A stretch of DNA of 46,987 bases from a virus. The stretch spans positions 1 to 46,987 of IMG/VR virus record IMGVR_UViG_3300017788_000041. One strand, 5' to 3'. The notes beneath the pieces were generated by a model that made no database searches, was not told where the DNA came from, and saw only the letters and a list, made by a program, of their open reading frames with translations. Each line of letters starts with the position of its first letter. Positions within the stretch are counted from its first letter, which is position 1. Below, piece after piece: positions 1 through 46,987 of the stretch. The translations under genes and the position numbers were made by a program.

Positions 1-178
1 CTCCTGCTCCACGCCCACCGCCCTCTTCTTTACCCTCATCATTCCAGGGATCTCCCAGATCAACAGGAAAATCACTAATAATCACCGGGGGTGGGGGTGG
101 GGGTGGGGGAGTTCCTGGTGGTGGTTTTGGCTCAAATTTTACCGATACCTTCCTTAATTCATTAATGTCTATTTTCAT
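1..178 (-). CDS. 5' part of an unidentified gene, proline-rich near its N-terminus (runs off the left edge)
   Basis: An ATG on the minus strand at 178-176 opens a frame that stays open to the window edge, 59 codons. It starts six bases after the stop of the metallopeptidase gene, so the two are probably co-transcribed and may be translationally coupled. The protein starts MKIDINELRKVSVKFEPK, then has a short PPPGT stretch, eight consecutive prolines at about residues 24-31, a segment with several Asp, and a Gly/Glu-rich stretch (EEGGGRGAG) at the edge. No family is recognisable from this fragment. Because VWA-like metallopeptidases of the DUF2201 type often have a C-terminal VWA-like half, a functional partner of the upstream gene is possible, but nothing visible proves it. 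The octaproline tract is a likely ribosome-pausing site. Confidence 0.65.
   Translation of the reverse strand, partial: MKIDINELRKVSVKFEPKPPPGTPPPPPPPPVIISDFPVDLGDPWNDEGKEEGGGRGAG
87..109. repeat. Four runs of five G separated by single T (potential G-quadruplex)
   Basis: The plus strand has GGGGG four times, each separated by one T. Single-base loops between five-G runs are a textbook pattern for a very stable G-quadruplex. On the minus strand it encodes eight prolines of the partial gene at the left edge, so the G-rich strand is the template strand. The unit is six bases (two codons), so slippage would change the proline count without breaking the frame. Confidence 0.9.
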
Positions 179-184
179 CAAAGT

Positions 185-1030
185 TTATTTTATTGATATA
201 ACCTTTCTTCCTGATTCTTTTTCTATCTGGGCTATGGCATCAGCTTCAGAATATGTATCAAGCATTGCTTCACCAGTGCTTCCGTCAATTGATGTTATTC
301 TTCCAAATCCGCCTCCTTTAATTTTCACAAAATCTCCAATTTTAGCGATAGGCCCTCCAGAAATTCCTGAATTCCCGGATTTTTTCTTAGAAGAAGAACC
401 AGTAAATTCTGGGGGAGTTACTCCTTCATAATTCCAACCTTCCTCAGGGGGAAGCTGAACGTTATTTTCAATTATGTGATCATATATTTTTTCTGCTGAC
501 CACCCCTTATATTCGGGTTTTCCATATGGATTATCTTTGGTAGCAGGTCTGGTATTTAAACAGCCAGGAGGCATTTTACCTAAGCCATTCAAAAACTGTT
601 TAGCCTTTCTTACCTCAGGGCTTTGAGGATCGCCAGAAGGAATGCTAAAACTTTCTGGATCTATTAATTGATTTAAAGCATAATCAGTAGCAGCGTTCCA
701 CGCTGTAGGATTTGCTTGCCTTCTAATGAAATGGAAGAGAGCACAATGCATGATTTCGTGGCAGATTACCCACCTAATTTCTTCGTCGCTTTGTTTTAAT
801 ACAAAATTAGGATCATAGTATATTTTCATACCATCAGTAGCCATAGTTTTGTATTGAAGATTAAGATCCTCAATAAACTCAAGTGTCAAAGAAAACTTTC
901 CAAAAAACTCATTAGAAGTTGCTATGAGTCTGATTTTGCAATCCACTATTTTATCATGAGCAGCTTTGCTTTTATCTGAATTTTCAAAAAGAGGTACTTT
1001 ACTGTTTTGAAGATTTGAGAGATTTCCCAT
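185..1030 (-). CDS. Putative zinc metallopeptidase, DUF2201/VWA-like N-terminal domain type
   Basis: 281 residues. A zinc-peptidase signature HEIMHCALFH lies at residues 91-100 (HExxH plus a third His five residues later), preceded by a segment where the peptidase helix is expected. It is followed by WNAATDYALN at 111-120, matching the WN-A-ADYAIN pattern of the putative metallopeptidase domain of DUF2201 (PF13203). The C-terminal 55 residues form a separate small region rich in Gly and beta-prone segments (GDFVKIKGGGFGRI), possibly an SH3/KOW-like barrel. There is no signal peptide, so it should act in the cytoplasm or virion. It is the second-last gene of the minus-strand run and is preceded by a 63-base gap holding an ATATATAA motif. 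The family is often found with AAA+ MoxR ATPases; none is visible here. Substrate unknown. Confidence 0.75.
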   Translation of the reverse strand: MGNLSNLQNSKVPLFENSDKSKAAHDKIVDCKIRLIATSNEFFGKFSLTLEFIEDLNLQYKTMATDGMKIYYDPNFVLKQSDEEIRWVICHEIMHCALFHFIRRQANPTAWNAATDYALNQLIDPESFSIPSGDPQSPEVRKAKQFLNGLGKMPPGCLNTRPATKDNPYGKPEYKGWSAEKIYDHIIENNVQLPPEEGWNYEGVTPPEFTGSSSKKKSGNSGISGGPIAKIGDFVKIKGGGFGRITSIDGSTGEAMLDTYSEADAIAQIEKESGRKVISIK

Positions 1031-1039
1031 TAATTTTTA

Positions 1040-1058
1040 TTTTATATATCCAAATATA
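1040..1058 (-). promoter_or_regulatory. Leader with TATATTTG box overlapping the GATATATAA motif, upstream of the metallopeptidase gene
   Basis: In the 63-base gap before the gene starting at 1030, the minus strand reads TATATTTG (1058-1051) and then GATATATAA (1050-1042). The first is an exact match to the Bacteroidetes sigma-factor -7 box TAnnTTTG, although no TTG at the proper -33 spacing was found. The second recurs before other genes (4411, 12266, 16524, 39722). Either could be a promoter element, and the second might be a translation element. The start codon follows within about 12 bases. Confidence 0.4.
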
Positions 1059-1093
1059 AAACAAACAAAGAGAAAAAAATAATGCGGGTATTC

Positions 1094-3073
1094 TTATCTG
1101 GACGATTCGTAGCATCGATGTAATTCCTCCCAGAGAGAAGAGAGAGCTTTCGGAACGTGCTTTTTAAATTGCATGTAATCTTTATCTTCTAAGGTCTTCA
1201 TCACTTCCCTTGAAATCACCCATTCTGGCGAGGTTTGAATTTGAAAATCTTGGGGTAATTTCTTTCTCTTTTTCAAGGTACGGCTTTGTACCAAATAATT
1301 GTCTAGCTTTTTAGACCCCACAGTCAAGCTTTTGGGATTGCATTTATTTTTGATCTTTTCAATGGAAGTAGAAAGAAGATTGTCAGGAACATAATTTACT
1401 GAATGAATTAGATCAGACATTTCACCAGAAATTATCTTCATCATTTTATCCATTATTTCCCTGTTAATAAAGCTTTTTGAATTATTAACTACCATCAAAG
1501 CAACTGGATTTCCATTTACCTGATTTGCTTTCTTGATCATTTTAAGATGGCCGTTATTAAATGGCTGGAATTTACCAATAATTATATTTACATCCTGAGC
1601 ATCAGGATCAATAGCAGGATCCGAAATAGGATCAGTTTGTCCTAAAGCAGCTTGCATCTTAAAAGCAATTTCTGGATCTATTTCTTTTACCACAATCTCT
1701 TCGGAATCTTCTTTAGGCTCCTCTTCAATATCTTCGGGTTCTTCCTGTGGCTCCTCTATCGGCTTTTCTATGATTTCATCCTCCGGATCTTCAATCACAT
1801 CTTCCTCATCATCCTCTTGCTCTTCATCAGGAACGAAAGATCTTTTAACTTTCCTAAACTCATCAAATGTTGGGATTAAGGATTCAACTACTGCAGGATT
1901 TCTGTTAAGATAGTCTGAGATTTCTCTGACTAATAAATTAAATTGCTCTATAACTCCAGTGGTAAAGAATCCGCCAGATTTCTTTTTAATCTTTCTAAAG
2001 GCTGATAAGATTAGTTTGAAAAGGGATGCATAGCTTTCGTCCTGAGAAACCAATTCTTTAGTTTGATCGTTATTGATTAAATCCAAATTAGACTCAAACC
2101 CGTCTTGCTTTAAAAATTCAGGTTCTTGAAAATCTAGCCCTAAATATTTTTCCCCATTATCTTCTATGAATGAATTAAAAACTGACGAGATGAAAGAAAT
2201 GTATCGGTCTTGTGGATCGTCCCCAGTAAATTCAAAGCTCTCTATTCCTTTATCTAAAATATAGTTCATTACTTCTAGAAGAGTTATTCCGTAGATGTCG
2301 CTTGGGAAATAGCTGGCTTTTTTAACGTTGTTCTGTCTGGTGATATCTTCGAAAACCGGATCTATAATTTTTGCAGAAAAAGATTCTCCGGTTCCACTAA
2401 TTGGTCCAAATCTGAAAACTACTCCTTCGATGGGCTGATCTAAATCGTCATTAAGTAATGTCTTATCTAAATCAGGATTTAAAGTTTTTACTAGATACTT
2501 AGCAAAACTTTGGGTTCCGTGAGAGGATTTTAAACTATCAAATGGGGAGTTAACAAAATCATTAATGGAAGCTTTTTGCTGGTCCGATAATTTTCCCTGA
2601 AAAATAATTGGAGATCTTTCAATATCTAATAGGTCCGCCCAATAATCTAATTCTTCCTTTTCCACAATAGTTCTTTCAACATCTCCATATTGATTTTTAA
2701 CAATGATGTGAGTTAGGACCAAACCGTTTTTAGGAACCCTATTATACGACAATAAAACCGGACCTTCATTTATAAAAAATTCGGTACCGAATCTCCAACC
2801 CGGAGGGATTTCATTTTTTGTGAGATCCGGTAATCCTTGAACATATGTGATGGGTCCATCATAATAGTTCATCAGAACTCTATCAATTTTAGAAATGGGA
2901 TTAACTTGATCTCTTTTATAAAAGAACATAGTTCCGTCTCCTATGCTTTTCTCGAAAGAGAAAGACATACCATTTAATTTTTCAGAAACGGTAACTTCAT
3001 CTCCAAATAAATTGTCAATGAATTCTGCTCCTTGCTTCTTATAAACTTCACTTAGTTGTTTAATCCCTGCCAT
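1094..3073 (-). CDS. Fusion of an ATP-dependent RNA/DNA-ligase-like adenylyltransferase domain with an NMN-adenylyltransferase-like domain
   Basis: 659 residues in three parts. The N-terminal part looks like a covalent nucleotidyltransferase of the polynucleotide ligase superfamily: motif I EKLNG with the candidate adenylated Lys32, motif III-like FGTEFF at 95-100, motif IV EGVVFRF at 216-222, and motif V-like KIIDP at 235-239. Residues 415-465 form an extremely acidic Glu/Asp/Pro linker. The C-terminal part (about 495-659) starts with GKFQPFNNGH at 500-509, the HxGH-type signature of NMNAT/cytidylyltransferase nucleotidyltransferases. A late VISREVMK segment sits where NadM-type enzymes carry their ISxTxxR motif. 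The ligase half may be an RNA ligase; the second half may make NAD or a related dinucleotide. It starts three bases after the 142-residue gene. Motif assignments are by eye; substrates are not known. Confidence 0.65.
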   Translation of the reverse strand: MAGIKQLSEVYKKQGAEFIDNLFGDEVTVSEKLNGMSFSFEKSIGDGTMFFYKRDQVNPISKIDRVLMNYYDGPITYVQGLPDLTKNEIPPGWRFGTEFFINEGPVLLSYNRVPKNGLVLTHIIVKNQYGDVERTIVEKEELDYWADLLDIERSPIIFQGKLSDQQKASINDFVNSPFDSLKSSHGTQSFAKYLVKTLNPDLDKTLLNDDLDQPIEGVVFRFGPISGTGESFSAKIIDPVFEDITRQNNVKKASYFPSDIYGITLLEVMNYILDKGIESFEFTGDDPQDRYISFISSVFNSFIEDNGEKYLGLDFQEPEFLKQDGFESNLDLINNDQTKELVSQDESYASLFKLILSAFRKIKKKSGGFFTTGVIEQFNLLVREISDYLNRNPAVVESLIPTFDEFRKVKRSFVPDEEQEDDEEDVIEDPEDEIIEKPIEEPQEEPEDIEEEPKEDSEEIVVKEIDPEIAFKMQAALGQTDPISDPAIDPDAQDVNIIIGKFQPFNNGHLKMIKKANQVNGNPVALMVVNNSKSFINREIMDKMMKIISGEMSDLIHSVNYVPDNLLSTSIEKIKNKCNPKSLTVGSKKLDNYLVQSRTLKKRKKLPQDFQIQTSPEWVISREVMKTLEDKDYMQFKKHVPKALSSLWEELHRCYESSR

Positions 3074-3076
3074 ATA

Positions 3077-3505
3077 TTAATTTAATACGATAACATCCTT
3101 TCTTCCCATAGAGGTAAAAACTAAAAATGGACCAATTGTTATTGGATTTTTTAATTTAACTTCCATATTTAACATGAACATTTCCAAAGATTTAATTAGT
3201 TGTTCCACCAAAATGCTAGATCTATAGTTTAATTTTTTTCTTTTTACTTTTAACAGTCTTTTATAGTAGACATCTATTGGAGGTTGTTTCTTTGCTTCAC
3301 AGAAAATAGAGAATAGTGAATCTTCTATCTCAGCAACCTTTTCTTCTTCTACCAATAAATCCCAGTCACCCTCTTCGTTTTTTTCGATTCTGCCATCTTT
3401 ACCCATTATTGTTGAGAAGGAAACCTCTCCTTCACCCCTTCTGATACCCGCTACACCGTCTCCTATATAATGCTCAATTATGGGATAGAGTATGTCTACA
3501 ATCAT
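3077..3505 (-). CDS. Unidentified 142-residue protein
   Basis: No family recognised. The protein is soluble-looking, with an acidic middle (EEGDWDLLVEEEKVAEIEDS) followed by a strongly basic stretch (YYKRLLKVKRKKLNYRSS) and a hydrophobic beta-prone end (ITIGPFLVFTSMGRKDVIVLN). Its ATG lies four bases beyond the stop of the upstream 88-residue gene, and its stop is three bases from the start of the ligase/NMNAT fusion. The three are therefore most likely translated from one message. The tight spacing suggests, but does not show, a role related to the fusion enzyme. Confidence 0.65.
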   Translation of the reverse strand: MIVDILYPIIEHYIGDGVAGIRRGEGEVSFSTIMGKDGRIEKNEEGDWDLLVEEEKVAEIEDSLFSIFCEAKKQPPIDVYYKRLLKVKRKKLNYRSSILVEQLIKSLEMFMLNMEVKLKNPITIGPFLVFTSMGRKDVIVLN

Positions 3506-3509
3506 TGGG

Positions 3510-3776
3510 TTATTTTTTCTTACCCCAGGGCTTTTCAGAGCTTGTTACGATTCCGTGTTTCTCTTTGTGCTCGTCCCAAGCTTTACCTAGGTCGTTCATA
3601 AATTTCTTTTGAGCTTTCTTGTCACTTTTAAACTTCTCATCAAAAGGACCAGATACGCCATGTTTTTTATAATAGCCTTTTGCAAAAGTCAAGTATTTGT
3701 TTGTTTCCTCTAATTTGGAAATCACCTTGGCTTTTTCTATCTTAAGGCTTTCTTGAATTTGTGTTATTTTTTTCAT
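3510..3776 (-). CDS. Small lysine-rich unidentified protein, possible capsid-targeted protein
   Basis: 88 residues, about a quarter lysine, ending in SSEKPWGKKK. No known domain. The first nine residues are MKKITQIQE. This resembles the T4 capsid-targeting peptide in starting Met-Lys and having an Ile-X-Glu site (IQE, residues 7-9), the cleavage pattern of the T4 prohead protease gp21. A small, basic product after removal of such a peptide would resemble T4 internal head proteins, but this is inference from a short motif. The gene follows the 203-residue gene, whose own N-terminus is of similar design, after a 14-base gap. Confidence 0.55.
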   Translation of the reverse strand: MKKITQIQESLKIEKAKVISKLEETNKYLTFAKGYYKKHGVSGPFDEKFKSDKKAQKKFMNDLGKAWDEHKEKHGIVTSSEKPWGKKK

Positions 3777-3790
3777 GTTTTTTGTTTCTA

Positions 3791-4402
3791 TTAGAATGTA
3801 GAGGGTAAGCCTTGTGTAAGCATACCCGTAGATTTTTTATTGTTAAAATATGTGGTTACATATGTTGCAGCCACTTCATCAGCAACTTTATTGTAATTTG
3901 GTGGGACCCCTATTTTTTTATAATAATTAAAAATGTAATCTTTCATTTGGTCATCATTAGAAATGTTAGGGAGGTCATTTTTAACAAATTGATCGTTCAA
4001 TAATCTATGGTGTTCTGGGGTAACATCTTTGGTGGATTTAATCCCAGACACATCAGTAGAAGATTTTGGAGCAAGTAAACCCTTATTTGTCAGGGAAGCA
4101 AATTTATTTGGCTCAAATATTTTAGCCATTAGTTCAGTAGCAAGGGATCCAGATTTCCCAATTAACCACCCTAATCCAGTATCTATTACTCCGCCACCTG
4201 CTTTCTTTACTGCTATTTCTCTTCTGTAAAAATTATCATACCCCTCAAATCTGCTTTGCATGCTTTTGAAAAAATTGTAAATCCAATCCTGCCACCCAGG
4301 CTGGATAGACTGTCCAGTGTTTTTGTAATAGGTTGAAGCATCATATTTTTCAAATATCTTCAAACTATTCTCATATAAAGCATATGATCTGATGTATTTC
4401 AT
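3791..4402 (-). CDS. Unidentified 203-residue protein with a capsid-targeting-like N-terminus
   Basis: No family recognised. The N-terminus MKYIRSYALYEN has the layout of a T4 capsid-targeting sequence: Met-Lys start and an L-Y-E site at residues 9-11 fitting the (L/I)-X-E cleavage rule of T4 gp21-type prohead proteases. A Gly-rich segment (AGGGVIDTGLGWLIGKSGSL, about 68-87) is the only moderately hydrophobic part. The C-terminal half is polar with several Tyr and Asn. It is the first gene of the small group 4402-1 and is preceded by a 26-base gap with the GATATATAA motif, so a new transcript or strong translation start here is plausible. A packaged internal protein is one possibility; a non-virion role is equally open. 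Confidence 0.6.
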   Translation of the reverse strand: MKYIRSYALYENSLKIFEKYDASTYYKNTGQSIQPGWQDWIYNFFKSMQSRFEGYDNFYRREIAVKKAGGGVIDTGLGWLIGKSGSLATELMAKIFEPNKFASLTNKGLLAPKSSTDVSGIKSTKDVTPEHHRLLNDQFVKNDLPNISNDDQMKDYIFNYYKKIGVPPNYNKVADEVAATYVTTYFNNKKSTGMLTQGLPSTF

Positions 4403-4410
4403 TTTTTATT

Positions 4411-4419
4411 TTATATATC
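4411..4419 (-). promoter_or_regulatory. GATATATAA motif upstream of the 203-residue gene
   Basis: The minus strand carries GATATATAA in the 26-base gap between the helicase gene and the next gene, ending eight bases before the ATG. The same nine bases occur at 1042, 12266 and 16524, each just upstream of a start codon. It resembles the T4 late promoter TATAAATA but lies very close to the start. Confidence 0.4.
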
Positions 4420-4428
4420 TGAAACTCG

Positions 4429-5955
4429 TTAGAGAGTAACCTCATAAACCTTATATTCGAACTTTTCTCTCTTGTAAATCTCTATACGCTCATTAGAATG
4501 CTTTATTAAATAGTTTGCGGAGGTTTTCCAGGTGAAATCATCAACGAAGTCAATAACATTAACCTTCTCCTTTCCCTCATAAAGTCTCATCCCCCTCCCT
4601 AAACTTTGCTTAATTAGCACCTCTGACTTATAAGACTCTGTCAAGAATATATTATGAATGTTTTTAACAGAGACCCCGGTACTAAGAGTTCCAAAACTGG
4701 CCACAAGGACCTTATTGGTGCCTTCTTCCATTTTGCCCTTATAGAAATCTCTCCTTTCTGGTTCGGTGTCACCATCAACATAAAAGATCTCCTTATCTGC
4801 CTGAATTTCCCGCAGCATGTCGTACATTCTCTTTCCGTACCCCTCTCCAACAGATTGGAACAGAACCAGAGAATTTTTGCTGATTTTGGAAATGAAATCC
4901 ACGATATAATTGATTCTTTTGTCTGAGGAGATAACCAACTTTTTCTCCACGTTGAAAATTTCACTGCCTTCTAAATCCTGCTTGTTGGTTCTAAGATCAT
5001 AAAGTTTTTCTTTTAGATCGTCCGAAAGCCAATTCATTTTAACTATTTTGATCGAAACTGGAGTGGCGTAGTTATTATCAAACAGGAACTTAGGACTTAT
5101 CTCCATCACCAGAGGACCTAGATATTGTTGAATAGTTAAATGTTCTGCAGTGTTTCTGTTAGTTAAAGTTCCGGAAAGACCGAACCTATATTTAGATCCT
5201 CTACACTTAGAAACTACCTCTTTAATAGATTTAGAGTGGCTTTGGTGGGATTCATCGACGAACACGGCTTCAACTCCATCGAAAAAAGATTCATCCTGTT
5301 TGACTAGAGACTGATATGTTCCTATCATTAATCCAGAAGAAATTTTATTTTTATTTCCTCCATGGATTAGTTGTATTTCGCAGTTGTCAAGTTTCTTTAA
5401 TCCATAGCTCTCAAAATCCTCAGATCCTTGAAGAATCAGAGTGGTGTTTGGAACAATCATTAAAAATTTGTTTACCTGCTTGATTCTCTTAAGGTAAGCA
5501 AGCACAATAAATGCGATTAATGTTTTTCCGGAGGATGTTGCAATCTCTAAGCAGGAATATCTGAATTTTATAATTCTCCATGCAGCCTCAATCTGATAAT
5601 CTCGCGGTTTTAATTCTTTATCTGCAAAAAATTCATTGGTCCATTCTGTAAACTGTTCCAGCGTAAGATCATTTTCTATGATTTGATCTAGACCCACAAT
5701 ATCAACATCTATTTTGTACTTCTCTCCAATATCAAAAACTTCACTCCATAAACCAATAGGAACCTTCCAAAGTGGTCCCCTTTTATCCACAAAACAAATA
5801 GCTCCATCCCAGTGTTTCTTTTTTACTAGCGGATGGAAAAAATAATTGTGTATTTTACGTGTTAAGGAGATCTCCAGTTGCTTTCTTTCGACCTCTTCAT
5901 CATAGTCTTGTAAAAGCAGCCATTGTAAATCATCAGAAACTATAAATTTTAGCAT
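4429..5955 (-). CDS. uvsW: UvsW-like SF2 helicase (branched DNA/R-loop remodelling)
   Basis: 508 residues against about 503 for T4 UvsW. Superfamily 2 motifs run in order: Walker A ATSSGKT at 139-145, the DEAD-type box DESH at 234-237, motif III SGT at 261-263, STGVSVKNIH in the second RecA fold, and motif VI QSLGRGMR at 450-457. The extreme C-terminus (SANYLIKHSNERIEIY...EVTL) follows the T4 protein closely. The N-terminal 110 residues correspond to the UvsW DNA-binding domain, including a WDG turn at 49-51. In T4, UvsW unwinds R-loops, drives branch migration and helps switch from origin- to recombination-dependent replication. It lies directly downstream of the UvsY-like gene (11-base gap), so the recombination proteins form one block. 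Confidence 0.93.
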   Translation of the reverse strand: MLKFIVSDDLQWLLLQDYDEEVERKQLEISLTRKIHNYFFHPLVKKKHWDGAICFVDKRGPLWKVPIGLWSEVFDIGEKYKIDVDIVGLDQIIENDLTLEQFTEWTNEFFADKELKPRDYQIEAAWRIIKFRYSCLEIATSSGKTLIAFIVLAYLKRIKQVNKFLMIVPNTTLILQGSEDFESYGLKKLDNCEIQLIHGGNKNKISSGLMIGTYQSLVKQDESFFDGVEAVFVDESHQSHSKSIKEVVSKCRGSKYRFGLSGTLTNRNTAEHLTIQQYLGPLVMEISPKFLFDNNYATPVSIKIVKMNWLSDDLKEKLYDLRTNKQDLEGSEIFNVEKKLVISSDKRINYIVDFISKISKNSLVLFQSVGEGYGKRMYDMLREIQADKEIFYVDGDTEPERRDFYKGKMEEGTNKVLVASFGTLSTGVSVKNIHNIFLTESYKSEVLIKQSLGRGMRLYEGKEKVNVIDFVDDFTWKTSANYLIKHSNERIEIYKREKFEYKVYEVTL

Positions 5956-5966
5956 CCAAAATTTTC

Positions 5967-6410
5967 TTATTTAACACCGCCCCCTCTCATAAACTCCTCT
6001 AGGGATATTCTTGACTTTATCCCGAACAACATGTGATCAACCGTTTTAATGGTCTCATTAATAAAGCTGGTGTGATTATCAACAAGATCTATCCGGTATT
6101 TTATTTCGGTTAAATCTCCATCGATAAGATGTGTTTTTTCATTGGATCCATATCTGGTGTTATGTTCCTCTGAATAGTATATCATTTTATTTTTCTTGTC
6201 TCCACGATAGGTAGAATTTAGTTTACCTAGAGCTTGTCCAAGTTTAAAAGCATATTCTAAAAGTTTTTGTCTGTCAGAATAAAGTTCAACCTGAACTTCC
6301 CCGATTTCCCTGATGTTTCTCATTCTTACGGAGAGTTCTCTAATTCTTTCAGTCCATTCCTCTCTTTCTTCCTGAAATTGCAATTCAAAATTACTTACTG
6401 TATCACTCAT
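5967..6410 (-). CDS. uvsY: Probable UvsY-like recombination mediator
   Basis: 147 residues, compared with 137 for T4 UvsY. Direct identity is low but the architecture agrees: an N-terminal helical region with heptad character, a central basic stretch followed by YYSEEHNTRYG (T4 has an LDYYSGRGDG turn at the equivalent place), and a C-terminal helix with GIKSRISLEEFMRGG, aligning with T4 AIKSRGFAIKHIQDMRAFEAG. Location supports the call, because it sits immediately upstream of uvsW next to primase and gp32. UvsY forms a ring that helps the UvsX recombinase displace gp32 from ssDNA. Its ATG overlaps the stop of the upstream 73-residue gene in an ATGA, implying coupled translation. Alternative: another small coiled-coil replication accessory protein. 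Confidence 0.55.
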   Translation of the reverse strand: MSDTVSNFELQFQEEREEWTERIRELSVRMRNIREIGEVQVELYSDRQKLLEYAFKLGQALGKLNSTYRGDKKNKMIYYSEEHNTRYGSNEKTHLIDGDLTEIKYRIDLVDNHTSFINETIKTVDHMLFGIKSRISLEEFMRGGGVK

Positions 6411-6628
6411 AGGAGCTTATTACTTTTATTCTTCTTTTCTTTTTTTATATCAACTACCTCAGTAACTATCTTCTTATTTAGCTTTACTTCATCTGGGGTA
6501 AAATTAAACTCCAGTTGAGGAATTTCTAAATCTTCACTAGCCATGTAAGAAACCGGAGCCTTCAACAAGAATTTTTTTCTGTTGTATTTTTCTAATTCCT
6601 CCTTTGTTAAATCAAAATCATGTCCCAT
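6407..6628 (-). CDS. Small unidentified protein between primase and UvsY-like genes
   Basis: 73 residues, charged, with no recognisable domain; it ends in a lysine-rich tail (DIKKEKKNKSNKLL). The ATG lies inside the last 22 bases of the primase gene, and the stop overlaps the next start as ATGA. The gene is therefore locked into the replication/recombination message on both sides. Such placement makes a real gene likely and suggests a helper of the neighbouring proteins, for example a loader or a gp32/primase partner, but there is no sequence support for any specific role. Confidence 0.6.
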   Translation of the reverse strand: MGHDFDLTKEELEKYNRKKFLLKAPVSYMASEDLEIPQLEFNFTPDEVKLNKKIVTEVVDIKKEKKNKSNKLL

Positions 6629-7659
6629 TTCTCGCTAGAAAAATATTTTTCAAATCTTTTTATTTTGATCTTGTTCGATCTAACATAATCGACCACATCA
6701 TTTAAATCCCATTTGTCTCTGTCCGGTAAGTTGTTTTCGTCTAAAAATTTCTTCCACAGGAAAACACTCTCTCCCCTACATATCTTCTTTCTTAACTCTT
6801 CCTTTCCTGGATCGTCCCCATCATAGAACCATCTCTTATTAGTTATGTCAAAGGGAAATGGATTATTGATCGAGCATAGTGCAACAGCATTTGGAAAAAG
6901 AAATGAATCAAAAGGTCCCTCAAAAATGGTAACCGGTTGATCCAGATCCACAGTGGAAAATCCAAAAACTAAGGAGATAGGGTCCAGCTCTTCTGCTTTT
7001 TGAAGAAGGTCTATATCTTTGCTCCCCAAAAGGTTTTTATGAATACCGCTAAGCTTATAAGTATAATACTTATTTACAGCATTCTTGTTCATATTTCTCA
7101 GCTGCAATCCTAATATGAACTTTCCATCAGAAGTTAAATTAAGTATGTGTATAGAACGTTTTACGGGGTCATACAAGTACTTTTCGTCAACAGTCTGATT
7201 TCTCTTCGCTAAATATTCTTGCACCGGCCTAGGGACTTCTATGAGCTTTAATTTAGCTTTATAATCCTCCCTTGAAACCAGCACATCCCTATAGTTTTCC
7301 AAGATGAATACATCGACACTGGCAGAAACTCTTCTAGATGTTTTCTTCAGATTTATGGTATTCTTAGCCTCCTCAATTTGCTCGTGGGTTAATTCCCGAG
7401 CAAGCTCATGATCAAAAAGAAAACCAATTAAATCTCTGAATTTACCACATCCACCATTATAACACTTAAAAGAGAGGCTATCTACGTATAGATTGCCCCT
7501 CTTTTTTCTTGGGTCATTTGAGTCTCCGCAGTAGGGACAGGAAAAGTTTAATCTATTATGTGAAGTATAGATTTTTTGCTTCTGGGGATTTCCTGGAAAG
7601 GCAACCTCCAAAGCTTTGGATACAAGATCCTTGACCTTTTCTAAACCTAATTTTTGCAT
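6607..7659 (-). CDS. 61: DNA primase, T4 gp61 / DnaG type
   Basis: 350 residues against 342 for T4 gp61. An N-terminal zinc ribbon has Cys41, Cys44, Cys66 and Cys71 (CPYCGDS ... CYNGGC). The catalytic TOPRIM region has the conserved glutamate in FEGPFDS (Glu247) and the acidic loop YDGDDPG at 279-285. The order and spacing match gp61, including the FEGPFDS segment that parallels LEGPIDS in T4. The enzyme makes short RNA primers for lagging-strand synthesis, normally together with the gp41 helicase, which is not in this window. It follows the gp32 gene by 18 bases and overlaps the next small gene by 22 bases. Confidence 0.92.
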   Translation of the reverse strand: MQKLGLEKVKDLVSKALEVAFPGNPQKQKIYTSHNRLNFSCPYCGDSNDPRKKRGNLYVDSLSFKCYNGGCGKFRDLIGFLFDHELARELTHEQIEEAKNTINLKKTSRRVSASVDVFILENYRDVLVSREDYKAKLKLIEVPRPVQEYLAKRNQTVDEKYLYDPVKRSIHILNLTSDGKFILGLQLRNMNKNAVNKYYTYKLSGIHKNLLGSKDIDLLQKAEELDPISLVFGFSTVDLDQPVTIFEGPFDSFLFPNAVALCSINNPFPFDITNKRWFYDGDDPGKEELRKKICRGESVFLWKKFLDENNLPDRDKWDLNDVVDYVRSNKIKIKRFEKYFSSEKWDMILI

Positions 7660-7677
7660 AAGATCTCATAAATGTTA

Positions 7678-8658
7678 TTAGAGATCGTTATACAAATCAT
7701 CCAAGCTACCAGAAGAGGTAGAAGATTTTTTAGCAGATGCTGCGGGTTGCACAGTTTCAGCTTCTTCTAGATTTTCTGGATCAGAGAAGAAATCTGCTTC
7801 AGCAGACCTTTTTGTCTCCTTTTTCGTGGGATTTGGATTAGAGCTTGATGCTGATGGTTTTGAATCTGGTGATCCTGAAAAGATCTCAGATAACATTCTT
7901 CCATCAGGAATGGTGTTGCGAATAATAGAGTTGATTTTTTCTCTATCTTCGTCGGACCATTCTTTGTAATCATATTTTTCAACTAGATCTTGAGGACCTG
8001 CTTTTAAATATTCAACAATTCTTTTTTGGTCTGCTTCGGTTTTTTCAACTGCAGATCCACTAATTAAGATCGGTCCCTTTTCTCCTACGAATTGACAAAG
8101 ATCGTAGTTATTCCAATCTCCTACCTTTCTAACATGAATACCGAAGTTTTTGCCTTCGAATAGATCAAAAGGATTACAAGGAGATCCGTATTCTGGCTTG
8201 ATTTGTTGTTCAATTAAATCATTTACCTTCTTACCAAATTTGAACACCATAACTTTACCTTCTAATTCAGGATGATTAGGATCTTTCACAACTTGAATGA
8301 GTGAATAATAATCTTCCTTACGAGAAAATGATTTAGCAAGCTCCTGGTCTTTAGCAGAGGGAGAGTTCTTTAACTTCCAGAAGATATCTTTTAGAATTGA
8401 TTTCTTACCCACTGTTGATGGACAATCAGCAACAAAGTTACTGTTATCTAAGGGGTCTTTTAACCACACATAATATTTGTGGATTTTAGATTTTTTGGGA
8501 TTTGCGACGTTCGGGAGAAATCTAATAAGAGATTTGTAAACTCCGTCTTTTCCGAGTTCCGGATAAGGCTTGTAAATGTTAGCGTCGCCGCCTTGACTTT
8601 GGGGTTCTGGCTTCAGAAAGTCCTCATTGTCCAAACTAAAAATGTCAAAATTTTCCAT
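7678..8658 (-). CDS. 32: Single-stranded DNA-binding protein, T4 gp32 type
   Basis: 326 residues against 301 for T4 gp32. Matching segments include IRFLPN (45-50), QVVKDPNHPELEGKV (about 122-136, T4 VVKDPAAPENEGKV), FGKKV, and the acidic tail ending SLDDLYNDL, which matches T4 TDLDDLLNDL and in T4 recruits replication proteins. A Ser/Pro/Lys-rich linker precedes the tail. Two T4 features are missing. The zinc site (H-C-C-C) has only one Cys in the right region (Cys79), and the N-terminus is acidic (MENFDIFSLDNEDF) instead of the basic LAST motif used for cooperative binding. The gene follows a 59-base leader with direct repeats and precedes the primase gene. Confidence 0.92.
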   Translation of the reverse strand: MENFDIFSLDNEDFLKPEPQSQGGDANIYKPYPELGKDGVYKSLIRFLPNVANPKKSKIHKYYVWLKDPLDNSNFVADCPSTVGKKSILKDIFWKLKNSPSAKDQELAKSFSRKEDYYSLIQVVKDPNHPELEGKVMVFKFGKKVNDLIEQQIKPEYGSPCNPFDLFEGKNFGIHVRKVGDWNNYDLCQFVGEKGPILISGSAVEKTEADQKRIVEYLKAGPQDLVEKYDYKEWSDEDREKINSIIRNTIPDGRMLSEIFSGSPDSKPSASSSNPNPTKKETKRSAEADFFSDPENLEEAETVQPAASAKKSSTSSGSLDDLYNDL

Positions 8659-8717
8659 GTTTTTTCTAGATTTTTTTAAATTAACTAAAATTGATTCCTA
8701 AGTTATACCTAAGTGTC
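8659..8717 (-). promoter_or_regulatory. gp32 leader with 7-bp direct repeat and unstructured A-rich stretch
   Basis: This 59-base gap is one of the longest in the DNA module. The plus strand has CCTAAGT at 8697-8703 and again at 8708-8714, an 11-base period (about one DNA turn). Closer to the start codon the minus strand is A-rich and free of obvious hairpins. T4 gp32 binds an unstructured leader of its own mRNA to repress translation; this leader could serve that role, and the repeats could be an operator. No experiment or alignment supports it yet. Confidence 0.35.
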
Positions 8718-9386
8718 TCAAAAAGTTTCCCCTAAAATTTGTTTTCCATATAAACTAATCCAAGTGGCATCTATCAAATCAGAACAGGGGGTCTCCACTT
8801 CCTTGTTCTTCTTAATCCAGATATCCTTGTTTTGTTTCAATGGAGAAACAAGAGGACTTAGGAGATTATCCTCACTGTATTTATCTATGAGAGCTAAATA
8901 AAGTTCATCCTTCTTTGAATTACCCTTGAGGGCAAATTTTTTAATTGCGGTAGGGGAATAAACATATAGATTTTTATATCCTACTAGCTCAGCTATTCTT
9001 TCTCTTACTAAAGCAGTGCACATGGAAATATCAATCAAGGAATTTCCAGAGCTTCCGAAGGAAATACCCTCCATGAAAACCACTGTTTCATCAGTTATGA
9101 ATGGAACAAGGGTCATCATAAAATTATCGGCTATGATGGAAAAGTTCTCCAGCTTAGTTCTTTCTATTTCCCAATATTCACCTTCAACCTTTCTTTTTTC
9201 TTTCACAGTGAGGGTAAAATTTGGATCTTCCCCAAATATTTTAAATGGTGATCCTTCTTTTACAAGCATATTATCAACCTTTTTAGTTGTTCTGTGGCAA
9301 GATCCCCAATTTGCCCCATGTTCACTAAGTGAGCACCAAGCGGGGGAGTTTAAAGAAAAATCCACCCCAATAATGTTTTTAACCAA
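8718..9386 (-). CDS. RuvC-like RNase H-fold nuclease (putative Holliday junction resolvase)
   Basis: 222 residues. The first strand NIIGVDFSLNSPAW carries Asp9. The second acidic residue is Glu106 in VVFMEGISFG, and the C-terminal pair is Asp203/Asp206 in CSDLIDATWIS. PTAIKKFALKGNSKKDE at 145-161 fits the RuvC pattern of a basic segment before the last helix. RuvC enzymes cut four-way junctions; in T4 this task belongs to the unrelated gp49, so this may be its replacement. The start is TTG at 9386: in-frame stops lie just upstream, and no later start would keep the first strand. It overlaps the end of the preceding tube-fold gene by eight bases, joining the tail block and the DNA block. Confidence 0.8.
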   Translation of the reverse strand: MVKNIIGVDFSLNSPAWCSLSEHGANWGSCHRTTKKVDNMLVKEGSPFKIFGEDPNFTLTVKEKRKVEGEYWEIERTKLENFSIIADNFMMTLVPFITDETVVFMEGISFGSSGNSLIDISMCTALVRERIAELVGYKNLYVYSPTAIKKFALKGNSKKDELYLALIDKYSEDNLLSPLVSPLKQNKDIWIKKNKEVETPCSDLIDATWISLYGKQILGETF

Positions 9387-9930
9387 TTTCTAATTTTATA
9401 TCGACGTAGTTACATCTAAAGCCCACACTAAATGTGGAGAACTGAGGGGTCGTGCTAGAATAGTTCAGTTGTACCTCGGATAACGATGTATATATCGGCT
9501 GCTGGAATTTCACAGTGGACATAATAATGCCTTCGTGATCCAATAAATGAAGTGTTAGATCTGGAAGATATTCATTCTCATTCTGAAAATCTAAAAAATT
9601 AACTATGCTTTCATACATAATCCAATAGTTAATGAATCCCTCTCCTAGTTTGAAAGTAACATTAAAATCCCTTCTCACTAAGTTCTGTATGGTAGTTGCA
9701 CTCTTATAATTCTGTCTGTATCCTCCAGGTCTTGTTTGCTCCACATTATCTATAGTTTGAAACGTCGGAAAGGATACCTGCTGAATAGTTGAATTCATAA
9801 AATCCTTAAGAGTGTCATAAGGAATGGGCATTCTCTTAACATAAGCCAAATACTTTTCTTCCAACTGTTGAGAGTAGAATCCCTTTGGAAAGTTAAATAT
9901 AAAAGCATTCTGCCTTGAATTTAATAACAT
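9379..9930 (-). CDS. Tail-tube-fold structural protein (gp19/gp54-like)
   Basis: 183 residues. The C-terminal third (YTSLSEVQLNYSSTTPQF then FSTFSVGFRCNYVDIKLE) lines up with the end of T4 tail-tube protein gp19 (VGELQLDWDSNN, IQTFEVTLALDYWE). The central DFNVTFKLGEGFINYWIMYE matches the gp19 strand and loop pattern followed by the helix with W/Y residues. The extra N-terminal part (PYDTLKDFMNSTIQQVSFPTF) is where tube proteins have their first strands. It could be the tube itself or the tube-initiator/baseplate protein gp54, which shares the fold. Sitting between a large structural gene and the nuclease gene slightly favours a baseplate-associated form. No sheath gene is present in this window to decide. 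Confidence 0.55.
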   Translation of the reverse strand: MLLNSRQNAFIFNFPKGFYSQQLEEKYLAYVKRMPIPYDTLKDFMNSTIQQVSFPTFQTIDNVEQTRPGGYRQNYKSATTIQNLVRRDFNVTFKLGEGFINYWIMYESIVNFLDFQNENEYLPDLTLHLLDHEGIIMSTVKFQQPIYTSLSEVQLNYSSTTPQFSTFSVGFRCNYVDIKLEIG

Positions 9931-9946
9931 AAGTTTCTAAAATAAA

Positions 9947-12259
9947 TTATAAATAGAACTGTTGTCCCATATCATTACTAGGATTTAATCCTCTTTCTTC
10001 ATAATCAATAAATCTACTTCCACCGCCCCCACCAACTGGATATCTGATTGATTCATAAGGTTGGTAAATCTCCCCAAGATAGGAAGAATATTGATTAAAT
10101 ACCGAACTTCTTATTCCATTCACATCAGGATGGACTAATCTAACTGCATTCAAGAAGAATTTATTATTCATTCCTTCAAACAGATCATTTCCTGGCCTTC
10201 CTGGTATTGTATAGTAGTCAGCAATCTCTTGAACACTCTTACCTGAAGTTTCGTCCATACTAATTAAATTAGCTAAAGTGTCTATGTTATATCTAACCGG
10301 TTGCTTAGGTTTAATAACAGGCTCTTGAACTAATACAGGTTGAATTACAGGTTCAACATTTAGCACCACCTGATCTTTTTCTAGATCAAAGTAATCTTTA
10401 GGCTGTTGCGGAATGATATCAACTACTGGTTCTTGGGTTGGAACAGAAGGAGCTATTTCAACAACTGCAGGTGCCGGAGCAGGTGTGGCAGTTGTGGTTA
10501 CCGCAGGTTTTTGATCTCTCTCCGAAGGTAATATCCATGTTCCGTGATAAATCGATGTTTCTATCCCATTGTTTGTTTTAGAAACAATATGAAAATCTCT
10601 AGAACTAAATGCAGATATTTTTTTAGATTCTGCTTCTACTAATTTAAATACTAATTCTCCTTTACTTGGATTTTGAAAAGTACTGTCAGTCATACTTGAT
10701 ATCTTAACAGTCTTATTATCACCCCCCTCGAACACAAGATAAAAATCTGAATTAGATCCTAGATCTAAAACTGTGTTTTCTTTTCCTTCGTTTTTAACAA
10801 AAATTCTAAATTTATAATAGTTATCATAAGGGTTAACTACTATTTTAGATTTTCCTTGCCCATAAGCAATTGTTGCGTCCGTTGTTGAAGATTGAGTTAA
10901 TCCTCCAAGATTATCGATTGTTAAATCTTCTTGGGAAACGTTTATAGATTCTCTTTCAAAGAATGCAGGAACATATTTTGTAATAACCCTGTCAATGGGA
11001 TTTACGTTTAGAGTGTATGCTTTTGATACTACAGGTTCGGTTACTTTATTATAAACCTTTTGAGGATATGGTTGATGAAGAAGGTTTATTTTCTTGATGG
11101 AAGGACCGTATTTATCAACTTCAGTACTTGTCACTGAAGCTATTCTCATAATCGAAACGTTATTGAATTTGTTTACCAACCTCATAGTGTAAATAATACT
11201 AAAGCTGGTCGCTCTAGGATTCACAATGACTGGCCTATAAATGTAAGGAGAATTGAAATCTTTATCTTGAAGAAGTTGTAATTTCTGAGTTGATATTTGT
11301 CTTTGACCAACCTGTTCCTTTACCTCTAAGTCATGTATAATATAATAAATATTTCCAAGGGAACTTTCAGTGTATATAAAATCCTCGATGAAATTTTCTT
11401 TCCATGTTGGGTAGTACTTAAAATAATCAAAATCACTATCCTCTACGATATTGGCGGATAAATCCCCATATTCATCAAAAGGAGTAACTGTTGCAATACT
11501 ATTTAAAGCTGTATAGAAATAATAAAACCCGTTTAATTCTTGGGTGCTTTCTATCTCATACAGACTAACAGTAAAAGACTGATTTCTGATAAATCCTTTA
11601 CCATCAGAGCTAATTTTAGCTGCAACAGTTCCACTCTCCAAGCCAGTTCCTGCTTGAGTATCATATTCGTATGTTATACTTGAATAAGAAGGAATTTTAA
11701 CCTCTATGTAGTTATCATAAATTCCAGCATTAAAGTATATTGGATTTGGGTTGGGTGTTGTTATGTTCAGATCCCCAGTTTCATAAGTTACCTGTGATAC
11801 CGTACATTTCTTACCATTTCTCTCTTGAAACTGAACTTGCATGATTACACCATCAGCTAATCCAAAATCAAATCCACTTAAAAAGTGGTATCTAATAGTA
11901 TCATAATAGACATTTAAATTAGTGTCAAAAGAGACTGAAAGATTGGATGTGTCTGTTAGCTTGTCATCATAATCTAGATATTGAACTAATCTGTCAATGT
12001 CAAGTTTAACAAAGGTGTTCTGTGATATTTGCACAGAACTTCTATCTCTAACATTACCTGTGGTTTGGGTGTCTTCGTTTCGGTTTGTTATTTGAACGGC
12101 ATTATTAAAGTAGCCGTTTACTATTTTTTCAAATCCAACAACGGAGGATCCAAAAATAACCGGGTGATACTCAGGATTGGGCTGAACACCGTATCTATAC
12201 TCCATAAGTAAGTATGGAGAAAGACTGAAAAATTTGCTAGTATAATTAAAACTTGACAT
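9947..12259 (-). CDS. Large virion structural protein, probably baseplate/tail
   Basis: 770 residues, no confidently recognised domain. The first 570 residues are beta-rich with many Tyr/Asn/Ser, as typical for tail proteins. A Pro/Ala/Val-rich linker (TATPAPAPAVVEIAPSVP) lies near residues 585-640. The C-terminal 110 residues form a separate unit with helices (LANLISMDETSGKSVQEIADYY) and a run of five glycines near the end. Placement between the tube-fold gene and the fibre block and a 47-base leader with the GATATATAA motif suggest a late, well-expressed virion component. The linker may tether a flexible C-terminal domain. No enzymatic motif was found. Confidence 0.6.
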   Translation of the reverse strand: MSSFNYTSKFFSLSPYLLMEYRYGVQPNPEYHPVIFGSSVVGFEKIVNGYFNNAVQITNRNEDTQTTGNVRDRSSVQISQNTFVKLDIDRLVQYLDYDDKLTDTSNLSVSFDTNLNVYYDTIRYHFLSGFDFGLADGVIMQVQFQERNGKKCTVSQVTYETGDLNITTPNPNPIYFNAGIYDNYIEVKIPSYSSITYEYDTQAGTGLESGTVAAKISSDGKGFIRNQSFTVSLYEIESTQELNGFYYFYTALNSIATVTPFDEYGDLSANIVEDSDFDYFKYYPTWKENFIEDFIYTESSLGNIYYIIHDLEVKEQVGQRQISTQKLQLLQDKDFNSPYIYRPVIVNPRATSFSIIYTMRLVNKFNNVSIMRIASVTSTEVDKYGPSIKKINLLHQPYPQKVYNKVTEPVVSKAYTLNVNPIDRVITKYVPAFFERESINVSQEDLTIDNLGGLTQSSTTDATIAYGQGKSKIVVNPYDNYYKFRIFVKNEGKENTVLDLGSNSDFYLVFEGGDNKTVKISSMTDSTFQNPSKGELVFKLVEAESKKISAFSSRDFHIVSKTNNGIETSIYHGTWILPSERDQKPAVTTTATPAPAPAVVEIAPSVPTQEPVVDIIPQQPKDYFDLEKDQVVLNVEPVIQPVLVQEPVIKPKQPVRYNIDTLANLISMDETSGKSVQEIADYYTIPGRPGNDLFEGMNNKFFLNAVRLVHPDVNGIRSSVFNQYSSYLGEIYQPYESIRYPVGGGGGSRFIDYEERGLNPSNDMGQQFYL

Positions 12260-12265
12260 ATCCTC

Positions 12266-12274
12266 TTATATATC
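12266..12274 (-). promoter_or_regulatory. GATATATAA motif six bases upstream of the 770-residue gene
   Basis: The minus strand reads CTTGATATATAAGAGGATATG (start codon last). The motif is shared with the leaders at 1042, 4411 and 16524. Here GAGG between motif and ATG could act as a Shine-Dalgarno sequence. TAAACTTG just upstream resembles the Bacteroidetes -7 box with one mismatch. Confidence 0.4.
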
Positions 12275-12306
12275 AAGTTTATTACTGTGTGATAATATCG
12301 GGATCA

Positions 12307-13074
12307 TTATTTAACAGCGATCAATCCCACTGTTAGTCCTACCGCCACCCCGACTGCAGTTCCTTTAATCTTATTCCAAAACGCTTTTTTCTTAGCGGTT
12401 TTTAGATCTTTTTTAAGCAGATCTGTTACTTGTTGCTGTAGTTCGAATTGTTTAGATCTTGCTACGATGGCAGAATCTGCACTTACTAATGCAGATTTTG
12501 AAAAATTCAAAGAGGTTTGTAGAGTATTTACTTGGGTTGTTAATGAATTAGTTAAATCCCCAGCAGTCTTTAATTCACCAACTAAATGATCTTTTTCTAC
12601 TAATTCTACAACTATCGCATTACCCACGTTTTTATCTAATTCTAATCCTATGTCAGATTTTGGAACCTCTGCATATCTTTTTATGAAAAACGTGTCAATC
12701 ACGTCTTTAGGCAGATTCTGTAAAGCTGCCAAAGCTGCTTCTTTGTCCTTTTTTTCTTTTGCAGCCTTTGCTCTAAACTTATCAGCTTCTTCACCAGCTT
12801 GCTCTGCTAAATTCTCATAAACCTCTGAAGAGTCTCTGAACCTTTCCTTCTCTTCAACTGCTGCTTCAAATTTTTCTTGAACTTCATTAATTTCCGTTTC
12901 TAAAGCTTTAATTTCTTTTTTGTGATAGCTGTTGTTGAATGTTCCATATATTAAGAATGCCAGAATTATTAATCCTGCTCCTATGAGTAGTTTCTTATTG
13001 TTATTCTTAAAATTTTTGACAGTTTCAACCTTTTTCTCGATTTCTTGCTGTACCTCTTCTTTTACTTTTTTCAT
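12307..13074 (-). CDS. Membrane-anchored coiled-coil protein of unknown function
   Basis: 255 residues. After a charged N-terminus (residues 1-28, Lys/Glu-rich) comes one clear membrane segment at 29-46 (LLIGAGLIILAFLIYGTF). A long Glu/Lys/Ala-rich coiled coil follows at about 52-115, then a second helical region (about 160-225) with heptads, and a Gly/Val-rich hydrophobic C-terminus (GTAVGVAVGLTVGLIAVK). This layout suits a protein bridging from the inner membrane into the periplasm and is shared by inner-membrane spanins (Rz type). The missing partner and unusual length keep this as a suggestion. It overlaps neither neighbour; the start follows the stop of the 93-residue gene by two bases. 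A virion protein involved in DNA entry is an alternative. Confidence 0.55.
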   Translation of the reverse strand: MKKVKEEVQQEIEKKVETVKNFKNNNKKLLIGAGLIILAFLIYGTFNNSYHKKEIKALETEINEVQEKFEAAVEEKERFRDSSEVYENLAEQAGEEADKFRAKAAKEKKDKEAALAALQNLPKDVIDTFFIKRYAEVPKSDIGLELDKNVGNAIVVELVEKDHLVGELKTAGDLTNSLTTQVNTLQTSLNFSKSALVSADSAIVARSKQFELQQQVTDLLKKDLKTAKKKAFWNKIKGTAVGVAVGLTVGLIAVK

Positions 13075-13076
13075 TG

Positions 13077-13358
13077 CTATCTTTTATATTCGAACGTTTT
13101 AATGTCTATTTTTCCAGGTCCATATTTTTTTTCTAGCTCAGAGTACATATCTTTTTCTCTTTTTCTTTGCGAATTTAAAGATTCCACACACTTCTTAATT
13201 TTAATTCCTAGATAAGAGATTCTCTCCTCGCTTTTCTCTGATCCACATTCGCTCATGATGTTTAGTTCTTTCTCGTAAAATGCAAGTTCTTCGTGAATGG
13301 ATCTATAATTATTCATCATAGATTTTATTTCCCCGATTTCTTTAGAATTCATTTTCAT
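13077..13358 (-). CDS. Small coiled-coil protein, unidentified
   Basis: 93 residues from the ATG at 13358. A TTG at 13364 and a second ATG at 13352 are alternative starts, and the first ATG is preferred. The protein is highly charged and almost wholly helical, with heptad-like spacing of hydrophobic residues (EIGEIKSMMNNYRSIHEELAFYEKEL is split across residues 7-32). It contains a single Cys-containing turn (SECGSEKSEE). It lies between the collar-fibre gene and the membrane coiled-coil gene, with gaps of only a few bases on both sides. A partner or chaperone of one of these is possible (fibre chaperones are often short coiled coils), but this is context only. Confidence 0.55.
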   Translation of the reverse strand: MKMNSKEIGEIKSMMNNYRSIHEELAFYEKELNIMSECGSEKSEERISYLGIKIKKCVESLNSQRKREKDMYSELEKKYGPGKIDIKTFEYKR

Positions 13359-13366
13359 AGTCAAAA

Positions 13367-16300
13367 TTATGCACAGCTTACAGATCCAAATCCAGAAGCT
13401 ATACTAAAGGTTCCGTATAGTAAAACTGTGTAATTACCTGGTTCTAACCAAATTGTATTATCAGTAGTGGTAGGTCCAAGAGAATAAGCTCCTACTGTAT
13501 TAGGAATTGGTGTAGGTCCTGAGGGATCAACATTTGTAACCTCTATATAAACATCGGATTCTCCAGCATAATTAATTCCTCCGTATGCGGTTACCCTCAA
13601 GTAAGCTCCAGGAGAATTTATAGCAAATGCAGAAGTAATTGGACCGGGCGATGCTTGATTAATTGTAGTTGTTCCGCTTATGAATGAACAAATAGGAGCA
13701 GGAGTCGGTGCCGGCGTCGGTGTTGGGGTCGGTGTTGGGGTCGGTGTTGGAGTCGGCGTCGGTGTTGGAGTCGGTGTTGGAGTCGGTGTTGGGGTCGGCG
13801 TCGGACTAGGAGGAGGAGCTGCAGTATACTTAGTTGAACTAGTTGTAAAGTATCTAAAGCTACCATGTATGTAAGAAGTAGATCCGCCAGGAATTGAGCT
13901 AATTCCTAAATTACCTCCATTACTATAAACATAAAATCTGGAATCTGAACTTTCACTTATAAATGCTCCCCCCAGTTCTTGTATAGCCGAAGTAGATCCT
14001 GCATAAATAATATAGTTCATTGCCATATTAATAGGACGTGTTTCTGTTCCCCCAGTTGATCCTATACCATTATCAAAAACATTCGCCTGATTATTAGAAG
14101 AAACCGCATCGGATCCTCCACTAGATAAAGAAGATCCCCTATCTAACGTACCGACTAATCTACGGTTTGTTTCTAATGCGTGGGTGTGGGATTTAAATTC
14201 ATCGTCTTGTGTTACCCCGAGACTTAAAGCATTTCCTCCTGTACCTCTAATAAATTTACCGCTTAAATCTGGAACATTAAATGTCGTAGTGAGATCTCCA
14301 GATCCGTATGTAGTTCCAAGAACTGAAAATAGAGCGGAGTATGTATTTCTTGAAACTGCCTGTCCGTTACATTGTAGCCATCCAGTAGGTATAGTTGAAG
14401 AAGGCCAGGACATAATAGTACCTGCCGGGGTTGATCCAATCCCAGAAAAGCCAATCCCTTTTAGACTATTAATTGGCATGGCAGGAGCTAGATAATCAGA
14501 AACAGATGTTGCTAATCTCACGTTACTAAAATCTGCAGAATAAGGAAATCCTGAGATGTACATATAACCATCACTAGCAGTTGCAGGGGCAGACAATGTC
14601 GAAGCAAGAGAATCGATTTTAATTACAAAATCTATATTAACAGCATCTCCTATACGAGTATATTTGGACTTAACTATTTTATATTTAGTTGAATTCCATC
14701 CTGCCTGAGATACTCTTGGATTTAGAGCCAATGTCCCAGACCAATCCCCCTCTTCGTAATAATCCAAATTATTAGGGCTTGCTTCAAGAGGAATTGTCGT
14801 TTCATTGAAGGGAAGTCCTTTCGTTAAATATCCATCACTATCGAATCCAAAAAAGTAAGCACCAGTTGCGTTTTGTGCATATGTTTTCAATTGAAGGATA
14901 TCTCCTCCAACTATTCCATTATTAGTGTCAGCAACAACTAAAGCAGCATCAACAGATTCGCTATCAGAAATTCCTATAGCAACACCTGTCTTATTAGTCT
15001 TGTTGGACTGGCTTGGATGCAGGTAAATATTTCCTCCTTTAGATCCCGCTCCTGCTGAAACAGGTCCAGGATGTATCACAACATTACCACCAGTGCTTCC
15101 TGCTGCCCCTAATCCTCCATACAAGTAAAGATTACCACCAGGAGCTGCGGTACCGGATCCGGATTTGACAGTTAAATTGGCTCCAGATTCTCCAGATGCA
15201 GAATCCTGCATGTAAACTAAAGCGTCTCTGGTTGAACCCGTAAAAACACCAAATCTAAATTGAAGATTACCGTCTTTATCTAATCTAAGTCTATTAACAT
15301 TATTTCCTGAAGTATTACTTACTGAAAAATCAATTCTCGTTTCTGTTGTGGCAGATCCGTCGAGTGCAAAAGAAAGACCTGCAATTCCAACACTATCTGC
15401 TGCTTTTTCTGCCATCAATCCCCCAAATACACTACCAACTGCAGTGTTTCCGCTTTTGAAAATAATGTTTCTTCCATTAGTTGTCCCGGAGTTGGAAAGA
15501 ACAATTCCTTTATTTCCCTGGGTTGTGATAGCATCGCCAACTATAAAGTTACCAACGCTGTTTGTATAATCTGGAGAATATCTAATTTCTGTTCCGTCTG
15601 CAAAGTATGTTCCAATCCCGCTATTTACAAATGCTCCTGAAGATCTTCTTAGTCTTATTGATCCTCCCGTAGCATTTATCCAGTTAGCTCCTGTAATATT
15701 TACTCTTGAGGCCTGAACTTCAAAACTATTTGAAGCAGCCAGGAATGCCACATTACCGCCTGGGCTAAAAAATTCAAGATCATAGTCGGTGCTAGCAGAA
15801 CCTGGATTTTTCCACCTAAATCTTGGATTCTTGCTTTGGCTAAATCCAGCACTTGTTTTATTTGCTTCGTCTTGATTTGCTCTACCGAACGATATCAATG
15901 AAGCTATATTTGAACTAGGATCCGTTGCTATTTTGAGTTTAGATCTTTCCCCATTTAATCCATATTTATTAAGTTCAGTGTACTGGTAGCTAGGATCTGC
16001 TCCCGTAGCACCCCTGTCACTTAATAATAAACCATATTTGTGGCTAAAGTTAGTATCGTGTATTAATACTCTATCCTCCGTTAAATTGGTGTTGTCTACC
16101 GGAACGAACGCTGATGTATTGGAGAAAAATACTCCAGAATATTGCCAGCTTAAAGTTCCGCTTCCTGGGGATGTCTCATCGTAAACATATATTCCATAAG
16201 GATTGGTATCGGTACTGTCAGAAAGCCAATAGTCACCCAATTCAGGTTCTCCCCAAGGTGTATTATAAAGATTGCCGGTAGATGGGGCAGTTTGCTGAAC

Positions 16301-16507
16301 GTACCATCTAGCTCCTCTGAGACCTTGAGGCCCTGTAGGACCTTGTATTCCCTGAGGTCCAATAGCTCCAGTAGCCCCCCTTATTCCCTGAGGACCTTGA
16401 GGTCCCCCACCAGCTGTCAGAATCTGATCAAAATTGTAATTAATCTTGTCTATCAAGATCGTTTGGGAATCCCCCGGAAGCACATTTAAAATGTTTATAA
16501 GCGGCAT
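13367..16507 (-). CDS. Tail fibre/collar protein with collagen-like and phage tail collar domains
   Basis: 1046 residues. A short N-terminal peptide ([20 protein letters not shown]) is followed by 11 collagen-type Gly-X-Y triplets at 35-67. A long Gly/Ser/Asn-rich fibre shaft comes next. A phage tail collar domain sits at about 690-770, recognised by [53 protein letters not shown] and SHTHALE, and ending in [11 protein letters not shown]. It is followed by a Pro-Thr linker (about 900-935) and a distinct C-terminal beta domain of about 105 residues, the likely variable tip. It should trimerise and bind the host surface. It is preceded by a 26-base leader with GATATATAA. The N-terminal peptide resembles that of the 317-residue protein. 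Confidence 0.88.
13704..13805. repeat. Seventeen tandem 6-bp units (GTCGGT/GTTGGG family) encoding a Pro-Thr linker
   Basis: The plus strand is made of 17 consecutive hexamers of type GTCGGN or GTTGGN (one GCCGGC). On the minus strand they encode alternating Pro-Thr in the collar-fibre protein. Each unit is two codons, so copy-number change keeps the frame. The tract separates the collar domain from the C-terminal tip and likely sets the tip's reach. It is not a CRISPR array: no spacers are present. Confidence 0.95.
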
Positions 16508-16523
16508 TTCTTTCTAATTACTT

Positions 16524-16532
16524 TTATATATC
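16524..16532 (-). promoter_or_regulatory. GATATATAA motif upstream of the collar-fibre gene
   Basis: In the 26-base gap between the 1932-residue gene and the fibre gene the minus strand reads GATATATAA, with 16 bases to the ATG, the longest spacing among the exact copies. GATATAAG also occurs a few bases upstream. Spacing would allow a short leader if this is a late promoter. Confidence 0.4.
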
Positions 16533-16533
16533 C

Positions 16534-19500
16534 TTATATCTTTCCGACCAATAAAGAGAAGGCTACAGAATAATCATAAGTTGGATCCTTCTGTAATCTA
16601 TATTCGAATTCTAGCTGGCTACGTTTTTTTATATCATTGTTGTTAGATTTGACAAATCCTGAAGATATTTTTTCATAGTTACTTAGATTCGTAATTATTG
16701 GATCTAAGTCTATCCCTTCAGTTCTTCTAATCTTTTTAATATAAACTGATATCTCCTTTGTTTCATACTGGGGAAGAACGTTATTTTTGAGGTACTCGTC
16801 AACATCATCAGATAGAATAGTACCGTCACCAATACCAAACTCGGGAACGAGTAATTCGCTAAACTTCTTATCAACGCCGCCTTCTTGAAAATGCTTTATT
16901 GCAGTTCTTTCAACTATTAAAAGAGCTTTTATTTCTGTATCAGTTTCTTCCCATAGGATTTCATACTTAGGATAAAGATCCTTATTGACATTAAACACGT
17001 CGGAAAGGGCTGTGGCATATTTAAGTTGATAATCCTCTCTTATAGTGTTGGGGGTTTTCATTACCTTACTACCGAAGAAATTCTTCTGCTCTATCATATT
17101 TTTTGTTCCTGGTAAATAGGTAAAATTATTACCTGAAACATATTCTCTATATCTTCCAGGATCCCATGTACTTTCAAAAATAAAAGTATCTCTAATTCCT
17201 ATTGGAGATTCTCCTATTAGAGGATATTCTGGCTTGTAACCAGACTGTGGGTCTATTTGGAAAGGATTAGATTTTGCATACTTATAGAAATTAACATTCT
17301 TTACCTTACCAAAATTATCCTTGTTAGATCCAAACGTCACATTCTTATATTCTAAACTTTCACTGATTAATGCAGATCCCCCTGAATAACTTTCATCTTT
17401 TAACTCATAATATATTTCATCCGGGGCATTTTGAGGAACTGTGAAAGCTGCTCCAGTAACACCAGTGTATGTGAATCCCTTTGAGTACACATCAGCAGTT
17501 TCTCCGCTATTCTTAGCGGTAGAAAGAACAAAATCTTTACGCGAAACAACAGAATAAGCACTCCACCAAGATGGTGAAGAAGCAGGATTATTTCCGGTAT
17601 TTGAATTTAATAATGAAATATAAAGTGATCCTGAATAATCTACTATAGCATTTTCCGAATATGTAGTAGAAACTGAATATGTAGAAACGCTATCTTTAAC
17701 AAAATTAGAGAAAACAAAATTATAAGTATTCCCTTTTACTAGCCTCATTTTTTTCCTAACCTTACCATCAATGTATATTTCATAATTAGAACCTATTCCA
17801 TAATATAATGATGTAGGTGCTTTTTCTAATATAGAAACATCTACCTGTAAACTTGAAGAAACTGGGGTATCCCTATCAGAGACTAAAAAATCATTCTTGG
17901 TATTTTTAAAGTGAACAACGTCTACAAATTTAGGAGAGTATCCCCCACCATATCTAAAGAATTCAGTTACGTCATCTTCAGTAACTAAAGAATATCCAGC
18001 ATTAACATTCGAGAAAGACTCAGGCTTATAATTTTCCTCAACAGGAATTAGCTTGTTAGTTTGTACAAAAGATGAAGGCTTTATGAATTCTAAAACAAAA
18101 GTATCAGATGTTACTACAGTACTTTGTGTTGTGGGGTTCCAGTAAGATTTAGTATACTTAATATATGGGCTATTATTTACAAAAAGTTTATAAATCTCAG
18201 GGAATGCTAGTCTATCAAAAACAGAGTCCCAATAATTTTGCCCAGCACCAGCTTGATAAACCGCTCTTGATAAGAAATTATTATATGATACGGGAACTGG
18301 AACTGTTGTAAAACTTGGAGGTGTATACCCCAAATTAGAAAAATCAAAATAATATCCACCAAGATAGCTAACCTCATTAAAGTTTAGATAATTTTTACCA
18401 GCTCCAGTGATCCATGGTGTTCTATACCAATAAGCTCCAGCATCTCCTGATTTAGGAGAGAATAGAGTAAGCGGGTCGAGATAATTAGCGGGTCTACTTC
18501 CAGTAGCAAAAGAATTTACTGGTGTTGTTGGAGAATAAAACTGAACCTCATTTCTTAAATCAGTATCATAATTAGGATTTGGTGCTATAGCAGCTACTCC
18601 AGTCCCGTCAGGGGTTGTCGGGGTTACTATAGATTGAATGCCAATAGTAGAAAGACTAGATAGATTTAATCCAGAACTTAATTTAACATAAGAAAGATCA
18701 GAGTTAAGTAACCCAGCAGGACTCGATGTTATTTTAGAATATTCATCAGTCCCAGATCCACCTGTTACTTTATGTCTTAATTTATTAGAAAGAGAATATA
18801 GACCAAAATAGTCTACGCCTCCATGAATTCCAGTTGGATTAAAGTACCAAGACCCAGTTGAGCTTGATTGAGAAACGTCAGCGGGTCCAAGTGCTAAATA
18901 AAGTATATCTTTTAACTTTTCGGGATCTACAAATCTAACATCAGATACGATTAAAGTAATTACAAAAGTAACAGTTTTAAATTCTTCGTTCTGGTGTACT
19001 TGATATGTTACAGGAGAAGTTACACCATAGGGATCAGGATCTTCTATGGCTCTTAAAATACAAGCAAATTTATAATCATTAAATTTCTGATCGCCTACTT
19101 TAAATAAATTGGTCTCTCTCGTTTGAATTGAAGCTTCGGTTCTTTCCTTGATCCTTACTTTAACACCTCTGTATAATGTTTCGGAAAATCCAGAAGGGTT
19201 ATCATATGTAAACCAGGTATATCTTTGCTCTATTGGTTTTGATTCAACAGAACTAAATCTTACATTATCAAGATCATAAAAATCCTTCCCATCTACTGTA
19301 AAATAATTTAAAAAATAATCTTCATTAGCAGGATCTGCACTTTGAACTGACGACAGAGAAAATGCAGCTGCACAATAATTAGAAGAGGTTTTAACTAAAT
19401 TAGCAGTAGCTGATATTGGTGGGGTTTCTAATACATACCACTCGTTAGAAAAATATAAAGGATCTCTACCAGGACTGAAAAAACTAGGTGAAAAATTTAA

Positions 19501-22332
19501 AGGGGTAAAAGCAGAGCTGGAGTTCAATCTGTAATCATTTCCTCTAACATCACTTCCACCCTCATAAACCCATTTTGTAATAAAAGGAGTTACTCTAGAT
19601 TTTGTAACAAGGGATCTAATATAGTTTTCTTTTAAAACATCATATTCATTATCGACCTTACCAAAATTCATTTGTTCCATCTTGGATGAAATCTGAGCTG
19701 CTTCGTCTAGATATTTAATTTCTTGCAATCCTGCAAAGCCTGGAAATCTATCTAAGTCAGGCAATGGATCATTCGATCCAAAGAATCTTGCCTGGTTAAT
19801 TTCTTTAACATAAATTAAGGGAACAACATTAGATCTACCTGTATTATTTCCAGATATTAGTGTATAGTTTGAAGCAGTTGCACCTCTGAATATGTAATTT
19901 CCTGTTGGACCGTATGTCGTTTCCATATAAGAAACAGTGGAACCGTTAGCAACAGCATAATCTATTCCTTCATAAATGGGGGTTATTCCGTCTGGTTGAA
20001 CATCAATATATCTGTAATATTCTTCAGTTGGGGTTTTACCATAATTACTGCTCCAAAAATCTACATCCAAATCTTTTGTTGGATAGAAAGAGAATACACC
20101 ACTTTCAACTTCAATTAGTTCTTCGGATATAATAGTTCCTAAAGAGCCTCTTAAAATAGTATGAGTATTATCCTCTATTTCAACAATAGAGTGTGTTGAA
20201 TAATTCTTGATCGTATTATATTGAAGTTCAGAATCATCATAATCTATGCATTTACCTATAAACTTAACTTTAGAAAGACCAAAATTTGTTTTGATATAGC
20301 TTCTTTCCGTCGAGAGTTTATATGCATCTTCATTTTTTATTTTGATTCTAGTATTGGAATATTTACATCCTCCCACAAATTTTAAATCTGTCGTTAGATC
20401 GTTCACGTCTACGTTGTTAAACAAAATTTTACCTCTCCTATCAAAAGAAAGTTTGTTGTAATAATCTCTATATGAGAATAAAGAAAAAAGACCATTATTG
20501 GTTTCATCAGATCCAGAGGTTCTGATAACAACTTCGTCTCCTATAGCAAATGCTTTATAAGATTTATAATTAACGCTATTTAAAACACCAGCTATTGCTT
20601 CAGCAATCTGAGCATTTGTACCAAACGGGTGAAAATAATAAACACCACCTTCGTCAGTAAAACTTCCGGGACCCCATCCGCCTCTTACATAAGTTAACTC
20701 AGATGCTACAAAATAATCAAATCTTCTATTTCCAATCTGATTTGCTCCAAATGGATGGTATAAAATTATTGCATCGTTCGGAAGCAATTGTCCACCTATT
20801 TTAATAACAGAATAAGATCGACCTGTCTCTTCTGAAATACTTCCTTTGTATTCCTTAGTTTTTAAAGGATTGGGACCTGAAAAAACAGAAATATTTGCAA
20901 TCTTGTTGCTAATTATTAAAAGATTATCTTGGGATGTTCCTGTTCCCCATTTGTCTGTATCCGTCGCATCTGTCGAATAATTCTTTATCTGTTTGTAAGA
21001 GTAAAAATTTTGATTCTTATCTTTAATATAAAAAGACTTTAATCTTTCGTTGGTGTGAACATCATCAGAAGTTGGTATGTACCCCCAGATAGAATCCGGA
21101 TCTACAAAAAGTCTTACCCCATTATCATTCTGCTGATAATACGGTGAAGTCATCCTATCGGATATTTGATTTGGCGATTTGGGTTCGGGAAAATTACCAA
21201 CAGAAACGGAGTTATTAAAGAATAAATCATCAGATAATTTAAATGTTCCAGTTTTTATATCGTCCACATAAAATCCATAATATCTGTTGATACTATATAG
21301 ATCTGCATCAGTGTCATTAAACAGAAATTCTAAATTTAATATGCTATGGGAAATAACACCATTTCTTTTAAATCCTTCAGTTATTAGCTGATCTGTTTCT
21401 ATAATAGGTGAATCTGAAGAAAACACAGAATTTAGATATTCTCCCTTTTTACAGAAAACACCGTCCTTTATTGATACGCCATTGTAAGTGGTAAGGGAAT
21501 CTTTTTCAAACTTGACATCGATTAAAGACTGTGTATAATTTACATTAGATCTTATCTTAGAAATATACTTACCCAGCTTAGAATCCTCCTGTAGGGAATA
21601 TGTTGCAACAATTCTGGATTTTGGTAAGATATTTTCTATAAAATGATCCTGCTCATTTCCAATAAATTGCATGTTATAGCTTGAGTCTAACAGAATTACA
21701 TCACCTTGACCCTGTATTAAATTAAATCCAGTTGATGTTGCTACAAAGATTTCGCCCGAAGTATATTCAGTTCCGTTTGATTTTATTTTGTAGGGTAAAT
21801 ATGTAGTTGATGTTTTATCTAATCCATATTTTTCGACAACTTTGTACGATTTTCCTATGGTTAAAGAAGTAACAGGAACCAAATAGGAAAAATCTATTGG
21901 ATCGGATATTCTAAAAATGACAAAGTACTTTGGTAAATCTCTCTGTAATCTAATAGGTGCTAGGAAAGAAAATTCTTCATCATACAAATTAGATACTAAA
22001 GGATTTGCTCCCGCATGGTAAAATCCATCAAATTGATCGCTTAGTGTAGAGGTATAAGTATCCTTAGGACTTTTCTCGTTTTTTAGACCAAAAATAAAAT
22101 CCGCCGGTGTTTTCCCATCATCAAAAAATTTGTAAACATCTTGAGCAAAATCTCCATCTGGGGATATCCTGTAACCCTTATATTGATTTTTGGACATCTC
22201 ATCATTAGAATCTATGGAGTTAAACCACAGATTCCCCGAAGAATCCACGCTAATCTTTAGGTTACCAGAAATTCTAGGATTTGATCTAAGAATTCCAAAA
22301 GACGACTTATATTTTCCTTTTTTTGTAGCCAT
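16534..22332 (-). CDS. Very large tail/baseplate structural protein with cupredoxin-like and carbohydrate-binding-like segments
   Basis: 1932 residues, beta-rich, rich in Tyr, Asn and Ser; no full-length family recognised. Near residues 1530-1640 a segment reads VRKKMRLVKGNTYNFVFSN and later KDFVLST and FTYTGVTGAAFTVPQNAPD. This is the pattern of the cupredoxin-like beta-sandwich often found in phage structural proteins. It is split by an insert at about 1554-1595 that looks like a CBM5/12 (chitin-binding-type) module: TYSENAIVDYSGSLYISL, then NTGNNPASSPSWWSAY. The C-terminus (after about 1750) is more helical and charged. It lies six bases after the stop of the 1177-residue gene. A host-glycan-contacting baseplate or fibre component is likely; enzymatic activity is not indicated. 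Confidence 0.7.
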   Translation of the reverse strand: MATKKGKYKSSFGILRSNPRISGNLKISVDSSGNLWFNSIDSNDEMSKNQYKGYRISPDGDFAQDVYKFFDDGKTPADFIFGLKNEKSPKDTYTSTLSDQFDGFYHAGANPLVSNLYDEEFSFLAPIRLQRDLPKYFVIFRISDPIDFSYLVPVTSLTIGKSYKVVEKYGLDKTSTTYLPYKIKSNGTEYTSGEIFVATSTGFNLIQGQGDVILLDSSYNMQFIGNEQDHFIENILPKSRIVATYSLQEDSKLGKYISKIRSNVNYTQSLIDVKFEKDSLTTYNGVSIKDGVFCKKGEYLNSVFSSDSPIIETDQLITEGFKRNGVISHSILNLEFLFNDTDADLYSINRYYGFYVDDIKTGTFKLSDDLFFNNSVSVGNFPEPKSPNQISDRMTSPYYQQNDNGVRLFVDPDSIWGYIPTSDDVHTNERLKSFYIKDKNQNFYSYKQIKNYSTDATDTDKWGTGTSQDNLLIISNKIANISVFSGPNPLKTKEYKGSISEETGRSYSVIKIGGQLLPNDAIILYHPFGANQIGNRRFDYFVASELTYVRGGWGPGSFTDEGGVYYFHPFGTNAQIAEAIAGVLNSVNYKSYKAFAIGDEVVIRTSGSDETNNGLFSLFSYRDYYNKLSFDRRGKILFNNVDVNDLTTDLKFVGGCKYSNTRIKIKNEDAYKLSTERSYIKTNFGLSKVKFIGKCIDYDDSELQYNTIKNYSTHSIVEIEDNTHTILRGSLGTIISEELIEVESGVFSFYPTKDLDVDFWSSNYGKTPTEEYYRYIDVQPDGITPIYEGIDYAVANGSTVSYMETTYGPTGNYIFRGATASNYTLISGNNTGRSNVVPLIYVKEINQARFFGSNDPLPDLDRFPGFAGLQEIKYLDEAAQISSKMEQMNFGKVDNEYDVLKENYIRSLVTKSRVTPFITKWVYEGGSDVRGNDYRLNSSSAFTPLNFSPSFFSPGRDPLYFSNEWYVLETPPISATANLVKTSSNYCAAAFSLSSVQSADPANEDYFLNYFTVDGKDFYDLDNVRFSSVESKPIEQRYTWFTYDNPSGFSETLYRGVKVRIKERTEASIQTRETNLFKVGDQKFNDYKFACILRAIEDPDPYGVTSPVTYQVHQNEEFKTVTFVITLIVSDVRFVDPEKLKDILYLALGPADVSQSSSTGSWYFNPTGIHGGVDYFGLYSLSNKLRHKVTGGSGTDEYSKITSSPAGLLNSDLSYVKLSSGLNLSSLSTIGIQSIVTPTTPDGTGVAAIAPNPNYDTDLRNEVQFYSPTTPVNSFATGSRPANYLDPLTLFSPKSGDAGAYWYRTPWITGAGKNYLNFNEVSYLGGYYFDFSNLGYTPPSFTTVPVPVSYNNFLSRAVYQAGAGQNYWDSVFDRLAFPEIYKLFVNNSPYIKYTKSYWNPTTQSTVVTSDTFVLEFIKPSSFVQTNKLIPVEENYKPESFSNVNAGYSLVTEDDVTEFFRYGGGYSPKFVDVVHFKNTKNDFLVSDRDTPVSSSLQVDVSILEKAPTSLYYGIGSNYEIYIDGKVRKKMRLVKGNTYNFVFSNFVKDSVSTYSVSTTYSENAIVDYSGSLYISLLNSNTGNNPASSPSWWSAYSVVSRKDFVLSTAKNSGETADVYSKGFTYTGVTGAAFTVPQNAPDEIYYELKDESYSGGSALISESLEYKNVTFGSNKDNFGKVKNVNFYKYAKSNPFQIDPQSGYKPEYPLIGESPIGIRDTFIFESTWDPGRYREYVSGNNFTYLPGTKNMIEQKNFFGSKVMKTPNTIREDYQLKYATALSDVFNVNKDLYPKYEILWEETDTEIKALLIVERTAIKHFQEGGVDKKFSELLVPEFGIGDGTILSDDVDEYLKNNVLPQYETKEISVYIKKIRRTEGIDLDPIITNLSNYEKISSGFVKSNNNDIKKRSQLEFEYRLQKDPTYDYSVAFSLLVGKI

Positions 22333-22338
22333 TTATAG

Positions 22339-25300
22339 TTATGCCTCGATGAGTCTTCTTATTCCTAGTCTGTCTCTAAAACTTGAATATGTCGGAGAAG
22401 CTAATGCTGATTTAGTATAGCTTCCTGAGACTGACAAGTCAAAAGAAAATAACTCTTCATTATTTACTTTTATATCTATCCCTATCTTTTTAGTGTAGGT
22501 AATATTTCTTATCGCTCCGCTATTTCTAAATCCTCCTATATAGCCAAGTTTATCCTGACATCTCATTTGGAATAAGACAGGTATAACTATAGAATTTTCT
22601 TCGCCTGAAGAAAGTGTTTTTGTTGCCAATGTTGTTGATCCCTCAACTTGAATTTGAGAATGGCTTGATGGAGCCATGTATAGGTAGGATCCGCAAGAGT
22701 ATTTTCCAACTAGATATTCATCATCAGAGCTGAATCCTAATTTTTCTGGGTATGAGGTATTTGCACCGGTAGCTCCATATGAATTAGTAGCAATCTGATT
22801 GTAAGAAAGTTGCTGATAATTTTTAGTTTGATTTGTTACAGTATCAACAAAAAGCGTATCAGTTGAAGAAGATTCAAATCCAAAAGAATGTCTAAAGGAA
22901 GGATAATTAAATCCACTTGTTCCCTGTGTTGGTCGAATTAAATTTTCAAAAGATTTAGTTGTTGTTATGGCTTCAGATACGATTGTAGGATGCGAAATAT
23001 GTACACAGAATTCATTCAATTTTCCGTTCCCGACAGGAGAACCTGATGCATAAGATCCGTTCCAGATATTAGCATTAGTTGTTCCGGGAGTTGAAGTTCC
23101 TCCTGGCTTAAATGGAATCAAACTTCCGCCATCTACAGGAACCCCGCTCACACCACTCTCAGGATTCCAAGTTAATCCAGTTTTAGGAGTAAAATATAAA
23201 TTATCATCAAATCCTACAGATTTAAATCTAGGATAAATGAACTGAGAATTTGAATTTGCTGATTGAAAAGGTGAAGAATGTATGTAAGAATTTCTTCCTG
23301 TTAGATTCGATCTTACCTCCGAAGATTTTATACTGGTTAAAGAAATTGGAGATAAATCGTATTTTCTATTTGTTGCATAGTCTGGGTTTGCTGTGGTACT
23401 TGTATTATCAAGTGCCATAACATTTTGACCTCCTGGAATGATCGAAGCAAGTTCTAAGGGAGAAGCAGTTTCATTTCTAAGTTGTATTGAATATAGAACA
23501 GAAACTATTTTTCCATAATTTGAAAAGTTTGTTAAGTCTATTAACTCATCATAGTATCCAGCAAATAGCTCAACGACTGATCCTCTGTTTACTTTTATTA
23601 GATCACTTCCGCTCTTAATATAAACTGTAAGAACTCCTTTCGCTACAGAGATTAATGCCTTCAGAGAAGCTATCTCTTTATCCATAGCTAATATCTTTTG
23701 ATATAAATCTAAGGATCTTCCTGTGCTATCAAAAAATCCTGATGATATAGTATCAGCTACGTGAGCAAAATATTTGTCACCACTGTTAAAAGCTGTTGAA
23801 AGATGTGAATCTAATCCTCTAGAAGTTAGATCTTGTTGAAGAGAAACTAAAACCTGATCATTTGAGTTTTGACTAACATATTGATCGTTGGTGTTTCCAA
23901 CCGAAAGCTCCTCTGGAAAATCAATTATAACAGATCCTGAAAAATCAGATTCTAAGGCATTCATTGGCCATCCAGCCTCAGAAATTGAAGAAACTTTAAT
24001 CTCTACCTTTTCTCCTGCTGTAACTGGAATATCCAATTGATTTATGTTAGGGGAATCAGCATCTTGTACATCTTCGTCTCTCCAAAAATATTTTTTAGTT
24101 ACAGAGTCATATGATTTTTTTCTGATATCAGTTTTATACTCTATCCAGTTACTATATGTTGCTCTTCTCTCAGTTCCATCATTGTCAGAGAATTTTATTT
24201 CCTCTGCATTAGTAGAATTTCCTTGTTTGGTTAAATATCTATATCTTACTCTAAATTGAATAACACTTTGTGATCCTGATTTTCCATCCTCTATTGGAGA
24301 AGGTATTGGCCAGAATCCTCTAACTCGATATTTAGGTGCTTCAGTAACTTCTGGTGCAGCACTAGAAAGGTTATTTAAGTCCTGAATTACAGTCTGTAAT
24401 AAAGCGGTTTTAGTTGATTTTTCTCTTGTTAAAGAATCAATTTTTGCTATTAAACTTTCTCTTGAAGATGATGTTGATTTTGTAACAGATGTTATAGTTA
24501 AATCTGCAAGCTCACTTCTAGTTTGATCTATTGATTTATTAATAGCATCAATTTCGTTTTGTAGCTTAACTTTATTTTGAACTGCTGCAGCAAATTTTTC
24601 AGATGTTGTAGATTGAGTAATCTGTTTGTTAATCTGTACAACTTTAAAGTTAGAAGAATTAAGAACCGGTACATTCGGTGTTAATCCGTATACTGAAGGT
24701 ATTACTTTCTCTTTGGTATTAGACAAGAACTGCGATCCAAAATCTGCAACTTGAGTTTTATAGAAATCGTCTAGTGTCATATTTCCATTAGACGTTCCGA
24801 TGATCATTTCATTAGAATAAAAGACTACGCCATTACTGTATGTTGAACCTGTAATATGATGATTATCATTGATTGCTTTTATAAAAACACATTGTCTTTC
24901 ATCATGACCTATATTAACATTTACTTGTAGTGGTGATAATATATCAGAAGATAATGTTAATGCTCCGTCTCCGATTGGAACTGGATCATATCCGCTTATT
25001 CTCTTTAAAACAACAGTTGATTCTGAAAGGTCTATAGATGTAACTTCTAATTTGCTTCCACCCTTGGTCATTAACTGATCACCTACTTTAATCTGTCTGT
25101 CAGAATTTAATCCAGAAGAAATCAGATCTTTATATGTAATGGTATCAAGTTTGTATTTTCTTACGGTTTGATTAACAATTTGACCCCCGATTGTTACAGG
25201 AACAGTTGTGTCAAAAACTCTAAGTACAGAAAAATCGCCCTTATATCTAATTACTCTTAAAGGTAAATCTTCTGGAGATTCGTCTATCGTATATGTTATT

Positions 25301-25872
25301 CCCTGTCCAGTTAAGGCATTCATAAAATCAGCATCGCTGATATCATTTCTGCCTTTCAGATTGGTATCAAAAAAATTTTTCTGAGCATCAGTAGCAGTAT
25401 TTGCAATAATTCTTTTTACAAAAACTCTTTTTGTTTCTGGATCTACTTGTCCATCTACATTAAAAGAAACAAAAAGTAAAGGATTTAAAAAGCTTTCAAA
25501 AAAGTGATTGCTTCTAAATTTAAAATTAGCCGGAACCTGTAAATTAGCAGGAGCAGTAGGATCTATTAAGGGCTTAGCTTCATAAATTCTAGAAACTGTT
25601 CCATCAGCATTTCTAACATTAGCATCTCCATCTTCAAGACCGCTCAATCTTTTAATATTTGAATCTAGTCTTTTAATCTCGTTTATAATGTAACCCCAAG
25701 AAGGTATTGAAATAGTACTAGCGTTGTTGTTTTCGTCAATAAATTCAACACTAACAATATCTTCTTTCGAAGTTGTAGCATTGCTCAATTTATTGATTAT
25801 TTCTAAAGAGTTTTTTTGAAGTCTTAGAAATTGAGCTAGTAGCGAACTTATTGAATTTTTAGTACCTGCCAT
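22339..25872 (-). CDS. Large virion structural protein with coiled coils and a fibronectin III-like segment
   Basis: 1177 residues. The N-terminus is helical (SISSLLAQFLRLQKNSLEII). A strong coiled coil spans roughly 420-500 (AAAVQNKVKLQNEIDAINKS, LIAKIDSLTREKSTKTALLQ). It is followed at about 515-655 by a fibronectin III-like segment: VIQFRVRYRYL, SNWIEYKTD, then AGEKVEIKVSSISEAGWP. A second coiled coil lies at about 720-750 (ILAMDKEIASLKALISVAKG), and the C-terminal third is beta-rich. These features fit an elongated, oligomeric tail appendage or baseplate arm. The gene starts one base after the stop of the 727-residue gene and precedes the 1932-residue gene, so the products are probably made in similar amounts. 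Exact role unknown. Confidence 0.65.
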   Translation of the reverse strand: MAGTKNSISSLLAQFLRLQKNSLEIINKLSNATTSKEDIVSVEFIDENNNASTISIPSWGYIINEIKRLDSNIKRLSGLEDGDANVRNADGTVSRIYEAKPLIDPTAPANLQVPANFKFRSNHFFESFLNPLLFVSFNVDGQVDPETKRVFVKRIIANTATDAQKNFFDTNLKGRNDISDADFMNALTGQGITYTIDESPEDLPLRVIRYKGDFSVLRVFDTTVPVTIGGQIVNQTVRKYKLDTITYKDLISSGLNSDRQIKVGDQLMTKGGSKLEVTSIDLSESTVVLKRISGYDPVPIGDGALTLSSDILSPLQVNVNIGHDERQCVFIKAINDNHHITGSTYSNGVVFYSNEMIIGTSNGNMTLDDFYKTQVADFGSQFLSNTKEKVIPSVYGLTPNVPVLNSSNFKVVQINKQITQSTTSEKFAAAVQNKVKLQNEIDAINKSIDQTRSELADLTITSVTKSTSSSRESLIAKIDSLTREKSTKTALLQTVIQDLNNLSSAAPEVTEAPKYRVRGFWPIPSPIEDGKSGSQSVIQFRVRYRYLTKQGNSTNAEEIKFSDNDGTERRATYSNWIEYKTDIRKKSYDSVTKKYFWRDEDVQDADSPNINQLDIPVTAGEKVEIKVSSISEAGWPMNALESDFSGSVIIDFPEELSVGNTNDQYVSQNSNDQVLVSLQQDLTSRGLDSHLSTAFNSGDKYFAHVADTISSGFFDSTGRSLDLYQKILAMDKEIASLKALISVAKGVLTVYIKSGSDLIKVNRGSVVELFAGYYDELIDLTNFSNYGKIVSVLYSIQLRNETASPLELASIIPGGQNVMALDNTSTTANPDYATNRKYDLSPISLTSIKSSEVRSNLTGRNSYIHSSPFQSANSNSQFIYPRFKSVGFDDNLYFTPKTGLTWNPESGVSGVPVDGGSLIPFKPGGTSTPGTTNANIWNGSYASGSPVGNGKLNEFCVHISHPTIVSEAITTTKSFENLIRPTQGTSGFNYPSFRHSFGFESSSTDTLFVDTVTNQTKNYQQLSYNQIATNSYGATGANTSYPEKLGFSSDDEYLVGKYSCGSYLYMAPSSHSQIQVEGSTTLATKTLSSGEENSIVIPVLFQMRCQDKLGYIGGFRNSGAIRNITYTKKIGIDIKVNNEELFSFDLSVSGSYTKSALASPTYSSFRDRLGIRRLIEA

Positions 25873-25873
25873 T

Positions 25874-28057
25874 TTATCTTATTTGATCTATTTCAAAAAC
25901 TAAGTTTTTCTCGTCAATACAAACTATATCAAAGATAGGTTTGTTATCGGATGAATTAAAACTTGTTTGAGTGAATCCTCCAACTAATACTCCGTAAGGA
26001 ACTCCTCCAGGTGCACTAAGAGGATAAGCTCCCTTTGCATCTGTGTATATTAAAAGATTATTTCCGTTTAAAACTAATTTATCATCAAAAACAAGTCTAA
26101 ATGTTTGACCCTTTTTCCATGAATTATTAGTGTCATCGATTTTAAATACCAGATCACTATTTAAACTTATGGTTAATCCAAAATTCTTATGCTTGAAATA
26201 GTTATTAAAAGGATTGAGAACTAGGGTGTTACCACTAGTTGAATTTACAGTAAAATTGTATCCATTCTCTTCCGGCAATGAATACCCCTGAACTGAGTTA
26301 TTTAGAACTAATCTATTAGGAGTAGATCTGTCAACGTTTATTCCGCTTCCACTCTTAATTAAATCAAGATCATAGGAAAGCTTAATATTAGTAGTTCCGT
26401 TCAAGATGTTTTGGATCATTGAGTAATTTCTCTCAATTAATCCTAAAATGTCCTGAGTATTTTTAAACAGAGATTGATTTGCCACCATAGCATCTTCCAG
26501 AGCTTTAATTCTTGCAGAAAGAGAGGTGTTGTCGTCCATAGTGACAACCAAATCTTCTAAGGTTGTAACTCTGGTATTCATCGAAATGATCTCAGTTGTT
26601 TGATCATTTAGAGCTTTAGATGCATCTTGTAAAACATTTACAGCATCCATGAACATAGAAAGAGAGAATGAAGAATAATCATTCACTGCTAATTCTACAC
26701 CCGTGTTGTCCACATCGGTATCGAATTTGATATTGATTTTAAGGCCATAAGAATTACCATTTAATTTGGTAATTGCATCTGGCTTATATTTTTTGAAAGT
26801 AGGAATTCTACCAGCAGAATTAGAAATAGGTTCTATATCCTCCAAAAATAAAATACCATAAAGATTAGTTTCAGAATCTGCAGGATTATTAGGATCGTAT
26901 ACATCATAATAAATTAATACCGCATTGAAATCAAAAGATGAAGAATCTGTTGTGGAGTTAAATTCCTCTATGGTCGATATAGAAGGACTATCAACAATTG
27001 GTTTATAATTATCAGGATTGAAATCTAGTTGAATACCATCTAAATTTGATCTTCTATAAATAATTTGATACGTTCCATTTTTTAAATACTTAGTAATTCT
27101 ATTAGTATCAGAATCAAAAAATGTTGATTCTGTATAATATGAATTTGCGGTGTTTCTTGGATAGTACCATTGATTAGTAAAAGTTGCACCAGTTGCTGAT
27201 GTTCCTGTTATTCCTGGTTGTCCTAAAACATCCTGATCGTAAATAGCAAATGTTGGAAGGGTATTAGGACCGTAATTTCCGTCATTGTGACTTCTTCCTT
27301 GAAGATATTCCGTATCTAAAGGATCGGTTGGCTTATGTGTTAGTATTTGTCCAGGATAGTAGTTCTGGTCTGATGTTGTTTTAAACATTACTAGAGGGGT
27401 GTGACCGTCCTCTGTTGGAACGTGAATATAAACCTCAGAGTATGAGTTATTTTTATGCTGTACGGAGTTTACGATATCGCATTCACCAACATATTTAACA
27501 ACTCTAGAGTATCTTGGTTTAACAGACCCGTTCCCTATAGAATAATCATCCTCTTCTACCCATCTTTTATCAGAAAAAGGAAATCCACCTGATAAACCCG
27601 TAGCGCTCTGATTTAATCCCGGAATTACCTCATTGGAGTTAGCTGGTCTAAATCTAACTGCTCCTAGTTCTTTAAGCCACTTCCAAAATACTCTTTCGGA
27701 AACGTTCCTCTTTAACGTTGGATTATAGTCATCATCAGATAGTATTCTTGACTCCAGATTGAGACAATAGTTCTGAAAAGAAACTTCCAAATTGGGACTG
27801 AGATTGTTTGGATCTACTAGATCAAAACTTCCCTCGGCAACATCCAAGAAAGAAGAATCTACCGTGTCAAATTGAATGGAATTCTCTCCATATAGAGGCT
27901 CCTTAAATTCAGGTATGTTTAATAAGACATACTTGGAGAATCTAAACTTATTAACCGTGTTGTTAAAAGTAAGGGCAAGATCTTCCGCTGCAGAGCTGAA
28001 TGTGTAAAATGTTCCGCCCTGTGTCTGAAGAGGTCTAATAAATGGAGTTTTTGCCAT
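25874..28057 (-). CDS. Large virion structural protein with central coiled coil
   Basis: 727 residues. The N-terminal half is beta-rich and starts with MAKTPFIRPLQTQGGTFYTF then FNNTVNKFRFSKYVLLNIPE. A predicted coiled coil runs over about 470-550 with clear heptads (NTRVTTLEDLVVTMDDNTSL, ARIKALEDAMVANQSLFKNT). The C-terminal 170 residues are again beta-rich (TLVLNPFNNYFKHKNFGLTI). A coiled coil between two beta domains is common in trimeric tail proteins. It is the second gene of the minus-strand run that begins at 29030, starting 19 bases after the 317-residue gene. I do not recognise a T4 equivalent; wedge-peripheral or fibre-attachment roles are possible. Confidence 0.62.
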   Translation of the reverse strand: MAKTPFIRPLQTQGGTFYTFSSAAEDLALTFNNTVNKFRFSKYVLLNIPEFKEPLYGENSIQFDTVDSSFLDVAEGSFDLVDPNNLSPNLEVSFQNYCLNLESRILSDDDYNPTLKRNVSERVFWKWLKELGAVRFRPANSNEVIPGLNQSATGLSGGFPFSDKRWVEEDDYSIGNGSVKPRYSRVVKYVGECDIVNSVQHKNNSYSEVYIHVPTEDGHTPLVMFKTTSDQNYYPGQILTHKPTDPLDTEYLQGRSHNDGNYGPNTLPTFAIYDQDVLGQPGITGTSATGATFTNQWYYPRNTANSYYTESTFFDSDTNRITKYLKNGTYQIIYRRSNLDGIQLDFNPDNYKPIVDSPSISTIEEFNSTTDSSSFDFNAVLIYYDVYDPNNPADSETNLYGILFLEDIEPISNSAGRIPTFKKYKPDAITKLNGNSYGLKINIKFDTDVDNTGVELAVNDYSSFSLSMFMDAVNVLQDASKALNDQTTEIISMNTRVTTLEDLVVTMDDNTSLSARIKALEDAMVANQSLFKNTQDILGLIERNYSMIQNILNGTTNIKLSYDLDLIKSGSGINVDRSTPNRLVLNNSVQGYSLPEENGYNFTVNSTSGNTLVLNPFNNYFKHKNFGLTISLNSDLVFKIDDTNNSWKKGQTFRLVFDDKLVLNGNNLLIYTDAKGAYPLSAPGGVPYGVLVGGFTQTSFNSSDNKPIFDIVCIDEKNLVFEIDQIR

Positions 28058-28076
28058 CCAGCTTTATAATTTATTT

Positions 28077-29030
28077 TTAACTTAGATCATCAGCGCTAAG
28101 TCCAGAAGTTGATATTACTACCCAAGAACCATTCTGGGTTGCCGCTCCTTTTCCAATTCTATTTTCCCATTGTAGGGTAATAGAAGCTTTATAAGGTAAA
28201 CTAGCCGGAATAGTAACCTCTGCTGGGAATCTACCAGCATTTGTGTCAGTGTTGAACCCTGTGTAATAATTGCCTGTAAAAGGTGTTTTTACTCCGGTTC
28301 CTATTAATCCAGCATAAAGACCAGTATTTACTATTGTAAGTCTTAAACCCTGCGGAAGTGAAGCTAATTGGGAAGCTGAAGCTGTTCCTCCGTCCCCTGT
28401 AGCAACTCTAAAATAGAATCCTGTTTGGTTGCTGGAATCTCCTGTCGCTCCACTAACATAACTACAGTTTGCAAATACCACACTCTCGTCATATGTTAAA
28501 ACATAAGGAACACTATATGTTCCAGTTAATCCTCCCCCGCCGTTACCGGGAGAAAGGAAAGCATTTGTAGCTCCGGATGCACCAGCTGCGTTCTTATCAA
28601 TATAAGATCCAGTTGGTCCGATTATAACAGATCCATTGAATGTAACGTCTCCATCAAATCTAGCAGTGGACCCAAAAACTGCTGCTCCTGATGCATTAAT
28701 TTGATTGAAAGTTCCTGTTCCTGCAACTGAAATTTGTCCGGATGAAACGATCCCAGAAAATGAAGCATTTCCTGCGCTAGCGCCAGTTCCATAGATGCTA
28801 ACAGTAGCAGTTCCAGAAGCTGGAAAAGTTGCCTGATTAGCAAAAAAAGTTTTGGCTTTTAGTTGTCCACTGGTGGCCTGAGAAATATCCATGGATCCAG
28901 TTACCACATTAATATTGAATGTGTTTTCTAGATCATTTATTTCATTCTCAACCAGTAGGAAATTTGAATTAATGGTAAGTCTCGAGGCTGCGATCGAGTC
29001 CGTGCCTAATATCTCCTGAATAGTAATCAT
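28077..29030 (-). CDS. Fibre-like virion protein with repeated Gly/Ser/Ala beta-strand pattern
   Basis: 317 residues. Residues about 65-145 consist of short strand repeats (NASFSGIVSSGQISVAGTGT, AVFGSTARFDGDVTFNGSVI) that suggest an intertwined or helical beta fibre. A Gly-rich stretch (SPGNGGGGLTGTY) separates this from a C-terminal beta domain. The N-terminus (ITIQEILGTDSIAASRLTIN, then SNF) resembles the N-terminus of the 1046-residue collar fibre, suggesting a shared docking peptide. It is the first gene after the divergent region with phoH and therefore probably the promoter-proximal gene of the tail run 29030-9947. The leader has an AT-rich TATATATATC stretch. Confidence 0.65.
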   Translation of the reverse strand: MITIQEILGTDSIAASRLTINSNFLLVENEINDLENTFNINVVTGSMDISQATSGQLKAKTFFANQATFPASGTATVSIYGTGASAGNASFSGIVSSGQISVAGTGTFNQINASGAAVFGSTARFDGDVTFNGSVIIGPTGSYIDKNAAGASGATNAFLSPGNGGGGLTGTYSVPYVLTYDESVVFANCSYVSGATGDSSNQTGFYFRVATGDGGTASASQLASLPQGLRLTIVNTGLYAGLIGTGVKTPFTGNYYTGFNTDTNAGRFPAEVTIPASLPYKASITLQWENRIGKGAATQNGSWVVISTSGLSADDLS

Positions 29031-29149
29031 TTGTTATTTTTTATTCTGAATATATATATCATACAAGACCGAACGAAGAAATAAATCTTGCATGCTTAGA
29101 TCATACGGTAAAAAATTCTTAAGTTTCTCTCAAATTAATCCCAATTTTT
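29031..29149. promoter_or_regulatory. Divergent intergenic region between phoH and the tail run
   Basis: This 119-base gap is the longest in the window and the only divergent junction, so it must hold promoters for both sides. Towards the minus-strand genes there is an alternating TATATATATC block at 29051-29060 about 20 bases from the start codon. Towards phoH, TAAGTTTC at 29120-29127 differs by one base from the Bacteroidetes -7 box TAnnTTTG and would give a leader of about 16 bases; no well-spaced -33 TTG was found. No terminator hairpin is evident. Confidence 0.5.
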
Positions 29150-29830
29150 ATGGAAAAAACAGTAAAGGAATCTCCTTTCAAGGGAAAAGTGAAGGGCCCT
29201 ATTAAGTTTAAACTACAACTTAACGAGGAACAAAAAGAAGCCAAATCTATAATTTTAGAAAATCCGGTAACAGTTATTAGGGGAATGGCAGGTTCAGGCA
29301 AGACTCTACTGGCCTGTCAAATTGCTTTGGACCTTCTTTTTAACAGAGAAGTTGAAAAGGTAATCATTACAAGACCTACAGTAGCTAAGGAGGATATAGG
29401 ATTTCTTCCCGGCGACCTGAAGGAGAAAATGGATCCCTGGTTAGCTCCAATTTATTCAAATTTATATCTTCTATATGACAAGGAAAAAATAGATAAGATG
29501 GTGGCTGACGAGGTAATCGAAATTCTTCCTTTCCCTTTTATGAGGGGAAGAACATTCTTACATGCATGTGTTATTGTTGACGAAGCTCAGAACGTAACTA
29601 ATTCACAGATGGAAATGGTTTTAGGAAGACTTGGAATAGCCTCTAAAATTATGATCTGTGGTGATATCTCCCAAATAGATTTAAAAATTAAAAAGGACTC
29701 AGGATTAGATTTCTTAAACACTGTGTCCTCCAGAGTAGATGGCGTAAAGGTTATTTCTCTCAAGAAAAATCACAGACATCCTATCGTTCCAGAAATTCTT
29801 GGGGTTTATACAGAGTACAGGGACAGATAA
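29150..29830 (+). CDS. phoH: PhoH-like ATPase
   Basis: 226 residues, a single PhoH domain. Walker A GMAGSGKT is at 45-52, followed by the PhoH-typical VIITRPTVAKEDIGFLPGDL at 71-90 and Walker B VDEAQN at 143-148. The sensor-like GDISQID (171-177) and KKNHRHP follow near the end. PhoH-family proteins are NTPases with suspected RNA helicase or RNA-processing roles and are common in large and marine phages; the phage function is not established. It is the only plus-strand gene here and is inserted between two tail blocks. Its stop codon (29828-29830) directly abuts the stop of the opposing 2509-residue gene, leaving no space for a terminator. Confidence 0.93.
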   Translation: MEKTVKESPFKGKVKGPIKFKLQLNEEQKEAKSIILENPVTVIRGMAGSGKTLLACQIALDLLFNREVEKVIITRPTVAKEDIGFLPGDLKEKMDPWLAPIYSNLYLLYDKEKIDKMVADEVIEILPFPFMRGRTFLHACVIVDEAQNVTNSQMEMVLGRLGIASKIMICGDISQIDLKIKKDSGLDFLNTVSSRVDGVKVISLKKNHRHPIVPEILGVYTEYRDR

Positions 29831-32800
29831 TTAAATTATTTGTGGTCTAGTTACCTTTTCATAAATAGCTCTCTTTCTGAAGATGTCGCTGTTTACCAGA
29901 TCCACGATTTCACCAGGAGGAGGATTTTTATGATCTATAACCCTAATGTATCCTTTCTTATTGTGGATATAAACGTTTCCATTGGAATCTTCTATCTTAG
30001 CATGTAGAGTATAGAAACCTGGTTGATTAAATGTCCAGATGAAAGCATGCGTGTCTTTCACCTCTATAAGATTTTCGTTATCGTCATCGTTTATTAAGGT
30101 ATAGACTATATTTTTCTGCCCAGGGATTAAAGAATCTATTGGATTGAAAATAACTGTTGTTCCTATAGGAACTTCAAATTCTTTATTTGAAATTTTTCTA
30201 TCTCCTGCTGTCCAAGATCCAGATCCAAACCAAGAATATACTCCACCTATTTTCTTTCCTGTTCTATATTTCAGATTTGTAATTTTTCCTATAAAAGCAT
30301 CTTCCCCTCCACTTGGTGATGTAATCCAGTTTGAGAACTGGGATTCTCCCGAGACATATCCAGTTAAATAGATATTATCTTCCTTATCCAATGAAAGTGA
30401 TATACCTTCGTCCCTGTTTATACCTCCAGCATCAACTATATCAAGTAGGGTTCCGTGGTGATCATATTTAAATAAAATAATATCGCTGTCTCCCTCGGGA
30501 GAAGGATAATATATCGGTGATGAAAATTCGGGTGATACTATTAGCGGACCATCATAGGATCCCAGTATATAAATATTACCATCAGAATCTATTTCCACGT
30601 CTTGACAATAATCAGCATATATAGATCCTACTGATTTCGCCCAAAGATTTCTGTGTCCGTTAAACTTCATGATTGCTATATCTTTATTCCCGTTGGAAGA
30701 TATAACCTTACCATCAACTTCTAAGAATCCTGAAAATGTAGCGCCTAAAGCAATTTCTCCATTTCCAGAAACTTTAATTCTTGGGAAAACATGATAACTA
30801 GAATGTCCAACGTTTTTGTACGATCTAGTCCATCCCAAATTAAAATCATAGCTAATAAATTTAGAAAGAATTAAATTTTGTGCGGATCCAATTCTAGAAC
30901 TATATGAAAGATAAAGATCCTCATAATCCTTTCCTATTACGATAGAAGGATTTTCTTCTGTTCCTCCACTATTAGCTTTATACAGCCATTTAACATTTCC
31001 ATCTCCTTCTATTCTAGCTATGAAAACTTCAGGATCCAATCCTGCACTAGTTATTGAAAAAGATCCAGAGGATAGCGTTCCACTAAAAGTTCCAGCAACA
31101 TAAACGTTTCCTACTAAATCTATTGCAAGATCTTTTATTAAATCTCTAGCAGTATCACTGGAAGGAGAAAATAAATTGGTTCCGCTTACAAAAACTGCAT
31201 TCCAATTCCACTTTAAATAAATGTTTGTCGGAAGCTCTGAAGTTGTGTTGTTTCTATTTTTTTCTCTATATCCAACAACAATAACATTTCCCATTCTATC
31301 AACCTTGATCCCAGTTGGAGTAAAATCATAATCTGCAAATCCACTAAAGCTTCCGTCTCCGTATTTTCTTGCCCATTGAACAACACCAAATTGATTGTAC
31401 TTAGCAACAAATATAGATTTACAGCTATTAGATATAAGTGTAGTATTTGCAACTATTGGCAAATTATTTTTAGATCCAAAGCTGATTGTTCCACTAAAAA
31501 ATCCAGTAACATAAATATAACCATCCTCATCAACATGGGTTCTTATTCCTCTGTCGTCTTGCGTGTCTCCTATTTTAATAACCCATTCAAATCTATCCAG
31601 GAGGTTTCCAATATCTCTAGCAGAGCTTCTAATTACATTACTGTTTCTCCAGTATGATTCTTTCAATGCAGCTCCTGAAGAAATATCTCTCAGCGGAGCG
31701 TCCAAGAATAAATCATCTATATCAATTCCAGGATGTGAATTTGTTACGTCTTTAAAATCATAATTAATCCAGCTAGGAATTTTCCACGACTTACTATCGA
31801 CATAAGGGAGTTGAGGTTCCTTACCGATATTTATAGAAGCAGTGTATAAAGGACCAACAATAAAGTTGAAGTTAATTTCAGTTTCTCCAATTCCCTTTTC
31901 TCTCACATAGATAGGATCAGGAACTGGTCTATATGAAAGGTGATAAATGAAATCCCATCCTGAAATTCCTGGTGTTTTAGCAGAAGCATGAATGTAAGGA
32001 ATGACAAATGAGATTTTTCTTACGTAAATGTTTTGAGGATTTGGATAGGATCCAACACTTGGTTGATCCCAATAGTTAACATTAACATAGGGAGTACCGA
32101 TTCTTGGTTCGTCCCCTAAATAGAACAGATCCCCAACATTCCTAGTGAAATTTCCATCAATATATTTGACATTATTCCTAAAGAAATAAATATCCTCGTA
32201 ATCATAATCTAAATTATAGCTAGGCCCAAACGTATCTACTGTTCCTGGATCGTCCGTATAAACAACAAAGCTTATACCATTAAAGTAAACTAACTCATAT
32301 ATCTCTGTTCCGGTTTGTACTATAAAGAATATTCTTCCGCTTCCTAAACTAACTATGTTTCTGCTTTTTCCTAAAGGTAATTCAGGATTGGTAGTAGGTG
32401 TCCAACATCCCCATCTTATATTATCATAATAGCAAATTCCACTAGAGCTTCCTATCCATTTTCCACCAACCTCGTCTATTTCTAAAGAATAAAGATCATT
32501 AGCATGTAATCCGCTGTTAGTGGTATCTAAACTATCAATTTTTATTCCATTGTAAGTTTTTAAACCATTGTTAGTAACCATCCAAAGTTTAGACTTCTTA
32601 CCAATATATTCATATTTTAGCTGTCTAATACTATAAAGAGTGGTATCAATTATTCCAATACTTTCTTGAGGAATCAATTCCCAGTATCCTAATGTTGTTT
32701 CTGGGTTTTGTGAAACGTTGCTACCTTGCAAAGATTTATAAGATAATCCATTCTTACTAACTATACTTCCTATATCATATGTTTTCATGCTAGTCCAAGC

Positions 32801-35800
32801 TGGACCAAGTGTAGAAAGAATGTTGAATTCTTTAGAAGAAGCATTGAATTCTATAAGTCTATAAACATCCTCGTAAACTCCAACTGTATATCCTTGTCTG
32901 TATTTAACATACATGACAAAGTTTTCAGTTAAATTATCAACATCCAAACAAATAATTTGGAATTGTGAATCGGGAACGGGTGCTAAATAATTAAGATCTG
33001 GTCTAGAAAAACCAGAAATTGCAACAGAGCTAACTAATATGGTTCCTTCTGGGTTTTGTCTATGATAAACAACAAGTGGTATAGAGCATCTTTCCCCGTA
33101 GCACCACCAATTTCCATATTCATCTGGTAACACCTTTCTTGGAACAGATCCGGGATATTCGGTTCCTATATAATAGTAATCTATGTCAGTGGGTGACTTC
33201 ATTACTTTAACAGAGATAACACCCCCCATTATAATATCGCCATTCCTGTCTTGCTTTATAGATAGAGGAGCACCCATTGCAGGAGATCCTACTTGTAAAT
33301 CGTAAGATGATGTTTCCTCTTTATATGGTCTGGATATGCAGGTAAGTCCAGGAGATATAACGTCCCCAGTATTCTTAAAATATTCCGGAAGTTTTGAAAA
33401 CCCTCTAACCTCATAATAGAATCTTGAAATGTTAGGGTCAGTTGAAGCATTTAATTGATCAGCAGCTTCTCTTAAATCTAGATAGTTAGGGCTTGCATCA
33501 GGAGAGGAGACATTTCCTAAAATTATACCTCTAGAATTTTGGCTCACCCTCACTTTGTCCCCACTTTGTAAATTGTAAAGGGAGAATCCACCCAACCAAT
33601 CATTATGAAAATCATACATACCCCAAGTTTGGGAATATAAATTGTTCCAAGAAAGTGCGTCGAACGAATCCCAATTCAGAGTCTTAGTCCCGTAATATCT
33701 GGTGTTTTCTGTCGGAAGGTCACCATCAAAGTTATAGTCAACATAATCGGAATAGGAATTTACTCCTCCGGAAAACTGTGTGGAATATGATTTTACTGCT
33801 GAGCTTCCATCATAAAGATAAAGTCCACCTGTTGTAATAAATTCTAAAGATTTACCATTGTATAATCCCCCACTTCCTATTGGGCTTTTGAAAACAACGT
33901 CCCTCCATTCCTGTACATTAGTTGTGAAAATTGCAGAAGTTGTTATGGTATCAATTCCAAAGGCAGGGTCTTTTGTGAACCCATTGAATTTACTCATTAA
34001 ATTACCTAGTGTTGTATCTAATCTTCCATTAAAAGAAACGGTATGATAATCAGATCCTTGGTATTTCACCGTAATATTTCCAGATTTAACTACACTTATT
34101 AAAGAAGGAGTTACTGGATTAGCAAGTATAATCGGAAGGGTAAAACCGGTAGAGGTAACATTACTTATTAAGTATGTTCCTGATATATTTCCAGCACCAG
34201 TATTATACTCATCTATTATAGTTACTCTTTCACCGTTTGTGAAAGAATGTGGAAGATACGATGAATTTAAAGTTGCAATAGCTGGACCAGATCCAGTTCC
34301 ACTATATGAACTAGTAAAGCTAGACATCGGTATTTTTTGAAGACCGAATCTAACCAAAGCAGAACCAAGTGTTTCCGGAAAGCTCTTTAAAATCTTACAC
34401 CTTTGACCCTCGTTAAATTGATTTCCATATTCAGCAGGATTTAAAACAAGATTAGATGGTCTAGGCTCCTCTGGTCTTTTTTCTACCGGGAAAATCCACA
34501 TGGATTCAAAATTATCCCAAGGTTGATTTGTTTGATCCCAGGTATAAACTTCCGCCTCTCTAAATCGAGAAACACTAAATAATTCAACCTCTCTTTTTTT
34601 AACTTCTAAACAGTTTTCATAGTGGGTAGAACATATGTCATTAAATCCATCCCAAACCCTACATTGAACAGAATATATCCCATCATAGGGTAACATAACA
34701 GGAAGCTTATAATAGTCCGTTATTTTACCTCTTAACTCATAATAGTAAGGTCTATCGTCTTTTTTAGTTATCTTCCATTCAACCTCATAAAATCCAGCAA
34801 ATCTGAGATTATCCCAAGAATAAAATCCATCCGGATTGAATGAATAGTCATAATATGATAAATCTAGTCTGTCTTTAAAAATATTTACGATCTCAACTTT
34901 CCATTCATCAAATATTCCTTCATTCTTTGTCCAAAGAAGTTTAACATTTGCTACCCCAGTAAGAGTGCTGTATGATTGAACCTCGCAAAGAAACTGACAA
35001 TCAGAATCTAAATTGGAAGTAAACTTAAGTTGAACCTTACCTGAAGTTGGATTTAATATTGATATACCCGTTTGAAGGTTAATATTAAAAAGTGTTCCAA
35101 AGATAGTAGATAAATTAAATTCAAAAGATAAATTTGAATCTATTAAAGTTTGATCATTGTATCCAGTAACATCTGTGGTAGATGCTAGAGATGTAGAATA
35201 TGTTGAAATATTTCTATCAAGAGAATCCCATTGATTGTTTACTTCATCCCATGATAAATTAAAGGATGTTATCTCCATAGTGACAGGAAATCCTGCAGGA
35301 ACATTGTAAATTTTTCCATCATAGAGTTTTCTGTATCCTCCGTTTTTACTATCTCCGTCACCTAGTCTATATGGTTTTATTCCTTTGGTGTTTCTTTCAT
35401 CATAGAATAGCTTTATTGCATCAGCTAATCTTTTAGACTGTTTTCCTGGAAGTTTTAAGTTATCTTGCGGTATATCGACCAAATTACCGTAGGTTGAAAG
35501 ATTATATGTATTAGGTTCTGTACCAACATACGGGACGTATGGTATATCAGTATTTGGTCTTATTGAAAAAGGTCTTAAATCTTCTATGTAGCCATATTCA
35601 GGAGTGAATCCTAGCTCTAAATCAATTCCTTGATCCAGTTCATCAATTTTTAGATTGTCAGTCCAAGCTCTTGTTTTATAGATACCAAAATAAACACCCT
35701 CACCGGTAATGTCAATGATTCTTGCATTTAGTGGAAGGTAATCTTTTTTTAGTTTTTCTTTTAATCCAAATAATTTAATAAGAACTTCTTCCGGAGAAAA

Positions 35801-37360
35801 CACAAAAGCATTTTCCACAACAGGATATTCGTAGACATCCTCCTCATTTTCAACAATTCTATTAATATCATAGAATAATCCAAATAAAGCTGTTTTTTTA
35901 AAGCTAGAGGATGGAAATAATTTTTCCATCGAGGATTTCAATCCAAAGGTTCCGTCGCTTCTTTTTCCGTAAATTTCTATCTGTTTATACTTTTCAGAAT
36001 TTTCGTCATCGATTATACTCGCAATTAAATTTTGCTGGCCGTTTGGTGTGCTATTCCATTTTTCTAAAAAGTCAGTATTTTGTTTAAGTGCAGAGGTTTC
36101 AGATTCAGATTTTTTAATGTTTAGCCAATATTCTTTTATTCTTAAATCTTGATATCCAAAAAACTTAATAGCATTAACGAGTCCTTTATAAGAACCTAAA
36201 TATGAGTATATTTCATGCCCCTCTAATAAAAGTTCTTTTCTTTTATCGTTTAAAATTTCATAATCGGTAAAAGGTTCTTTGGGATCCGAATCTCTTAAAA
36301 TGTAAGCATCTTCCGCGTTTAATCTTCTTCCAAAATTATTTAGAATTGTTTTATATCTTTCATCTTCTCCAACAGTCTCACCGTGTATTTCTATTCTTGC
36401 TACAGTTTTTGGATATCCAAGGGAAAGATCTTCTATTACTAAAGTTCTTCCAAATACTCCTTCTTCTGTGGAATTTAGGGCTATGTTAACAGAAATACTA
36501 CCAGAATATATTTCTCCGGATGTTCTTAAATAATCGTTTACGGTTTCATTTGGATCATAATCTATCTTTAGGTAATTCGTGCTGATTGATTTTAAAACAG
36601 GAGCATCTAGAGTGCTATCCTCAGTAAGAATATATTGATATATGTAAGAAGAAACTTCGTTTCTTTCCTCTACAGGATACACAAAAACTGTACTATCAGT
36701 TAGGGTAACCTCACATTTTTTATTTAAGTAAATTTTATTACCTGATACCTTTGTAATTCTAGCATCTTTAGGGATTCCATCCCCTAATATCATCAAAAAT
36801 TCATCGTTATCTAAAATGCTACTTATATCAGAAGCAGCTGTTATATAATCTAAACCCTTGGTTATATTTGCTTTAAATGGATCAAAAGCGTCAAAATCTA
36901 AAACGTTTCTGGTTGTTTCAAAACTAACTCTCCAAAGATTGAAAAACAAGGGAGATAAATCTTCGGAGTAAATAGCTGCATTTTCAAGTTCTATTGTTTT
37001 ATCTTCGATATTAACTGCTGTTACCAAATTACCATTCGGAAACTGTTGACAGAAGATTTTAGAACCTATAAAATCTAAAACCGGCTGATTATTTACTATT
37101 ACCTTTTTAGATCCAGATTTAAAAGATCCATAAATTCCAGAAGCAGAAGTTGAACTTAAGTTAGGAGTAATGTGTGGATATCCGTAAGCAGTGTTACCGT
37201 TTAAATCTTCAAATTTTTCAACAATAAAAAGATGCTCTATCTCAAAAAGATCCACAGAAACTTGTGGGAGCATGATTCTAGTTTCCCAGAATTCACCATT
37301 CCATACAAAATTAGATTGATGTCCTGTTTTATTGAAGAATAAAAGATTTTTGTAATTCAT
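29831..37360 (-). CDS. Giant multi-module baseplate/tail protein (gpI/gp7-like N-terminal part, propellers, PKD)
   Basis: 2509 residues. Around 370-415 a helix-rich segment (EGHEIYSYLGSYKGLVNAIK, FFGYQDLRIKEYW) matches the wedge-arm pattern of P2 gpI / T4 gp7-type proteins. At about 1520-1560 a CBM5/12-like segment occurs (AWTSMKTYDIGSIVSKNGLS ... YWELI). At 1590-1650 there are regulator-propeller-type repeats (GLKTYNGIKI, LYSLEIDEVGGKWIGSSSGI). Residues about 1920-2360 contain seven SBBP-type repeats (for example DEDGYIYVTGFFSGTISF and DLVGNVYVAGTFSGTLSS), enough for a closed seven-bladed propeller. A PKD-like domain lies at about 2400-2480. It starts within the stop of the preceding small gene (TAATG). 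Position after gp25 and gp6 supports a wedge component extended by receptor-binding modules. Confidence 0.75.
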   Translation of the reverse strand: MNYKNLLFFNKTGHQSNFVWNGEFWETRIMLPQVSVDLFEIEHLFIVEKFEDLNGNTAYGYPHITPNLSSTSASGIYGSFKSGSKKVIVNNQPVLDFIGSKIFCQQFPNGNLVTAVNIEDKTIELENAAIYSEDLSPLFFNLWRVSFETTRNVLDFDAFDPFKANITKGLDYITAASDISSILDNDEFLMILGDGIPKDARITKVSGNKIYLNKKCEVTLTDSTVFVYPVEERNEVSSYIYQYILTEDSTLDAPVLKSISTNYLKIDYDPNETVNDYLRTSGEIYSGSISVNIALNSTEEGVFGRTLVIEDLSLGYPKTVARIEIHGETVGEDERYKTILNNFGRRLNAEDAYILRDSDPKEPFTDYEILNDKRKELLLEGHEIYSYLGSYKGLVNAIKFFGYQDLRIKEYWLNIKKSESETSALKQNTDFLEKWNSTPNGQQNLIASIIDDENSEKYKQIEIYGKRSDGTFGLKSSMEKLFPSSSFKKTALFGLFYDINRIVENEEDVYEYPVVENAFVFSPEEVLIKLFGLKEKLKKDYLPLNARIIDITGEGVYFGIYKTRAWTDNLKIDELDQGIDLELGFTPEYGYIEDLRPFSIRPNTDIPYVPYVGTEPNTYNLSTYGNLVDIPQDNLKLPGKQSKRLADAIKLFYDERNTKGIKPYRLGDGDSKNGGYRKLYDGKIYNVPAGFPVTMEITSFNLSWDEVNNQWDSLDRNISTYSTSLASTTDVTGYNDQTLIDSNLSFEFNLSTIFGTLFNINLQTGISILNPTSGKVQLKFTSNLDSDCQFLCEVQSYSTLTGVANVKLLWTKNEGIFDEWKVEIVNIFKDRLDLSYYDYSFNPDGFYSWDNLRFAGFYEVEWKITKKDDRPYYYELRGKITDYYKLPVMLPYDGIYSVQCRVWDGFNDICSTHYENCLEVKKREVELFSVSRFREAEVYTWDQTNQPWDNFESMWIFPVEKRPEEPRPSNLVLNPAEYGNQFNEGQRCKILKSFPETLGSALVRFGLQKIPMSSFTSSYSGTGSGPAIATLNSSYLPHSFTNGERVTIIDEYNTGAGNISGTYLISNVTSTGFTLPIILANPVTPSLISVVKSGNITVKYQGSDYHTVSFNGRLDTTLGNLMSKFNGFTKDPAFGIDTITTSAIFTTNVQEWRDVVFKSPIGSGGLYNGKSLEFITTGGLYLYDGSSAVKSYSTQFSGGVNSYSDYVDYNFDGDLPTENTRYYGTKTLNWDSFDALSWNNLYSQTWGMYDFHNDWLGGFSLYNLQSGDKVRVSQNSRGIILGNVSSPDASPNYLDLREAADQLNASTDPNISRFYYEVRGFSKLPEYFKNTGDVISPGLTCISRPYKEETSSYDLQVGSPAMGAPLSIKQDRNGDIIMGGVISVKVMKSPTDIDYYYIGTEYPGSVPRKVLPDEYGNWWCYGERCSIPLVVYHRQNPEGTILVSSVAISGFSRPDLNYLAPVPDSQFQIICLDVDNLTENFVMYVKYRQGYTVGVYEDVYRLIEFNASSKEFNILSTLGPAWTSMKTYDIGSIVSKNGLSYKSLQGSNVSQNPETTLGYWELIPQESIGIIDTTLYSIRQLKYEYIGKKSKLWMVTNNGLKTYNGIKIDSLDTTNSGLHANDLYSLEIDEVGGKWIGSSSGICYYDNIRWGCWTPTTNPELPLGKSRNIVSLGSGRIFFIVQTGTEIYELVYFNGISFVVYTDDPGTVDTFGPSYNLDYDYEDIYFFRNNVKYIDGNFTRNVGDLFYLGDEPRIGTPYVNVNYWDQPSVGSYPNPQNIYVRKISFVIPYIHASAKTPGISGWDFIYHLSYRPVPDPIYVREKGIGETEINFNFIVGPLYTASINIGKEPQLPYVDSKSWKIPSWINYDFKDVTNSHPGIDIDDLFLDAPLRDISSGAALKESYWRNSNVIRSSARDIGNLLDRFEWVIKIGDTQDDRGIRTHVDEDGYIYVTGFFSGTISFGSKNNLPIVANTTLISNSCKSIFVAKYNQFGVVQWARKYGDGSFSGFADYDFTPTGIKVDRMGNVIVVGYREKNRNNTTSELPTNIYLKWNWNAVFVSGTNLFSPSSDTARDLIKDLAIDLVGNVYVAGTFSGTLSSGSFSITSAGLDPEVFIARIEGDGNVKWLYKANSGGTEENPSIVIGKDYEDLYLSYSSRIGSAQNLILSKFISYDFNLGWTRSYKNVGHSSYHVFPRIKVSGNGEIALGATFSGFLEVDGKVISSNGNKDIAIMKFNGHRNLWAKSVGSIYADYCQDVEIDSDGNIYILGSYDGPLIVSPEFSSPIYYPSPEGDSDIILFKYDHHGTLLDIVDAGGINRDEGISLSLDKEDNIYLTGYVSGESQFSNWITSPSGGEDAFIGKITNLKYRTGKKIGGVYSWFGSGSWTAGDRKISNKEFEVPIGTTVIFNPIDSLIPGQKNIVYTLINDDDNENLIEVKDTHAFIWTFNQPGFYTLHAKIEDSNGNVYIHNKKGYIRVIDHKNPPPGEIVDLVNSDIFRKRAIYEKVTRPQII

Positions 37361-37614
37361 TACCTAACGTACTTATTATTTTTAGGAACTCTATAGTTAA
37401 CAAAATTTCTAATTCCTTTAGTAGTCTCTATTAATCTATGAATTACTCTCTCTATCGAAGACATTATACTTTTTCTATTTTTGTCTCCACCTAAAGTTAT
37501 GGAAGACATAGTTTTTTCAAAGATCTGTCCCTCATAATTGAATCCAACATTTGATCTGTTGTCTCTTGTTGAGTTTATATAATCGTAATAGCTTTTTCTC
37601 TCCGTATTAAACAT
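37360..37614 (-). CDS. Small basic protein in the baseplate block, unidentified
   Basis: 84 residues, rich in Arg, Asn, Ser and Tyr (TERKSYYDYINSTRDNRSN, HRLIETTKGIRNFVNYRVPK); no family recognised. It sits one base from the gp6-like stop-side neighbour and its TAA overlaps the ATG of the 2509-residue gene (TAATG), so translation of the giant protein is probably coupled to it. A small wedge-assembly or adaptor protein is plausible by location. Homology to a T4 wedge protein could not be seen. Confidence 0.6.
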   Translation of the reverse strand: MFNTERKSYYDYINSTRDNRSNVGFNYEGQIFEKTMSSITLGGDKNRKSIMSSIERVIHRLIETTKGIRNFVNYRVPKNNKYVR

Positions 37615-37615
37615 T

Positions 37616-39340
37616 TTAAGAGTTATTATTTCTTATGAATTGCTTGTTCTTCATATTTACCTCAGTGTTATAGGTAACGGGAACTGTTTTTCTAATATCT
37701 ATATTAATGGAAGAAAGCTTGTTTAAATCTGCTCCCTTATCATAGAATAAACCCGCTCTATCCGACCAACCCCCCGTAAGTATTACTATTTCATCCTTAT
37801 CGAAAAGGATGTCACCGAAATCGTCTAATCCCAAAACTATTTTTTTCTTAGGATCTGTATCAGGTAGTGATTCAACTCCCTTAGCATATATTTCATTTTT
37901 TTCAGAGACGAAAAATAAGGTAACAGAATCAACCCCGGAAACGGATTCAACTATAGAAATTAAGTCAGATCTTGGAATTTTATCTCTTCTTCGTATACTA
38001 ATAAAGTAATCGCTAATAGAATCAATGATTTGCCCTTTTATAGTATCAGGATCATATCCTTCAAAAACAGTTATGAGTATATTTAAAACATACCTTGAAA
38101 TTTTAGGATCTAGTATTTTTACCTCTGTGGTAACAATTTTTTGCCCGCTGTCTTCAATTGCTTGCAAAAGCCTTGTCTTTTGAAATTCTGTTAATTTAAA
38201 TTCAGTTTCTGCAATATCAAAATATGTTTCGTTGGTTTTTAATTTTTGAGTTATATCAGGTACTAAAAGAACATAGATAATATTATCATCATCTAAATAT
38301 TGATCATCAAAAGTCGAAAAAGCTTCTATAATAGAAAATATTCCAAATTTTTCAAAATATGTTATGTAATTATCAGGATTGGCAAGTACAAAAGATCTTG
38401 AAGTTTTTGGAGCAAGAATTCTTGTGAGTTCTATAGACTCCTTATCTGTTCCTAGCTGAGGAGAAACTGTGCAATTTATTTTAAGATATTCCTGAAGGGA
38501 AACAGAATTACCAAAAGCGTCTGTTCCATCATCGCTAAACTCAAATACAATTTTTCCTGGCTCTAAAGAACTGATATTTCCCCCAGCACCTAAGGTCTCC
38601 AGATACTGTACTTGAATGGTAGAACCTACAGGAGGAATCTTTCCAAAATTTTTATTGCCAAAAATAACGTCAATCCCACTGCTTATTCCAGTTTTAACTA
38701 AAACACCCTCCGAATTAAAAGGAATATCATATAATGAATCATAAACCTTCCATTCATCACTATCTACAAAAACTTTAACTTCAAAGTTGTCTATAGCTGA
38801 AGTAATTCTATCCGATACGTTATAACTTTGTAAAGGTCTTCCATTTCCGGTAAATGAAGATGTTTTGATACTTCCCTCCAGAATTTCGCAAGAAACCTTA
38901 GAAGACGAATTTAAATTGATTCTAGTATATTCCTGAGGAAAATTTAAAACGTAAGAAACCCCGCCGTTAGAAAATTTAATTTGAGCATATCTAGGAATTA
39001 ATATTGCTCCCCCACCCACTGTTGTAGCATCCGTTCCATTCCATATAATTTCCACTTGTCCTCTTGCAGCAGTGCTTCTAGTAGCATTGTGACCTGCTAA
39101 AGCTGCAAGACCATATATTGAGCTTTCCCTACTAGCCTTTCTGATGTCTAGCTCAGTAATAGAATCCTCAATAAAATAAAGAATTAGCTGAGAAAGATTC
39201 TGAAGAACAAATAATATCTGCCCCCATGCAGAAGCTACTGTAAATAGTTGATTGGCTTGATTATATCTTTTCTGGATGATCTCAAGTGTGTCTTGTAGAA
39301 GATCCTGAATTTTAGCCCGATTTTTTTTGAATAAATCCAT
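37616..39340 (-). CDS. 6: Baseplate wedge protein, T4 gp6 / P2 gpJ (baseplate_J) type
   Basis: 574 residues (T4 gp6 has 660). The N-terminal half follows the gp6/J plan: helices with LFVLQNLSQLILYFIEDS, then RKASRESSIYGLAALAGHNA (the GY/GH turn after the first helices), a strand with RGQVEIIWNGTDATTVGGGA and the IPRYAQIKFSNGGVSYV segment, the equivalent of T4 IPRGTRFLA. DVIFGNKNFGKIPPVGSTIQVQYLETLGAGGNI matches T4 FYFGEGE ... IVIEYISTNGADANG. The C-terminal part carries the typical ferredoxin-like region (VLNILITVFEGYDPDTIKGQ). Wedge proteins of this family join six wedges into the ring around the hub. The neighbours gp25 upstream (one-base gap) and the giant protein downstream are in the order expected. 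Confidence 0.85.
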   Translation of the reverse strand: MDLFKKNRAKIQDLLQDTLEIIQKRYNQANQLFTVASAWGQILFVLQNLSQLILYFIEDSITELDIRKASRESSIYGLAALAGHNATRSTAARGQVEIIWNGTDATTVGGGAILIPRYAQIKFSNGGVSYVLNFPQEYTRINLNSSSKVSCEILEGSIKTSSFTGNGRPLQSYNVSDRITSAIDNFEVKVFVDSDEWKVYDSLYDIPFNSEGVLVKTGISSGIDVIFGNKNFGKIPPVGSTIQVQYLETLGAGGNISSLEPGKIVFEFSDDGTDAFGNSVSLQEYLKINCTVSPQLGTDKESIELTRILAPKTSRSFVLANPDNYITYFEKFGIFSIIEAFSTFDDQYLDDDNIIYVLLVPDITQKLKTNETYFDIAETEFKLTEFQKTRLLQAIEDSGQKIVTTEVKILDPKISRYVLNILITVFEGYDPDTIKGQIIDSISDYFISIRRRDKIPRSDLISIVESVSGVDSVTLFFVSEKNEIYAKGVESLPDTDPKKKIVLGLDDFGDILFDKDEIVILTGGWSDRAGLFYDKGADLNKLSSINIDIRKTVPVTYNTEVNMKNKQFIRNNNS

Positions 39341-39341
39341 T

Positions 39342-39713
39342 TTAAATTACCTTTATTCCCAATACAGGATTACCCTTGATAGCAAATTCGATTACGCAGC
39401 TATCTCTAGTATCACCCCTGAAAAAGCCCACCTGAAAATCAATTTTAAGTATTCCCCTAGCGAAAGGACAGTAGGTATAAAGCTGCAAGCTTATAGCTTC
39501 CTCTAATTCTTGCTGGTTAACTTCAAAATCGAAAATCAAAGATTCTAGATCTATACCAAAGAAAGGGTCTCCTAAAACAGATCCAGGTTTAGTCAACATG
39601 ATCTGTTTTATCATCCCTATAGAGGATTCCACAATATCATCAGTCTCTAGTTTGTCTGGGACGTATAGTGGATCATCAGGATTCCTAGGGTATATGTCAG
39701 TAATCTTTATCAT
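39342..39713 (-). CDS. 25: Baseplate wedge protein, gp25 type
   Basis: 123 residues, as usual for the gp25 / P2 gpW / IraD-like family (T4: 132). Characteristic segment: MLTKPGSVLGDPFFGIDLES, LIFD, equivalent to T4 TTRKGSRPFDPEFGCDLSDQLFE. The ELEEAISLQLYTYCPFARGI region corresponds to the conserved helix and R/P turn, followed by two C-terminal strands. gp25 nucleates the wedge-hub contact in contractile tails and similar injection machines. A one-base gap separates it from the gp6-like gene. The 48-base leader has a TATAAATA box, an exact T4 late-promoter core. Confidence 0.88.
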   Translation of the reverse strand: MIKITDIYPRNPDDPLYVPDKLETDDIVESSIGMIKQIMLTKPGSVLGDPFFGIDLESLIFDFEVNQQELEEAISLQLYTYCPFARGILKIDFQVGFFRGDTRDSCVIEFAIKGNPVLGIKVI

Positions 39714-39721
39714 TATCTCCC

Positions 39722-39734
39722 TTATATATTTATA
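39722..39734 (-). promoter_or_regulatory. TATAAATA late-promoter-like box overlapping ATATATAA, upstream of gp25
   Basis: On the minus strand the leader reads TATAAATATATAAGGGAGATAATG. It contains an exact T4 late-promoter core TATAAATA (39734-39727) overlapping a variant of the recurring motif (AATATATAA, 39730-39722). GGGAG just before the start codon could be a ribosome-binding site. If T4-like late transcription is used by this phage, this is the best candidate late promoter in the window. Confidence 0.5.
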
Positions 39735-39761
39735 AAATATAAGCAGAAGATAATTTTGGGA

Positions 39762-40535
39762 TTAATTCCACTGTAAGAAATAGCTTGGGGTGTTTTCTGA
39801 TTTAATCATATCCATTACCTCGGTCTTTTCTGCGGTGCCCTGAGCTGAAATAGCACTAGCGTTTATGGTAACACCACCAGGTAATTGATATCCAAACGTT
39901 CCTAAAAGCCTTCCTATGTTAATTTTAGCCTCTGCCAGGCAATACCTAACAAAAAGCTCATCAGAATATAAGTTTTCTTCAGGAATGGCAATACATGCCT
40001 TAATTCCTACATCCTTACCGCCTAGAGCTAGACCTGTGCTGGATGTTCGACTAGGATCGCGTCCTAGGATGGTTAGCTTCTTCGTATTCTTGTTATAATT
40101 GAAAGCATAGGTTTCTAATAGGTATGCTTTCGCAAGGTCAAAAAATGAGTATAAAACTGTTCTATAGACAAGGTTGTCACCTATGAAAGGACTTAACATA
40201 AGCTCAGATCCAAGAAGCTTAGAATCACCAAAATCTCTATCCGGGGTTCCAACTATTCCAGATCCCCCAACCTCTCTAACATCATATACACTTATCACAC
40301 ATTCGGGAAGTTGAACTTGTCTTGTTGCTCTAAAAGTAGGGTGTGAAAATAGCTCCTTACCTAGGATAAAAATACGATCCTCGATAGCATATTGATAGTT
40401 ATCATAAAAATATGCCTTAGCTCTTTTTATAATTCTCTTAATTTCTCCGTCATTCAGAGCATAAGGTAAAGCACAAGAGTGAGAGATATCATCTTTTATT
40501 TCTTGCACTAATTGATCTTCCGTAGTATTAGCCAT
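39762..40535 (-). CDS. Probable virion protein, possibly neck/connector (unidentified)
   Basis: 257 residues. The N-terminal 60 residues are helical and charged (IKRIIKRAKAYFYDNYQYAI, EDRIFILGKEL), followed by strands including TRQVQLPECVISVYDVREVGG and a helical DLAKAYLLETYAFNYNKNTK segment. The C-terminus is rich in small residues (GGVTINASAISAQGTAEKTE). The alternation of helix-rich N-terminus and LP-V-SVxxV strand is reminiscent of neck or connector proteins of marine T4-like phages (gp13/gp14 size range), but I cannot align it to a T4 protein. The ATG overlaps the amidoligase stop codon as TAATG, so both are translated together; the 48-base gap after it separates it from gp25. Confidence 0.5.
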   Translation of the reverse strand: MANTTEDQLVQEIKDDISHSCALPYALNDGEIKRIIKRAKAYFYDNYQYAIEDRIFILGKELFSHPTFRATRQVQLPECVISVYDVREVGGSGIVGTPDRDFGDSKLLGSELMLSPFIGDNLVYRTVLYSFFDLAKAYLLETYAFNYNKNTKKLTILGRDPSRTSSTGLALGGKDVGIKACIAIPEENLYSDELFVRYCLAEAKINIGRLLGTFGYQLPGGVTINASAISAQGTAEKTEVMDMIKSENTPSYFLQWN

Positions 40536-41995
40536 TATTGATCGTTATTTTTATACAATCTATTTATCGAAATAGAAGGAAGAGAATTATTCATATCATT
40601 AAAATCCTCACTTGGACCAACTTGTCCTTCAACGTTACGGTCAGGGAATACAACATTTTTTAAGAATTTTTCTCCCTTTCCTTTTCCTTTACTCTTACCG
40701 TCAGCATCATTATTTATGATTTCGGTAGAAGAAGAAATTTGAGCAAGAGAAGTGATATATCCGGATCTAATTATACCTCCGGTGATTTCACAGCTTATTT
40801 CTTTATCCTTAGCATCTATGTAAGAATTATTAACGGTGTTTCCTAGACCTAAATCACAATCCAGAATCTTAGAATCTTCTATCTCGTTATTCATTACTAA
40901 ATCTGTGTCCTCTATCTGGCAATTTTTAAATTTGCATCCAAATGCTCTACATTTAGCAATATTTCCTTCGATCTCACATTCTACAAGATCTAAATTCTTA
41001 ATTATATTAGCTCTTGTGGTTTTTCCGTCTTTTAATTGATATCTTGATATTTGTGTGTCATAATTTAAAAAACCAGAAGTAATCTCATTTTCCACTATTA
41101 AATTATAAAGAATGTCTCTAATATCGTGAAAATATGTTTTAATAATTTGTAAATCCTCTCTTAAATCAACAGTTACATGTAGATCTGGATAATTTCTAAC
41201 AAATGTCTCCGGATCGATAAAGCTCTCTGTTTCCTTATATAGTTTAGAAATAAGTGAACTTAAATCTGATGTTTCTTTTTGATTTAAAGTATCGTTTTGT
41301 AAAAGTGTTTTAAATGTGTGATTTATAGTGTGATCTATAATTTCTTTTATCTCCGTGTATTTCTTTTGGTAGTCTGTTCCACCCATATATCTTACCTCAA
41401 TGTAACCCTCCTCTAATTTGGTTAAATTAATTCCCATATTTTTCTCGGTGTACACGACGTAAGAATTTCTATCTGCAATAGTTCCGTCATATTTTCTAAT
41501 AAACTTATTAGCAGGAATTATTCTTTTTATAGATTTAGCATAAAGTGATCCTCTTCTTTCGGGAAATCTGTTCCACACATACTCCTCGTCATATCCCAGA
41601 ACGAATTTTAAAGCATTTAGATTTCTAAGATCTATTAGTTCAGGGTATTTAAGTCTATCAAAACTTAATCCAAATTGTAAGGCGCATTTGTCATTCGTAT
41701 ATCCGTTTTCGTCTATCCATTTAAGGATTCTAATTAAAACTGGAATTGCCTCAAAATAATCCATTGGGCCAGTAATTAGCTCTACCATTTTGGTACCGCC
41801 GGAAAAATCTGGCTCTAGCTTAAAAACATCCCTAGTTGGCTTAAATCTGGAGTGGTATCTCTTGAAAAGCTTAATTTCTTTTCCAATTTCGTTGCCTATT
41901 CTTTCCACCATCTCCGAACGCGAAAAATTGGACATGAACTCAAATTCAAATCCAATTTTTGCTGCGTAAAAGAAATTTTGATCAAGTATTCTCAA
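40535..41995 (-). CDS. Amidoligase-like (COOH-NH2 ligase) enzyme fused to a pentapeptide/beta-helix-like C-terminus
   Basis: 486 residues. The N-terminal 210 residues follow the putative amidoligase family (Amidoligase_2, glutamine-synthetase-like fold): GFEFEF with Glu17/Glu19 (metal-binding E-x-E), KLEPDFSGGTKMVELITGP with Asp63 and Glu72, a helix IPVLIRILKWIDENGY, CALQFGLSFD at 104-113 and the late IEVRYMGGTDY with Glu200/Arg202. The usual His of the cGxHvH strand is missing (ALQFGLSF). Residues about 330-420 consist of short repeats with alternating Cys/Asn/Asp (NLDLVECEIEGNIAKCRAFG, CKFKNCQIEDTDL) resembling pentapeptide or beta-helix repeats. A Lys/Gly patch (GKSKGKGKGEKF) follows. The start is TTG at 41995: an in-frame TAA lies four codons upstream and the first ATG would cut off the E-x-E motif. 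The family ligates amines to carboxyl groups in peptides. Confidence 0.65.
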   Translation of the reverse strand: MRILDQNFFYAAKIGFEFEFMSNFSRSEMVERIGNEIGKEIKLFKRYHSRFKPTRDVFKLEPDFSGGTKMVELITGPMDYFEAIPVLIRILKWIDENGYTNDKCALQFGLSFDRLKYPELIDLRNLNALKFVLGYDEEYVWNRFPERRGSLYAKSIKRIIPANKFIRKYDGTIADRNSYVVYTEKNMGINLTKLEEGYIEVRYMGGTDYQKKYTEIKEIIDHTINHTFKTLLQNDTLNQKETSDLSSLISKLYKETESFIDPETFVRNYPDLHVTVDLREDLQIIKTYFHDIRDILYNLIVENEITSGFLNYDTQISRYQLKDGKTTRANIIKNLDLVECEIEGNIAKCRAFGCKFKNCQIEDTDLVMNNEIEDSKILDCDLGLGNTVNNSYIDAKDKEISCEITGGIIRSGYITSLAQISSSTEIINNDADGKSKGKGKGEKFLKNVVFPDRNVEGQVGPSEDFNDMNNSLPSISINRLYKNNDQ

Positions 41996-43106
41996 TTTTC
42001 TGTTTTAGATATAATTTAGAACTTTGTAGCTCAACATCTAAAACAGTACAGAGAATTTCGGAACCGACTTCGTACTCTTTAGGTGGCTTTGCTAAATTGT
42101 CCTTTTCCACCAGTCCCGGGATCCCATTTTCGAGTTTTACAAAAACCCCAAAATTCTTGATCTTAGAGACGGTTCCTCTATATATTTTATTTTCTTTATC
42201 TTCTGATAAAGATATGTCCCTTAATTCCTGAAGTTCCCTATCTTTACCCTCAGGTGGGTTTAATTTTAAAACTATTCTGTTTGGATTTCTAAAATCTGAG
42301 ACATAGAACGAAACTGAACTTCCTGGATCCATATTCATTTTTAGACCGGCAGACTCAAATTCTTCTGCTGGAATTAGGCCAGTGTAGTATTCGTCCCATT
42401 CAACAAAAACACCTGCAGGAGAAGTCCCAGTAACGGTTCCACTATATTGCTGTGTTATTGAAAGATTCTCTACTTTTTGATCTATGATGTGCTTCAGATA
42501 CTTTTTGAAAGAAACTACAAAAATGTCCCTTCTTTCATCGTATGTCTCAACCATCACATTAATGGTTTTTCCTACAAAAGACTGGAAATCGATGATTCTA
42601 TTTGCAGCTGCAAGAGATCCAGGTAAGAAACACTTGATTCCTGAAAGATTAACCATAAATCCTCCAGGACATGTCGATTCAATTCTTACAGTATATGCAC
42701 TCTTCTCGTCTTTAATAGATTTAGAAAGTTCATTCTTAAGAGAATTTTCATATCCTGCAGCAAGAGATCCATTATAAATCCCACTGCGATCTTTAAACAC
42801 CACAACATCAATTTCGGTTCCTTCCATAATAGCCATAGGGGGATAGCCTAATCTTCTGATTGCTTTCTCTTCCTTAAGAATATCAATGGAAACTGATTGC
42901 CCATTTACGGATTCACCAATTGCGCTGTTTTCTCGGATACGTGTTATCTTTACTCTTAAAACCTGATTTTCTTCAAGTTCTTTTGATGTGAATGGAATTG
43001 ATTTTTGTGTGAAATTTGAATTGAAATGACCTTCATACAAAGCATCCATTATTGCTCTTTCCTCTGGAGAATATTCCTCTCTAGTATAGGTTCTTTTCTT
43101 AGCCAT
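41982..43106 (-). CDS. S1-repeat RNA-binding protein (ribosomal protein S1-like)
   Basis: 374 residues with three clear S1 (OB-fold) repeats and one degenerate one. A weak repeat lies near 45-125 (LRVKITRIRENSAIGESVNG). The second is at about 135-207 (YTVRIESTCPGGFMVNLSGI, KCFLPGSLA). The third is at about 218-286 (QYSGTVTGTSPAGVFVEWDE, YYTGLIPAEEF). The fourth and most typical is at about 305-370 (YRGTVSKIKNFGVFVKLENG, IPGLVE). Bacterial S1 binds mRNA leaders on the small ribosomal subunit; a phage version could promote viral mRNA translation or control host ribosomes, or protect RNA. The gene lies between the large right-edge gene (22-base gap) and the amidoligase gene (14-base overlap), in an otherwise structural block. 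Confidence 0.85.
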   Translation of the reverse strand: MAKKRTYTREEYSPEERAIMDALYEGHFNSNFTQKSIPFTSKELEENQVLRVKITRIRENSAIGESVNGQSVSIDILKEEKAIRRLGYPPMAIMEGTEIDVVVFKDRSGIYNGSLAAGYENSLKNELSKSIKDEKSAYTVRIESTCPGGFMVNLSGIKCFLPGSLAAANRIIDFQSFVGKTINVMVETYDERRDIFVVSFKKYLKHIIDQKVENLSITQQYSGTVTGTSPAGVFVEWDEYYTGLIPAEEFESAGLKMNMDPGSSVSFYVSDFRNPNRIVLKLNPPEGKDRELQELRDISLSEDKENKIYRGTVSKIKNFGVFVKLENGIPGLVEKDNLAKPPKEYEVGSEILCTVLDVELQSSKLYLKQKIENT

Positions 43107-43128
43107 TAGTTGTTTTTTAAAAGATGAA

Positions 43129-46100
43129 TTAATTTATGGATATTTTAGTCCCAAACCCCAGATAGATTTCAGAATCTGGCAAGGGATAAAATAATTTTCC
43201 TGCTCCAACAAAGAATTTAAATCCTCCCGAGATGTCAACAGCAGATCTTAAAAATTCATCCATGAAAACCACATAAAAAGGGTTCTTTAAATTCATTCTA
43301 TCCCAACGAGGAATATCTTCATTATTCCAAAGAGGATTTAGAATATTAATGATATTTCTCCCTAATACAACTACTACTGGCCAAGGAACTTTTGAAAATA
43401 TTGCATCCTGTATATCCAAATATTTTTGAAGAAATTCTCCGGGAATTGGAATTCTTGGTGGGGTTTTAAATTTACTCCAAAGCTGCGTGAATGCTATATC
43501 AGATATAGGATGCGTCGGTAAAAAATTCATTGTGAATTCTATGTAATCCTGGTTTCTTGCAGGAATGGGTATTTTTGGAATAGCATCCAAGGCTGGTATT
43601 TTTGCTGTCTTGGTAAAATTCTTAATAATATTATCAGACATAGTCTTAATGTCGTTATCAGATAGAGTCTCAAAATTTTCAAGTACCCCTGGTAATAATT
43701 TGGTAATCATTTCCGCGTTTACTGCAGACATTGCATTATCAACCAGAAATTTACTAATTACCTTCCCGGGAATAATTATTGGAGGAATTCCCCCTGGGCC
43801 AATTGGGGATATTGGGGATGCGCTCTTTTTAGGAGGAATAGGGGGAAGATTTAAAGAAGATGATAGATTAGTAAAGGATTTCAGCATAGCTTTCATACTT
43901 GCAGGATCCGGAATAGAAAAATTTTTAAGATCCACAGGAAACTTTGCTAGTGAAGTATTAATCACATTTTTAATAATCATTTTAAGATCTCTTTGCCTTA
44001 TAATTTTATTATCTGCAATAGAAAGATTACTAACTAGCGAGGTTAACTGATCTGTATTTAATTTTATGTTACTAGTGGCAAAACTTTTTAGCTGAGAAAT
44101 TATTGGATTTGGTATTTCTTCTATCCCAGACGGTAGAGGTACTCCAGCACCCATGATTCTAGGAGCTGGGGTTATTTTAGCTTTAAAGGAAAGAAGCTTC
44201 TTGCTACTCAAAGGTGAATCCTCTCCCTCGAAAACCTCGGTTGCACTTTTCTTAACCAGATCTTCTAATTTTTTTATATCTTCAGGGAAATTAGAAAGGT
44301 CCTTTAACTTATTATTAAACTTAGCAACTATTTTAGAATTATTAGGAAGATTTTTATTTAAATCATCCAATTCCTTGGGCGTTGGAATTTTTACAGAATC
44401 AACTCCTCTTAGAATTCTTGATAAAAGATTAATTTTCGGAATCTTATCTGGTATAATTCCCAGCTTTCTTTTCGCGTTTAAATCTCTTAAAGCTTTTATA
44501 GGTTGGGGTAAATCAACCAACAGATTTTTGGATTTTTTAGGAAATTGGATATCCGGAATATCTACTGCCCCCGTTAAATATTCTTTCATAATATCCTTTA
44601 TGACTTCTATTTTTTCTCCGTCTATAGATTTTAAAAAGTTCTCAATCTCTTCTTTCTCTTTTTTAATATCACCCCCCTTTAAAGCCATTTTTCTTTTCTT
44701 TTCTAAAATTTTAGCCTGGGCTTCCTCTTTCTTTTTTGTGATTTTATCTTGGACTTTTTGAATTTTCTCCATATTTATAGGCTTGCTGTAATTAGCAAGT
44801 CTTTTTTCCAGATTAGAAATAACCTCACCAAAAAGTCTTTTAGGATCGTCAACATCATCTTTCCCTAGATTTGGAAAGGGAAAAAGAAAATTGGGAATCC
44901 CTCTCGAAAGCATTTTTTTGTAGTTTTCAAGAGGATCGCTAGCAACAGGATCAGATTTTCTAGGGATGAATCTAAATCCTCTGAGTCCCAAAAGAAACAT
45001 ACTATTTCCCGTTAAAAAATCGTGGAAGAAAACTAAGGGGCTTGGCATAAATCCCCCAATGAAAGGAATGAATATAACTATCACACCAATACCTATTGGA
45101 ATAACAACAGGATCCACCTTGTTCCACACCATAGGCATAGGAATTCTAATAAAAGGTAAACCATCTAAAGGATTTACTATAGGTGGGGGCAGTGGTATAA
45201 AAGACGGGGGTAAATATCCAACCGGCCAATATTTTAATCCAAGATCAGGAAGGAATGCCGCAGGGTTCTCTATAGGGGGAAGTCCAGCGGGTAGGGGAAG
45301 TAAGCCAACCTTATTTAGGTTCTTGCAAAATTCTTTCCAGTAACATTTAGTAAAAAGATTAGGACAATCAGGGGATCTGTGAGATGCACACGTGTCTTTC
45401 AATTTAATACTTTGCCCGGCAGGACCGCAACATTCAGTTGGGCACTTTTCCTCCTTCTTATTAACACAACTTATAGAATTAGCTTTATTGGCAAGTCCTT
45501 CTGGAGAATTTTCTTGGTCCAATACAGTTATTCTTTCCGCTATGAACATTAAAGAATTTTCGATGGCAGCAACCCTAGATTTAATTCCATCTGCAGCTTC
45601 TTTGAGAAGATCACTATTTTTCTTCACGGAAGAAACACTAATTGTAAAATAATAATCCGCTAACTTTTCAGCTAATGCATCAGAGATCTTTTTTAAATCT
45701 AATATCTTAGATTCTATTATTTTCTTCTTGTCATTGTATTTTTGATCCCACTTTGTTTTGAAATCCTGCCAAAACTCTTCAAACTCTTTATTTGGATTAC
45801 CCTCTTTATCAGTTTTTGCAGGCTTTATGTCCGCAGATTTTCTAGCATCGTTATCTCCCCTTTCTTGTGCAGTAAAAAATATCCAAGGGCTGGCTGATCC
45901 CTCTATTAAATTTGAAAATAAAAAGCCATGATCAGATTCTATAGATTTAATAATCTGTTCTTTGCTTTTATTTGAGTTTTCTATATCACTAACAAAACTG
46001 TAATAGTCTGTTTTATTTTTAGGATTTTCGTCTTTAAATTTCAAAAATGATTCAAAGTTCTTAAAGAAAGAAGCATTTTGTCCACCGAGTAATCCCCCTT

Positions 46101-46987
46101 TACCATATTCCATCCCTATCTGAAGTTTAGAAGTATCAACTTTCTGATAGTCTTGGCTCAGTAAATCATTATTAACTTCCATCTTTACCCTTTCATAAGG
46201 TATGCTTTTTCCTAATCCGTGGGGAAAATCTATACCAAATGATATACCAATATACTTGCTCCCGGGGAGTGTTATTTTTTTGGTGGAATGAAATCTGGAA
46301 GAAAATTGATTTAATTTTTTTATGTATTCATCTGCTCCTGTTCCTAGAACTAAGTTTAATACTAACTTTAAAGGATCTCCTTTTTTCCCTGCTTTACTTT
46401 TCTTTTCAAATTGAGAATATAGCTCATCATAGTAATTTTGAACTATCTTATAATAAAATAAAACTTCTTCTAGCTCCTTTTCTGCTTTTTGTAGTCTAGA
46501 CTTCTCCTCATTCTTTTCTCTAACTTCATTGAATATGGATTTAGTTTGTTTTAAACAGGAATTAATCGTGTCGGAAATGTCTTCTATATCGGGTTCGGGA
46601 TCAACAGGTATTTCTGGAGCGGGAATTTCAGGCTCGCATATTTCTTTTAAAAACTGGGTTAAGTCATTTTTTGTAAAAAGAGATTCTCCAGTTTCAGTAT
46701 TAATAGGAATTTCAGGCTCACAAAAAACCTCATCCGCTATTTCAAAAACATTATTGTATTCTTCTTTTTCATCATTTAACAGATTCTCTAATTTTTTTAA
46801 TAGATCTTCCTCGTTTATATAGGTTCCTTTTTTCTCACAATTTTTTACCTTCTTAGACTTTATCCTGTCTTTTAATCTTTGAAGTATTTTAGAAAGGTTA
46901 ACCTTTGGAGGGGCTATATGAAAAAATAATGGCTTACCTTTATATGTTATAATATTAAGTGGAAAATTAAAACCTAGAATTTTAAAA
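43129..46987 (-). CDS. 3' part of a very large virion protein with Cys cluster and hydrophobic segment (5' end outside the window)
   Basis: The frame is open from the right edge to the stop at 43129, at least 1285 codons. The Met codon at 46182 is internal, because the 268 codons before it are open and in frame and contain coiled-coil sequence (SRLQKAEKELEEVLFYYKIV) and two copies of CEPEIP 28 residues apart. Numbering from Met46182: helical region at about 130-225; a cluster of eight Cys at 239-286 (239, 247, 251, 252, 265, 273, 280, 286; His268 between); Pro-rich segment 292-350; a hydrophobic segment at 359-379 (VVIPIGIGVIVIFIPFIGGF); Lys/Glu helix about 450-520; then alternating Pro/Ile-rich and helical parts. 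No domain recognised. Possible roles: tail hub, tape-measure-like or internal virion protein. The true N-terminus lies to the right of the window. Confidence 0.7.
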   Translation of the reverse strand, partial: FKILGFNFPLNIITYKGKPLFFHIAPPKVNLSKILQRLKDRIKSKKVKNCEKKGTYINEEDLLKKLENLLNDEKEEYNNVFEIADEVFCEPEIPINTETGESLFTKNDLTQFLKEICEPEIPAPEIPVDPEPDIEDISDTINSCLKQTKSIFNEVREKNEEKSRLQKAEKELEEVLFYYKIVQNYYDELYSQFEKKSKAGKKGDPLKLVLNLVLGTGADEYIKKLNQFSSRFHSTKKITLPGSKYIGISFGIDFPHGLGKSIPYERVKMEVNNDLLSQDYQKVDTSKLQIGMEYGKGGLLGGQNASFFKNFESFLKFKDENPKNKTDYYSFVSDIENSNKSKEQIIKSIESDHGFLFSNLIEGSASPWIFFTAQERGDNDARKSADIKPAKTDKEGNPNKEFEEFWQDFKTKWDQKYNDKKKIIESKILDLKKISDALAEKLADYYFTISVSSVKKNSDLLKEAADGIKSRVAAIENSLMFIAERITVLDQENSPEGLANKANSISCVNKKEEKCPTECCGPAGQSIKLKDTCASHRSPDCPNLFTKCYWKEFCKNLNKVGLLPLPAGLPPIENPAAFLPDLGLKYWPVGYLPPSFIPLPPPIVNPLDGLPFIRIPMPMVWNKVDPVVIPIGIGVIVIFIPFIGGFMPSPLVFFHDFLTGNSMFLLGLRGFRFIPRKSDPVASDPLENYKKMLSRGIPNFLFPFPNLGKDDVDDPKRLFGEVISNLEKRLANYSKPINMEKIQKVQDKITKKKEEAQAKILEKKRKMALKGGDIKKEKEEIENFLKSIDGEKIEVIKDIMKEYLTGAVDIPDIQFPKKSKNLLVDLPQPIKALRDLNAKRKLGIIPDKIPKINLLSRILRGVDSVKIPTPKELDDLNKNLPNNSKIVAKFNNKLKDLSNFPEDIKKLEDLVKKSATEVFEGEDSPLSSKKLLSFKAKITPAPRIMGAGVPLPSGIEEIPNPIISQLKSFATSNIKLNTDQLTSLVSNLSIADNKIIRQRDLKMIIKNVINTSLAKFPVDLKNFSIPDPASMKAMLKSFTNLSSSLNLPPIPPKKSASPISPIGPGGIPPIIIPGKVISKFLVDNAMSAVNAEMITKLLPGVLENFETLSDNDIKTMSDNIIKNFTKTAKIPALDAIPKIPIPARNQDYIEFTMNFLPTHPISDIAFTQLWSKFKTPPRIPIPGEFLQKYLDIQDAIFSKVPWPVVVVLGRNIINILNPLWNNEDIPRWDRMNLKNPFYVVFMDEFLRSAVDISGGFKFFVGAGKLFYPLPDSEIYLGFGTKISIN

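What the first reader, a model, noticed from the sequence alone, without database searches (positions are those of the whole stretch)
1094..3073. Ligase-like and NMNAT-like nucleotidyltransferases fused through an acidic linker
One protein joins a KxNG/EGVV-type covalent nucleotidyltransferase (polynucleotide ligase superfamily) and a GxFxPxxxGH-type NMN adenylyltransferase-like domain. Such a pairing suggests linked NAD and nucleic acid chemistry: NAD supply for capping, RNA repair that releases NMN or AMP, or making a ligase substrate. Phages rebuild NAD during anti-defence (NARP pathways use a NAMAT-type enzyme), but fusion with a ligase domain is not something I know as described. The motif I spelling KLNG differs from the common KxDG.
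Basis: partly seen in the sequence, partly recalled or inferred. Interest (0 to 1): 0.72.

Follow-up and report, generated by a model that had tools for sequence, protein, structure and literature searches.

The report
Phage RNA-ligase-like and NMNAT-like fusion protein
A T4-like phage carries one protein that joins an RNA-ligase-type domain to a domain shaped like an NAD-making enzyme; the pairing recurs in many aquatic phages and appears undescribed, but key catalytic residues of one or both halves have been lost repeatedly, so it is not simply a two-in-one enzyme.

Summary
In detail: one 659-aa gene, on the MINUS strand at 1094-3073. Predicted folds and profiles agree. Residues 1-248 are an Rnl2-type RNA-ligase nucleotidyltransferase domain (T4 Rnl2, Z 11.8), 249-415 are helical, 416-488 are a disordered acidic linker, and 489-659 are an NMNAT/PPAT-type HIGH domain (archaeal NMNAT, Z 15.4). 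The fusion is a conserved, phage-specific family. Of 41 non-redundant members found by N-half patterns, 22 are fused to the HIGH domain and 8 encode it next door. I found no published description. The HIGH half has NNGH instead of (H/T)xGH and Met625 where the SxTxxR arginine should be. The ligase half keeps Lys32, Arg54, Glu98, Glu216 and Lys235 but lacks the second motif V lysine. Across the family Lys32 was lost at least six times, and one sister clade lost both active sites, yet both domains are under strong purifying selection. Best reading: an Rnl2-like protein, possibly still adenylylating here, with a non-catalytic NMNAT-like domain, part of a wider phage ligase + HIGH-transferase module. 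Many neighbours in relatives carry T4-type capsid-targeting N-termini; this protein does not.

The parts
1094..3073 (-). whole gene, 659 aa, ligase-like/NMNAT-like fusion (L1-CTase family)
   Evidence: ORF; full-length relatives at 68-91% identity in IMG/VR and 35% in LR756500
2330..3073 (-). residues 1-248: Rnl2-type nucleotidyltransferase domain; motifs I K32 (2983-2969), Ia R54 (2920-2906), III E98 (2788-2774), IV E216 (2428-2414), V K235 (2374-2357)
   Evidence: Z 11.8, rmsd 3.5, 193-195 residues aligned to T4 Rnl2 1s68/2hvq; alignment to T4 Rnl2; coordinates
1829..2329 (-). residues 249-415: mostly helical domain following the nucleotidyltransferase domain, with the conserved FKxxLxxFRKxxKK stretch
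   Evidence: AF2 secondary structure; Foldseek alignment columns run over full-length Rnl2 but with large rmsd, so homology of this part is not shown
1610..1828 (-). residues 416-488: acidic, mostly disordered linker
   Evidence: 33 of 73 residues D/E; pLDDT under 50 at 422-465 and 478-482
1097..1609 (-). residues 489-659: NMNAT/PPAT-type HIGH nucleotidyltransferase domain with altered signature (N506-N-G-H509; M625)
   Evidence: Z 15.4, rmsd 2.1, 147 residues aligned to M. jannaschii NMNAT 1f9a; motif alignment
3077..3505 (-). 142-aa protein of unknown function, directly upstream and 3 nt from the gene
   Evidence: homologue at position -1 in 19 of 20 loci that have it; no Pfam or PHROG match
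4429..5955 (-). UvsW-type helicase, conserved upstream marker
   Evidence: phrog_16, E=9.9e-70; present in 41 of 71 family loci at about -3/-4
185..1030 (-). DUF2201_N putative metallopeptidase, downstream; MoxR-type AAA ATPase follows in a near relative
   Evidence: PF13203 E=6.8e-20; AAA_5 in L004:9833-11374

Best explanation
The protein is a member of a phage-specific family in which an Rnl2-type RNA-ligase-like domain is fused to an NMNAT-like HIGH domain. In this phage the ligase half most likely still binds ATP and can form the covalent lysyl-AMP on Lys32, and acts on RNA (or nicked nucleic acid) ends, as in phage RNA repair. The C-terminal half is most likely no longer an adenylyltransferase but a nucleotide-binding or docking module joined by a flexible acidic linker. 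The family is one form of a broader module in T4-like aquatic phages in which a ligase-fold protein and a HIGH transferase travel together, so the two folds probably act on the same substrate or complex. Shown: domain folds (by prediction), fusion and adjacency, motif states, purifying selection. Inferred: ATP binding, adenylylation, RNA as substrate, loss of transferase activity, cooperation.
For: Folds: rows 1-26 of the structural re-alignment for the N domain are all RNA ligases, with T4 Rnl2 at Z 11.8; DNA ligases start at Z 9.4 and below. Motifs I, Ia, III, IV and one motif V Lys align with T4 Rnl2, and the five non-redundant members of the window's clade all keep K32, G35, E98, E216 and the AK of motif V. 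C domain: nearest fold is archaeal NMNAT, but the (H/T)xGH and SxTxxR signatures are altered in the window and its close relatives, while L007 and the marine clade keep TLGH...SA[ST]xVR. Selection: dN/dS 0.023 and 0.029. Pairing: of 41 non-redundant members found by N-half patterns, 22 fused and 8 adjacent to the HIGH domain. A second, reversed fusion (HIGH then a different ligase-like protein, L2) occurs in Microcystis phage Mel-JY01 and LR756508. L2, with invariant EKxDG, ARN, E, EGxxF and KxTG positions in 30 sequences, lies next to L1 in many loci.
Against: Motif V has one lysine; the position matching T4 Rnl2 Lys227 is Ile237, and the commonest residues there across the family are V, I, E and L, with no Lys listed. 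Lys32 is replaced by N, D, Q or M in 26 of 73 members, at least six changes on the tree, including the nearest sister branch (L021, Met), so ligase activity is not what the whole family is kept for. RNA-repair partners such as Pnkp were not sought. No model coordinates were available, so the pocket geometry was not measured.
Confidence: 0.45

Rival explanations
1. Pseudo-enzyme scaffold: both halves have lost catalysis and the protein serves as a nucleic-acid- or nucleotide-binding adaptor or virion-associated protein; the intact-looking ligase motifs of the window clade are ancestral remains.
For: Lys32 changed at least six times; sister clade L100-L118 has Asn at Lys32, NNGH and no SxTxxR, yet keeps the architecture; the L008-L011/L079-L083 group (huge phages) has Asp/Asn at Lys32 and no HIGH domain found; second motif V Lys not seen in the family.
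Against: In the window clade all tested ligase positions are kept in all five members, which drift without function would not explain easily; Arg54 occurs mainly in members with Lys32 (13 of 16 Arg54 carriers).
Confidence: 0.3
2. Bifunctional NAD-linked enzyme: the HIGH half makes NAD (or another adenylylated cofactor) and the ligase half uses it or repairs RNA in the same anti-defence response.
For: C fold nearest to NMNAT; recurrent fusion; marine-clade relatives keep an intact TLGH...SATxVR signature and Lys32; phage NAD rescue is established for other enzymes (PMC9503650; PMC12774641).
Against: Signature residues lost in the window clade; NAPRTase in only 4 of 18 records, none in the two records searched from the window's clade; PPAT (Z 14.8) is nearly tied with NMNAT (Z 15.4), so the substrate is unknown.
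Confidence: 0.12
3. Head-packaged cargo that is injected with the DNA, like T4 internal proteins.
For: 105 of 647 neighbour genes of the family carry a T4-capsid-targeting-like N-terminus (6.2 expected), including L2 ligases and stand-alone HIGH-domain proteins; cyanophage cytidylyltransferases are often detected in virion proteomes (PMC10665884).
Against: The window protein itself, like most fused members, has no such tag, and no tagged gene lies beside it in the window; tagged genes lie downstream in close relatives.
Confidence: 0.13

Closest known systems
T4 RNA ligase 2 (Rnl2, gp24.1) and the Rnl2-type RNA ligases (TbREL1, Naegleria Rnl)
   Same: Fold of residues 1-248 (Z 11.8 to 1s68/2hvq, 10.8 to TbREL1 1xdn, 11.8 to Naegleria Rnl); motifs I, Ia, III, IV and first motif V Lys align
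   Different: KLNG for KIHG; Ile at the second motif V Lys; 16% identity; much longer helical part; fused HIGH domain; nucleophile lost in many relatives
NMN adenylyltransferase, archaeal NadM type, and phage NadM/NadR (PF01467)
   Same: Fold of residues 489-659 (Z 15.4 to 1f9a); phrog_3462 and phrog_395 matches
   Different: NNGH and no SxTxxR Arg in the window clade; no Nudix or kinase partner domain; fused to a ligase fold instead; PPAT nearly as close (Z 14.8)
Cyanophage cytidylyltransferase (phrog_395, T4-like GC 190) with upstream DUF6267 (PF19782, T4-like GC 71)
   Same: HIGH domain matches the C-half profile (E 4e-10 to 5e-9); it follows a DUF6267 gene whose invariant KxDG, GTK, EGxV and KxVxR positions read like ligase motifs
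   Different: Two genes, not fused; signature intact; DUF6267 relation to ligases is motif reading only, profile comparison not significant; some DUF6267 genes have no annotated HIGH gene next to them
Microcystis phage Mel-JY01 WWT39297 'cytidylyltransferase like protein'
   Same: HIGH domain and ligase-like protein in one chain
   Different: Order reversed, and the ligase-like part is the L2 family, not L1
Phage NAD+ reconstitution enzymes (NARP1 Adps/Namat; NadV + NadM)
   Same: Nucleotide chemistry theme only
   Different: Namat is Nampt-like, not NMNAT-like (PMC12774641)

Membership tests
Rnl2-type RNA ligase | Rnl2-like nucleotidyltransferase fold | tested here: met
   AF2 model mbcad125f9228, Z 11.8 to T4 Rnl2; rows 1-26 all RNA ligases
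Rnl2-type RNA ligase | Motif I nucleophile lysine in KxxG | tested here: met
   K32 in EKLNG aligned to K35 of T4 Rnl2; but lost in 26 of 73 family members
Rnl2-type RNA ligase | Motif Ia Arg, motif III Glu, motif IV Glu | tested here: met
   R54, E98, E216; exact register of motif III by profile alignment only
Rnl2-type RNA ligase | Motif V K-x-K (both lysines; essentiality in Rnl2 from own knowledge) | tested here: not met
   K235 aligned to K225, I237 at the place of K227; so it is called Rnl2-like, not filed as an Rnl2 member
Rnl2-type RNA ligase | ATP-dependent adenylylation and sealing | not testable with these tools
   needs protein
NMNAT / HIGH adenylyltransferase (PF01467) | HIGH nucleotidyltransferase fold | tested here: met
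   Z 15.4 to 1f9a
NMNAT / HIGH adenylyltransferase (PF01467) | (H/T)xGH signature | tested here: not met
   N506-N-G-H509
NMNAT / HIGH adenylyltransferase (PF01467) | SxTxxR signature near the C-terminus | tested here: not met
   ISREVM with Met625 at the Arg position; Ser or other in close relatives
NMNAT / HIGH adenylyltransferase (PF01467) | Score above Pfam gathering threshold | tested here: not met
   20.8 against 21.0 bits for the window protein; several relatives pass
T4-type packaged internal protein | N-terminal capsid targeting sequence with L/I-x-E cleavage | tested here: not met
   pattern absent from window protein; T4 rule from PMC9026906
NARP1 Namat | Nampt-like phosphoribosyltransferase fold | tested here: inconclusive
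   no such match among the listed rows, which are filled by NMNAT/PPAT and ligase folds

The most novel reading that the evidence does not exclude
Ligase-fold proteins and NMNAT-like HIGH transferases form a conserved two-fold module of T4-like aquatic phages that has been joined at least twice in opposite order (L1-HIGH and HIGH-L2) and occurs as neighbouring genes in cyanophages (DUF6267 + cytidylyltransferase). The module handles nucleic-acid ends early in infection, with a division of labour in which individual active sites can be lost to a partner.
Probability: 0.3. Interest if true: 0.8.

Novelty: new variant of a known kind. Interest (0 to 1): 0.6.

Why it matters
Cyanophage 'cytidylyltransferases' are common in genomes and virion proteomes and are explained, if at all, as NAD supply. 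If their frequent companion is a ligase-fold protein, that explanation is incomplete, and hundreds of cyanophage genomes and many metagenomic T4-like phages carry an untested nucleic-acid-end-processing module. The family also offers a natural series of losses of two active sites within one architecture, so the roles of catalysis and binding can be separated experimentally.

Tried and rejected
Rejected: a NAD-making enzyme as first choice (signature residues lost; NAPRTase rarely present). Rejected: capsid targeting of this protein itself (no tag). Tested and not supported: that Lys32 is kept where the L2 ligase is absent; the cross-table shows Lys and non-Lys members on both sides. A profile search of the N domain against PDB sequences found nothing, and L2 gave only chance-level hits; the fold comparison gave the N-domain link. 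hhalign of DUF6267 with L2 put the KxDG motifs opposite each other but at E=0.023, probability 2%, so that link is a lead only; L1 with L2 gave E=4.7e-5, probability 68%. Prokaryotic genome contigs: 65 pattern matches, none a relative, so no cellular homologue at that sensitivity; the same scan with A6 could not be run. No Nampt-fold match appeared in the listed fold rows. Atu_ph07 gp696 next to a HIGH gene is not ligase-like by these profiles. The homology of residues 249-415 to the Rnl2 C-terminal domain is not shown. Literature searches for the fusion and for DUF6267 returned nothing describing them; the library lacks most subscription papers.

Full report
1. The observation. The gene is real and lies on the minus strand at 1094-3073: 659 aa, starting 3 nt after the stop codon of the upstream 142-aa gene. 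The surroundings are those of a T4-like myophage: UvsW helicase, DNA primase, ssDNA-binding protein, RuvC-like resolvase, tail tube, baseplate wedge and PhoH. The record is a 46,987-base virus contig.

2. What the halves are. Single-sequence Pfam scores are marginal, but family scans are clear: CTP_transf_like in 44 of 64 members (best 3e-11) and RNA_ligase in 11 (best 3.5e-9). AlphaFold2 gave a confident model of the whole protein (pLDDT 85.8; linker disordered) and of residues 1-416 (87.9). For the N domain the first 26 re-aligned rows are RNA ligases: T4 Rnl2 Z 11.8, rmsd 3.5, 193-195 residues; Naegleria Rnl Z 11.8; TbREL1 Z 10.8; DNA ligases come lower, from Z 9.4 (Foldseek E 4e-9 to Rnl2). 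For the C domain the best are archaeal NMNATs (1f9a, Z 15.4, rmsd 2.1, 147 residues), with NadD and PPAT close behind; the substrate cannot be told from the fold.

3. Active sites. Aligned to T4 Rnl2, the window has K32 = K35, R54 = R55, E98 in motif III, E216 = E204 and K235 = K225, but I237 where Rnl2 has K227. Essentiality of both motif V lysines in Rnl2 is from my own knowledge. In the C half, (H/T)xGH is NNGH and the SxTxxR arginine is Met625; relative L007 and the marine clade keep TLGH and SA[ST]xVR. So in this phage the ligase half looks mostly intact and the transferase half does not.

4. The family. Patterns from the first alignment found 200 relatives in IMG/VR, of which 80 were kept. 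At 90% identity I have 73 N domains. Of the 41 found by N-half patterns, 22 are fused to the HIGH domain, 8 have it next door, and 11 lack it or end too early. The full set of 73 (53 fused) is biased, because part was found through the C domain. No relative was found in the collection of 84,980 prokaryotic genomes. Lys32 is K in 46, N in 13, D in 6, Q in 5 and M in 2, at least six changes between K and non-K on a tree built without that column (quick tree, some long branches; that the changes are losses is inferred from K being the catalytic state). One sister clade (L100-L118) has lost Lys32 and both HIGH signatures. Yet both halves are under strong purifying selection in the window clade (dN/dS 0.023 and 0.029, linker 0.076). 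The architecture is therefore kept even where catalysis of the known kind is not possible.

5. The neighbourhood. Across family loci the helicase UvsW is the commonest upstream marker (41 of 71 loci). In 33 loci there is a second ligase-like protein (L2, about 425 aa), most often directly upstream. L2 representatives match no Pfam or PHROG family, but 30 aligned sequences share invariant EKxDG, ARN, motif III Glu, EGxxF and KxTG positions. L2 itself is found fused behind a HIGH domain in Mel-JY01 and LR756508. The window, and the two larger records searched from its clade (219 and 245 kb), gave no L2 match. In cyanophages the phrog_395 cytidylyltransferase often follows DUF6267 (PF19782), whose invariant residues again read like ligase motifs, though profile comparison does not prove it and some DUF6267 genes stand without an annotated HIGH neighbour.

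6. Capsid-targeting tags. Among 647 distinct neighbour genes, 105 begin with [FYILVW]xx[FYW][ILVM]xE within 20 residues, against 6.2 expected by shuffling and 5-27 in later windows. This resembles the T4 capsid targeting sequence cut by gp21 after L/I-x-E (PMC9026906). L2, stand-alone HIGH proteins and a MoxR ATPase carry it; the window protein does not. Cyanophage cytidylyltransferases are reported in virion proteomes (PMC10665884), with the authors' caution that contamination is possible.

7. Mechanism. I favour an Rnl2-like ligase half that may still adenylylate Lys32 and act on RNA ends, carrying a non-catalytic NMNAT-like module (0.45). A fully non-catalytic adaptor is the main rival (0.3). 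NAD-coupled bifunctional catalysis is unlikely for this protein (0.12), though open for relatives with both sites intact. Everything beyond fold, motifs, pairing and selection is inference.

8. Novelty. Both folds are known; the combination, its spread, its reversed counterpart and the repeated loss of active sites were not found described in the papers searched. The deposited viral protein A0A6J5NWC5, the best full-length match among predicted viral structures, is named only for its HIGH domain. I file it as a new variant of a known kind.

Noticed in passing
Neighbour genes of the family, e.g. L004:9833-11374, L081:4208-5749, L162:6526-7800: 105 of 647 distinct genes begin with a T4-capsid-targeting-like tag such as MKHIKLFEQFINE (6.2 expected), suggesting a large set of head-packaged proteins in these phages.
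   Followed up: partly
L004:9833-11374, L001:9875-11500; window 185-1030 (-): A MoxR-type AAA ATPase with such a tag lies downstream of the fusion in relatives of the window, and a DUF2201 metallopeptidase gene follows the fusion in the window: a possible packaged MoxR/DUF2201 pair.
   Followed up: partly
L2 family, e.g. L162:6526-7800, L065:3561-4829, L007:4704-5966: About 425-aa ligase-like proteins with invariant EKxDG...EGxxF...KxTG, without any Pfam or PHROG family.
   Followed up: partly
L173:3845-4765, L177:4664-5761, L184:2489-3067: Pfam DUF6267 (PF19782), unknown function, has invariant KxDG, GTK, EGxV and KxVxR and often precedes the cyanophage cytidylyltransferase; possibly an unrecognised ligase-fold family.
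   Followed up: partly
L069:4043-4978: 312-aa protein with a GSTGK...GDIDIAID stretch like a Pol-beta nucleotidyltransferase; relatives in 9 family loci, directly upstream of the L1 gene in 5; no Pfam or PHROG match.
   Followed up: no
L060:4995-6782 and 7615-9384; L162:3744-5588 and 7805-9685: Two copies of the L1-HIGH fusion in one contig; in L060 the second copy is strongly diverged in the HIGH half.
   Followed up: no
L025:243-3587, L028:5004-8354, L126:3729-7031: Fusions of about 1,100 aa with an extra C-terminal part that begins with an internal tag-like sequence such as LLTFNDFITES, as if a tagged gene had been fused on.
   Followed up: no

Follow-up and report, generated by a model that had tools for sequence, protein, structure and literature searches.

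The gene at positions 40535 to 41995 (minus strand) of the viral DNA analysed here encodes a 486 aa protein in which a glutamine synthetase (GS)-like, Amidoligase_2 domain is joined to a short beta-helix tail. Within a lineage of jumbo phages it counts among the core genes of the tail operon. A histidine characteristic of amidoligases has been replaced by glutamine in the large clade to which this phage belongs and, as judged from the sequences, this replacement is old and fixed and represents a maintained switch. We give roughly even odds (a probability of about 0.5) to the reading that the protein is a specialised, catalytically competent amidoligase, acting late with partner enzymes of the AsnB and RimK types. 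The source is IMG/VR record IMGVR_UViG_3300017788_000041, a virus fragment of 46,987 bases examined over its whole length and called the window below.

The open reading frame starts with a TTG at 41995 and terminates in a TAA which ends at 40535. It overlaps by 14 nt at its 5′ end with the gene of an S1-domain (RNA-binding type) protein (41982–43106, minus; Pfam S1, 5.6e-20) and its 3′ junction with the next gene is a TAATG overlap. The gene therefore looks translationally coupled on both sides. The upstream protein contains three S1 domains; its gene is a conserved member of the tail operon and adjoins the amidoligase gene in most relatives, T4-like ones among them. Directly downstream lies the gene for an Ad2-type head-tail adaptor-like protein (39762–40535, minus; phrog_211, 1.4e-6). 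It is followed by genes for a gp25-like baseplate wedge protein (39342–39713, minus), whose phrog_261 match is weak (0.0051) and whose place in the gene order is conserved, and for a gp6-like baseplate wedge protein of the baseplate J type (37616–39340, minus; phrog_219, 6.6e-30). A small protein of conserved position (37360–37614, minus) separates the latter from a giant tail protein of 2509 aa (29831–37360, minus), which contains SBBP beta-propeller repeats (Pfam SBBP, 5.4e-8) and also has a weak CBM_5_12 match. An earlier note on this DNA had placed the enzyme beside gp25 in a baseplate operon; the tail/baseplate setting is correct and the immediate neighbour is the Ad2-like gene, the gp25-like and gp6-like genes coming after it. 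At the other end of the window, the product of 1094–3073 shows a weak N-terminal match to RNA ligase and a weak C-terminal match to cytidylyltransferase-like/NMNAT domains, both below the Pfam cut-offs.

The assignment to the amidoligases, which the earlier note had based on E-x-E, D/E and late E-x-R motifs, stands up to profile and structural comparison. PF12224 found no match when the full-length protein and the whole window genome were searched. The excised domain (residues 8–306) scores 19.8 bits (E=8e-4) against a curated cut-off of 22 bits, and 45 of 49 family members match the profile (best 4e-10), two of them above the cut-off: a member from a Bacteroidota MAG (L091, 39.1 bits) and one from a 482-kb phage contig (L162, 23.0 bits). 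Aligned with hhalign to three phage and bacterial amidoligases together with the homologue from phage Atu_ph07, the family reaches a probability of 98 (E=3e-13), and of 89 (E=2.2e-6) if Atu_ph07 is omitted. In this alignment E17/E19, D63 and E72 fall on amidoligase motif positions, Q107 lies opposite the amidoligase His, and E200-x-R202 matches the E-x-R motif. E17, E19, E72, E200 and R202 are found where the note had put them. AlphaFold2 models the protein with a pLDDT of 82.7 overall and 92.0 in the domain, and the fold predicted is GS-like and not an unrelated one: glutamine synthetases came first in two Foldseek searches of the PDB (E 5.6e-6 and 6.4e-6, probability 1.00) and a search of BFVD returned named phage amidoligases among its matches. 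The TM-scores against solved GS structures are low, none exceeding 0.40, and the window domain is thus a remote GS relative whose pocket geometry is deduced from the order of its motifs. Taken together, profiles and model support a glutamine-synthetase-like, Amidoligase_2 fold.

Other searches gave little. Nothing useful came from a PDB search by sequence profile, and PHROGs gave no named family for the window protein; other members fell into the unnamed phrog_33777 and once into phrog_2443, 'amidoligase'. Matches to DUF3737 and HEPN were weak, confined to single members and rejected as chance. True glutamine synthetase (PF00120) was rejected as the family of the gene. It is absent from 17 of 18 contigs and occurs as one separate gene in LR756501; nine 'moraphages' are reported to carry a true glutamine synthetase as an AMG (PMC12619734).

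The protein is composed of four regions. The GS-like amidoligase domain covers residues 8–215 (41351–41974, minus) and carries the pocket residues E17 (codon 41945–41947), E19 (41939–41941), D63 (41807–41809), E72 (41780–41782), Q107 (41675–41677), E200 (41396–41398) and R202 (41390–41392), all on the minus strand. A helical linker is predicted for residues 216–306 (41078–41350, minus). Residues 307–427 (40715–41077, minus) are predicted to form the short beta-helix or pentapeptide-like tail which had also been proposed at the outset. The model has a run of short strands here (308–414, pLDDT >90) with some resemblance to pentapeptide repeats: Pentapeptide_4 matches 11 of 27 family members, the window protein itself giving no match in this search, and Foldseek matches the tail weakly to MfpA, QnrB and AlbG. 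The C-terminus (residues 428–486; 40538–40714, minus) is disordered (pLDDT <40 from residue 431) and Lys/Gly-rich. It includes a KGKGKG sequence, and the stretch K434–K443 is conserved among close relatives; this end of the protein is a possible self-modification or binding site.

The residues of the predicted pocket are strongly conserved. In 76 diverse homologues E17, E19, S65, E72, K185, N190, E200 and R202 are invariant and D63 is present in 75. At position 107, on the G-x-H strand, 36 of these have His and 40 have Gln, and no other residue occurs there; the His is present in the bacterial and phage amidoligases examined. Among 39 Gln-type sequences (mean identity 55%, lowest 36%), the ligase domain has 47 invariant columns out of 206, the linker 6 out of 91 and the beta-helix 9 out of 121, which makes the pocket the most constrained part of the protein. 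The window protein has 20 near relatives, and comparison with those that are 96–97% identical gives a dN/dS of 0.015–0.019. Parsimony needs three His/Gln changes on the tree, and one clade of all Gln forms is compatible with the data (p-AU 0.37); one Gln form, L090, is sister to the His-type L162 and may represent an independent change. The earlier note had observed that the His is missing and had suggested that activity might have been lost. The first point is correct. The second, in its simple form, is not sustained: since only His or Gln occurs at position 107, the other pocket residues are invariant and dN/dS is about 0.02, the change is a fixed replacement rather than decay, and simple decay of the enzyme was rejected on the all-or-none His/Gln pattern and the invariant pocket.

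The gene is also a regular member of the operon. The downstream Ad2-like protein was used as bait in a viral sequence collection, and 73 of the 80 loci recovered include the amidoligase gene, nearly always directly upstream of the Ad2-like gene. Of the seven others several are cut short, and two (L168 and L169) have about 5.9 kb of upstream sequence. The order S1, amidoligase, Ad2-like, gp25-like, gp6-like is common to the His and Gln types. Homologues extend to phages of 462–735 kb; in these the gene is either close to Ad2/gp25 or at another place. In the present lineage the tail operon has the amidoligase gene as a core member. Relatives of the gp6-like protein are mostly from Bacteroidota phages, Lak included; 'moraphages' are freshwater phages with Bacteroidota hosts (PMC12619734), and the phages of the window lineage may belong to or near this group.

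These properties bring in the main rival explanation, that the protein is a structural pseudo-enzyme: the GS-like fold and the beta-helix would together form a tail or neck assembly component, in which the Gln form is non-catalytic and the pocket residues serve folding or the binding of a fixed ligand. The gene's constant place, flanked by neck-like and by baseplate genes and overlapping both neighbours in translation, its presence in nearly all relatives and the replacement of the catalytic His in the window lineage would all fit such a role. Phage structural proteins often contain beta-helix domains, which counts in the same direction. However, the acidic pocket residues and the E-x-R motif are invariant down to 36% identity, conservation peaks at the pocket and not at the tail, half of the family keeps the His in the same operon position and, as described below, the Gln form is strictly linked to an intact AsnB-like enzyme. 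We regard this explanation as possible though somewhat doubtful.

Two further enzyme genes accompany the Gln type. One encodes an AsnB-like amidotransferase (PF00733 plus a GATase domain) in which the N-terminal MCGI, with its Cys, and the SGGLDSS loop are intact; an example, with both the Cys and the PP-loop motifs, is at L187:7501-8916 (plus). It is encoded at the same place in both Gln-type clades, with gp23, the gene of the major capsid protein, about 7 kb away. Taking the presence of gp23 as proof that the region had been sampled, the AsnB-like gene was found in 12/12 Gln-type and 0/4 His-type contigs (Fisher p 0.0005, not corrected for descent, the association being confounded by shared descent with few independent His/Gln changes). 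The reverse test, with the AsnB-like protein as bait, yielded 28 contigs. The amidoligase is present in 26, all 26 of the Gln type with every pocket residue intact, and the two others are fragments of 61–67 kb.

The second gene encodes a RimK-like ATP-grasp ligase which scores above the TIGR00768 cut-off and has a C-terminal RimB/retropepsin-like domain, as in L187:8914-10377 (minus; contig IMGVR_UViG_3300008110_010000) and in L190:8304-9764, the fused domain being of the RimB/RloA3 retropepsin-like kind in both. The fusion carries an LDTGNGA motif and its PF05618 domain matches are sub-threshold; it could be a polyglutamate writer and eraser combined in one phage protein. The RimK-like gene occurs in nine of the 12 Gln-type contigs which hold gp23. 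In one search it was present in each of the eight Gln-type contigs measuring at least 217 kb and in one of six His-type records longer than 400 kb. Both partner genes lie 16–95 kb from the amidoligase gene, with no shared operon. The window record, at 47 kb, is too short to include them, and a near relative (L002, 219 kb, with a 96% identical protein) carries both. As the His-type relatives are without AsnB-like and mostly without RimK-like partners, the partners are not needed by the whole family.

For a catalytically competent amidoligase, analogy with GS suggests that ATP and metal ions would be bound in a pocket formed by E17/E19, D63/E72 and E200/R202, and that a carboxylate would be activated as an acyl phosphate and then joined to an amine, as in the GS superfamily. 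Q107 takes the place of the His that normally completes the second metal site and would be expected to weaken or alter that site. Expression from the tail/baseplate operon makes late action most likely, and this position favours late action on virion proteins: their carboxylates would be the likeliest targets and host-envelope peptides the second likeliest. The beta-helix probably serves to anchor the enzyme on a partner or an assembly intermediate. The amidoligase, the AsnB-like protein and the RimK/RimB-like enzyme, which is of the polyglutamylation type, co-occur and may constitute a route of amide/peptide modification. One possibility is that the amidoligase makes the linkage while the other two extend, trim or amidate it. 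The fuller proposal, that a late three-enzyme amide/peptide tagging pathway modifies virion proteins while tail or head is built in a large jumbo-phage lineage, is tentative and, as a whole, rather doubtful.

Two other targets can be considered for the same enzymes. The first is host-envelope peptides, by analogy with cassettes of the phiEco32/LUZ24 type (PMC3890496, PMC5498523, PMC10580990). The three enzyme kinds, GS-like amidoligase, glutamine amidotransferase and ATP-grasp ligase, are common to LUZ24/UFV-P2 (PMC3890496) and the Gln-type jumbo phages, and PSA-HP1-type cassettes contain the same three (PMC5498523). An envelope target nevertheless appears unlikely: the known cassettes form one early cluster, whereas the genes are dispersed here in late structural blocks, no recognisable orthology links the AsnB-like protein and the amidoligase to LUZ24 gp19 and gp18, and no gamma-glutamyl cyclotransferase gene was noticed beside them. 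The second involves late translation, the enzyme acting with the S1-domain protein and the RimK/RimB-like fusion to modify ribosomal or phage S1-type proteins. This would account for the conserved S1-domain neighbour upstream and recalls that RimK modifies RpsF, with RimB as its retropepsin-like partner in Pseudomonas (PMC7343187, PMC11957791). We consider it highly improbable, the connection being one of gene adjacency; S1 domains have other roles too, and the S1 neighbour is kept in His-type relatives which are without RimK-like partners.

Phage amidoligases as such are already known (phiEco32, LUZ24-like phages and others), in early or accessory cassettes, and so is the trio of enzyme kinds. 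The phage amidoligases have so far been regarded as accessory enzymes that act on the cell wall or on metabolites. In the literature we found no description of a core tail-operon amidoligase with a beta-helix tail or of a fixed His-to-Gln switch and an AsnB-like/RimK-RimB-like link, and nothing relevant joining amidoligase and baseplate. The phages studied here have a core tail-operon amidoligase with an old active-site switch tied to two further amide/peptide-forming enzymes. Their co-carriage hints at chemical modification during particle assembly, and raises the question of whether, during assembly, jumbo phages make covalent changes to their particles or to the envelope of the host.

A structural relative is A0A6J5PQ40, an uncharacterised phage protein in BFVD which matches over the whole length, at TM-scores of 0.79/0.88 and 28% identity, and represents the same family including the tail. 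Among solved structures, glutamine synthetase and gamma-glutamylcysteine synthetase are the best matches and share the order of the metal/ATP motifs, at a TM-score of at most 0.40 and about 10% identity. The GS-like fold of the Amidoligase_2 proteins (LUZ24 gp18, Porphyromonas phage DBA55455 and Atu_ph07 AUZ94978) is also that of the window protein, and their order of motifs, E-x-E, D-x-S, E, G-x-H strand, N and E-x-R, is the order found in the window family. For Agrobacterium phage Atu_ph07 virion proteomics has been published (PMC6102473). Salicola phage SCTP-2 has two adjacent amidoligase-like proteins, gp125 and gp124 (L081:7924-11684), with no beta-helix tail seen in them. Unlike LUZ24 gp18, DBA55455 and AUZ94978, the window lineage has Gln in place of His, a beta-helix tail, a place in the tail operon and the status of a core gene. 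LUZ24 proteins were considered as orthologues and rejected, RimK alone matching (to gp21). The three enzyme kinds of the phiEco32/LUZ24-type cassette do co-occur in the Gln-type jumbo phages. There, however, the amidotransferase is of the AsnB type and the ATP-grasp enzyme of the RimK type with a RimB-like domain, and in contrast to the one-piece early cassette their genes are dispersed in structural regions of the genome.
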